Of a stretch of DNA of 64,000 nt, positions 1 through 64,000 are shown in pieces; the first letter of the stretch is position 1, and each line of letters begins with the position of its first letter. The notes under the pieces were generated by a model. It was given only the letters and a program-made list of their open reading frames with translations, was not told the origin of the DNA and did no database searches. The position numbers and the translations under genes were made by a program. Origin of the DNA: Deroplatys truncata (taxonomy: Eukaryota; Arthropoda; Insecta; Mantodea; Mantidae); assembly GCA_030765065.1 (NCBI GenBank), contig CM060983.1, positions 230,473,528-230,537,527 of the forward strand. The letters run 5' to 3'.

Positions 1-1173
1 TCTAATGTCTTAACTCCTGTACTATGTTAGCTGTAGTCGGGCCAGAAAACACAAACTCATACTCTAATGTCTTAACTCCTGTACTATGTTAGCTGTAATT
101 GGGGCAGAAAACACAAACTCATACTCTAATGTCTTAACTCCTGTACTATGTTAGCTGTAATTGGTACAGAAACCACAAACTCATACTCTAATGTCTTAAC
201 TCCTGTACTATGTTAGCTGTAATTGGTACAGAAAACACAAACTCATACTCTAATGTCTTATCTCCTGTACTATGTTAGCTGTAATTGGTACAGAAACCAC
301 AAACTCATAGTGTAATGTCTTAACTCCTGTACTATGTTAGCTGTAGTCGGGCCAGAAAATACAAACTCATACTCTAATGTCTTAACTCCTGTACTATGTT
401 AGCTGTAGTCGGGCCAGAAAACACAAACTCATACTCTAATGTCTTAACTCCTGTACTATGTTAGCTGTAGTCGGGCCAGAAAACACAAACTCATACTCTA
501 ATGTCTTAACTCCTGTACTATGTTAGCTGTAATTGGTACAGAAACCACAAACTCATACTCTAATGTCTTAACTCCTGTACTATGTTAGCTGTAATTGGGG
601 CAGAAAACACAAACTCATACTGTAATGTCTTAACTCCTGTACTATGTTAGCTGTAGTCGGGCCAGAAAACACAAACTCATACTCTAATGTCTTAACTCCT
701 GTACTATGTTAGCTGTAATTGGTGCAGAAAACACAAACTCATACTCTAATGTCTTAACTCCGGTACTATGTTAGCTGTAGTCGGGCCAGAAAACACAAAC
801 TCATACTCTATTTCTTAACTCCTGTACTATGTTAGCTGTAATTGGGGCAGAAAACACAAACTCATGCTGTAATGTCTTAACTCCTGTACTATGTTAGCTG
901 TAGTCGGGCCAGAAAACACAAACTCATACTCTAATGTCTTAACTCCTGGACTACGTTAGCTGTAGTCGGGCCAGAAAACACAAACTCATAGTCTAATGTC
1001 TTAACTCCTGTACTATGTTAGCTGTAGTCGGGCCAGAAAACACAAACTCATACTCTAATGTCTTAACTCCTGTACTATGTTAGCTGTAATTGGGGCAGAA
1101 AAAAAACACATACTCTAATCTCTTAACTCCTGTACTATGTTAGCTGTAATTGGGGCAGAAAACACAAACTCAT
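1..1173 (+). repeat. Satellite family A block 1 (62-bp monomer, 19 copies)
   Basis: Head-to-tail 62-bp monomers opening with actctaatgtcttaactcc and closing with cagaaaacacaaactcat. The first copy lacks its first two bases at the window edge, so the array continues upstream. Subtypes are mixed: agtcgggccag, aattggggcag and aattggtacagaaaccac. One copy near 810 is 1 bp short (tctatttctt). The block ends with a 60-bp A-rich copy (1052-1111) and a copy reading ctaatctctt (1112-1173), the usual signature before a B block. Confidence 0.97.
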
Positions 1174-2493
1174 ACTCTCACTAGTTTGTTAAATCATGAC
1201 CTATGTCTGCTACAGTTGGGGCAGAAAACACAAACTCATACTCTCACTAGTTTGTTAAATCACGACCTATGCCTGCTGCAGTTGGGGCAGAAAACACAAA
1301 CTCATACTGTCGCTAGTTTGTTAAATCATAACCTATGCCTGCTGCAATTAGAGCAGAAAACACACACTCATACTCTCACTAGTTTGTTAAATCATGACCT
1401 ATGCCTGCTGCAATTAGAGCAGAAAACACACACTCATACTCTCACTAGTTTGTTAAATCATGACCTATGCCTGCTGCAGTTGGGGCAGAAAACACAAACT
1501 CATACACTCACTAGTTTGTTAAATCATAACCTATGCCTGCTGCAGTTGGGGCAGAAAGCACACACTCATACTCTCACTAGTTTGTTAAATCATGACCTAT
1601 GCCTGCTGCAGTTGGGGCAGAAAACACAAACTCATACTCTCACTAGTTTGTTAAATCATAACCTATGCCTGCTGCAGTTGGGGCGGAAAACACAAACTCA
1701 TATTCTCACTAGTTTGTTAAATCATGACCTATGCCTGCTGCAGTTGGGGCAGAAAACATAAACTCATACTCTCACTGGTTTGTTAAATCATGACCTATGT
1801 CTGCTGCAGTTGGGGCAGAAAACACAAACTCATACTCTCACTAGTTTGTTAAATCATGACCTATGCCTGCTGCAGTTGGGGCAGAAAACACACACTCATA
1901 CTCTCACTAGTTTGTTAAATCATAACCTATGCCTGCTGCAGTTGGGGCAGAAAACACAAACTCATACTCTCACTAGTTTGTTAAATCATAACCTATGCCT
2001 GCTGCAGTTGGGGCAGAAAACACACACTGATACTCTCACTAGTTTGTTAAATCATGACCTATGCCTGCTGCAATTAGAGCAGAAAACACACACTCATACT
2101 CTCACTAGTTTGTTAAATCATGACCTATGCCTGCTGCAATTAGGGCAGAAAACACACACTCATACTCTCACTAGTTTGTTAAATCATGACCTATTCCTGC
2201 TGCAATTAGAGCAGAAAACACACACTCATACTCTCACTAGTTCATTAAATCATGACCTATGTCTGCTGCAATTACAGCAGAAAACACACTTTCATACTCC
2301 TACTAGTTCATTAAATCATGACTTATGCCTGCTGCAATTAGAGCAGAAAACACAAACTCATACTCTCACTAGTTTGTTAAATCATGACCTATGCCTGCTG
2401 CAGTTGGGGCAGAAAACACAAACTCATACTCTCACTAGTTTGTTAAATCATGACCTATGCCTGCTGCAGTTGGGGCAGAAAACACACACTCAT
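1174..2493 (+). repeat. Satellite family B block 1 (66-bp monomer, 20 copies)
   Basis: Exactly 20 copies of a 66-bp monomer opening with actctcactagtttgtt. The 3' half is like family A. Sub-variants include attagagcag with cacact (from about 1345), gtcgctag near 1307 and ttcattaaat near 2242 and 2310. The forward frame stays open because 66 is 22 codons, but TAA at 1759-1761 (aaaacataaac) breaks it. The block exits through the J1/J2 hybrid pair. Confidence 0.97.
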
Positions 2494-2627
2494 ACTCTCA
2501 CCAGTGTGTTAACTCCAGTACTATGTTAGCTGCAGTTGGAGCACAAAATGACAAAACTCATACTCCCACAAATGTGTAAACTCCTGTACCATGTTAGCTG
2601 TAGTCAGGGCAGAAAACACAAACTCAT
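2494..2627 (+). repeat. Hybrid junction monomers J1 (68 bp) + J2 (66 bp)
   Basis: J1 (2494-2561) starts B-like (actctcaccagtgtgtta) and continues A-like (ctatgttagctg), with a private gcacaaaatgacaaaac end. J2 (2562-2627) reads actcccacaaatgtgtaaac and then turns A-like. They keep the four extra bases typical of B but carry the A middle section, so they are intermediates between the families. This is the first of eight copies. Confidence 0.95.
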
Positions 2628-5600
2628 ACTCTAATGTCTTAACTCCTGGATTATGTTAGCTGTAATTGGGGTAGAAAACACAAACTCATACTCTAATGTC
2701 TTAACTCCTGGACTACGTTCACTGTAATTGGGGCAGAAAACACAAACTCATACTCTAATGTCTTAACTCCTGTACTATGTTACCTGTAATTGGGGCAGAA
2801 AAAACAAACTCATACTCTAATGTCTTAACTCCTGTACTATGTTAGCTGTAATTGGTGCAGAAAACATAAACTCATACTCTAATGTCTTAACTCCTGTACT
2901 ATGTTAGCTGTAGTCGGGCCAGAAAACACAAATTCATACTCTAATGTCTTAACTCCTGTACTATGTTAGCTGTAATTGGGGCAGAAAACACAAACTCATA
3001 CTCTAATGTCTTAACTCCTGTACTATGTTAGCTGTAATTGGGGCAGAAAACACAAACTCATACTCTAATGTCTTAACTCCTGTACTATGTTAGCTGTAAT
3101 TGGTACAGAAACCACAAATTCATACTCTAGTGTCTTAACTCCTGTACTATGTTAGCTGTAATTGGTACAGAAACCACAAACTCATACTCTAATGTCTTAA
3201 CTCCTGTACTATGTTAGCTGTAATTGGTACAGAAACCACAAACTCATACTGTAATGTCTTAACTCCTGTACTATGTTAGCTGTAATTGGGGCAGAAAACA
3301 CAAACTCATACTCTAATGTCTTAACTCCTGTACTATGTTAGCTGTAATTGGGGCAGAAAACACAAACTCATACTCTAATGTCTTAACTCCTGTACTATGT
3401 TAGCTGTAATTGGTGCAGAAAACACAAACTCATACTCTAATGTCTTAACTCCTGTACTATGTTAGCTGTAATTGGGGCAGAAAAAACAAACTCATACTCT
3501 AATGTCTTAACTCCTGTACTATGTTAGCTGTAATTGGTGCAGAAAACATAAACTCATACTCTAATGTCTTAACTCCTGTACTATGTTAGCTGTAGTCGGG
3601 CCAGAAAACACAAATTCATACTCTAATGTCTTAACTCCTGTACTATGTTAGCTGTAATTGGGGCAGAAAACACAAACTCATACTCTAATGTCTTAACTCC
3701 TGTACTATGTTAGCTGTAATTGGGGCAGAAAACACAAACTCATACTCTAATGTCTTAACTCCTGTACTAACTTAGCTGTAGTCGGGCCAGAAAACACAAA
3801 CTCATACTGTAATGTCTTAACTCCTGTACTATGTTAGCTGTAGTCGGGCCAGAAAACACAAACTCATACTCTAATGTCTTAACTCCTGTACTATGTTAGC
3901 TGTAATTGGGCAGAAAACACAAACTCATACACTAATGTCTTAATTCCTGTACTATGTTAGCTGTAATTGGGGCAGAAAACACAAACTCATACTCTAATGT
4001 CTTAACTCCTGTACTATGTTAGCTGTAATTGGGGCAGAAAACACAAACTCATACTCTAATGTCTTAACTCCTGTACTATGTTAGCTGTAGTCGGGCCAGA
4101 AAACACAAACTCATACTCAAATGTCTTAACTCCTGTACTATGTTAGCTGTAATTGGGGCAGAAAACACAAACTCGTACTCTAATGTCTTAACTCCTGTAC
4201 TATGTTAGCTGTAATTGGGGCAGAAAACACAAACTCATACTCTAATGTCTTAACTCTTGTACTATGTTAGCTGTAGTCGTGCCAGAAAACACAAACTCAT
4301 ACTCTAATGTCTTAACTCCTGTACTACGTTAGCTGTAGTCGGGCCAGAAAACACAAACTCATACTCTAATGTCTTAACTCCTGTACTATGTTAGCTGTAG
4401 TCGGGCCAGAAAACACAAACTCATACTCTAATGTCTTAACTCCTGGACTACGTTAGCTGTAGTCGGGCCAGAAAACACAAACTCATACTCTAATGTCTTA
4501 ACTCCTGTACTATGTTAGCTGTAGTCGGGCCAGAAAACACAAACTCATACTCTAATGTCTTAACTCCTGTACTATGTTAGCTGTAATTGGGGCAGAAAAC
4601 ACAAACTCATACTCTAATGTCTTAACTCCTGTACTATGTTAGCTGTAATTGGTACAGAAACCACAAACTCATACTCTAATGTCTTAACTCCTGTACTATG
4701 TTAGCTGTAATTGGTACAGAAAACACAAACTCATACTCTAATGTCTTATCTCCTGTACTATGTTAGCTGTAATTGGTACAGAAACCACAAACTCATAGTG
4801 TAATGTCTTAACTCCTGTACTATGTTAGCTGTAGTCGGGCCAGAAAATACAAACTCATACTCTAATGTCTTAACTCCTGTACTATGTTAGCTGTAGTCGG
4901 GCCAGAAAACACAAACTCATACTCTAATGTCTTAACTCCTGTACTATGTTAGCTGTAGTCGGGCCAGAAAACACAAACTCATACTCTAATGTCTTAACTC
5001 CTGTACTATGTTAGCTGTAATTGGTACAGAAACCACAAACTCATACTCTAATGTCTTAACTCCTGTACTATGTTAGCTGTAATTGGGGCAGAAAACACAA
5101 ACTCATACTGTAATGTCTTAACTCCTGTACTATGTTAGCTGTAGTCGGGCCAGAAAACACAAACTCATACTCTAATGTCTTAACTCCTGTACTATGTTAG
5201 CTGTAATTGGTGCAGAAAACACAAACTCATACTCTAATGTCTTAACTCCGGTACTATGTTAGCTGTAGTCGGGCCAGAAAACACAAACTCATACTCTATT
5301 TCTTAACTCCTGTACTATGTTAGCTGTAATTGGGGCAGAAAACACAAACTCATGCTGTAATGTCTTAACTCCTGTACTATGTTAGCTGTAGTCGGGCCAG
5401 AAAACACAAACTCATACTCTAATGTCTTAACTCCTGGACTACGTTAGCTGTAGTCGGGCCAGAAAACACAAACTCATAGTCTAATGTCTTAACTCCTGTA
5501 CTATGTTAGCTGTAGTCGGGCCAGAAAACACAAACTCATACTCTAATGTCTTAACTCCTGTACTATGTTAGCTGTAATTGGGGCAGAAAAAAAACACATA

Positions 5601-5661
5601 CTCTAATCTCTTAACTCCTGTACTATGTTAGCTGTAATTGGGGCAGAAAACACAAACTCAT
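2628..5661 (+). repeat. Satellite family A block 2 (49 copies)
   Basis: 49 monomers; length 3,034 fits 49 x 62 minus 4, with 1-bp deletions near 3905 (aattgggcag) and 5296 and a 60-bp A-rich copy at 5540-5599. It begins with a copy carrying ctggattatgtt and ggggtag, followed by one with ggactacgttcac. Runs of the aattggtacagaaaccac subtype lie at about 3100-3240 and 4640-4800. From 4489 on it repeats window position 1 onward. Confidence 0.97.
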
Positions 5662-6981
5662 ACTCTCACTAGTTTGTTAAATCATGACCTATGTCTGCTA
5701 CAGTTGGGGCAGAAAACACAAACTCATACTCTCACTAGTTTGTTAAATCACGACCTATGCCTGCTGCAGTTGGGGCAGAAAACACAAACTCATACTGTCG
5801 CTAGTTTGTTAAATCATAACCTATGCCTGCTGCAATTAGAGCAGAAAACACACACTCATACTCTCACTAGTTTGTTAAATCATGACCTATGCCTGCTGCA
5901 ATTAGAGCAGAAAACACACACTCATACTCTCACTAGTTTGTTAAATCATGACCTATGCCTGCTGCAGTTGGGGCAGAAAACACAAACTCATACACTCACT
6001 AGTTTGTTAAATCATAACCTATGCCTGCTGCAGTTGGGGCAGAAAGCACACACTCATACTCTCACTAGTTTGTTAAATCATGACCTATGCCTGCTGCAGT
6101 TGGGGCAGAAAACACAAACTCATACTCTCACTAGTTTGTTAAATCATAACCTATGCCTGCTGCAGTTGGGGCGGAAAACACAAACTCATATTCTCACTAG
6201 TTTGTTAAATCATGACCTATGCCTGCTGCAGTTGGGGCAGAAAACATAAACTCATACTCTCACTGGTTTGTTAAATCATGACCTATGTCTGCTGCAGTTG
6301 GGGCAGAAAACACAAACTCATACTCTCACTAGTTTGTTAAATCATGACCTATGCCTGCTGCAGTTGGGGCAGAAAACACACACTCATACTCTCACTAGTT
6401 TGTTAAATCATAACCTATGCCTGCTGCAGTTGGGGCAGAAAACACAAACTCATACTCTCACTAGTTTGTTAAATCATAACCTATGCCTGCTGCAGTTGGG
6501 GCAGAAAACACACACTGATACTCTCACTAGTTTGTTAAATCATGACCTATGCCTGCTGCAATTAGAGCAGAAAACACACACTCATACTCTCACTAGTTTG
6601 TTAAATCATGACCTATGCCTGCTGCAATTAGGGCAGAAAACACACACTCATACTCTCACTAGTTTGTTAAATCATGACCTATTCCTGCTGCAATTAGAGC
6701 AGAAAACACACACTCATACTCTCACTAGTTCATTAAATCATGACCTATGTCTGCTGCAATTACAGCAGAAAACACACTTTCATACTCCTACTAGTTCATT
6801 AAATCATGACTTATGCCTGCTGCAATTAGAGCAGAAAACACAAACTCATACTCTCACTAGTTTGTTAAATCATGACCTATGCCTGCTGCAGTTGGGGCAG
6901 AAAACACAAACTCATACTCTCACTAGTTTGTTAAATCATGACCTATGCCTGCTGCAGTTGGGGCAGAAAACACACACTCAT
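5662..6981 (+). repeat. Satellite family B block 2 (20 copies)
   Basis: Second copy of the 20-monomer block at an offset of exactly 4,488 bp; I saw no difference from the first. The same in-frame TAA (6247-6249) and the same ttcattaaat copies near the end are present. Confidence 0.97.
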
Positions 6982-7115
6982 ACTCTCACCAGTGTGTTAA
7001 CTCCAGTACTATGTTAGCTGCAGTTGGAGCACAAAATGACAAAACTCATACTCCCACAAATGTGTAAACTCCTGTACCATGTTAGCTGTAGTCAGGGCAG
7101 AAAACACAAACTCAT
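6982..7115 (+). repeat. Hybrid junction monomers J1 + J2, copy 2
   Basis: Same 68 + 66 bp pair as at 2494, offset 4,488 bp. J1 is 6982-7049 and J2 is 7050-7115. Confidence 0.95.
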
Positions 7116-10100
7116 ACTCTAATGTCTTAACTCCTGGATTATGTTAGCTGTAATTGGGGTAGAAAACACAAACTCATACTCTAATGTCTTAACTCCTGGA
7201 CTACGTTCACTGTAATTGGGGCAGAAAACACAAACTCATACTCTAATGTCTTAACTCCTGTACTATGTTACCTGTAATTGGGGCAGAAAAAACAAACTCA
7301 TACTCTAATGTCTTAACTCCTGTACTATGTTAGCTGTAATTGGTGCAGAAAACATAAACTCATACTCTAATGTCTTAACTCCTGTACTATGTTAGCTGTA
7401 GTCGGGCCAGAAAACACAAATTCATACTCTAATGTCTTAACTCCTGTACTATGTTAGCTGTAATTGGGGCAGAAAACACAAACTCATACTCTAATGTCTT
7501 AACTCCTGTACTATGTTAGCTGTAATTGGGGCAGAAAACACAAACTCATACTCTAATGTCTTAACTCCTGTACTATGTTAGCTGTAATTGGTACAGAAAC
7601 CACAAATTCATACTCTAGTGTCTTAACTCCTGTACTATGTTAGCTGTAATTGGTACAGAAACCACAAACTCATACTCTAATGTCTTAACTCCTGTACTAT
7701 GTTAGCTGTAATTGGTACAGAAACCACAAACTCATACTGTAATGTCTTAACTCCTGTACTATGTTAGCTGTAATTGGGGCAGAAAACACAAACTCATACT
7801 CTAATGTCTTAACTCCTGTACTATGTTAGCTGTAATTGGGGCAGAAAACACAAACTCATACTCTAATGTCTTAACTCCTGTACTATGTTAGCTGTAATTG
7901 GTGCAGAAAACACAAACTCATACTCTAATGTCTTAACTCCTGTACTATGTTAGCTGTAATTGGGGCAGAAAAAACAAACTCATACTCTAATGTCTTAACT
8001 CCTGTACTATGTTAGCTGTAATTGGTGCAGAAAACATAAACTCATACTCTAATGTCTTAACTCCTGTACTATGTTAGCTGTAGTCGGGCCAGAAAACACA
8101 AATTCATACTCTAATGTCTTAACTCCTGTACTATGTTAGCTGTAATTGGGGCAGAAAACACAAACTCATACTCTAATGTCTTAACTCCTGTACTATGTTA
8201 GCTGTAATTGGGGCAGAAAACACAAACTCATACTCTAATGTCTTAACTCCTGTACTAACTTAGCTGTAGTCGGGCCAGAAAACACAAACTCATACTGTAA
8301 TGTCTTAACTCCTGTACTATGTTAGCTGTAGTCGGGCCAGAAAACACAAACTCATACTCTAATGTCTTAACTCCTGTACTATGTTAGCTGTAATTGGGCA
8401 GAAAACACAAACTCATACACTAATGTCTTAATTCCTGTACTATGTTAGCTGTAATTGGGGCAGAAAACACAAACTCATACTCTAATGTCTTAACTCCTGT
8501 ACTATGTTAGCTGTAATTGGGGCAGAAAACACAAACTCATACTCTAATGTCTTAACTCCTGTACTATGTTAGCTGTAGTCGGGCCAGAAAACACAAACTC
8601 ATACTCAAATGTCTTAACTCCTGTACTATGTTAGCTGTAATTGGGGCAGAAAACACAAACTCGTACTCTAATGTCTTAACTCCTGTACTATGTTAGCTGT
8701 AATTGGGGCAGAAAACACAAACTCATACTCTAATGTCTTAACTCTTGTACTATGTTAGCTGTAGTCGTGCCAGAAAACACAAACTCATACTCTAATGTCT
8801 TAACTCCTGTACTACGTTAGCTGTAGTCGGGCCAGAAAACACAAACTCATACTCTAATGTCTTAACTCCTGTACTATGTTAGCTGTAGTCGGGCCAGAAA
8901 ACACAAACTCATACTCTAATGTCTTAACTCCTGGACTACGTTAGCTGTAGTCGGGCCAGAAAACACAAACTCATACTCTAATGTCTTAACTCCTGTACTA
9001 TGTTAGCTGTAGTCGGGCCAGAAAACACAAACTCATACTCTAATGTCTTAACTCCTGTACTATGTTAGCTGTAATTGGGGCAGAAAACACAAACTCATAC
9101 TCTAATGTCTTAACTCCTGTACTATGTTAGCTGTAATTGGTACAGAAACCACAAACTCATACTCTAATGTCTTAACTCCTGTACTATGTTAGCTGTAATT
9201 GGTACAGAAAACACAAACTCATACTCTAATGTCTTATCTCCTGTACTATGTTAGCTGTAATTGGTACAGAAACCACAAACTCATAGTGTAATGTCTTAAC
9301 TCCTGTACTATGTTAGCTGTAGTCGGGCCAGAAAATACAAACTCATACTCTAATGTCTTAACTCCTGTACTATGTTAGCTGTAGTCGGGCCAGAAAACAC
9401 AAACTCATACTCTAATGTCTTAACTCCTGTACTATGTTAGCTGTAGTCGGGCCAGAAAACACAAACTCATACTCTAATGTCTTAACTCCTGTACTATGTT
9501 AGCTGTAATTGGTACAGAAACCACAAACTCATACTCTAATGTCTTAACTCCTGTACTATGTTAGCTGTAATTGGGGCAGAAAACACAAACTCATACTGTA
9601 ATGTCTTAACTCCTGTACTATGTTAGCTGTAGTCGGGCCAGAAAACACAAACTCATACTCTAATGTCTTAACTCCTGTACTATGTTAGCTGTAATTGGTG
9701 CAGAAAACACAAACTCATACTCTAATGTCTTAACTCCGGTACTATGTTAGCTGTAGTCGGGCCAGAAAACACAAACTCATACTCTATTTCTTAACTCCTG
9801 TACTATGTTAGCTGTAATTGGGGCAGAAAACACAAACTCATGCTGTAATGTCTTAACTCCTGTACTATGTTAGCTGTAGTCGGGCCAGAAAACACAAACT
9901 CATACTCTAATGTCTTAACTCCTGGACTACGTTAGCTGTAGTCGGGCCAGAAAACACAAACTCATAGTCTAATGTCTTAACTCCTGTACTATGTTAGCTG
10001 TAGTCGGGCCAGAAAACACAAACTCATACTCTAATGTCTTAACTCCTGTACTATGTTAGCTGTAATTGGGGCAGAAAAAAAACACATACTCTAATCTCTT

Positions 10101-10149
10101 AACTCCTGTACTATGTTAGCTGTAATTGGGGCAGAAAACACAAACTCAT
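7116..10149 (+). repeat. Satellite family A block 3 (49 copies)
   Basis: Copy of the 49-monomer block at an offset of 4,488 bp, with the same short copies near 8393 and 9784 and the same A-rich copy just before the B block. A copy reading ctcatagtct near 9961 marks the left edge of the 7.52-kb duplication described separately. Confidence 0.97.
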
Positions 10150-11469
10150 ACTCTCACTAGTTTGTTAAATCATGACCTATGTCTGCTACAGTTGGGGCAG
10201 AAAACACAAACTCATACTCTCACTAGTTTGTTAAATCACGACCTATGCCTGCTGCAGTTGGGGCAGAAAACACAAACTCATACTGTCGCTAGTTTGTTAA
10301 ATCATAACCTATGCCTGCTGCAATTAGAGCAGAAAACACACACTCATACTCTCACTAGTTTGTTAAATCATGACCTATGCCTGCTGCAATTAGAGCAGAA
10401 AACACACACTCATACTCTCACTAGTTTGTTAAATCATGACCTATGCCTGCTGCAGTTGGGGCAGAAAACACAAACTCATACACTCACTAGTTTGTTAAAT
10501 CATAACCTATGCCTGCTGCAGTTGGGGCAGAAAGCACACACTCATACTCTCACTAGTTTGTTAAATCATGACCTATGCCTGCTGCAGTTGGGGCAGAAAA
10601 CACAAACTCATACTCTCACTAGTTTGTTAAATCATAACCTATGCCTGCTGCAGTTGGGGCGGAAAACACAAACTCATATTCTCACTAGTTTGTTAAATCA
10701 TGACCTATGCCTGCTGCAGTTGGGGCAGAAAACATAAACTCATACTCTCACTGGTTTGTTAAATCATGACCTATGTCTGCTGCAGTTGGGGCAGAAAACA
10801 CAAACTCATACTCTCACTAGTTTGTTAAATCATGACCTATGCCTGCTGCAGTTGGGGCAGAAAACACACACTCATACTCTCACTAGTTTGTTAAATCATA
10901 ACCTATGCCTGCTGCAGTTGGGGCAGAAAACACAAACTCATACTCTCACTAGTTTGTTAAATCATAACCTATGCCTGCTGCAGTTGGGGCAGAAAACACA
11001 CACTGATACTCTCACTAGTTTGTTAAATCATGACCTATGCCTGCTGCAATTAGAGCAGAAAACACACACTCATACTCTCACTAGTTTGTTAAATCATGAC
11101 CTATGCCTGCTGCAATTAGGGCAGAAAACACACACTCATACTCTCACTAGTTTGTTAAATCATGACCTATTCCTGCTGCAATTAGAGCAGAAAACACACA
11201 CTCATACTCTCACTAGTTCATTAAATCATGACCTATGTCTGCTGCAATTACAGCAGAAAACACACTTTCATACTCCTACTAGTTCATTAAATCATGACTT
11301 ATGCCTGCTGCAATTAGAGCAGAAAACACAAACTCATACTCTCACTAGTTTGTTAAATCATGACCTATGCCTGCTGCAGTTGGGGCAGAAAACACAAACT
11401 CATACTCTCACTAGTTTGTTAAATCATGACCTATGCCTGCTGCAGTTGGGGCAGAAAACACACACTCAT
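10150..11469 (+). repeat. Satellite family B block 3 (20 copies)
   Basis: Third copy of the 20-monomer block. TAA at 10735-10737 again interrupts the open frame. It is also the template for the block at 17673. Confidence 0.97.
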
Positions 11470-11603
11470 ACTCTCACCAGTGTGTTAACTCCAGTACTAT
11501 GTTAGCTGCAGTTGGAGCACAAAATGACAAAACTCATACTCCCACAAATGTGTAAACTCCTGTACCATGTTAGCTGTAGTCAGGGCAGAAAACACAAACT
11601 CAT
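11470..11603 (+). repeat. Hybrid junction monomers J1 + J2, copy 3
   Basis: Same pair as at 2494. About 130 bp downstream (11,736) the sequence leaves the 4,488-bp pattern. Confidence 0.95.
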
Positions 11604-14600
11604 ACTCTAATGTCTTAACTCCTGGATTATGTTAGCTGTAATTGGGGTAGAAAACACAAACTCATACTCTAATGTCTTAACTCCTGGACTACGTTCACTG
11701 TAATTGGGGCAGAAAACACAAACTCATACTCTAATCTCTTAACTCCTGTACTATGTTAGCTGTCATTGGGGCAGAAAAAAAAACTCATACTCTAATGTCT
11801 TAACTCCTGTACTATGTTAGCTGTAATTGGTACAGAAACCACAAACTCATACTCTAATGTCTTAACTCCTGTACTATGTTAGCTGTAATTGGTACAGAAA
11901 CCACAAACTCATACTCTAATGTCTTAACTCCTGTACTATGTTAGCTGTAATTGGTACAGAAACCACAAACTCATACTCTAATGTCTTAACTCGTGTACTA
12001 TGTTAGCTGTAATTGGTACAGAAACCACAAACTCATACTCTAATGTCTTAACTCCTGTACTATGTTAGCTGTAATTGGTACAGAAACCACAAACTCATAC
12101 TCTAATGTCTTAACTCCTGTACTATGTTAGCTGTAATTGGTACAGAAACCACAAACTCATACTGTAATGTCTTAACTCCTGTACTATGTTAGCTGTAATT
12201 GGTACAGAAACCACAAACTCATACTGTAATGTCTTAACTCCTGTACTATGTTAGCTGTAATTGGTACAGAAACCACAAACTCATACTGTAATGTCTTAAC
12301 TCCTGTACTATGTTAGCTGTAATTGGTACAGAAACCACAAACTCATACTCTAATGTCTTAACTCCTGTACTATTTTAGCTGTAATTGGTACAGAAACCAC
12401 AAACTCATACTCTAATGTCTTAACTCCTGTACTATGTTAGCTGTAATTGGTACAGAAACCACAAACTCATACTGTAATGTCTTAACTCCTGTACTATGTT
12501 AGCTGTAATTGGGGCAGAAAACACAAACTCATACTCTAATGTCTTAACTCCTGTACTATGTTAGCTGTAATTGGGGCAGAAAACACAAACTCATACTCTA
12601 ATGTCTTAACTCCTGTACTATGTTAGCTGTAATTGGTACAGAAACCACAAATTCATACTCTAGTGTCTTAACTCCTGTACTATGTTAGCTGTAATTGGTA
12701 CAGAAACCACAAACTCATACTCTAATGTCTTAACTCCTGTACTATGTTAGCTGTAATTGGTACAGAAACCACAAACTCATACTGTAATGTCTTAACTCCT
12801 GTACTATGTTAGCTGTAATTGGGGCAGAAAACACAAACTCATACTCTAATGTCTTAACTCCTGTACTATGTTAGCTGTAATTGGGGCAGAAAACACAAAC
12901 TCATACTCTAATGTCTTAACTCCTGTACTATGTTAGCTGTAATTGGGGCAGAAAACACAAACTCATACTCTAATGTCTTAACTCCTGTACTATGTTAGCT
13001 GTAATTGGGGCAGAAAAAACAAACTCATACTCTAATGTCTTAACTCCTGTACTATGTTAGCTGTAATTGGTGCAGAAAACATAAACTCATACTCTAATGT
13101 CTTAACTCCTGTACTATGTTAGCTGTAGTCGGGCCAGAAAACACAAATTCATACTCTAATGTCTTAACTCCTGTACTATGTTAGCTGTAATTGGGGCAGA
13201 AAACACAAACTCATACTCTAATGTCTTAACTCCTGTACTATGTTAGCTGTAATTGGGGCAGAAAACACAAACTCATACTCTAATGTCTTAACTCCTGTAC
13301 TATGTTAGCTGTAGTCGGGCCAGAAAACACAAACTCATACTGTAATGTCTTAACTCCTGTACTATGTTAGCTGTAGTCGGGCCAGAAAACACAAACTCAT
13401 ACTCTAATGTCTTAACTCCTGTACTATGTTAGCTGTAATTGGGGCAGAAAACACAAACTCATACTCTAATGTCTTAATTCCTGTACTATGTTAGCTGTAA
13501 TTGGGGCAGAAAACACAAACTCATACTCTAATGTCTTAACTCCTGTACTATGTTAGCTGTAATTGGGGCAGAAAACACAAACTCATACTCTAATGTCTTA
13601 ACTCCTGTACTATGTTAGCTGTAGTCGGGCCAGAAAACACAAACTCATACTCAAATGTCTTAACTCCTGTACTATGTTAGCTGTAATTGGGGCAGAAAAC
13701 ACAAACTCGTACTCTAATGTCTTAACTCCTGTACTATGTTAGCTGTAATTGGGGCAGAAAACACAAACTCATACTCTAATGTCTTAACTCCTGTACTATG
13801 TTAGCTGTAGTCGTGCCAGAAGACACAAACTCATACTCTAATGTCTTAACTCCTGTACTACGTTAGCTGTAGTCGGGCCAGAAAACACAAACTCATACTC
13901 TAATGTCTTAACTCCTGTACTATGTTAGGTGTAGTCGGGCCAGAAAACACAAACTCATACTCTAATGTCTTAACTCCTGGACTACGTTAGCTGTAGTCGG
14001 GCCAGAAAACACAAACTCATACTCTAATGTCTTAACTCCTGTACTATGTTAGCTGTAGTCGGGCCAGAAAACACAAACTCATACTCTAATGTCTTAACTC
14101 CTGTACTATGTTAGCTGTAATTGGGGCAGAAAACACAAACTCATACTCTAATGTCTTAACTCCTGTACTATGTTAGCTGTAATTGGTACAGAAACCACAA
14201 ACTCATACTCTAATGTCTTAACTCCTGTACTATGTTAGCTGTAATTGGTACAGAAAACACAAACTCATACTCTAATGTCTTATCTCCTGTACTATGTTAG
14301 CTGTAATTGGTACAGAAACCACAAACTCATACTGTAATGTCTTAACTCCTGTACTATGTTAGCTGTAGTCAGGCCAGAAAATACAAACTCATACTCTAAT
14401 GTCTTAACTCCTGTACTATGTTAGCTGTAGTCGGGCCAGAAAACACAAACTCATACTCTAATGTCTTAACTCCTGTACTATGTTAGCTGTAGTCGGGCCA
14501 GAAAACACAAACTCATACTCTAATGTCTTAACTCCTGTACTATGTTAGCTGTAATTGGTACAGAAACCACAAACTCATACTCTAATGTCTTAACTCCTGT

Positions 14601-15133
14601 ACTATGTTAGCTGTAATTGGGGCAGAAAACACAAACTCATACTGTAATGTCTTAACTCCTGTACTATGTTAGCTGTAGTCGGGCCAGAAAACACAAACTC
14701 ATACTCTAATGTCTTAACTCCTGTACTATGTTAGCTGTAATTGGTGCAGAAAACACAAACTCATACTCTAATGTCTTAACTCCGGTACTATGTTAGCTGT
14801 AGTCGGGCCAGAAAACACAAACTCATACACTATTTCTTAACTCCTGTACTATGTTAGCTGTAGTCGGGCCAGAAAACACAAACTCATACTCTAATGTCTT
14901 AACTCCTGGACTACGTTAGCTGTAGTCGGGCCAGAAAACACAAACTCATAGTCTAATGTCTTAACTCCTGTACTATGTTAGCTGTAGTCGGGCCAGAAAA
15001 CACAAACTCATACTCTAATGTCTTAACTCCTGTACTATGTTAGCTGTAATTGGGGCAGAAAAAAAACACATACTCTAATCTCTTAACTCCTGTACTATGT
15101 TAGCTGTAATTGCGGCAGAAAACACAAACTCAT
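11604..15133 (+). repeat. Satellite family A block 4 (57 copies)
   Basis: 57 monomers (3,530 bp = 57 x 62 minus 4). Its third copy reads ctaatctctt and gtcattgggg with a run of A (near 11768). A long run of the aattggtacagaaaccac subtype follows (about 11,790-12,480), then a mixed part resembling 2757-5600. Private bases include agaagacac near 13822 and ttaggtgtag near 13927. The last copy has attgcggcag. Confidence 0.97.
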
Positions 15134-17178
15134 ACTCTCACTAGTTTGTTAAATCATGACCTATGTCTGCTACAGTTGGGGCAGAAAACACAAACTCATA
15201 CTCTCACTAGTTTGTTAAATCACGACCTATGCCTGCTGCAGTTGGGGCAGAAAACACAAACTCATACTGTCGCTAGTTTGTTAAATCATAACCTATGCCT
15301 GCTGCAATTAGAGCAGAAAACACACACTCATACTCTCACTAGTTTGTTAAATCATGACCTATGCCTGCTACAGTTGGGGCAGAAAACACAAACTCATACT
15401 CTCACTAGTTTGTTAAATCACGACCTATGCCTGCTGCAGTTGGGGCAGAAAGCACAAACTCATACTGTCGCTAGTTTGTTAAATCATAACCTATGCCTGC
15501 TGCAATTAGAGCGGAAAACACACACTCATACTCTCACTAGTTTGTTAAATCATGACCTATGCCTGCTGCAGTTGGGGCAGAAAACACAAACTCATACTCT
15601 GACTAGTTTGTTAAATCATAACCTATGCCTGCTGCAATTAGAGTAGAAAACACAAACTCATAGTCTCACTAGTTTCTTAAATCATGACCTATGCCTGCTG
15701 CAGTTGGGGCAGAAAACACAAACTCATACTCTCACTAGTTTGTTCAATCATGACCTATGCCTGCTGCAGTTGGGGCAGAAAACACAAACTCATACTCTCA
15801 CTAGTTTGTTATATCATGACCTATGCCTGCTGCAGTTGGGGCAGAAAACACAAACTCATACTCTAACTAGTTTTTTAAATCATGACCTATGCCTGCTGCA
15901 GTTGGGGCAGAAAACACAAACTCATACTCTCACTAGTTTGTTCAATCATGACCTATGCCTGCTACAGTTGGGGCAGAAAACACAAACTCATACTCTCACT
16001 AGTTTGTTAAATCATGACCTATGCCTGCTACAGTTGGGGCAGAAAACACAAACTCATTCTCTCACTAGTTTGTTAAATCACGACCTATGCCTGCTGCAGT
16101 TGGGGCAGAAAACACAAACTCATACTGTCGCTAGTTTGTTAAATCATAACCTATGCCTGCTGCAATTAGAGCAGAAAACACACACTCATACTCTCACTAG
16201 TTTGTTAAATCATAACCTATGCCTGCTGCAGTTGGGGCAGAAAACACAAACTCATACTCTCACTATTTGTTAAATCATAACCTATGCCTGCTGCAGTTGG
16301 GGCAGAAAGCACACACTCATACTCTCACTAGTTTGTTAAATCATGACCGATGCCTGCTGCAGTTGGGGCAGAAAACACAAACTCATACTCTCACTAGTTT
16401 GTTAAATCATAACCTATGCCTGCTGCAGTTGGGGCGGAAAACACAAACTCATATTCTCACTAGTTTGTTAAATCATGACCTATGCCTGCTGCAGTTGGGG
16501 CAGAAAACACAAACTCATACTCTCACTAGTTTGTTAAATCATGACCTATGTCTGCTGCAGTTGGGGCAGAAAACACAAACTCATACTCTCACTAGTTTGT
16601 TAAATCATGACCTATGCCTGCTGCAGTTGGGGCAGAAAACACACACTCATACTCTCACTAGTTTGTTAAATCATAACCTATGCCTGCTGCAGTTGGGGCA
16701 GAAAACACAAACTCATACTCTCACTAGTTTGTTAAATCATTACCTTTGCCTGCTGCAGTTGGGGCAGAAAACACACACTCATACTCTCACTAGTTTGTTA
16801 AATCATGACCTATGCCTGCTGCAGTTGGGGCAGAAAACACAAACTCATACTCTCACTAGTTTGTTAAATCATGACCTATGCCTGCTGCAGTTGGGGCAGA
16901 AAACACAAACTCATACTCTCACTAGTTTGTTAAATCATGACCTATGCCTGCTGCAATTAGAGCAGAAAACACACACTCATACTCTCACTCGTTTGTTAAA
17001 TCATGACCTATGCCTGCTACAGTTGGGGCAGAAAACACAAACTCATACTCTCACTAGTTTGTTAAATCATAACCTATGCCTGCTGCAATTAGAGCAGAAA
17101 ACACACACTCATACTCTCACTAGTTTGTTAAATCATTACCTATGCCTGCTACAGTTGGGGCAGAAAACACAAACTCAT
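15134..17178 (+). repeat. Satellite family B block 4 (31 copies)
   Basis: 31 monomers, one of them 1 bp short (cactatttgtt near 16264). The landmark copy attagagtag puts a TAG at 15644-15646 in the open frame and is followed by a gtttcttaaatc copy. Copies with ttcaatcatg and ttatatcatg open a second short frame locally. It carries a private ccgatgcc near 16347. It passes directly into family A with no J1/J2. Confidence 0.97.
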
Positions 17179-17672
17179 ACTCTAATGTCTTAACTCCTGT
17201 ACTATGTTAGCTGTAATTGGTACAGAAACCACAAACTCATACTGTAATGTCTTAACTCCTGTACTATGTTAGCTGTAATTGGGGCAGAAAACACAAACTC
17301 ATACTCTAATGTCTTAACTCCTGTACTATGTTAGCTGTAATTGGGGCAGAAAACACAATCTCATACTCTAATGTCTTAACTCCTGTACTATGTTAGCTGT
17401 AATTGGTACAGAAACCACAAACTCATACTCTAATGTCTTAACTCCTGTACTATGTTTGCTGTAATTGGTACAGAAACCACAAACTCATAGTCTAATGTCT
17501 TAACTCCTGTACTATGTTAGCTGTAGTCGGGCCAGAAAACACAAACTCATACTCTAATGTCTTAACTCCTGTACTATGTTAGCTGTAATTGGGGCAGAAA
17601 AAAAACACATACTCTAATCTCTTAACTCCTGTACTATGTTAGCTGTAATTGGGGCAGAAAACACAAACTCAT
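17179..17672 (+). repeat. Satellite family A spacer 5 (8 copies)
   Basis: Eight monomers (7 x 62 + 60). It starts like 24701 and then jumps at about 17489 (caaactcatagtctaatg) to the sequence found before 10150. The jump is the join of a tandem duplication, and it keeps monomer phase. Confidence 0.96.
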
Positions 17673-18992
17673 ACTCTCACTAGTTTGTTAAATCATGACC
17701 TATGTCTGCTACAGTTGGGGCAGAAAACACAAACTCATACTCTCACTAGTTTGTTAAATCACGACCTATGCCTGCTGCAGTTGGGGCAGAAAACACAAAC
17801 TCATACTGTCGCTAGTTTGTTAAATCATAACCTATGCCTGCTGCAATTAGAGCAGAAAACACACACTCATACTCTCACTAGTTTGTTAAATCATGACCTA
17901 TGCCTGCTGCAATTAGAGCAGAAAACACACACTCATACTCTCACTAGTTTGTTAAATCATGACCTATGCCTGCTGCAGTTGGGGCAGAAAACACAAACTC
18001 ATACACTCACTAGTTTGTTAAATCATAACCTATGCCTGCTGCAGTTGGGGCAGAAAGCACACACTCATACTCTCACTAGTTTGTTAAATCATGACCTATG
18101 CCTGCTGCAGTTGGGGCAGAAAACACAAACTCATACTCTCACTAGTTTGTTAAATCATAACCTATGCCTCCTGCAGTTGGGGCGGAAAACACAAACTCAT
18201 ATTCTCACTAGTTTGTTAAATCATGACCTATGCCTGCTGCAGTTGGGGCAGAAAACATAAACTCATACTCTCACTGGTTTGTTAAATCATGACCTATGTC
18301 TGCTGCAGTTGGGGCAGAAAACACAAACTCATACTCTCACTAGTTTGTTAAATCATGACCTATGCCTGCTGCAGTTGGGCCAGAAAACACACACTCATAC
18401 TCTCACTAGTTTGTTAAATCATAACCTATGCCTGCTGCAGTTGGGGCAGAAAACACAAACTCATACTCTCACTAGTTTGTTAAATCATAACCTATGCCTG
18501 CTGCAGTTGGGGCAGAAAACACACACTGATACTCTCACTAGTTTGTTAAATCATGACCTATGCCTGCTGCAATTAGAGCAGAAAACACACACTCATACTC
18601 TCACTAGTTTGTTAAATCATGACCTATGCCTGCTGCAATTAGGGCAGAAAACACACACTCATACTCTCACTAGTTTGTTAAATCATGACCTATTCCTGCT
18701 GCAATTAGAGCAGAAAACACACACTCATACTCTCACTAGTTCATTAAATCATGACCTATGTCTGCTGCAATTACAGCAGAAAACACACTTTCATACTCCT
18801 ACTAGTTCATTAAATCATGACTTATGCCTGCTGCAATTAGAGCAGAAAACACAAACTCATACTCTCACTAGTTTGTTAAATCATGACCTATGCCTGCTGC
18901 AGTTGGGGCAGAAAACACAAACTCATACTCTCACTAGTTTGTTAAATCATGACCTATGCCTGCTGCAGTTGGGGCAGAAAACACACACTCAT
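17673..18992 (+). repeat. Satellite family B block 5 (20 copies)
   Basis: Copy of the 10150 block at an offset of 7,523 bp. I saw two substitutions, gcctcctgcag near 18170 and gttgggccag near 18379. TAA at 18258-18260 is kept. Confidence 0.97.
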
Positions 18993-19126
18993 ACTCTCAC
19001 CAGTGTGTTAACTCCAGTACTATGTTAGCTGCAGTTGGAGCACAAAATGACAAAACTCATACTCCCACAAATGTGTAAACTCCTGTACCATGTTAGCTGT
19101 AGTCAGGGCAGAAAACACAAACTCAT
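18993..19126 (+). repeat. Hybrid junction monomers J1 + J2, copy 4
   Basis: Same pair, offset 7,523 bp from the copy at 11470. Confidence 0.95.
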
Positions 19127-22100
19127 ACTCTAATGTCTTAACTCCTGGATTATGTTAGCTGTAATTGGGGTAGAAAACACAAACTCATACTCTAATGTCT
19201 TAACTCCTGGACTACGTTCACTGTAATTGGGGCAGAAAACACAAACTCATACTCTAATCTCTTAACTCCTGTACTATGTTAGCTGTCATTGGGGCAGAAA
19301 TAAAAACTCATACTCTAATGTCTTAACTCCTGTACTATGTTAGCTGTAATTGGTACAGAAACCACAAACTCATACTCTAATGTCTTAACTCCTGTACTAT
19401 GTTAGCTGTAATTGGTACAGAAACCACAAACTCATACTCTAATGTCTTAACTCCTGTACTATGTTAGCTGTAATTGGTACAGAAACCACAAACTCATACT
19501 CTAATGTCTTAACTCGTGTACTATGTTAGCTGTAATTGGTACAGAAACCACAAACTCATACTCTAATGTCTTAACTCCTGTACTATGTTAGCTGTAATTG
19601 GTACAGAAACCACAAACTCATACTCTAATGTCTTAACTCCTGTACTATGTTAGCTGTAATTGGTACAGAAACCACAAACTCATACTGTAATGTCTTAACT
19701 CCTGTACTATGTTAGCTGTAATTGGTACAGAAACCACAAACTCATACTGTAATGTCTTAACTCCTGTACTATGTTAGCTGTAATTGGTACAGAAACCACA
19801 AACTCATACTGTAATGTCTTAACTCCTGTACTATGTTAGCTGTAATTGGTACAGAAACCACAAACTCATACTCTAATGTCTTAACTCCTGTACTATTTTA
19901 GCTGTAATTGGTACAGAAACCACAAACTCATACTCTAATGTCTTAACTCCTGTACTATGTTAGCTGTAATTGGTACAGAAACCACAAACTCATACTGTAA
20001 TGTCTGAACTCCTGTACTATGTTAGCTGTAATTGGGGCAGAAAACACAAACTCATACTCTAATGTCTTAACTCCTGTACTATGTTAGCTGTAATTGGGGC
20101 AGAAAACACAAACTCATACTCTAATGTCTTAACTCCTGTACTATGTTAGCTGTAATTGGTACAGAAACCACAAATTCATACTCTAGTGTCTTAACTCCTG
20201 TACTATGTTAGCTGTAATTGGTACAGAAACCACAAACTCATACTCTAATGTCTTAACTCCTGTACTATGTTAGCTGTAATTGGTACAGAAACCACAAACT
20301 CATACTGTAATGTCTTAACTCCTGTACTATGTTAGCTGTAATTGGGGCAGAAAACACAAACTCATACTCTAATGTCTTAACTCCTGTACTATGTTAGCTG
20401 TAATTGGGGCAGAAAACACAAACTCATACTCTAATGTCTTAACTCCTGTACTATGTTAGCTGTAATTGGGGCAGAAAACACAAACTCATACTCTAATGTC
20501 TTAACTCCTGTACTATGTTAGCTGTAATTGGGGCAGAAAAAACAAACTCATACTCTAATGTCTTAACTCCTGTACTATGTTAGCTGTAATTGGTGCAGAA
20601 AACATAAACTCATACTCTAATGTCTTAACTCCTGTACTATATTAGCTGTAGTCGGGCCAGAAAACACAAATTCATACTCTAATGTCTTAACTCCTGTACT
20701 ATGTTAGCTGTAATTGGGGCAGAAAACACAAACTCATACTCTAATGTCTTAACTCCTGTACTATGTTAGCTGTAATTGGGGCAGAAAACACAAACTCATA
20801 CTCTAATGTCTTAACTCCTGTACTATGTTAGCTGTAGTCGGGCCAGAAAACACAAACTCATACTGTAATGTCTTAACTCCTGTACTATGTTAGCTGTAGT
20901 CGGGCCAGAAAACACAAACTCATACTCTAATGTCTTAACTCCTGTACTATGTTAGCTGTAATTGGGGCAGAAAACACAAACTCATACTCTAATGTCTTAA
21001 TTCCTGTACTATGTTAGCTGTAATTGGGGCAGAAAACACAAACTCATACTCTAATGTCTTAACTCCTGTACTATGTTAGCTGTAATTGGGGCAGAAAACA
21101 CAAACTCATACTCTAATGTCTTAACTCCTGTACTATGTTAGCTGTAGTCGGGCCAGAAAACACAAACTCATACTCAAATGTCTTAACTCCTGTACTATGT
21201 TAGCTGTAATTGGGGCAGAAAACACAAACTCGTACTCTAATGTCTTAACTCCTGTACTATGTTAGCTGTAATTGGGGCAGAAAACACAAACTCATACTCT
21301 AATGTCTTAACTCCTGTACTATGTTAGCTGTAGTCGTGCCAGAAAACACAAACTCATACTCTAATGTCTTAACTCCTGTACTACGTTAGCTGTAGTCGGG
21401 CCAGAAAACACAAACTCATACTCTAATGTCTTAACTCCTGTACTATGTTAGGTGTGTCGGGCCAGAAAACACAAACTCATACTCTAATGTCTTAACTCCT
21501 GGACTACGTTAGCTGTAGTCGGGCCAGAAAACACAAACTCATACTCTAATGTCTTAACTCCTGTACTATGTTATCTGTAGTCGGGCCAGAAAACACAAAC
21601 TCATACTCTAATGTCTTAACTCCTGTACTATGTTAGCTGTAATTGGGGCAGAAAACACAAACTCATACTCTAATGTCTTAACTCCTGTACTATGTTAGCT
21701 GTAATTGGTACAGAAACCACAAACTCATACTCTAATGTCTTAACTCCTGTACTATGTTAGCTGTAATTGGTACAGAAAACACAAACTCATACTCTAATGT
21801 CTTATCTCCTGTACTATGTTAGCTGTAATTGGTACAGAAACCACAAACTCATACTGTAATGTCTTAACTCCTGTACTATGTTAGCTGTAGTCAGGCCAGA
21901 AAATACAAACTCATACTCTAATGTCTTAACTCCTGTACTATGTTAGCTGTAGTCGGGCCAGAAAACACAAACTCATACTCTAATGTCTTAACTCCTGTAC
22001 TATGTTAGCTGTAGTCGGGCCAGAAAACACAAACTCATACTCTAATGTCTTAACTCCTGTACTATGTTAGCTGTAATTGGTACAGAAACCACAAACTCAT

Positions 22101-22655
22101 ACTCTAATGTCTTAACTCCTGTACTATGTTAGCTGTAATTGGGGCAGAAAACACAAACTCATACTGTAATGTCTTAACTCCTGTACTATGTTAGCTGTAG
22201 TCGGGCCAGAAAACACAAACTCATACTCTAATGTCTTAACTCCTGTACTATGTTAGCTGTAATTGGTGCAGAAAACACAAACTCATACTCTAATGTCTTA
22301 ACTCCGGTACTATGTTAGCTGTAGTCGGACCAGAAAACACAAACTCATACACTATTTCTTAACTCCTGTACTATGTTAGCTGTAGTCGGGCCAGAAAACA
22401 CAAACTCATACTCTAATGTCTTAACTCCTGGACTACGTTAGCTGTAGTCGGGCCAGAAAACACAAACTCATAGTCTAATGTCTTAACTCCTGTACTATGT
22501 TAGCTGTAGTCGGGCCAGAAAACACAAACTCATACTCTAATGTCTTAACTCCTGTACTATGTTAGCTGTAATTGGGGCAGAAAAAAAACACATACTCTAA
22601 TCTCTTAACTCCTGTACTATGTTAGCTGTAATTGCGGCAGAAAACACAAACTCAT
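19127..22655 (+). repeat. Satellite family A block 6 (57 copies)
   Basis: Copy of block 4 at an offset of 7,523, later 7,522 bp. Differences seen: gcagaaataaaaac near 19303, tgtctgaactcc near 20006, tatattagctg near 20640, a 1-bp loss at ggtgtgtcgg near 21455, ttatctgtag near 21573 and tcggaccag near 22327. Confidence 0.97.
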
Positions 22656-24700
22656 ACTCTCACTAGTTTGTTAAATCATGACCTATGTCTGCTACAGTTG
22701 GGGCAGAAAACACAAACTCATACTCTCACTAGTTTGTTAAATCACGACCTATGCCTGCTGCAGTTGGGGCAGAAAACACAAACTCATACTGTCGCTAGTT
22801 TGTTAAATCATAACCTATGCCTGCTGCAATTAGAGCAGAAAACACACACTCATACTCTCACTAGTTTGTTAAATCATGACCTATGCCTGCTACAGTTGGG
22901 GCAGAAAACACAAACTCATACTCTCACTAGTTTGTTAAATCACGACCTATGCCTGCTGCAGTTGGGGCAGAAAGCACAAACTCATACTGTCGCTAGTTTG
23001 TTAAATCATAACCTATGCCTGCTGCAATTAGAGCGGAAAACACACACTCATACTCTCACTAGTTTGTTAAATCATGACCTATGCCTGCTGCAGTTGGGGC
23101 AGAAAACACAAACTCATACTCTGACTAGTTTGTTAAATCATAACCTATGCCTGCTGCAATTAGAGTAGAAAACACAAACTCATAGTCTCACTAGTTTCTT
23201 AAATCATGACCTATGCCTGCTGCAGTTGGGGCAGAAAACACAAACTCATACTCTCACTAGTTTGTTCAATCATGACCTATGCCTGCTGCAGTTGGGGCAG
23301 AAAACACAAACTCATACTCTCACTAGTTTGTTATATCATGACCTATGCCTGCTGCAGTTGGGGCAGAAAACACAAACTCATACTCTAACTAGTTTTTTAA
23401 ATCATGACCTATGCCTGCTGCAGTTGGGGCAGAAAACACAAACTCATACTCTCACTAGTTTGTTCAATCATGACCTATGCCTGCTACAGTTGGGGCAGAA
23501 AACACAAACTCATACTCTCACTAGTTTGTTAAATCATGACCTATGCCTGCTACAGTTGGGGCAGAAAACACAAACTCATTCTCTCACTAGTTTGTTAAAT
23601 CACGACCTATGCCTGCTGCAGTTGGGGCAGAAAACACAAACTCATACTGTCGCTAGTTTGTTAAATCATAACCTATGCCTGCTGCAATTAGAGCAGAAAA
23701 CACACACTCATACTCTCACTAGTTTGTTAAATCATAACCTATGCCTGCTGCAGTTGGGGCAGAAAACACAAACTCATACTCTCACTATTTGTTAAATCAT
23801 AACCTATGCCTGCTGCAGTTGGGGCAGAAAGCACACACTCATACTCTCACTAGTTTGTTAAATCATGACCTATGCCTGCTGCAGTTGGGGCAGAAAACAC
23901 AAACTCATACTCTCACTAGTTTGTTAAATCATAACCTATGCCTGCTGCAGTTGGGGCGGAAAACACAAACTCATATTCTCACTAGTTTGTTAAATCATGA
24001 CCTATGCCTGCTGCAGTTGGGGCAGAAAACACAAACTCATACTCTCACTAGTTTGTTAAATCATGACCTATGTCTGCTGCAGTTGGGGCAGAAAACACAA
24101 ACTCATACTCTCACTAGTTTGTTAAATCATGACCTATGCCTGCTGCAGTTGGGGCAGAAAACACACACTCATACTCTCACTAGTTTGTTAAATCATAACC
24201 TATGCCTGCTGCAGTTGGGGCAGAAAACACAAACTCATACTCTCACTAGTTTGTTAAATCATTACCTTTGCCTGCTGCAGTTGGGGCAGAAAACACACAC
24301 TCATACTCTCACTAGTTTGTTAAATCATGACCTATGCCTGCTGCAGTTGGGGCAGAAAACACAAACTCATACTCTCACTAGTTTGTTAAATCATGACCTA
24401 TGCCTGCTGCAGTTGGGGCAGAAAACACAAACTCATACTCTCACTAGTTTGTTAAATCATGACCTATGCCTGCTGCAATTAGAGCAGAAAACACACACTC
24501 ATACTCTCACTCGTTTGTTAAATCATGACCTATGCCTGCTACAGTTGGGGCAGAAAACACAAACTCATACTCTCACTAGTTTGTTAAATCATAACCTATG
24601 CCTGCTGCAATTAGAGCAGAAAACACACACTCATACTCTCACTAGTTTGTTAAATCATTACCTATGCCTGCTACAGTTGGGGCAGAAAACACAAACTCAT
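22656..24700 (+). repeat. Satellite family B block 6 (31 copies)
   Basis: Copy of the 15134 block, including the TAG at 23166-23168 and the 1-bp deletion near 23786, but with the usual cctatgcc where the first copy has ccgatgcc. It exits abruptly into family A. Confidence 0.97.
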
Positions 24701-27489
24701 ACTCTAATGTCTTAACTCCTGTACTATGTTAGCTGTAATTGGTACAGAAACCACAAACTCATACTGTAATGTCTTAACTCCTGTACTATGTTAGCTGTAA
24801 TTGGGGGAGAAAACACAAACTCATACTCTAATGTCTTAACTCCTGTACTATGTTAGCTGTAATTGGGGCAGAAAACACAATCTCATACTCTAATGTCTTA
24901 ACTCCTGTACTATGTTAGCTGTAATTGGTACAGAAACCACAAACTCATACTCTAATGTCTTAACTCCTGTACTATGTTTGCTGTAATTGGTACAGAAACC
25001 ACAAACTCATACTCTAATGTCTTAACTCCTGTACTATGTTAGCTGTAATTGGTACAGAAACCACAAACTCATACTGTAATGTCTTAACTCCTGTACTATG
25101 TTAGCTGTAATTGGGGCAGAAAACACAAACTCATACTCTAATGTCTTAACTCCTGTACTATGTTAGCTGTAATTGGGGCAGAAAACACAAACTCATACTC
25201 TAATGTCTTAACTCCTGTACTATGTTAGCTGTAATTGGTTCAGAAAACATAAACTCATACTCTAATGTCTTAACTCCTGTACTATGTTAGCTGTAGTCGG
25301 GCCAGAAAACACAAACTCATACTCTAATGTCCTAACTCCTGTACTATGTTAGCTGTAATTGGGGCAGAAAACACAAACTCATACTCTAATGTCTTAACTC
25401 CTGTACTATGTTAGCTGTAATTGGGGCAGAAAACACAAACTCATACTCTAATGTCTTAACTCCTGTACTATGTTAGCAGTAGTCGGGCCAGAAAACACAA
25501 ACTCATACTGTAATGTCTTAACTCCTGTACTATGTTAGCTGTAGTCGGGCCAGAAAACACAAACTCATACTCTAATGTCTTAACTCCTGTACTATGTTAG
25601 CTGTAATTGGGGCAGAAAACACAAACTCATACTCTAATGTGTTAACTCCTGTACTATGTTAGCTGTAATTGGGGCAGAAAACACAAACTCATACTCTAAT
25701 GTCTTAACTCCTGTACTATGTTAGCTGTAATTGGGGCAGAAAACACAAACTCATACTCTAATGTCTCAACTCCTGTACTATGTTAGCTGTAGTCGGGCCA
25801 GAAAACACAAACTCATACTCTAATGTCTTAACTCCTGTACTATGTTAGCTGTAATTGGGGCAGAAACCACAAACTCATATACTAATGTCTTAACTCCTGT
25901 ACTATGTTAGCTGTAATTGGGGCAGAAAACACAAACTCATACTCTAATGTCTTAACTCCTGTACTATGTTAGCTGTAGTCGTGCCAGAAAACACAAACTC
26001 ATACTCTAATGTCTTAACTCCTGTACTATGTTAGCTGTAGTCGGGCCAGAAAACACAAACTCATACTCTAATGTCTTAACTCCTGTACTATGTTAGCTGT
26101 AGTCGGGCCAGAAAACACAAACTCATACTCTAATGTCTTAACTCCTGGACTACGTTAGCTGTAGTCAGGCCAGAAAACACAAACTCATACTCTAATGTCT
26201 TAACTCCTGTACTATGTTAGCTGTAGTCGGGCCAGAAAACACAAACTCATACTCTAATGTCTTAACTCCTGTACTATGTTAGCTGTAATTGGGGCAGAAA
26301 ACACAAACTCATACTCTAATGTCTTAACTCCTGTACTATGTTAGCTGTAATTGGGCCAGAAAACACAAACTCATACTCTAATGTCTTAACTCCTGTACTA
26401 TGTTAGCTGTAATTGGTACAGAAACCACAAACTCATACTCTAATGTCTTAACTCCTGTACTATGTTAGCTGTAATTGGTACAGAAACCACAAACTCATAC
26501 TGTAATGTCTTAACTCCTGTACTATGTTAGCTGTAGTCGGGCCAGAAAACACAAACTCATACTCTAATGTCTTAACTCCTGGACTACGTTAGCTGTATTT
26601 GGGCCAGAAAACACAAACTCATACTCTAATGTCTTAACTCCTGTACTATGTTAGCTGTAGTCGGGCCAGAAAACACAAACTCATACTCTAATGTCTTAAC
26701 TCCTGGACTACGTTAGCTGTAGTCGGGCCAGAAAACACAAACTCATACTCTAATGTCTTAACTCCTGTACTATGTTAGCTGTAATTGGTGCAGAAAACAC
26801 AAACTCATACTCTAATGTCTTAACTCCTGTACTATGTTAGCTGTAGTCGGGCCAGAAAACACAAAACTCATACTCTAATGTCTTAACTCCTGTACTATGT
26901 TAGCTGTAATTGGGCCAGAAAACACAAACTCATACTCTAATGTCTTAACTCCTGTACTATGTTAGCTGTAATTGGGCCAGAAAACACAAACTCATACTCT
27001 AATGTCTTAACTCCTGTACTATGTTAGCTGTAATTGGGGCAGAAAACACAAACTCATACTCTAATGTCTTAACTCCTGTACTATGTTAGCTGTAATTGGG
27101 CCAGAAAACACAAACTCATACTCTAATGTCTTAACTCCTGTACTATGTTAGCTGTAATTGGGGCAGAAAACACAAACTCATACTGTAATGTCTTAACTCC
27201 TGTACTATGTTAGCTGTAGTCGGGCCAGAAAACACAAACTCATACTCTAATGTTTTAACTCCTGGACTACGTTAGCTGTAGTCGGGCCAGAAAACACAAA
27301 CTCATACTCTAATGTCTTAACTCCTGTACTATGTTAGCTGTAATCGGGCCAGAAAACACAAACTCATACTCTAATGTCTTAACTCCTGTACTATGTTAGC
27401 TGTAATTGGGGCAGAAAAAAAACTCATACTCTAATGTCTTAACTCCTGTACTATGTTAGCTGTAATTGGGGCAGAAAACACAAACTCAT
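24701..27489 (+). repeat. Satellite family A block 7 (45 copies)
   Basis: 45 monomers (2,789 bp). Private marks: actatgtttgctg near 24976, tgtcctaac near 25329, ttagcagtag near 25474, a 1-bp insertion acacaaaactc near 26862 and gttttaactcc near 27252. All of these recur in the block at 60720. A 60-bp A-rich copy precedes the B block. Confidence 0.97.
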
Positions 27490-28105
27490 ACTCTCACTAG
27501 TTTGTTAAATCATGACCTATGTCTGCTACAGTTGGGGCAGAAAACACAAACTCATACTCTCACTAGTTTGTTTAATCATGACCTATGCCTGCTGCAGTTG
27601 GGGCAGAAAACACAAACTCATACTCTCACTAGTTTGTTAAATCATGACCTATGCCTGCTACAGTTGGGGCAGAAGACACAAACTCATACTCTCACTAGTT
27701 TGTTAAATCATGACCTATGCCTGCTACAGTTGGGGCAGAAAACACAAACTCATACTCTCACTAGTTTGTTAAATCACGACCTATGCCTGCTGCAGTTGGG
27801 GCAGAAAGCACAAACTCATACTGTCGCTAGTTTGTTAAATCATACCCTATGCCTGCTGCAATTAGAGCAGAAAACACACACTCATACTCTCACTAGTTTG
27901 TTAAATCATGACCTATGCCTGCTGCAGTTGGGGCAGAAAACACAAACTCATACTCTCACTAGTTTGTTAAATCATAACCTATGCCTGCTGCAATTAGAGT
28001 AGAAAACACAAACTCATACTCTCACTAGTTTCTTAAATCATGACCTATGCCGGCTGCAGTTGGGGCAGAAAACACAAACTCATACTCTCACTAGTTTGTT
28101 AAATC
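24701..28105. repeat. Segment repeated about 36 kb away, left copy
   Basis: Aligns with 60,720-64,000 at an offset of 36,019, then 35,895 bp; the change equals two A monomers. Shared rare marks are listed under blocks 7 and 16. The match probably also includes the end of the preceding B block. Confidence 0.88.
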
Positions 28106-31100
28106 ATAACCTATGCCTGCTGCAGTTGGGGCAGAAAACACACACTCATACTCTCACTAGTTTGTTAAATCATGACCTATGCCTGCTGCAGTTGGGGCAG
28201 AAAACACAAACTCATACTCTCACTAGTTTGTTAAATCGTGACCTATGCCCGCTGCAGTTGGGGCAGAAAACACAAACTCATACTCTCACTAGTTTGTTAA
28301 ATCATGAACTATGCCTGCTGCAGTTGGGGCAGAAAACACAAACTCATACTCTCACTAGTTTGTTCAATCATGACCTATGCCTGCTACAGTTGGGGCAGAA
28401 AACACAAACTCATACTCTCACTAGTTTGTTAAATCATGACCTATGCCTGCTACAGTTGGGGCAGAAAACACAAACTCATACTCTCACTAGTTTGTTAAAT
28501 CACGACTTATGCTTGCTGCAGTTGGGGCAGAAAACACAAACTCATACTGTCGCTAGTTTGTTAAATCATAACCTATGCCTGCTGCAATTAGAGCAGAAAA
28601 CACACACTCATACTCTCACTAGTTTGTTAAATCATGACCTATGCCTGCTGCAGTTGGGGCAGAAAATACAAACTCATACTCTCACTAGTTTGTTAAATCA
28701 TGACCTATGCCTGCTGCAGTTGGGGCAGAAAGCACACACTCATACTCTCACTAGTTTGTTAAATCATGACCTATGCCTTCTGCAGTTGGGGCAGAAAACA
28801 CAAACTCATACTCTCACTAGTTTGTTAAATCATAACCTATGCCTGCTGCAGTTGGGGCGGAAAACACAAACTCATATTCTCACTAGTTTGTTAAATCATG
28901 ACCTATGCCTGCTGCAGTTGGGGCAGAAAACACAAACTCATACTCTCACTAGTTTGTTAAATCATGACCTATGTCTGCTGCAGTTGGGGCAGAAAACACA
29001 AACTCATACTCTCACTAGTTTGTTAAATCATGACCTATGCCTGCTGCAGTTTGGGCAGAAAACACACACTCATACCCTTACTAGTTTGTTAAATCATAAC
29101 CTATCCTGCTGCAGTTGGGGCAGAAAACACAAACTCATACTCTCACTAGTTTGTTAAATCATGACCTATGGCTGCTGCAGTTGGGGCAGAAAACACAAAC
29201 TCATACTCTCACTAGTTTGTTAAATCATGACCTATGCCTGCTGCAGTTGGGGCAGAAAACACAAACTCATACTCTCACTAGTTTGTTAAATCATGACCTA
29301 TGCCTGCTGCAATTAGAGCAGAAAACACACACTCATACTCTCACTCGTTTGTTAAATCATGACCTATGCCTGCTACAGTTGGGGCAGAATACACAAACTC
29401 ATACTCTCACTAGTTTGTTAAATCATAACCTATGCCTGCTGCAATTAGAGCAGAAAACACACACTCATACTCTCACTAGTTTGTTAAATCATGACCTATG
29501 CCTGCTACAGTTGGGGCAGAAAACACAAACTCATACTCTCACTAGTTTGTTAAATCATGACCTTAGCCTGCTACAGTTGGGGCAGAAAACACAAACTCAT
29601 ACTCTCACTAGTTTGTTAAATCATGACCTATGGCTGCTGCAGTTGGGGCAGAAAACACAAACTCATACTCTCACTAGTTTGTTAAATCATGACCTATGCC
29701 TGCTGCAGTTGGGGCAGAAAACACACACTAATACTCTCACTAGTTTGTTAAATCATGACCTATGCCTGCTGCAGTTGGGGCAGAAAACACAAACTCATAC
29801 TCTCACTAGTTTGTTAAATCATGACCTATGCCTGCTGCAGTTGGGGCAGAAAACACAAACTCATACTGTCGCTAGTTTGTTAAATCATAACCTATGCCTG
29901 CTGCAATTAGAGCAGAAAACACACACTCATACTCTCACTCGTTTGTTAAATCACGACCTATGCCTGCTACAGTTGGGGCAGAAAACACACACTCATACTC
30001 TCACTAGTTCATTAAATCACGACCTATGCCTGCTACAGTTGGGGCAGAAAACACACATTCATACTCTTACTAGTTTGTTAAATCATAACCTATGCCTGCT
30101 GCAGTTGGGGCAGAAAACACAAACTCATACTCTCACTAGTTTGTTAAATCATGACCTATGCCTGCTGCAGTTGGGGCAGAAAACACAATCTCATACTGTC
30201 GCTAGTTTGTTAAATCATAACCTATGCCTGCTGCAATTAGAGCAGAAAACACACACTCATACTCTCACTCGTTTGTTAAATCACGACCTATGCCTGCTAC
30301 AGTTGGGGCAGAAAACACACACTCATACTCTCACTAGTTCATTAAATCACGACCTATGCCTGCTACAGTTGGGGCAGAAAACACACATTCATACTCTTAC
30401 TAGTTTGTTAAATCATAACCTATGCCTGCTACAGTTGGGGCAGAAAACACACACTCATACTCTTACTAGTTTGTTAAATCATGACCTATGCCTGCTGCAA
30501 TTAGAGCAGTAAACACACATTCATACTCTCACTAGCTTGTTAAATCATGACTTATGCCTGCTGCAATTAGGGCAGAAAACACACACTCATACTCTCACTA
30601 GTTCATTAAATCATGACCTATGCCTGCTGCAATTAGAGCAGAAAACACACACTCATACTCTCACTAGTTCATTAAATCATGACCTATGCCTGCTGCAATT
30701 AGAGCAAAAAACACACATTCATACTCTCACTAGTTTGTTAAATCATGACCTATGCCTGCTGCAATTAGGGCAGAAAACACACACTCATACTCTCACTAGT
30801 TTGTTAAATCATGACCTATGCCTGCTGCAATTAGAGCAGAAAACACACACTCATACTCTCACTAGTTTGTTAAATCATGACCTATGGCAGCTGCAATTAG
30901 AGCAGAAAACACACACTCATACTCTCACTAGTTTGTTAAATCATGACCTATCCCTGCTGCAATTAGAGCAGAAAACACACACTCATACTCTCACTAGTTT
31001 GTTAAATCATGACCTATGCCTGCTGCAATTAGGGCAGAAAACACACACTCATACTCTCACTAGTTCATTAAATCATGACCTATGTCTGCAGCAATTAGAG

Positions 31101-31250
31101 CAGAAAACACACTTTCATACTCTTACTAGGTCATTAAATCATGACTTATGCCTGCTGCAATTAGAGCAGAAAACACAAACTCATACTCTCACTAGTTTGT
31201 TAAAGCATGACCTATGCCTGCTGCAGTTGGGCCAGAAAACACAAACTCAT
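27490..31250 (+). repeat. Satellite family B block 7 (57 copies)
   Basis: 57 monomers, one 1 bp short (cctatcctgctg near 29104). The open frame is cut by TAG at 28000-28002 (the attagagtag landmark), by the deletion, and by TAA at 30510-30512. The private tatgccggctg near 28048 recurs at 63943. A 330-bp internal duplication lies near 29,864-30,430. First block in the window with the tatggcagctg and ttctactagt-free ttcattaaat-rich 3' portion. The exit to family A is abrupt, after a copy with gttaaagcatg and gttgggccag. Confidence 0.96.
29864..30430. repeat. Internal 330-bp (five-monomer) duplication in B block 7
   Basis: The ordered series gtcgctag, cactcgtttg, ttcattaaatcacg, acattcatactctta appears twice at a 330-bp offset (tactgtc near 29864 and near 30194). 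The second copy carries cacaatctcat where the first has cacaaactcat. Confidence 0.85.
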
Positions 31251-31744
31251 ACTCTAATGTCTTAACTCCTGTACTATGTTAGCTGTAATTGGGGCAGAAA
31301 ACACAAACTCATACTCTAATGTCTTAACTCCTGTACTATGTTAGCTGTAATTGGGCCAGAAAACACAAACTCATACTCTAATGTCTTAACTCCTGTACTA
31401 TGTTAGCTGTAATTGGGGCAGAAAACACAAACTCATACTGTAATGTCTTAACTCCTGTACTATGTTAGCTGTAGTCGGGCCAGAAAACGCAAACTCATAC
31501 TCTAATGTCTTAACTCCTGGACTACGTTAGCTGTAGTCGGGCCAGAAAACACAAACTCATACTCTAATGTCTTAACTCCTGTACTATGTTAGCTGTAGTC
31601 GGGCCAGAAAACACAAACTCATACTCTAATGTCTTAACTCCTGTACTATGTTAGCTGTAATTGGGGCAGAAAAAAAACTCATACTCTAATCTCTTAACTC
31701 CTGTACTATGTTAGCTGTAATTGGGGCAGAAAACACAAACTCAT
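31251..31744 (+). repeat. Satellite family A spacer 8 (8 copies)
   Basis: Eight monomers, 494 bp. Diagnostic base gaaaacgcaaac near 31486. The same spacer recurs at 34979 and 41070, and minus one monomer at 48023. Confidence 0.97.
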
Positions 31745-34700
31745 ACTCTCACTAGTTTGTTAAATCATGACCTATGTCTGCTACAGTTGGGGCAGAAAAC
31801 ACAAACTCATACTCTCACTAGTTTGTTAAATCATGACCTATGCCTGCTGCAGTTGGGGCAGAAAACACAAACTCATACTCTCACTAGTTTGTTAAATCAT
31901 GACCTATGCCTGCTACAGTTGGGGCAGAAGACACAAACTCATACTCTCACTAGTTTGTTAAATCATACCCTATGCCTGCTGCAATTAGAGCAGAAAACAC
32001 ACACTCATACTCTCAATGGTTTGTTAAATCATGACCTATGCCTGCTGCAGTTGGGGCAGAAAACACAAACTCATACTCTCACTAGTTTGTTAAATCATAA
32101 CCTATGCCTGCTGCAATTAGAGTAGAAAACACAAACTCATACTCTCACTAGTTTCTTAAATCATGACCTATGCCTGCTGCAGTTGGGGCAGGAAACACAA
32201 ACTCATACTCTCACTAGTTTGTTAAATCATAACCTATGCCTGCTGCAGTTGGGGCAGAAAACACACACTCATACTCTCACTAGTTTGTTAAATCATGACC
32301 TATGCCTGCTGCAGTTGGGGCAGAAAACACAAACTCATACTCTCACTAGTTTGTTAAATCATGACCTATGCCTGCTGCAGTTGGGGCAGAAAACACAAAC
32401 TCATACTCTCACTAGTTTGTTAAACCATGACCTATGCCTGCTGCAGTTGGGGCAGAAAACACAAACTCATACTCTCACTAGTTTGTTCAATCATGACCTA
32501 TGCCTGCTACAGTTGGGGCAGAAAACACAAACTCATACTCTCACTAGTTTGTTAAATCATGACCTATGCCTGCTACAGTTGGGGCAGAAAATACAAACTC
32601 ATACTCTCACTAGTTTGTTAAACCACGACCTATGCTTGCTGCAGTTGGGGCAGAAAACACAAACTCATACTGTCGCTAGTTTGTTAAATCATAACCTATG
32701 CCTGCTGCAATTAGAGCAGAAAACACACACTCATACTCTCACTACTTTGTTAAATCATGACCTATGCCTGCTGCAGTTGGGGCAGAAAACACAAACTCAT
32801 ACTCTCACTAGTTTGTTAAATCATAACCTATGCCTGCTGCAGTTGGGGCAGAAAGCACACACTCATACTCTCACTAGTTTGTTAAATCATGACCTATGCC
32901 TGCTGCAGTTGGGGCAGAAAACACAAACTCATACTCTCACTAGTTTGTTAAATCATAACCTATGCCTGCTGCAGTTGGGGCGGAAAACACAAACTCATAC
33001 TCTCACTAGTTTGTTAAATCATGACCTATGTCTGCTGCAGTTGGGGCAGAAAACACAAACTCATACTCTCACTAGTTTGTTAAATCATGACCTATGCCTG
33101 CTGCAGTTGGGGCAGAAAACACACACTCATACTCTCACTAGTTTGTTAAATCATAACCTATGCCTGCTGCAGTTGGGGCAGAAAACACAAACTCATACTC
33201 TCACTAGTTTTTTAAATCATTACCTATGCCTGCTGCAGTTGGGGCAGAAAACACACACTCATACTCTCACTAGTTTGTTAAATCATGACCTATGCCTGCT
33301 GCAGTTGGTGCAGAAAACACACACTCATACTCTCACTAGTTTGTTAAATCATGACCTATGCCTGCTGCAGTTGGGGCAGAAAACACAAACTCATACTCTC
33401 ACTAGTTTGTTAAATCATGACCTATGGCTGCTGCAGTTGGGGCAGAAAACACAAACTCATACTCTCACTAGTTTGTTAAATCATGACCTATGCCTGCTGC
33501 AGTTGGGGCTGAAAACACACACTCATACTCTCACTAGTTTGTTAAATCATGACCTATGCCTGCTGCAGTTGGGGCAGAAAACACAAACTCATACTCTCAC
33601 TAGTTTGTTAAATCATAACCTATGCCTGCTGCAATTAGAGCAGAAAACACAAACTCATACTCTCACTAGTTTGTTAAATCATGACCTATGCCTGCTGCAG
33701 TTGGGGCAGAAAACACAAACTCATACTGTCGCTAGTTTGTTAAATCATAACCTATGCCTGCTGCAATTAGAGCAGAAAACACACACTCATACTCTCACTC
33801 GTTTGTTAAATAACGACCTATGCCTGCTACAGTTGGGGCAGAAAACACACACTCATACTCTCACTAGTTCATTAAATCACGACCTATGCCTGCTACAGTT
33901 GGGGCAGAAAACACACATTCATACTCTTACTAGTTTGTTAAATCATAACCTATGCCTGCTACAGTTGGGGCAGAAAACACACACTCATACTCTTACTAGT
34001 TTGTTAAATCATGACCTATGCCTGCTGCAATTAGAGCAGAAAACACACATTCATACTCTCACTAGTTTGTTAAATCATGACTTATGCCTGCTGCAATTAG
34101 GGCAGAAAACACACACTCATACTCTCACTAGTTCATTAAATCATGACCTATGCCTGCTGCAATTAGAGCAGAAAACACACACTCATACTCTCACTAGTTC
34201 ATTAAATCATGACCTATGCCTGCTGCAATTAGAGCAGAAAACACACATTCATACTCTCACTAGTTTGTTAAATCATGACCTATGCCTGCTGCAATTAGGG
34301 CAGAAAACACACACTCATACTCTCACTAGTTTGTTAAATCATGACCTATGCCTGCTGCAATTAGAGCAGAAAACACACACTCATACTCTCACTAGTTTGT
34401 TAAATCATGACCTATGGCAGCTGCAATTAGAGCAGAAAACACACACTCATACTCTCACTAGTTTGTTAAATCATGACCTATGCCTGCTGCAATTAGAGCA
34501 GAAAACACACACTCATACTCTCACTAGTTTGATAAATCATGACCTATGCCTGCTGCAATTAGAGCAGAAAACACACACTCATACTCTCACTAGTTTGTTA
34601 AATCATGAACTATGCCTGCTGCAATTAGGGCAGAAAACACACACTCATACTCTCACTAGTTTGTTAAATCATGACCTATTCCTGCTGCAATTAGAGCAGA

Positions 34701-34932
34701 AAACACACACTCATACTCTCACTAGTTCATTAAATCATGACTTATGTCTGCAGCAATTAGAGCAGAAAACACACTTTCATACTCTTACTAGTTCATTAAA
34801 TCATGACTTATGCCTGCTGCAATTAGAGCAGAAAACACAAACTCATACTCTCATTAGTTTGTTAAAGCATGACCTATGCCTGCTGCAGTTGGGGCAGAAA
34901 ACACAAACTCATACTCTCACTAGTTTGTTAAA
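31251..34932. repeat. 3.7-kb tandem duplication, left copy
   Basis: A spacer of 8 plus most of B block 8. Matched by 34,979-38,462 at an offset of 3,728 bp, changing to 3,530 bp after a three-monomer difference. Confidence 0.9.
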
Positions 34933-34978
34933 GCATGACCTATGCCTGCTGCAGTTGGGCCAGAAAACACAAACTCAT
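31745..34978 (+). repeat. Satellite family B block 8 (49 copies)
   Basis: 49 monomers, exactly 3,234 bp. TAG landmark at 32123-32125; after it the frame stays open for over 900 codons. Marks include ggggcaggaaac near 32190, aaaatacaaac near 32588, gttggtgcag near 33305, ggggctgaaaac near 33507 and gtttgataaatc near 34528. It ends with two consecutive gttaaagcatg copies, consistent with a duplication join, then passes abruptly into family A. Confidence 0.97.
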
Positions 34979-35472
34979 ACTCTAATGTCTTAACTCCTGT
35001 ACTATGTTAGCTGTAATTGGGGCAGAAAACACAAACTCATACTCTAATGTCTTAACTCCTGTACTATGTTAGCTGTAATTGGGCCAGAAAACACAAACTC
35101 ATACTCTAATGTCTTAACTCCTGTACTATGTTAGCTGTAATTGGGGCAGAAAACACAAACTCATACTGTAATGTCTTAACTCCTGTACTATGTTAGCTGT
35201 AGTCGGGCCAGAAAACGCAAACTCATACTCTAATGTCTTAACTCCTGGACTACGTTAGCTGTAGTCGGGCCAGAAAACACAAACTCATACTCTAATGTCT
35301 TAACTCCTGTACTATGTTAGCTGTAGTCGGGCCAGAAAACACAAACTCATACTCTAATGTCTTAACTCCTGTACTATGTTAGCTGTAATTGGGGCAGAAA
35401 AAAAACTCATACTCTAATCTCTTAACTCCTGTACTATGTTAGCTGTAATTGGGGCAGAAAACACAAACTCAT
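34979..35472 (+). repeat. Satellite family A spacer 9 (8 copies)
   Basis: Copy of the 31251 spacer at an offset of 3,728 bp, including gaaaacgcaaac near 35215. Confidence 0.97.
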
Positions 35473-38462
35473 ACTCTCACTAGTTTGTTAAATCATGACC
35501 TATGTCTGCTACAGTTGGGGCAGAAAACACAAACTCATACTCTCACTAGTTTGTTAAATCATGACCTATGCCTGCTGCAGTTGGGGCAGAAAACACAAAC
35601 TCATACTCTCACTAGTTTGTTAAATCATGACCTATGCCTGCTACAGTTGGGGCAGAAGACACAAACTCATACTCTCACTAGTTTGTTAAATCATACCCTA
35701 TGCCTGCTGCAATTAGAGCAGAAAACACACACTCATACTCTCAATGGTTTGTTAAATCATGACCTATGCCTGCTGCAGTTGGGGCAGAAAACACAAACTC
35801 ATACTCTCACTAGTTTGTTAAATCATAACCTATGCCTGCTGCAATTAGAGTAGAAAACACAAACTCATACTCTCACTAGTTTCTTAAATCATGACCTATG
35901 CCTGCTGCAGTTGGGGCAGGAAACACAAACTCATACTCTCACTAGTTTGTTAAATCATAACCTATGCCTGCTGCAGTTGGGGCAGAAAACACACACTCAT
36001 ACTCTCACTAGTTTGTTAAATCATGACCTATGCCTGCTGCAGTTGGGGCAGAAAACACAAACTCATACTCTCACTAGTTTGTTAAATCATGACCTATGCC
36101 TGCTACAGTTGGGGCAGAAAATACAAACTCATACTCTCACTAGTTTGTTAAACCACGACCTATGCTTGCTGCAGTTGGGGCAGAAAACACAAACTCATAC
36201 TGTCGCTAGTTTGTTAAATCATAACCTATGCCTGCTGCAATTAGAGCAGAAAACACACACTCATACTCTCACTAGTTTGTTAAATCATGACCTATGCCTG
36301 CTGCAGTTGGGGCAGAAAACACAAACTCATACTCTCACTAGTTTGTTAAATCATAACCTATGCCTGCTGCAGTTGGGGCAGAAAGCACACACTCATACTC
36401 TCACTAGTTTGTTAAATCATGACCTATGCCTGCTGCAGTTGGGGCAGAAAACACAAACTCATACTCTCACTAGTTTGTTAAATCATAACCTATGCCTGCT
36501 GCAGTTGGGGCGGAAAACACAAACTCATACTCTCACTAGTTTGTTAAATCATGACCTATGTCTGCTGCAGTTGGGGCAGAAAACACAAACTCATACTCTC
36601 ACTAGTTTGTTAAATCATGACCTATGCCTGCTGCAGTTGGGGCAGAAAACACACACTCATACTCTCACTAGTTTGTTAAATCATAACCTATGCCTGCTGC
36701 AGTTGGGGCAGAAAACACAAACTCATACTCTCACTAGTTTTTTAAATCATTACCTATGCCTGCTGCAGTTGGGGCAGAAAACACACACTCATACTCTCAC
36801 TAGTTTGTTAAATCATGACCTATGCCTGCTGCAGTTGGTGCAGAAAACACACACTCATACTCTCACTAGTTTGTTAAATCATGACCTATGCCTGCTGCAG
36901 TTGGGGCAGAAAACACAAACTCATACTCTCACTAGTTTGTTAAATCATGACCTATGGCTGCTGCAGTTGGGGCAGAAAACACAAACTCATACTCTCACTA
37001 GTTTGTTAAATCATGACCTATGCCTGCTGCAGTTGGGGCTGAAAACACACACTCATACTCTCACTAGTTTGTTAAATCATGACCTATGCCTGCTGCAGTT
37101 GGGGCAGAAAACACAAACTCATACTCTCACTAGTTTGTTAAATCATAACCTATGCCTGCTGCAATTAGAGCAGAAAACACAAACTCATACTCTCACTAGT
37201 TTGTTAAATCATGACCTATGCCTGCTGCAGTTGGGGCAGAAAACACAAACTCATACTGTCGCTAGTTTGTTAAATCATAACCTATGCCTGCTGCAATTAG
37301 AGCAGAAAACACACACTCATACTCTCACTCGTTTGTTAAATAACGACCTATGCCTGCTACAGTTGGGGCAGAAAACACACACTCATACTCTCACTAGTTC
37401 ATTAAATCACGACCTATGCCTGCTACAGTTGGGGCAGAAAACACACATTCATACTCTTACTAGTTTGTTAAATCATAACCTATGCCTGCTACAGTTGGGG
37501 CAGAAAACACACACTCATACTCTTACTAGTTTGTTAAATCATGACCTATGCCTGCTGCAATTAGAGCAGAAAACACACATTCATACTCTCACTAGTTTGT
37601 TAAATCATGACTTATGCCTGCTGCAATTAGGGCAGAAAACACACACTCATACTCTCACTAGTTCATTAAATCATGACCTATGCCTGCTGCAATTAGAGCA
37701 GAAAACACACACTCATACTCTCACTAGTTCATTAAATCATGACCTATGCCTGCTGCAATTAGAGCAGAAAACACACATTCATACTCTCACTAGTTTGTTA
37801 AATCATGACCTATGCCTGCTGCAATTAGGGCAGAAAACACACACTCATACTCTCACTAGTTTGTTAAATCATGACCTATGCCTGCTGCAATTAGAGCAGA
37901 AAACACACACTCATACTCTCACTAGTTTGTTAAATCATGACCTATGGCAGCTGCAATTAGAGCAGAAAACACACACTCATACTCTCACTAGTTTGTTAAA
38001 TCATGACCTATGCCTGCTGCAATTAGAGCAGAAAACACACACTCATACTCTCACTAGTTTGATAAATCATGACCTATGCCTGCTGCAATTAGAGCAGAAA
38101 ACACACACTCATACTCTCACTAGTTTGTTAAATCATGAACTATGCCTGCTGCAATTAGGGCAGAAAACACACACTCATACTCTCACTAGTTTGTTAAATC
38201 ATGACCTATTCCTGCTGCAATTAGAGCAGAAAACACACACTCATACTCTCACTAGTTCATTAAATCATGACTTATGTCTGCAGCAATTAGAGCAGAAAAC
38301 ACACTTTCATACTCTTACTAGTTCATTAAATCATGACTTATGCCTGCTGCAATTAGAGCAGAAAACACAAACTCATACTCTCATTAGTTTGTTAAAGCAT
38401 GACCTATGCCTGCTGCAGTTGGGGCAGAAAACACAAACTCATACTCTCACTAGTTTGTTAAA
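34979..38462. repeat. 3.7-kb tandem duplication, right copy
   Basis: Same order as the left copy with 198 bp missing. It shares rare marks such as ggggcaggaaac, gttggtgcag, ggggctgaaaac and gtttgataaatc. Confidence 0.9.
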
Positions 38463-38508
38463 TCATGACCTATGCCTGCTGCAGTTGGGGCAGAAAACAC
38501 ACACTCAT
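35473..38508 (+). repeat. Satellite family B block 9 (46 copies)
   Basis: 46 monomers. It copies the 31745 block, minus three consecutive monomers (198 bp, near 36100), including the ttcaatcatg copy. The offset changes from 3,728 to 3,530 bp there. TAG landmark at 35851-35853. The two blocks part at 34,933/38,463: this one continues to a normal aaatcatg copy and J1/J2. Confidence 0.97.
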
Positions 38509-38642
38509 ACTCTCACCAGTGTGTTAACTCCAGTACTATGTTAGCTGCAGTTGGAGCACAAAATGACAAAACTCATACTCCCACAAATGTGTAAACTCCT
38601 GTACCATGTTAGCTGTAGTGAGGGCAGAAAACACAAACTCAT
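38509..38642 (+). repeat. Hybrid junction monomers J1 + J2, copy 5
   Basis: Same pair, with gtagtgaggg in J2 where the first four copies have gtagtcaggg. The change is shared with the copy at 45128. Confidence 0.95.
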
Positions 38643-39881
38643 ACTCTAATGTCTTAACTCCTGGATTATGTTAGCTGTAATTGGGGTAGAAAACACAAAC
38701 TCATACTCTAATGTCTTAACTCCTGGACTACGTTCACTGTAATTGGGGCAGAAAACACAAACTCATACTCTAATCTCTTAACTCCTGTACTATGTTAGCT
38801 GTCATTGGGGCAGAAAAAAAAACTCATACTCTAATGTCTTAACTCCTGTACTATGTTAGCTGTAATTGGTACAGAAACCACAAACTCATACTCTAATGTC
38901 TTAACTCATGTACTATGTTAGCTGTAATTGGTACAGAAACCACAAACTCATACTCTAATGTCTTAACTCCTGTACTATGTTAGCTGTAATTGGTACAGAA
39001 ACCACAAGCTCATACTCTAATGTCTTAACTCCTGTACTATGTTAGCTGTAATTGGTACAGAAACCACAAACTCATACTCTAATGTCTTAACTCCTGTACT
39101 ATGTTAGCTGTAATTGGTACAGAAACCACAAACTCATACGGTAATGTCTTAACTCCTGTACTATGTTAGCTGTAATTGGTACAGAAACCACAAACTCATA
39201 CTGTAATGTCTTAACTCCTGTACTATGTTAGCTGTAATTGGTACAGAAACCACAAACTCATACTCTAATGTCTTAACTCCTGTACTATGTTAGCTGTAAT
39301 TGGTACAGAAACCACAAACTCATACTGTAATGTCTTAACTCCTGTACTATGTTAGCTGTAATTGGTACAGAAACCACAAACTCATACTCTAATGTCTTAA
39401 CTCCTGTACTATGTTAGCTGTAATTGGTACAGAAACCACAAACTCATACTCTAATGTCTTAACTCCTGTACTATGTTAGCTGTAATTGGTACAGAAACCA
39501 CAAACTCATACTGTAATGTCTTAACTCCTGTACTATGTTAGCTGTAATTGGGGCAGAAAACACAAACTCATACTCTAATGTCTTAACTCCTGTACTATGT
39601 TAGCTGTAATTGGGGCAGAAAACACAAACTCATACTCTAATGTCTTAACTCCTGTACTATGTTAGCTGTAATTGGTACAGAAACCACAAACTCATACTCT
39701 AATGTCTTAACTCCTGTACTATGTTAGCTGTAATTGGTACAGAAACCACAAACTCATACTCTAATGTCTTAACTCCTGTACTATGTTAGCTGTAATTGGT
39801 ACAGAAACCACAAACTCATACTGTAATGTCTTAACTCCTGTACTATGTTAGCTGTAATTGGGGCAGAAAACACAAACTCAT
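38643..39881 (+). repeat. Satellite family A block 10 (20 copies)
   Basis: 20 monomers, one 1 bp short (A-run near 38815). It starts like block 4 and is mostly the aattggtacagaaaccac subtype. It passes into B without the A-rich entry copy; the first B copy has cacgacc. Confidence 0.97.
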
Positions 39882-41069
39882 ACTCTCACTAGTTTGTTAA
39901 ATCACGACCTATGCCTGCTGCAGTTGGGGCAGAAAGCACAAACTCATACTGTCGCTAGTTTGTTAAATCATAACCTATGCCTGCTGCAATTAGAGCAGAA
40001 AACACACATTCATACTCTCACTAGTTTGTTAAATCATGACCTATGCCTGCTGCAATTAGGGCAGAAAACACACACTCATACTCTCACTAGTTTGTTAAAT
40101 CATGACCTATGCCTGCTGCAATTAGAGCAGAAAACACACACTCTTACTCTCACTAGTTTGTTAAATCATGACCTATGGCAGCTGCAATTAGAGCAGAAAA
40201 CACACACTCATACTCTCACTAGTTTGTTAAATCATGACCTATGCCTGCTGCAATTAGAGCAGAAAACACACACTCATACTCTCACTAGTTTGTTAAATCA
40301 TGACCTATGCCTGCTGCAATTAGGGCAGAAAACACACACTCATACTCTCACTAGTTCATTAAATCATGACCTTTGTCTGCAGCAATTAGAGCAGAAAACA
40401 CACTTTCATACTCTTACTAGTTCATTAAATCATGACTTATGCCTGCTGCAATTAGAGCAGAAAACACAAACTCATACTCTCACTAGTTTGTTAAATCATG
40501 ACCTATGCCTGCTGCAATTAGGGCAGAAAACACACACTCATACTCTCACTAGTTTGTTAAATCATGACCTATGCCTGCTGCAATTAGAGCGGAAAACACA
40601 CACTCATACTCTCACTAGTTTGTTAAATCATGACCTATGGCAGCTGCAATTAGAGCAGAAAACACACACTCATACTCTCACTAGTTTGTTAAATCATGAC
40701 CTATGGCAGCTGCAATTAGAGCAGAAAACACACACTCATACTCTCACTAGTTTGTTAAATCATGACCTATGCCTGCTGCAATTAGAGCAGAAAACACACA
40801 CTCATACTCTCACTAGTTTGTTAAATCATGACCTATGCCTGCTGCAATTAGGGCAGAAAACACACACTCATACTCTCACTAGTTCATTAAATCATGACCT
40901 ATGTCTGCAGCAATTAGAGCAGAAAACACACTTTCATACTCTTAATAGTTCATTAAATCATGACTTATGCCTGCTGCAATTAGAGCAGAAAACACAAACT
41001 CATACTCTCACTAGTTTGTTAAAGCATGACCTATGCCTGCTGCAGTTGGGCCAGAAAACACAAACTCAT
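39882..41069 (+). repeat. Satellite family B block 10 (18 copies)
   Basis: 18 monomers, the shortest complete B block. It starts with cacgacc and gtcgctag copies and then jumps to the 3' portion typical of long blocks. tatggcagctg occurs three times (near 40174, 40636 and 40702), marking an internal duplication of seven to eight monomers. The exit to family A is abrupt. Confidence 0.97.
40174..41069. repeat. Internal duplication of seven to eight monomers in B block 10
   Basis: The ordered series tatggcagctg, tctgcagcaatt, acactttcat, gacttatgcc occurs twice. tatggcagctg lies at 40174, 40636 (462 bp later) and 40702 (528 bp later). Confidence 0.82.
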
Positions 41070-41563
41070 ACTCTAATGTCTTAACTCCTGTACTATGTTA
41101 GCTGTAATTGGGGCAGAAAACACAAACTCATACTCTAATGTCTTAACTCCTGTACTATGTTAGCTGTAATTGGGCCAGAAAACACAAACTCATACTCTAA
41201 TGTCTTAACTCCTGTACTATGTTAGCTGTAATTGGGGCAGAAAACACAAACTCATACTGTAATGTCTTAACTCCTGTACTATGTTAGCTGTAGTCGGGCC
41301 AGAAAACGCAAACTCATACTCTAATGTCTTAACTCCTGGACTACGTTAGCTGTAGTCGGGCCAGAAAACACAAACTCATACTGTAATGTCTTAACTCCTG
41401 TACTATGTTAGCTGTAGTCGGGCCAGAAAACACAAACTCATACTCTAATGTCTTAACTCCTGTACTATGTTAGCTGTAATTGGGGCAGAAAAAAAACTCA
41501 TACTCTAATCTCTTAACTCCTGTACTATGTTAGCTGTAATTGGGGCAGAAAACACAAACTCAT
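41070..41563 (+). repeat. Satellite family A spacer 11 (8 copies)
   Basis: Third copy of the 8-monomer spacer, with gaaaacgcaaac near 41306. It differs by a ctgtaatg copy near 41380. Confidence 0.97.
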
Positions 41564-44500
41564 ACTCTCACTAGTTTGTTAAATCATGACCTATGTCTGC
41601 TACAGTTGGGGCAGAAAACACAAACTCATACTCTCACTAGTTTGTTAAATCATGACCTATGCCTGCTGCAGTTGGGGCAGAAAACACAAACTCATACTCT
41701 CACTAGTTTGTTAAATCATGACCTATGCCTGCTACAGTTGGGGCAGAAGACACAAACTCATACTCTCACTAGTTTGTTAAATCATGACCTATGCCTGCTA
41801 CAGTTGGGGCAGAAAACACAAACTCTTACTCTCACTAGTTTGTTAAATCACGACCTATGCCTGCTGCAGTTGGGGCAGAAAGCACAAACTCATACTGTCG
41901 CTAGTTTGTTAAATCATACCCTATGCCTGCTGCAATTAGAGCAGAAAACACACACTCATACTCTCACTAGTTTGTTAAATCATGACCTATGCCTGCTGCA
42001 GTTGGGGCAGAAAACACAAACTCATACTCTCACTAGTTTGTTAAATCATAACCTATGCCTGCTGCAATTAGAGTAGAAAACACAAACTCATACTCTCACT
42101 AGTTTCTTAAATCATGACCTATGCCTGCTGCAGTTGGGGCAGGAAACACAAACTCATACTCTCACTAGTTTGTTAAATCATAACCTATGCCTGCTGCAGT
42201 TGGGGCAGAAAACACACACTCATACTCTCACTAGTTTGTTAAATCATGACCTATGCCTGCTGCAGTTGGGGCAGAAAACACAAACTCATACTCTCACTAG
42301 TTTGTTAAATCATGACCTATGCCTGCTGCAGTTGGGGCAGAAAACACAAACTCATACTCTCACTAGTTTGTTAAATCATGACCTATGCCTGCTGCAGTTG
42401 GGGCAGAAAACACAAACTCATACTCTCACTAGTTTGTTCAATCATGACCTATGCCTGCTACAGTTGGGGCAGAAAACACAAACTCATACTCTCACTAGTT
42501 TGTTAAATCATGACCTATGCCTGCTACAGTTGGGGCAGAAAACACAAACTCATACTCTCACTAGTTTGTTAAATCACGACCTATGCTTGCTGCAGTTGGG
42601 GCAGAAAACACAAACTCATACTGTCGCTAGTTTGTTAAATCATAACCTATGCCTGCTGCAATTAGAGCAGAAAACACACACTCATACTCTCACTAGTTTG
42701 TTAAATCATGACCTATGCCTGCTGCAGTTGGGGCAGAAAACACAAACTCATACTCTCACTAGTTTGTTAAATCATAACCTATGCCTGCTGCAGTTGGGGC
42801 AGAAAGCACACACTCATACTCTCACTAGTTTGTTAAATCATGACCTATGCCTGCTGCAGTTGGGGCAGAAAACACAAACTCATACTCTCACTAGTTTGTT
42901 AAATCATAACCTATGCCTGCTGCAGTTGGGGCGGAAAACACAAACTCATATTCTCACTAGTTTGTTAAATCATGACCTATGCCTGCTGCAGTTGGGGCAG
43001 AAAACACAAACTCATACTTTCACTAGTTTGTTAAATCATGACCTATGTCTGCTGCAGTTGGGGCAGAAAACACAAACTCATACTCTCACTAGTTTGTTAA
43101 ATCATGACCTATGCCTGCTGCAGTTGGGGCAGAAAACACACACTCATACTCTCACTAGTTTGTTAAATCATAACCTATGCCTGCTGCAGTTGGGGCAGAA
43201 AACAAAAACTCATACTCTCACTAGTTTGTTAAATCATTACCTATGCCTGCTGCAGTTGGGGCAGAAAACACACACTCATACTCTCACTAGTTTGTTAAAT
43301 CATGACCTATGCCTGCTGCAGTTGGGGCAGAAAACACAAACTCATACTCTCACTAGTTTGGTAAATCATGACCTATGCCTGCTGCAGTTGGGGCAGAAAA
43401 CACAAAGTCATACTCTCACTAGTTTGTTAAATCATAACCTATGCCTGCTGCAATTAGAGCAGAAAACACACACTCATACTCTCACTAGTTTGTTAAATCA
43501 TGACCTATGCCTGCTATAGTTGGGGCAGAAAACACAAACTCATACTCTCACTAGTTTGTTAAATCATGACCTATGCCTGCTACAGTTGGGGCAGAAAACA
43601 CAAACTCATACTCTCACTAGTTTGTTAAATCATGACCTATGGCTGTTGCAGTTGGGGCAGAAAACACAAACTCATACTCTCACTAGTTTGTTAAATCATG
43701 ACCTATGCCTGCTGCAGTTGGGGCAGAAAACACACACTCATACTCTCACTAGTTTGTTAAATCATGACCTATGCCTGCTGCAGTTGGGGCAGAAAACACA
43801 AACTCATACTCTCACTAGTTTGTTAAATCATAACCTATGCCTGCTGCAATTAGAGCAGAAAACACAAACTCATACTCTCACTAGTTTGTTAAATCATGAC
43901 CTATGCCTGCTGCAGTTGGGGCAGAAAACACAAACTCATACTGTCGCTAGTTTGTTAAATCATAACCTATGCCTGCTGCAATTAGAGCAGAAAACACACA
44001 CTCATACTCTCACTCGTTTGTTAAATAACGACCTATGCCTGCTACAGTTGGGGCAGAAAACACACACTCATACTCTCACTAGTTCATTAAATCACGACCT
44101 ATGCCTGCTACAGTTGGGGCAGAAAACACACATTCATACTCTTACTAGCTTGTTAAATCATAACCTATGCCTGCTACAGTTGGGGCAGAAAACACACACT
44201 CATACTCTTACTAGTTTGTTAAATCATGACCTATGCCTGCTGCAATCAGAGCAGAAAACACACATTCATACTCTCACTAGTTTGTTAAATCATGACTTAT
44301 GCCTGCTGCAATTAGGGCAGAAAACACACACTCATACTCTCACTAGTTCATTAAATCATGACCTATGCCTGCTGCAATTAGAGCAGAAAACACACACTCA
44401 TACTCTCACTAGTTCATTAAATCATGACCTATGCCTGCTGCAATTAGAGCAGAAAACACACATTCATACTCTCACTAGTTTGTTAAATCATGACCTATGC

Positions 44501-45127
44501 CTGCTGCAATTAGGGCAGAAAACACACACTCATACTCTCACTAGTTTGTTAAATCATGACCTATGCCTGCTGCAATTAGAGCAGAAAACACACACTCATA
44601 CTCTCACTAGTTTGTTAAATCATGACCTATGGCAGCTGCAATTAGAGCAGAAAACACACACTCATACTCTCACTAGTTTGATAAATCATGACCTATGCCT
44701 GCTGCAATTAGGGCAGAAAACACACACTCATACTCTCACTAGTTTGTTAAATCATGACCTATGCCTGCTGCAATTAGGTCAGAAAACACACACTCATACT
44801 CTCATTAGTTTGTTAAATCATGACCTATTCCTGCTGCAATTAGAGCAGAAAACACACACTCATACTCTCACTAGTTCATTAAATCATGACCTATGTCTGC
44901 AGCAATTAGAGCAGAAAACACACTTTCATACTCTTACTAGTTCATTAAATCATGACTTATGCCTGCTGCAATTAGAGCAGAAAACACAAACTCATACTCT
45001 CACTAGTTTGTTAAAGCATGACCTATGCCTGCTGCAGTTGGGGCAGAAAACACAAACTCATACTCTCACTAGTTTGTTAAATCATGACCTATGCCTGCTG
45101 CAGTTGGGGCAGAAAACACACACTCAT
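41564..45127 (+). repeat. Satellite family B block 11 (54 copies)
   Basis: 54 monomers, exactly 3,564 bp. TAG at 42074-42076 (landmark) and a private TAG at 43517-43519 (ctgctatag) cut the frame. Private bases include aaacaaaaactc near 43201, caatcagagcag near 44243 and attaggtcag near 44775. It is related to block 8 but carries J1/J2 at its end. Confidence 0.97.
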
Positions 45128-45261
45128 ACTCTCACCAGTGTGTTAACTCCAGTACTATAGTAGCTGCAGTTGGAGCACAAAATGACAAAACTCATACTCC
45201 CACAAATGTGTAAACTCCTGTACCATGTTAGCTGTAGTGAGGGCAGAAAACACAAACTCAT
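45128..45261 (+). repeat. Hybrid junction monomers J1 + J2, copy 6
   Basis: Same pair with actatagtagctg in J1 (others actatgttagctg) and gtagtgaggg in J2. Confidence 0.95.
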
Positions 45262-46438
45262 ACTCTAATGTCTTAACTCCTGGATTATTTTAGCTGTAAT
45301 TGGGGTAGAAAACACAAACTCATACTCTAATGTCTTAACTCCTGGACTACGTTCACTGTAATTGGGGCAGAAAACACAAACTCATACTCTAATCTCTTAA
45401 CTCCTGTACTATGTTAGCTGTCATTGGGGCAGAAAAAAAACCTCATACTCTAATGTCTTAACTCCTGTACTATGTTAGCTGTAATTGGTACAGAAACCAC
45501 AATCTCATACTCTAATGTCTTAACTCATGTACTATGTTAGCTGTAATTGGTACAGAAACCACAAACTCATACTCTAATGTCTTAACTCCTGTACTATGTT
45601 AGCTGTAATTGGTACAGAAACCACAAACTCATACTCTAATGTCTTAACTCCTGTACTATGTTAGCTGTAATTGGTACAGAAACCACAAACGCATACGGTA
45701 ATGTCTTAACTCCTGTACTATGTTAGCTGTAATTGGTACAGAAACCACAAACTCATACTGTAATGTCTTAACTCCTGTACTATGTTAGCTGTAATTGGTA
45801 CAGAAACCACAAACTCATACTCTAATGTCTTAACTCCTGTACTATGTTAGCTGTAATTGGTACAGAAACCACAAACTCATACTGTAATGTCTTAACTCCT
45901 GTACTATGTTAGCTGTAATTGGTACAGAAACCACAAACTCATACTCTAATGTCTTAACTCCTGTACTATGTTAGCTGTAATTGGTACAGAAACCACAAAC
46001 TCATACTCTAATGTCTTATCTCCTGTACTATGTTAGCTGTAATTGGTACAGAAACCACAAACTCATACTGTAATGTCTTAACTCCTGTACTATGTTAGCT
46101 GTAATTGGGGCAGAAAACACAAACTCATACTCTAATGTCTTAACTCCTGTACTATGTTAGCTGTAATTGGGGCAGAAAACACAAACTCATACTCTAATGT
46201 CTTAACTCCTGTACTATGTTAGCTGTAATTGGTACAGAAACCACAAACTCATACTCTAATGTCTTAACTCCTGTACTATGTTAGCTGTAATTGGTACAGA
46301 AACCACAAACTCATACTCTAATGTCTTAACTCCTGTACTATGTTAGCTGTAATTGGTACAGAAACCACAAAGTCATACTGTAATGTCTTAACTCCTGTAC
46401 TATGTTAGCTGTAATTGGGGCAGAAAACACAAACTCAT
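45262..46438 (+). repeat. Satellite family A block 12 (19 copies)
   Basis: 19 monomers, one 1 bp short near 45435. Mostly the aattggtacagaaaccac subtype. Private bases: aaacctcatac near 45440, caaacgcatacgg near 45690, and caaagtcat near 46368. Confidence 0.97.
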
Positions 46439-48022
46439 ACTCTCACTAGTTTGTTAAATCACGACCTATGCCTGCTGCAGTTGGGGCAGAAAGCACAAAC
46501 TCATACTGTCGCTAGTTTGTTAAATCATAACCTATGCCTGCTGCAATTAGAGCAGAAAACACACACTCATACTCTCACTAGTTTGTTAAATCATGACCTA
46601 TGCCTGCTGCAGTTGGGGCAGAAAACACAAACTCATACTCTCACTAGTTTGTTAAATCATGACCTATGCCTGCTGCAGTTGGGGCAGAAAACACAAACTC
46701 ATACTCTCACTAGTTTGTTCAATCATGACCTATGCCTGCTACAGTTGGGGCAGAAAACACAAACTCATACTCTCACTAGTTTGTTAAATCATGACCTATG
46801 CCTGCTACAGTTGGGGCAGAAAACACAAACTCATACTCTCACTAGTTTGTTAAATCACGACCTATGCCTGCTGCAGTTGGGGCAGAAAACACAAACTCAT
46901 ACTGTCGCTAGTTTGTTAAATCATAACCTATGCCTGCTGCAATTAGAGCAGAAAACACACACTCATACTCTCACTCGTTTGTTAAATCACGACCTATGCC
47001 TGCTACAGTTGGGGCAGAAAACACACACTCATACTCTCACTAGTTCATTAAATCACGACCTATGCCTGCTACAGTTGGGGCAGAAAACACACATTCATAC
47101 TCTTACTAGTTTGTTAAATCATAACCTATGCCTGCTACAGTTGGGGCAGAAAACACACACTCATACTCTTACTAGTTTGTTAAATCATGACCTATGCCTG
47201 CTGCAATTAGAGCAGAAAACACACATTCATACTCTCACTAGTTTGTTAAATCATGACTTATGCCTGCTGCAATTAGGGCAGAGAACACACACTCATACTC
47301 TCACTAGTTCATTAAATCATGACCTATGCCTGCTGCAATTAGAGCAGAAAACACACACTCATACTCTCACTAGTTCATTAAATCATGACCTATGCCTGCT
47401 GCAATTAGAGCAGAAAACACACATTCATACTCTCACTAGTTTGTTAAATCATGACCTATGCCTGCTGCAATTAGGGCAGAAAACACACACTCATACTCTC
47501 ACTAGTTTGTTAAATCATGACCTATGCCTGCTGCAATTACAGCAGAAAACACACACTCATACTCTCACTAGTTTGTTAAATCATGACCTATGGCAGCTGC
47601 AATTAGAGCAGAAAACACACACTCATACTCTCACTAGTTTGTTAAATCATGACCTATGCCTGCTGCAATTAGAGCAGAAAACACACACTCATACTCTCAC
47701 TAGTTTGTTAAATCACGACCTATGCCTGCTGCAATTAGGGCAGAAAACACACACTCATACTCTCACTAGTTTGTTAAATCATGACCTATTCCTGCTGCAA
47801 TTAGAGCAGAAAACACACACTCATACTCTCACTAGTTCATTAAATCACGACCTATGTGTTCAGCAATTAGAGCAGAAAACACACTTTCATACTCTTACTA
47901 GTTCATTAAATCATGACTTATGCCTGCTGCAATTAGAGCAGAAAACACAAACTCATACTCTCACTAGTTTGTTAAAGCATGACCTATGCCTGCTGCAGTT
48001 GGGCCAGAAAACACAAACTCAT
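46439..48022 (+). repeat. Satellite family B block 12 (24 copies)
   Basis: 24 monomers, exactly 1,584 bp, open throughout in the 22-codon frame (no TAG landmark). It joins the start of block 10 to a later part like block 7. Private: cagagaacac near 47280 and tatgtgttcagc near 47855. The exit is abrupt. Confidence 0.97.
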
Positions 48023-48456
48023 ACTCTAATGTCTTAACTCCTGTACTATGTTAGCTGTAATTGGGGCAGAAAACACAAACTCATACTCTAATGTCTTAAC
48101 TCCTGTACTATGTTAGCTGTAATTGGGCCAGAAAACACAAACTCATACTCTAATGTCTTAACTCCTGTACTATGTTAGCTGTAATTGGGGCAGAAAACAC
48201 AAACTCATACTGTAATGTCTTAACTCCTGTACTATGTTAGCTGTAGTCGGGCCAGAAAACACAAACTCATACTCTAATGTCTTAACTCCTGGACTACGTT
48301 AGCTGTAGTCGGGCCAGAAAATACAAACTCATACTCTAATGTCTTAACTCCTGTACTATGTTAGCTGTAGTCGGGCCAGAAATCACAAACTCATACTCTA
48401 ATGTCTTAACTCCTGTACTATGTTAGCTGTAATTGGGGCAGAAAACACAAACTCAT
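48023..48456 (+). repeat. Satellite family A spacer 13 (7 copies)
   Basis: Exactly 7 x 62 bp. Same spacer as 31251 minus one monomer: the A-rich copy and the ctaatctctt copy are replaced by one normal copy. Private gaaatcacaaac near 48380. Confidence 0.97.
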
Positions 48457-51400
48457 ACTCTCACTAGTTTGTTAAATCATGACCTATGTCTGCTACAGTT
48501 GGGGCAGAAAACACAAACTCATACTCTCACTAGTTTGTTAAATCATGACCTATGCCTGCTGCAGATGGGGCAGAAAACACAAACTCATACTCTCACTAGT
48601 TTGTTAAATCATGACCTATGCCTGCTACAGTTGGGGCAGAAGACACAAACTCATACTCTCACTAGTTTGTTAAATCATGACCTATGCCTGCTACAGTTGG
48701 GGCAGAAAACACAAACTCATACTCTCACTAGTTTGTTAAATCACGACCTATGCCTGCTGCAGTTGGGGCAGAAAGCACAAACTCATACTGTCGCTAGTTT
48801 GTTAAATCATACCCTATGCCTGCTGCAATTAGAGCAGAAAACACACACTCATACTCACACTAGTTTGTTAAATCATGACCTATGCCTGCTGCAGTTGGGG
48901 CAGAAAACACAAACTCATACTCTCACTAGTTTGTTAAATCATAACCTATGCCTGCTGCAATTAGAGTAGAAAACACAAACTCATACTCTCACTAGTTTCT
49001 TAAATCATGACCTATGCCTGCTGCAGTTGGGGCAGAAAACACAAACTCATACTCTCACTAGTTTGTTAAATCATAACCTATGCCTGCTGCAGTTGGGGCA
49101 GAAAACACACACTCATACTCTCACTAGTTTGTTAAATCATGACCTATGCCTGCTGCAGTTGGGGCAGAAAACACAAACTCATACTCTCACTAGTTTGTTA
49201 AATCATGACCTATGCCTGCTGCAGTTGGGGCAGAAAACACAAACTCATACTCTCACTAGTTTGTTAAATCATGACCTATGCCTGCTGCAGTTGGGGCAGA
49301 AAACACAAACTCATACTCTCACTAGTTTGTTCAATCATGACCTATGCCTGCTACAGTTGGGGCAGAAAACACAAACTCATACTCTCACTAGTTTGTTAAA
49401 TCATGACCTATGCCTGCTACAGTTGGTGCAGAAAACACAAACTCATACTCTCACTAGTTTGTTAAATCACGACCTATGCTTGCTGCAGTTGGGGCAGAAA
49501 ACACAAACTCATACTGTCGCTAGTTTGTTAAATCATAACCTATGCCTGCTGCAATTAGAGCAGAAAACACACACTCATACTCTCACTAGTTTGTTAAATC
49601 ATGACCTATGCCTGCTGCAGTTGGGGCAGAAAACACAAACTCATACTCTCACTAGTTTGTTAAATCATAACCTATGCCTGCTGCAGTTGGGGCAGAAAGC
49701 ACACACTCATACTCTCACTAGTTTGTTAAATCATGACCTATGCCTGCTGCAGTTGGGGCAGAAAACACAAACTCATACTCTCACTAGTTTGTTAAATCAT
49801 AACCTATGCCTGCTGCAGTTGGGGCGGAAAACACAAACTCATATTCTCACTAGTTTGTTAAATCATGACCTATGCCTGCTGCAGTTGGGGCAGAAAACAC
49901 AAACTCATACTCTCACTAGTTTGTTAAATCATGACCTATGTCTGCTGCATATGGGGCAGAAAACACAAACTCATACTCTCACTAGTTTGTTAAATCATGA
50001 CCTATGCCTGCTGCAGTTGGGGCAGAAAACACACACTCATACTCTCACTAGTTTGTTAAATCATAACCTATGCCTGCTGCAGTTGGGGCAGAAAACACAA
50101 ACTCATACTCTCACTAGTTTGTTAAATCATTACCTATGCCTGCTGCAGTTGGGGCAGAAAACACACACTCATACTCTCACTAGTTTGTTAAATCATGACC
50201 TATGCCTGCTGCAGTTGGGGCAGAAAACACAAACTCATACTCTCACTAGTTTGTTAAATCATGACCTATGCCTGCTGCAGTTGGGGCAGAAAACACAAAC
50301 TCATACTCTCACTAGTTTGTTAAATCATGACCTATGCCTGCTGCAATTAGAGCAGAAAACACACACTCATACTCTCACTCGTTTGTTAAATCATGACCTA
50401 TGCCTGCTACAGTTGGGGCAGAATACACAAACTCATACTCTCACTAGTTTGTTAAATCATAACCTATGCCTGCTGCAATTAGAGCAGAAAACACACACTC
50501 ATACTCTCACTAGTTTGTTAAATCATGACCTATGCCTGCTACAGTTGGGGCAGAAAACACAAACTCATACTCTCACTAGTTTGTTAAATCATGACCTATG
50601 CCTGCTACAGTTGGGGCAGAAAACACAAACTCATACTCTCACTAGTTTGTTAAATCATGACCTATGGCTGCTGCAGTTGGGGCAGAAAACACAAACTCAT
50701 ACTCTCACTAGTTTGTTAAATCATGACCTATGCCTGCTGCAGTTGGGGCAGAAAACACACACTCATACTCTCACTAGTTTGTTAAATCATGACCTATGCC
50801 TGCTGCAGTTGGGGCAGAAAACACAAACTCATACTCTCACTAGTTTGTTAAATCATAACCTATGCCTGCTGCAATTAGAGCAGAAAACACAAACTCATAC
50901 TCTCACTAGTTTGTTAAATCATGACCTATGGCTGCTGCAGTTGGGGCAGAAAACACAAACTCATACTCTCACTAGTTTGTTAAATCATGACCTATGCCTG
51001 CTGCAGTTGGGGCAGAAAACACACACTCATACTCTCACTAGTTTGTTAAATCATGACCTATGCCTGCTGCAGTTGGGGCAGAAAACACAAACTCATACTC
51101 TCACTAGTTTGTTAAATCATAACCTATGCCTGCTGCAATTAGAGCAGAAAACACAAACTCATACTCTCACTAGTTTGTTAAATCATGACCTATGCCTGCT
51201 GCAGTTGGGGCAGAAAACACAAACTCATACTGTCGCTAGTTTGTTAAATCATAACCTATGCCTGCTGCAATTAGAGCAGAAAACACACACTCATACTCTC
51301 ACTCGTTTGTTAAATCACGACCTATGCCTGCTACAGTTGGGGCAGAAAACACACACTCATACTCTCACTAGTTCATTAAATCACGAACTATGCCTGCTAC

Positions 51401-52350
51401 AGTTGGGGCAGAAAACACACATTCATACTCTTACTATTTTGTTAAATCATAACCTATGCCTGCTACAGTTGGGGCAGAAAACACACACTCATACTCTTAC
51501 TAGTTTGTTAAATCATGACCTATGCCTGCTGCAATTAGAGCAGAAAACACACATTCATACTCTCACTAGTTTGTTAAATCATGACTTATGCCTGCTGCAA
51601 TTAGGGCAGAAAACACACACTCATACTCTCACTAGTTCATTAAATCATGACCTATGCCTGCTGCAATTAGAGCAGAAAACACACACTCATACTCTCACTA
51701 GTTCATTAAATCATGACCTATGCCTGCTGCAATTAGAGCAGAAAACACACATTCATACTCTCACTAGTTTGTTAAATCATGACCTATGCCTGCTGCAATT
51801 AGGGCAGAAAACACACACTCATACTCTCACTAGTTTGTTAAATCATGACCTATGCCTGCTGCAATTAGAGCAGAAAACACACACTCATACTCTCACTAGT
51901 TTGTTAAATCATGACCTATGGCAGCTGCAATTAGAGCAGAAAACACACACTCATACTCTCACTAGTTCATTAAATCATGACCTATGCCTGCTGCAATTAG
52001 AGCAGAAAACACACATTCATACTCTCACTAGTTTGTTAAATCATGACCTATGCCTGCTGCAGTTAGGGCAGAAAACACACACTCATACTCTCACTAGTTC
52101 ATTAAATCATGACCTATGTCTGCAGCAATTAGAGCAGAAAACACACTTTCATACTCTTACTAGTTCATTAAATCATGACTTATGCCTGCTGCAATTAGAG
52201 CAGAAAACACAAACTCATACTCTCACTAGTTTGTTAAAGCATGACCTATGCCTGCTGCAGTTGGGGCAGAAAACACAAACTCATACTCTCACTAGTTTGT
52301 TAAATCATGACCTATGCCTGCTGCAGTTGGGGCAGAAAACACACACTCAT
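48457..52350 (+). repeat. Satellite family B block 13 (59 copies)
   Basis: 59 monomers, exactly 3,894 bp. After the TAG landmark (48967-48969) the frame stays open for 1,119 codons into J1, the longest in the window. Private ctgcagatgggg near 48563 and ctgcatatgggg near 49947. A 264-bp (four-monomer) internal duplication sits at 50,663-51,190. Confidence 0.97.
50663..51190. repeat. Internal 264-bp (four-monomer) duplication in B block 13
   Basis: tatggctgctg lies at 50663 and 50927, each followed by the same four sub-variants. The single-copy form is seen in block 8 (near 33424). Confidence 0.85.
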
Positions 52351-52484
52351 ACTCTCACCAGTGTGTTAACTCCAGTACTATGTTAGCTGCAGTTGGAGCA
52401 CAAAATGACAAAACTCATACTCCCACAAATGTGTAAACTCCTGTACCATGTTAGCTGTAGTCAGGGCAGAAAACACAAACTCAT
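52351..52484 (+). repeat. Hybrid junction monomers J1 + J2, copy 7
   Basis: Same pair, with gtagtcaggg in J2 as in copies 1-4. The A copy that normally follows (ctggattatgtt) is absent; the next starts with ggactacgttcac. Confidence 0.95.
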
Positions 52485-53661
52485 ACTCTAATGTCTTAAC
52501 TCCTGGACTACGTTCACTGTAATTGGGGCAGCAAACACAAACTCATACTCTAATCTCTTAACTCCTGTACTATGTTAGCTGTCATTGGGGCAGAAAAAAA
52601 AACTCATACTCTAATGTCTTAACTCCTGTACTATGTTAGCTGTAATTGGTACAGAAACCACAAACTCATACTCTAATGTCTTAACTCGTGTACTATGTTA
52701 GCTGTAATTGGTACAGAAACCACAAACTCATACTCTAATGTCTTAACTCCTGTACTATGTTAGCTGTAATTGGTACAGAAACCACAAACTCATACTCTAA
52801 TGTCTTAACTCGTGTACTATGTTAGCTGTAATTGGTACAGAAACCACAAACTCATACTCTAATGTCTTAACTCCTGTACTATGTTAGCTGTAATTGGTAC
52901 AGAAACCACAAACTCATACGGTAATGTCTTAACTCCTGTACTATGTTAGCTGTAATTGGTACAGAAACCACAAACTCATACTGTAACGTCTTAACTCCTG
53001 TACTATGATAGCTGTAATTGGTACAGAAACCACAAACTCATACTCTAATGTCTTAACTCCTGTACTATGTTAGCTGTAATTGGTACAGAAACCACAAACT
53101 CATACTGTAATGTCTTAACTCCTGTACTATGTTAGCTGTAATTGGTACAGAAACCACAAACTCATACTCTAATGTCTTAACTCCTGTACTATGTTAGCTG
53201 TAATTGGTACAGAAACCACAAACTCATACTCTAATGTCTTAACTCCTGTACTATGTTAGCTGTAATTGGTACAGAAACCACAAACTCATACTGTAATGTC
53301 TTAACTCCTGTACTATGTTAGCTGTAATTGGGGCAGAAAACACAAACTCATACTCTAATGTCTTAACTCCTGTACTATGTTAGCTGTAATTGGGGCAGAA
53401 AACACAAACTCATACTCTAATGTCTTAACTCCTGTACTATGTTAGCTGTAATTGGTACAGAAACCACAAACTCATACTCTAATGTCTTAACTCCTGTACT
53501 ATGTTAGCTGTAATTGGTACAGAAACCACAAACTCATACTCTAATGTCTTAACTCCTGTACTATGTTAGCTGTAATTGGTACAGAAACCACAAACTCATA
53601 CTGTAATGTCTTAACTCCTGTACTATGTTAGCTGTAATTGGGGCAGAAAACACAAACTCAT
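52485..53661 (+). repeat. Satellite family A block 14 (19 copies)
   Basis: 19 monomers, one 1 bp short near 52590. Mostly the aattggtacagaaaccac subtype; two copies have taactcgtgtac. Private ggcagcaaacac near 52528, ctgtaacgtc near 52983 and ctatgatagc near 53005. Confidence 0.97.
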
Positions 53662-56600
53662 ACTCTCACTAGTTTGTTAAATCACGACCTATGCCTGCTG
53701 CAGTTGGGGCAGAAAGCACAAACTCATACTGTCGCTAGTTTGTTAAATCATAACCTATGCCTGCTGCAATTAGAGCAGAAAACACACACTCATACTCTCA
53801 CTAGTTTGTTAAATCATGACCTATGCCTGCTGCAGTTGGGGCAGAAAACACAAACTCATACTCTCACTAGTTTGTTAAATCATGACCTATGCCTGCTGCA
53901 GTTGGGGCAGAAAACACAAACTCATACTCTCACTAGTTTGTTCAATCATGACCTATGCCTGCTACAGTTGGGGCAGAAAACCAAACTCATACTCTCACTA
54001 GTTTGTTAAATCATGACCTATGCCTGCTGCAGTTGGAAAAGAAAACACAAACTCATACTGTCGCTAGTTTGTTAAATCATAACCTATGCCTGCTGCAATT
54101 AGAGCAGAAAACACACACTCATACTCTCACTAGTTTGTTAAATCATGACCTATGCCTGCTGCAGTTGGGGCAGAAAACACAAACTCATACTCTCACTAGT
54201 TTGTTAAATCATAACCTATGCCTGCTGCAGTTGGGGCAGAAAGCACACACTCATACTCTCACTAGTTTGTTAAATCATGACCTATGCCTGCTGCAGTTGG
54301 GGCAGAAAACACAAACTCATACTCTCACTAGTTTGTTAAATCATAACCTATGCCTGCTGCAGTTGGGGCGGAAAACACAAACTCATATTCTCACTAGTTT
54401 CTTAAATCATGACCTATGCCTGCTGCAGTTGGGGCAGAAAACACAAACTCATACTCTCACTAGTTTGTTAAATCATGGCCTATGTCTGCTGCAGTTGGGG
54501 CAGAAAACACAAACTCATACTCTCACTAGTTTGTTAAATCATGACCTATGCCTGCTGCAGTTGGGGCAGAAAACACAAACTCATACTCTCACTAGTTTGT
54601 TATATCATAACCTATGCCTGCTGCAATTAGAGTAGAAAACACAAACTCATACTCTCACTAGTTTCTTAAATCATGACCTATGCCTGCTGCAGTTGGGGCA
54701 GAAAACACACACTCATACTCTCACTAGTTTGTTAAATCATAACCTATGCCTGCTGCAGTTGGGGCAGAAAACACACACTCATACTCTCACTAGTTTGTTA
54801 AATCATGACCTATGCCTGCTGCAGTTGGGGCAGAAAACACAAACTCATACTCTCACTAGTTTGTTAAATCATGACCTATGCCTGCTGCAGTTGGGGCAGA
54901 AAACACAAACTCATACTCTCACTAGTTTGTTAAATCATGACCTATGCCTGCTGCAGTTGGGGCAGAAAACACAAACTCATACTCTCACTAGTTTGTTCAA
55001 TCATGACCTATGCCTGCTACAGTTGGGGCAGAAAACACAAACTCATACTCTCACTAGTTTGTTAAATCATGACCTATGCCTGCTACAGTTGGTGCAGAAA
55101 ACACAAACTCATACTCTCACTAGTTTGTTAAATCACGACCTATGCTTGCTGCAGTTGGGGCAGAAAACACAAACTCATACTGTCGCTAGTTTGTTAAATC
55201 ATAACCTATGCCTGCTGCAATTAGAGCAGAAAACACACACTCATACTCTCACTAGTTTGTTAAATCATGACCTATGCCTGCTGCAGTTGGGGCAGAAAAC
55301 ACAAACTCATACTCTCACTAGTTTGTTAAATCATAACCTATGCCTGCTGCAGTTGGGGCAGAAAGCACACACTCATACTCTCACTAGTTTGTTAAATCAT
55401 GACCTATGCCTGCTGCAGTTGGGGCAGAAAACACAAACTCATACTCTCACTAGTTTGTTAAATCATAACCTATGCCTGCTGCAGTTGGGGCGGAAAACAC
55501 AAACTCATATTCTCACTAGTTTGTTAAATCATGACCTATGCCTGCTGCAGTTGGGGCAGAAAACACAAACTCATACTCTCACTAGTTTGTTAAATCATGA
55601 CCTATGTCTGCTGCATATGGGGCAGAAAACACAAACTCATACTCTCACTAGTTTGTTAAATCATTACCTATGCCTGCTGCAGTTGGGGCAGAAAACACAC
55701 ACTCATACTCTCACTAGTTTGTTAAATCATGACCTATGCCTGCTGCAGTTGGGGCAGAAAACAGAAACTCATACTCTCACTAGTTTGTTAAATCATGACC
55801 TATGCCTGCTGCAGTTGGGGCAGAAAACACAAACTCATACTCTCACTAGTTTGTTAAATCATGACCTATGCCTGCTGCAATTAGAGCAGAAAACACACAC
55901 TCATACTCTCACTCGTTTGTTAAATCATGACCTATGCCTGCTACAGTTGGGGCAGAATACACAAACTCATACTCTCACTAGTTTGTTAAATCATAACCTA
56001 TGCCTGCTGCAATTAGAGCAGAAAACACACACTCATACTCTCACTAGTTTGTTAAATCATGACCTATGCCTGCTACAGTTGGGGCAGAAAACACAAACTC
56101 ATACTCTCACTAGTTTGTTAAATCATGACCTATGCCTGCTACAGTTGGGGCAGAAAACACAAACTCATACTCTCACTAGTTTGTTAAATCATGACCTATG
56201 GCTGCTGCAGTTGGGGCAGAAAACACAAACTCATACTCTCACTAGTTTGTTAAATCATGACCTATGCCTGCTGCAGTTGGGGCAGAAAACACACACTCAT
56301 ACTCTCACTAGTTTGTTAAATCATGACCTATGCCTGCTGCAGTTGGGGCAGAAAACACAAACTCATACTCTCACTAGTTTGTTAAATCATAACCTATGCC
56401 TGCTGCAATTAGAGCAGAAAACACAAACTCATACTCTCACTAGTTTGTTAAATCATGACCTATGGCTGCTGCAGTTGGGGCAGAAAACACAAACTCATAC
56501 TCTCACTAGTTTGTTAAATCATGACCTATGCCTGCTGCAGTTGGGGCAGAAAACACACACTCATACTCTCACTAGTTTGTTAAATCATGACCTATGCCTG

Positions 56601-57884
56601 CTGCAGTTGGGGCAGAAAACACAAACTCATACTCTCACTAGTTTGTTAAATCATAACCTATGCCTGCTGCAATTAGAGCAGAAAACACAAACTCATACTC
56701 TCACTAGTTTGTTAAATCATGACCTATGCCTGCTGCAGTTGGGGCAGAAAACACAAACTCATACTGTCGCTAGTTTGTTAAATCATAACCTATGCCTGCT
56801 GCAATTAGAGCAGAAAACACACACTCATACTCTCACTCGTTTGTTAAATCACGACCTATGCCTGCTACAGTTGGGGCAGAAAACACACACTCATACTCTC
56901 ACTAGTTCATTAAATCACGAACTATGCCTGCTACAGTTGGGGCAGAAAACACACATTCATACTCTTACTAGTTTGTTAAATCATAACCTATGCCTGCTAC
57001 AGTTGGGGCAGAAAACACACACTCATACTCTTACTAGTTTGTTAAATCATGACCTATGCCTGCTGCAATTAGAGCAGAAAACACACATTCATACTCTCAC
57101 TAGTTTGTTAAATCATGACTTATGCCTGCTGCAATTAGGGCAGAAAACACACACTCATACTCTCACTAGTTCATTAAATCATGACCTATGCCTGCTGCAA
57201 TTAGAGCAGAAAACACACACTCATACTCTCACTAGTTCATTAAATCATGACCTATGCCTGCTGCAATTAGAGCAGAAAACACACATTCATACTCTCACTA
57301 GTTTGTTAAATCATGACCTATGCCTGCTGCAATTAGGGCAGAAAACACACACTCATACTCTCACTAGTTTGTTAAATCATGACCTATGCCTGCTGCAATT
57401 AGAGCAGAAAACACACACTCATACTCTCACTAGTTTGTTAAATCATGACCTATGGCAGCTGCAATTAGAGCAGAAAACACACACTCATACTCTCACTAGT
57501 TCATTAAATCATGACCTATGCCTGCTGCAATTAGAGCAGAAAACACACATTCATACTCTCACTAGTTTGTTAAATCATGACCTATGCCTGCTGCAATTAG
57601 GGCAGAAAACACACACTCATACTCTCACTAGTTCATTAAATCATGACCTATGTCTGCAGCAATTAGAGCAGAAAACACACTTTCATACTCTTACTAGTTC
57701 ATTAAATCATGACTTATGCCTGCTGCAATTAGAGCAGAAAACACAAACTCATACTCTCACTAGTTTGTTAAAGCATGACCTATGCCTGCTGCAGTTGGGG
57801 CAGAAAACACAAACTCATACTCTCACTAGTTTGTTAAATCATGACCTATGCCTGCTGCAGTTGGGGCAGAAAACACACACTCAT
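53662..57884 (+). repeat. Satellite family B block 14 (64 copies)
   Basis: 64 monomers minus 1 bp, the longest B block. The deletion (gaaaaccaaac near 53981) and a gttggaaaagaaaac copy near 54034 recur in block 15. The TAG landmark at 54633-54635 is unusually far in. After it the block matches 49,027-52,350 minus two monomers, so a block-12/15-type start appears fused to a block-13-type end. A 264-bp internal duplication lies at 56,197-56,724. Confidence 0.97.
56197..56724. repeat. Internal 264-bp (four-monomer) duplication in B block 14
   Basis: Same duplication as at 50663 (tatggctgctg at 56197 and 56461), so it existed before the larger segment was copied. Confidence 0.85.
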
Positions 57885-58018
57885 ACTCTCACCAGTGTGT
57901 TAACTCCAGTACTATGTTAGCTGCAGTTGGAGCACAAAATGACAAAACTCATACTCCCACAAATGTGTAAACTCCTGTACCATGTTAGCTGTAGTCAGGG
58001 CAGAAAACACAAACTCAT
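57885..58018 (+). repeat. Hybrid junction monomers J1 + J2, copy 8
   Basis: Same pair with gtagtcaggg in J2. As at 52351, the ctggattatgtt copy after it is missing. Confidence 0.95.
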
Positions 58019-59071
58019 ACTCTAATGTCTTAACTCCTGGACTACGTTCACTGTAATTGGGGCAGAAAACACAAACTCATACTCTAATCTCTTAACTCCT
58101 GTACTATGTTAGCTGTCATTGGGGCAGAAAAAAAAACTCATACTCTAATGTCTTAACTCCTGTACTATGTTAGCTGTAATTGGTACAGAAACCACAAACT
58201 CATACTCTAATGTCTTAACTCGTGTACTATGTTAGCTGTAATTGGTACAGAAACCACAAACTCATACTCTAATGTCTTAACTCCTGTACTATGTTAGCTG
58301 TAATTGGTACAGAAACCACAAACTCATACTCTAATGTCTTAACTCCTGTACTATGTTAGCTGTAATTGGTACAGAAACCACAAACTCATACTCTAATGTC
58401 TTAACTCCTGTACTATGTTAGCTGTAATTGGTACAGAAACCACAAACTCATACGGTAATGTCTTAACTCCTGTACTATGTTAGCTGTAATTGGTACAGAA
58501 ACCACAAACTCATACTGTAATGTCTTAACTCCTGTACTATGTTAGCTGTAATTGGTACAGAAACCACAAACTCATACTCTAATGTCTTAACTCCTGTACT
58601 ATGTTAGCTGTAATTGGTACAGAAACCACAAACTCATACTGTAATGTCTTAACTCCTGTACTATGTTAGCTGTAATTGGTACAGAAACCACAAACTCATA
58701 CTCTAATGTCTTAACTCCTGTACTATGTTAGCTGTAATTGGGGCAGAAAACACAAACTCATACTCTAATGTCTTAACTCCTGTACTATGTTAGCTGTAAT
58801 TGGGGCAGAAAACACAAACTCATACTCTAATGTCTTAACTCCTGTACTATGTTAGCTGTAATTGGTACAGAAACCACAAACTCATACTCTAATGTCTTAA
58901 CTCCTGTACTATGTTAGCTGTAATTGGTACAGAAACCACAAACTCATACTCTAATGTCTTAACTCCTGTACTATGTTAGCTGTAATTGGTACAGAAACCA
59001 CAAACTCATACTGTAATGTCTTAACTCCTGTACTATGTTAGCTGTAATTGGGGCAGAAAACACAAACTCAT
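58019..59071 (+). repeat. Satellite family A block 15 (17 copies)
   Basis: 17 monomers minus 1 bp (A-run near 58130). Same order as block 14, two monomers shorter. Confidence 0.97.
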
Positions 59072-60719
59072 ACTCTCACTAGTTTGTTAAATCACGACCT
59101 ATGCCTGCTGCAGTTGGGGCAGAAAGCACAAACTCATACTGTCGCTAGTTTGTTAAATCATAACCTATGCTTCTGCAATTAGAGCAGAAAACACACACTC
59201 ATACTCTCACTAGTTTGTTAAATCATGACCTATGCCTGCTGCAGTTGGGGCAGAAAACACAAACTCATACTCTCACTAGTTTGTTAAATCATGACCTATG
59301 CCTGCTGCAGTTGGGGCAGAAAACACAAACTCATACTCTCACTAGTTTGTTCAATCATGACCTATGCCTGCTACAGTTGGGGCAGAAAACCAAACTCATA
59401 CTCTCACTAGTTTGTTAAATCATGACCTATGCCTGCTACAGTTGGGGCAGAAAACACAAACTCATACTCTCACTAGTTTGTTAAATCACGACCTATGCCT
59501 GCTGCAGTTGGAAAAGAAAACACAAACTCATACTGTCGCTAGTTTGTTAAATCATAACCTATGCCTGCTGCAATTAGAGCGGAAAACACACACTCATACT
59601 CTCACTAGTTTGTTAAATCATGACCTATGCCTGCTGCAGTTGGGGCAGAAAACACAAACTCATACTCTCACTAGTTTGTTAAATCATGACCTATGCCTGC
59701 TACAGTTGGGGCAGAAAACACAAACTCATACTCTCACTAGTTTGTTAAATCACGACCTATGCCTGCTGCAGTTGGGGCAGAAAGCACAAACTCATACTGT
59801 CGCTAGTTTTTTAAATCATACCCTATGCCTGCTGCAATTAGAGCAGAAAACACACACTCATACTCTCACTAGTTTGTTAAATCATGACCTATGCCTGCTG
59901 CAGTTGGGGCAGAAAACACAAACTCATACTCTCACTAGTTTGTTAAATCATGGCCTATGTCTGCTGCAGTTGGGGCAGAAAACACAAACTCATACTCTCA
60001 CTAGTTTGTTAAATCATGACCTATGCCTGCTGCAGTTGGGGCAGAAAACACACACTCATACTCTCACTAGTTTGTTAAATCATAACCTATGCCTGCTGCA
60101 GTTGGGGCAGAAAACACAAACTCATACTCTCACTAGTTTGTTAAATCATTACCTATGCCTACTGCAGTTGGGGCAGAAAACACACACTCATACTCTCACT
60201 AGTTTGTTAAATCATGACCTATGCCTGCTGCAGTTGGGGCAGAAAACACAAACTCATACTCTCACTAGTTTGTTAAATCATGACCTATGCCTGCTGCAGT
60301 TGGGGCAGAAAACACAAACTCATACTCTCACTAGTTTGTTAAATCATGACCTATGCCTGCTGCAGTTGGGTCAGAAAACACAAACTCATACTCTCACTAG
60401 TTTGTTAAATCATGACCTATGCCTGCTGCAGTTGGGGCAGAAAACACAAACTCATACTCTCACTAGTTTGTTAAATCATGACCTATGCCTGCTGCAATTA
60501 GAGCAGAAAACACACACTCATACTCTCACTCGTTTGTTAAATCATGACCTATGCCTGCTACAGTTGGGGCAGAAAACACAAACTCATACTCTCACTAGTT
60601 TGTTAAATCATATCCTATGCCTGCTGCAATTAGAGCAGAAAACACACACTCATACTCTCACTAGTTTGTTAAATCATTACCTATGCCTGCTACAGTTGGG
60701 GCAGAAAACACAAACTCAT
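59072..60719 (+). repeat. Satellite family B block 15 (25 copies)
   Basis: 25 monomers minus 2 bp: deletions near 59169 (tatgcttctgc, private) and near 59390 (shared with block 14). The start matches block 14; the end matches block 6, with gtttgttaaatcattacc last. The exit to family A is abrupt. Confidence 0.97.
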
Positions 60720-63384
60720 ACTCTAATGTCTTAACTCCTGTACTATGTTAGCTGTAATTGGTACAGAAACCACAAACTCATACTGTAATGTCTTAACTCC
60801 TGTACTATGTTAGCTGTAATTGGGGCAGAAAACACAATCTCATACTCTAATGTCTTAACTCCTGTACTATGTTAGCTGTAATTGGTACAGAAACCACAAA
60901 CTCATACTCTAATGTCTTAACTCCTGTACTATGTTTGCTGTAATTGGTACAGAAACCACAAACTCATACTCTAATGTCTTAACTCCTGTACTATGTTAGC
61001 TGTAATTGGTACAGAAACCACAAACTCATACTGTAATGTCTTAACTCCTGTACTATGTTAGCTGTAATTGGGGCAGAAAACACAAACTCATACTCTAATG
61101 TGTTAACTCCTGTACTATGTTAGCTGTAATTGGGGCAGAAAACACAAACTCATACTCTAATGTCTTAACTCCTGTACTATGTTAGCTGTAATTGGGGCAG
61201 AAAACACAAACTCATACTCTAATGTCTTAACTCCTGTACTATGTTAGCTGTAATTGGTGCAGAAAACATAAACTCATACTCTAATGTCTTAACTCCTGTA
61301 CTATGTTAGCTGTAGTCGGGCCAGAAAACACAAACTCATACTCTAATGTCCTAACTCCTGTACTATGTTAGCTGTAATTGGGGCAGAAAACACAAACTCA
61401 TACTCTAATGTCTTAACTCCTGTACTATGTTAGCTGTAATTGGGGCAGAAAACACAAACTCATACTCTAATGTCTTAACTCCTGTACTATGTTAGCAGTA
61501 GTCGGGCCAGAAAACACAAACTCATACTGTAATGTCTTAACTCCTGTACTATGTTAGCTGTAGTCGGGCCAGAAAACACAAACTCATACTCTAATGTCTT
61601 AACTCCTGTACTATGTTAGCTGTAATTGGGGCAGAAAACACAAACTCATACTCTAATGTCTTAACTCCTGTACTATGTTAGCTGTAATTGGGGCAGAAAA
61701 CACAAACTCATACTCTAATGTCTTAACTCCTGTACTATGTTAGCTGTAATTGGGGCAGAAAACACAAACTCATACTCTAATGTCTTAACTCCTGTACTAT
61801 GTTAGCTGTAGTCGTGCCAGAAAACACAAACTCATACTCTAATGTCTTAACTCCTGTACTATGTTAGCTGTAGTCGGGCCAGAAAACACAAACTCATACT
61901 CTAATCTCTTAACTCCTGTACTATGTTAGCTGTAGTCGGGCCAGAAAACACAAACTCATACTCTAATGTCTTAACTCCTGGACTACGTTAGCTGTAGTCG
62001 GGCCAGAAAACACAAACTCATACTCTAATGTCTTAACTCCTGTACTATGTTAGCTGTAGTCGGGCCAGAAAACACAAACTCATACTCTAATGTCTTAACT
62101 CCTGTACTATGTTAGCTGTAATTGGGGCAGAAAACACAAACTCATACTCTAATGTCTTAACTCCTGTACTATGTTAGCTGTAATTGGGCCAGAAAACACA
62201 AACTCATACTCTAATGTCTTAACTCCTGTACTATGTTAGCTGTAATTGGTACAGAAGCCACAAACTCATACTCTAATGTCTTAACTCCTGTACTATGTTA
62301 GCTGTAATTGGTACAGAAACCACAAACTCATACTCTAATGTCTTAACTCCTGTACTATGTTAGCTGTAATTGGTACAGAAACCACAAACTCATACTGTAA
62401 TGTCTTAACTCCTGTACTATGTTAGCTGTAGTCGGGCCAGAAAACACAAACTCATACTCTAATGTCTTAACTCCTGGAATACGTTAGCTGTAGTCGGGCC
62501 AGAAAACACAAACTCATACTCTAATATCTTAACTCCTGTACTATGTTAGCTGTAGTCGGGCCAGAAAACACAAACTCATACTCTAATGTCTTAACTCCTG
62601 GACTACGTTAGCTGTAGTCGGGCCAGAAAACACAAACTCATACTCTAATGTCTTAACTCCTGTACTATGTTAGCTGTAATTGGTGCAGAAAACACAAACT
62701 CATACTCTAATGTCTTAACTCCTGTACTATGTTAGCTGTAGTCGGGCCAGAAAACACAAAACTCATACTCTAATGTCTTAACTCCTGTACTATGTTAGCT
62801 GTAATTGGGCCAGAAAACACAAACTCATACTCTAATGTCTTAACTCCTGTACTATGTTAGCTGTAATTGGGCCAGAAAACACAAACTCATACTCTAATGT
62901 CTTAACTCCTGTACTATGTTAGCTGTAATTGGGGCAGAAAACACAAACTCATACTCTAATGTCTTAACTCCTGTACTATGTTAGCTGTAATTGGGCCAGA
63001 AAACACAAACTCATACTCTAATGTCTTAACTCCTGTACTATGTTAGCTGTAATTGGGGCAGAAAACACAAACTCATACTGTAATGTCTTAACTCCTGTAC
63101 TATGTTAGCTGTAGTCAGGCCAGAAAACACAAACTCATACTCTAATGTTTTAACTCCTGGACTACGTTAGCTGTAGTCGGGCCAGAAAACACAAACTCAT
63201 ACTCTAATGTCTTAACTCCTGTACTATGTTAGCTGTAATCGGGCCAGAAAACACAAACTCATACTCTAATGTCTTAACTCCTGTACTATGTTAGCTGTAA
63301 TTGGGGCAGAAAAAAAACTCATACTCTAATCTCTTAACTCCTGTACTATGTTAGCGGTAATTGGGGCAGAAAACACAAACTCAT
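60720..63384 (+). repeat. Satellite family A block 16 (43 copies)
   Basis: 43 monomers (2,665 bp). It repeats block 7 (24,701-27,489) minus two monomers, sharing actatgtttgctg, tgtcctaac, ttagcagtag, acacaaaactc and gttttaactcc. Private: acagaagccac near 62256, ctggaatacg near 62475, ctaatatctt near 62521, and ttagcggtaa near 63353. Confidence 0.97.
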
Positions 63385-64000
63385 ACTCTCACTAGTTTGT
63401 TAAATCATGACCTATGTCTGCTACAGTTGGGGCAGAAAACACAAACTCATACTCTCACTAGTTTGTTTAATCATGACCTATGCCTGCTGCAGTTGGGGCA
63501 GAAAACACAAACTCATACTCTCACTAGTTTGTTAAATCATGAACTATGCCTGCTACAGTTGGGGCAGAAGACACAAACTCATACTCTCACTAGTTTGTTA
63601 AATCATGACCTATGCCTGCTACAGTTGGGGCAGAAAACACAAACTCATACTCTCACTAGTTTGTTAAATCACGACCTATGCCTGCTGCAGTTGGGGCAGA
63701 AAGCACAAACTCATACTGTCGCTAGTTTGTTAAATCATACCCTATGCCTGCTGCAATTAGAGCAGAAAACACACACTCATACTCTCACTAGTTTGTTAAA
63801 TCATGACCTATGCCTGCTGCAGTTGGGGCAGAAAACACAAACTCATACTCTCACTAGTTTGTTAAATCATAACCTATGCCTGCTGCAATTAGAGTAGAAA
63901 ACACAAACTCATACTCTCACTAGTTTCTTAAATCATGACCTATGCCGGCTGCAGTTGGGGCAGAAAACACAAACTCATACTCTCACTAGTTTGTTAAATC
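63385..64000 (+). repeat. Satellite family B block 16 (9 complete copies, cut by window end)
   Basis: 616 bp of 66-bp monomers running off the window. It matches the start of block 7, with the TAG landmark at 63895-63897 and the rare tatgccggctg near 63943. A private catgaactatg lies near 63539. Confidence 0.97.

Follow-up and report, generated by a model that had tools for sequence, protein, structure and literature searches.

Paired border monomers in a Deroplatys truncata satellite array: a probable remnant of an older, flanking satellite family

Introduction

Two published accounts of human alpha satellite (PMC2729386, PMC11062924) describe older, decayed parent layers lying beside a young homogenised array. 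That arrays lose homogeneity towards their ends is a familiar notion: monomers at ends and junctions may evade homogenisation and retain or accumulate changes of their own (PMC5139131). Work on Chenopodium satellites (PMC6429384) derives repeats and higher-order units from a short ancestral monomer. Age-layered satellites are already known, and the present locus is a tidy new example of them.

The locus resembles human alpha satellite in that young repeats lie beside an older and divergent parent array, whose monomers serve to polarise the young families. Unlike in alpha satellite, the older layer is seen here on the right side only (16 kb was read on the left), the unit measures 62-66 bp and the locus lies 1.2-1.5 Mb from the contig end. 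The two odd monomers considered below, J1 and J2, sit at a border like the monomers discussed in PMC5139131, but their border is internal, lies between two related families and has been multiplied with its block. Whereas the Chenopodium ancestor was inferred from several species (PMC6429384), the older array here adjoins the derived ones.

Recombinant-looking monomers in a homogenised array can be survivors of a parent family, and a flanking decayed array is the right control for apparent hybrids of this kind. One locus here holds the likely parent family C, the derived families A and B, the stump J1 and the border monomers J2 and 230590724, and this co-occurrence makes the order of expansion testable in sister species. 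A literature search by sequence motif and unit length returned, judged by titles and the openings of abstracts, no paper on this repeat, and an exact 24-base pattern gave 0 matches in GTDB genome contigs and 0 in IMG/VR.

Results and Discussion

A single array with a recurrent monomer pair

The window (C9:230473528-230537527, the whole 64-kb stretch analysed, in a genome of 4.29 Gb) is a single satellite array. Excision at a conserved 11-base anchor yielded 995 monomers, 222 of them distinct, which fall into family A (432, mostly 62 bp), family B (547, mostly 66 bp), J1 (8, 68 bp) and J2 (8, 66 bp); the A and B consensus sequences are 15 edits apart. J1 and J2 are invariably paired, B preceding and A following them, and the order B-J1-J2-A occurs eight times in the window and 13 times in the enlarged locus described below. 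The preliminary description had placed these monomers once per block and always at a B-to-A border, and all 8 window pairs and all 13 pairs of the enlarged locus agree with it.

All window copies lie on the plus strand. The first J1 (2487..2554) and J2 (2555..2620) stand between a B block of 20 monomers of 66 bp (1167..2486) and an A block of 49 monomers, mostly of 62 bp (2621..5654). Monomer cutting placed the further window copies at 6975..7042 (J1) and 7043..7108 (J2), 11463..11530 and 11531..11596, 18986..19053 and 19054..19119, 38502..38569 and 38570..38635, 45121..45188 and 45189..45254, 52344..52411 and 52412..52477, and 57878..57945 and 57946..58011. The fifth and sixth J2 copies have one change in common, and the sixth J1 copy has two changes. 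The earlier statement that the J monomers are not amplified holds in that each stands as a single monomer, but the pair has been copied 13 times along with its block.

Within the enlarged locus, 12 of 13 J1 copies and 11 of 13 J2 copies are identical. Such identity could be due to retention by function, for example if the pair bound a protein or set the phase of the higher-order unit, a reading that we regard as highly improbable: the pair is missing at 9 of the 22 B-to-A borders of the enlarged locus, and the B monomer immediately left of J1, with 0 differences among its eight window copies, is equally uniform, so that recent copying of the block, rather than selection, would account for the identity.

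Window positions 1-4488 and 4489-8976 are identical, which makes the array a higher-order repeat with a unit of 4,488 bp, and positions 1-7000 are 100% identical to the stretch 4,488 bases further on, reflecting either very recent copying or an effect of the assembly. A wrongly duplicated assembly might show just such identity, and the junctions could then have been made by assembly error; the 13 J pairs, however, lie in differing surroundings and show small differences among themselves, which leaves this explanation scarcely credible.

Both monomers stand well apart from their neighbours. Measured against all A and B monomers of the window, J1 comes no closer than 12 differences and J2 no closer than 7, whereas each of the 218 unique A and B monomers of the window lies 1 to 3 differences from its nearest neighbour, so the oddity of the J monomers is not chance. 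Even with up to five breakpoints allowed between observed A and B monomers, 4 differences remain for J1 and 3 for J2. Isolated J-like copies elsewhere in the genome, for which the preliminary description had proposed a search, did not appear: a 27-base pattern across the J1 tail and J2 start, sought with up to 2 mismatches in the 4.29-Gb genome, matched at 13 places, all within the locus (reversed control, 0).

The pair is present at 8 of the 15 B-to-A borders of the window and missing at the other 7. The window has 23 A/B borders that lack the pair, 16 of them A-to-B and 7 B-to-A. No hybrid monomer was seen at any of them, the monomers on either side being plain B and plain A, and by eye these borders fall into four types (two B-to-A and two A-to-B), the remainder being copies. 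That they are clean indicates that exchanges fall in a segment common to A and B.

An older family flanks the array

We fetched and cut 200 kb around the window. On the left B continues to about 230449400, where the array ends, and family C was not found in the 16 kb read on that side. Left of the array there is a 15-bp minisatellite, TATCATTTACAATAT (L009 4-850, C9:230433531-230434377), seen also as a 30-bp period (L010 2743-3097). On the right, from 230561836, 24 kb past the window, A/B blocks alternate with and then yield to a 65-bp satellite, C, in which the TRF match is mostly 79-89%, against 92-95% in A/B stretches. A homogenised 64-bp C subfamily (C9:230627528-230647527, L022 and L023) with a TRF match of 96% is a further young expansion within the old array. 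A C dimer query, scored over the best candidates, gave at least 728 matches; the minority of these that were listed all lay at C9 230.56-230.78 Mb, some of them within 230647528-230737527, a 90-kb stretch of the C region outside the cut monomers, and C may occur at other sites as well. Family D, of 66 bp, begins near 230778000-230779000 (L027 638-10000, C9 from about 230778165); it is the most distant relative seen and served as outgroup, the label being assigned by position from 230779000 on.

The enlarged locus comprises 3,712 cut monomers, 1,653 of them unique (A 808, B 1,123, J1 13, J2 13, C 1,641, D 114). Counted per 10 kb, the fraction of monomers with an identical copy reaches 0.76-0.99 in A/B bins; most C-rich bins give 0.16-0.57, two of mixed content 0.68-0.69 and the 64-bp C subarray 0.81-0.85. 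The locus is age-layered, with an older, less homogenised parent array beside a young one. At the right end of the array two complete blocks read C-B(24 or 40)-J1-J2-A-C and a third reads B-J1-J2-A-C. Separate growth of A and B within a C array, with J1 and the border monomer J2 remaining between them, would be expected to produce this order.

For comparison of the families, an alignment was made of 1,645 sequence-label pairs with lengths of 58-70 bp, 1,086 of them unique C. The labelling rule misfiled as C ten B variants within B blocks (single C's between B's). These were removed from the C rows for the profile and breakpoint test (973 of 982 C rows kept) and for the re-sampled trees; they were retained as C in the polarity counts, the motif look-up, the HMM comparison, the main tree, the A/B-mosaic fit and the 12-character comparison.

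Polarity of the characters that separate A from B

The preliminary description had A arise by loss of four bases, and this is borne out by the flanking families: of the unique rows kept, 979 of 982 in C and 71 of 71 in D have the 4-bp stretch, which by reference to these two outgroups is ancestral, its absence in A being derived. The 4 bp and the J states at columns 18, 20, 25, 28, 31, 39 and 40 are those most often found in C and D. At columns 18, 25, 28, 31, 39 and 40 it is B that is derived while J1 and J2 retain the older state, and at column 20 it is A that is derived, both J monomers again retaining the older state. Seven B-specific states are, on this polarity, derived.

J1 matches the C consensus at 10 of the 12 A/B-diagnostic characters, and so does J2. 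Both have A at column 32, which is the family A state and occurs in 1.7% of C; J1 has C at column 45, the B state, found in 3.9% of C, and J2 has A at column 16, as in family A. Over the same 12 characters, states that are derived relative to C and D and tie a J monomer to B number one in J1 (column 45) and none in J2. Given this polarity, the 'A-type' and 'B-type' patchwork of the J monomers is mostly older sequence. Of the earlier image of living fossils linking A and B, the fossil is apt for J1 and half apt for J2, and the link is not.

The same characters bear on whether J1 and J2 are A/B recombinants produced by unequal crossing-over at the B-to-A border, which was the other origin offered in the preliminary description. 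Their confinement to B-to-A borders and their mixture of A and B states are what such exchange would leave. Over the 12 characters, though, J1 needs 4 label switches and J2 3, and numbers of switches no higher than these arise by random ordering in 138 of 495 arrangements for J1 and 30 of 66 for J2. The best single A/B breakpoint reaches -34.0 for J1, against -22.2 for C, and -35.7 for J2, against -28.7 for a C-to-A switch; the absence of hybrid monomers at the J-less borders of the window also argues against it. Neither monomer shows the single clean A/B breakpoint without private sites by which a simple mosaic was to be recognised. Taken together, the profile, character and tree tests that use C and D disfavour recombination between A and B, which we consider very unlikely for J1 and J2 alike; J1 fits C without a breakpoint, and J2 may instead be a recombinant of C and A. 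In a tree without an outgroup both J monomers had branched from the stem that joins B to A, in keeping with the preliminary description. That they are A/B intermediates was suggested by this in-window tree alone and became disfavoured once the outgroups C and D were included.

Affinity of J1 to family C

J1 is better read as a surviving monomer of the older family C. Its HMM scores are 65.7 bits for C, 43.8 for A and 40.2 for B, and its profile lnL is -22.2 for C, -46.3 for A and -54.9 for B, with a best one-breakpoint gain of 0.8 (the HMM, mosaic and profile tests used the first 60 columns only, as tails align badly). Among 973 unique C monomers, 65% fit C worse than J1 does, although C is so varied that many sequences fit it. 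All 5 D-rooted trees, from which the 4-bp columns were omitted, placed J1 within the C rows. Support in the main tree was modest, at 80/74 for J1 with monomer 230561836 and 92/80 for a 50-row C set holding J1, monomers of only about 65 bp giving low branch support; in all four trees with re-sampled C rows the three smallest sets around J1 contained C rows only. Monomer 230561836, the first C monomer to the right of an A block, is the nearest non-J monomer to J1 among the 1,653 unique monomers, at 8 differences. A direct parent copy of J1 was not found, every C monomer cut being at least 8 differences away.

The one rival that J1 leaves room for on raw fit is a mosaic of A and B with two free breakpoints, B-A-B, which fits J1 as well as C does with none (-22.2 and -22.1 before penalty). 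With raw fits equal, the decision for J1 falls to C on grounds of economy and on the trees. The ancestral-monomer origin put forward in the preliminary description thus stands insofar as J1 appears to be an old copy, while HMM, trees and profile point to the flanking family C as the better parent.

The composition of J1 was given correctly as regards the four extra bases, followed by ctatgttagctg and then gcacaaaatgac, but its 3' end (gcagttggag) is not A-type. Part of the supposedly private J1 tail, GAGCACAAAA, is shared with 124 of 1,557 C monomers and with 3 B monomers; another part, AAAATGAC, is absent from all A, B, C and D monomers looked at and to that extent private. The look-up covered 1,557 of the 1,641 C-labelled monomers, the rest presumably having odd lengths or a letter lost with dropped columns.

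Composition of J2

J2 had been called similar to J1. It does have the A-type 3' end ascribed to it, but it is a monomer of a different kind: we read it as a C-to-A border monomer, C-like to about column 23 and A-like thereafter. HMM scores are nearly level for A (52.5 bits) and C (51.9), with B at 31.5, and J2 grouped with A in 5 of 5 D-rooted trees (4-bp columns omitted). A single C-to-A switch at column 23 gains 7.6 lnL, whereas none of the 1,457 other unique monomers of families A, B and C gains more than 5.3. As positive control for this test we used a 61-bp monomer at an A-to-C border (C9:230590724-230590784), evidently an A/C border hybrid, with an A-type 5' part (4-bp gap) and a C-type 3' part, which gains 5.7. 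One clean C/A breakpoint describes J2, except that column 16 is A-like, though the motif CACAAAT occurs in 4 C monomers.

Two origins may be weighed for this composition. With little more than even confidence, we favour a C x A recombinant at an old C-to-A border over an A precursor. That J2 is instead a genuine precursor of A, in which the 4 bp were never lost, has, in our estimate, somewhat under an even chance: J2 retains the 4 bp and the G at column 20, agrees with A at columns 16 and 32, adjoins the A block and, in one of the four re-sampled trees, branches as sister to the 8 A rows taken together. The main tree and three of the four re-sampled ones, however, place J2 inside A, its 3' part near the AGTC subtype, yet all A subtypes are without the 4 bp. 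The motif CTCCCACAA at the 5' end of J2 recurs in 3 C monomers (look-alikes of one place in three blocks) and in no A or B monomer. The size of the gain at column 23 and the existence of the border hybrid at 230590724 likewise tell against a precursor.

Proposed history of the locus

We consider it probable that J1-J2 is a two-monomer stump of the older C satellite, left between two younger local expansions. Starting from an ancestral C array, a C-derived variant with the 4-bp loss would have expanded into an A block, and another C variant with about seven B-specific changes may have expanded into a B block on its left, leaving between them J1, a single C monomer, and J2 at the border. Unequal exchange would then have multiplied the B-J1-J2-A unit to 13 blocks or more, some copies of which may have lost J1-J2 through A-B exchange within their common segment. 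The block order C-B-J1-J2-A-C, the fit of J1 to C, the ancestral character of most J states and the single C-to-A switch in J2 are observations, whereas which expansion came first, copying through unequal crossing-over and the lack of selection are what we infer.

A bolder proposal is that J1-J2 marks the exact ancestral site at which the separate expansions of A (rightward) and B (leftward) began, no more than two monomers apart. We consider this less likely than not; if it were true, the origin of a higher-order array with two families would be readable base by base.

Minor features of families A and B

A fixed pair of divergent B monomers, which depart from the B consensus by 8 to 11 differences, is found at window positions 2223-2354 and at 12 similar places (13 occurrences in the window), often close to the right end of a B block. 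The second monomer of the pair begins CTTTCATACTC, and the pair is possibly another old variant carried along. Additionally, stretches of A show a weak internal period of 31 bp (window 3190-3286 and 13 other rows, TRF match 55-59%), as would be seen if the A monomer had arisen as a dimer long ago.
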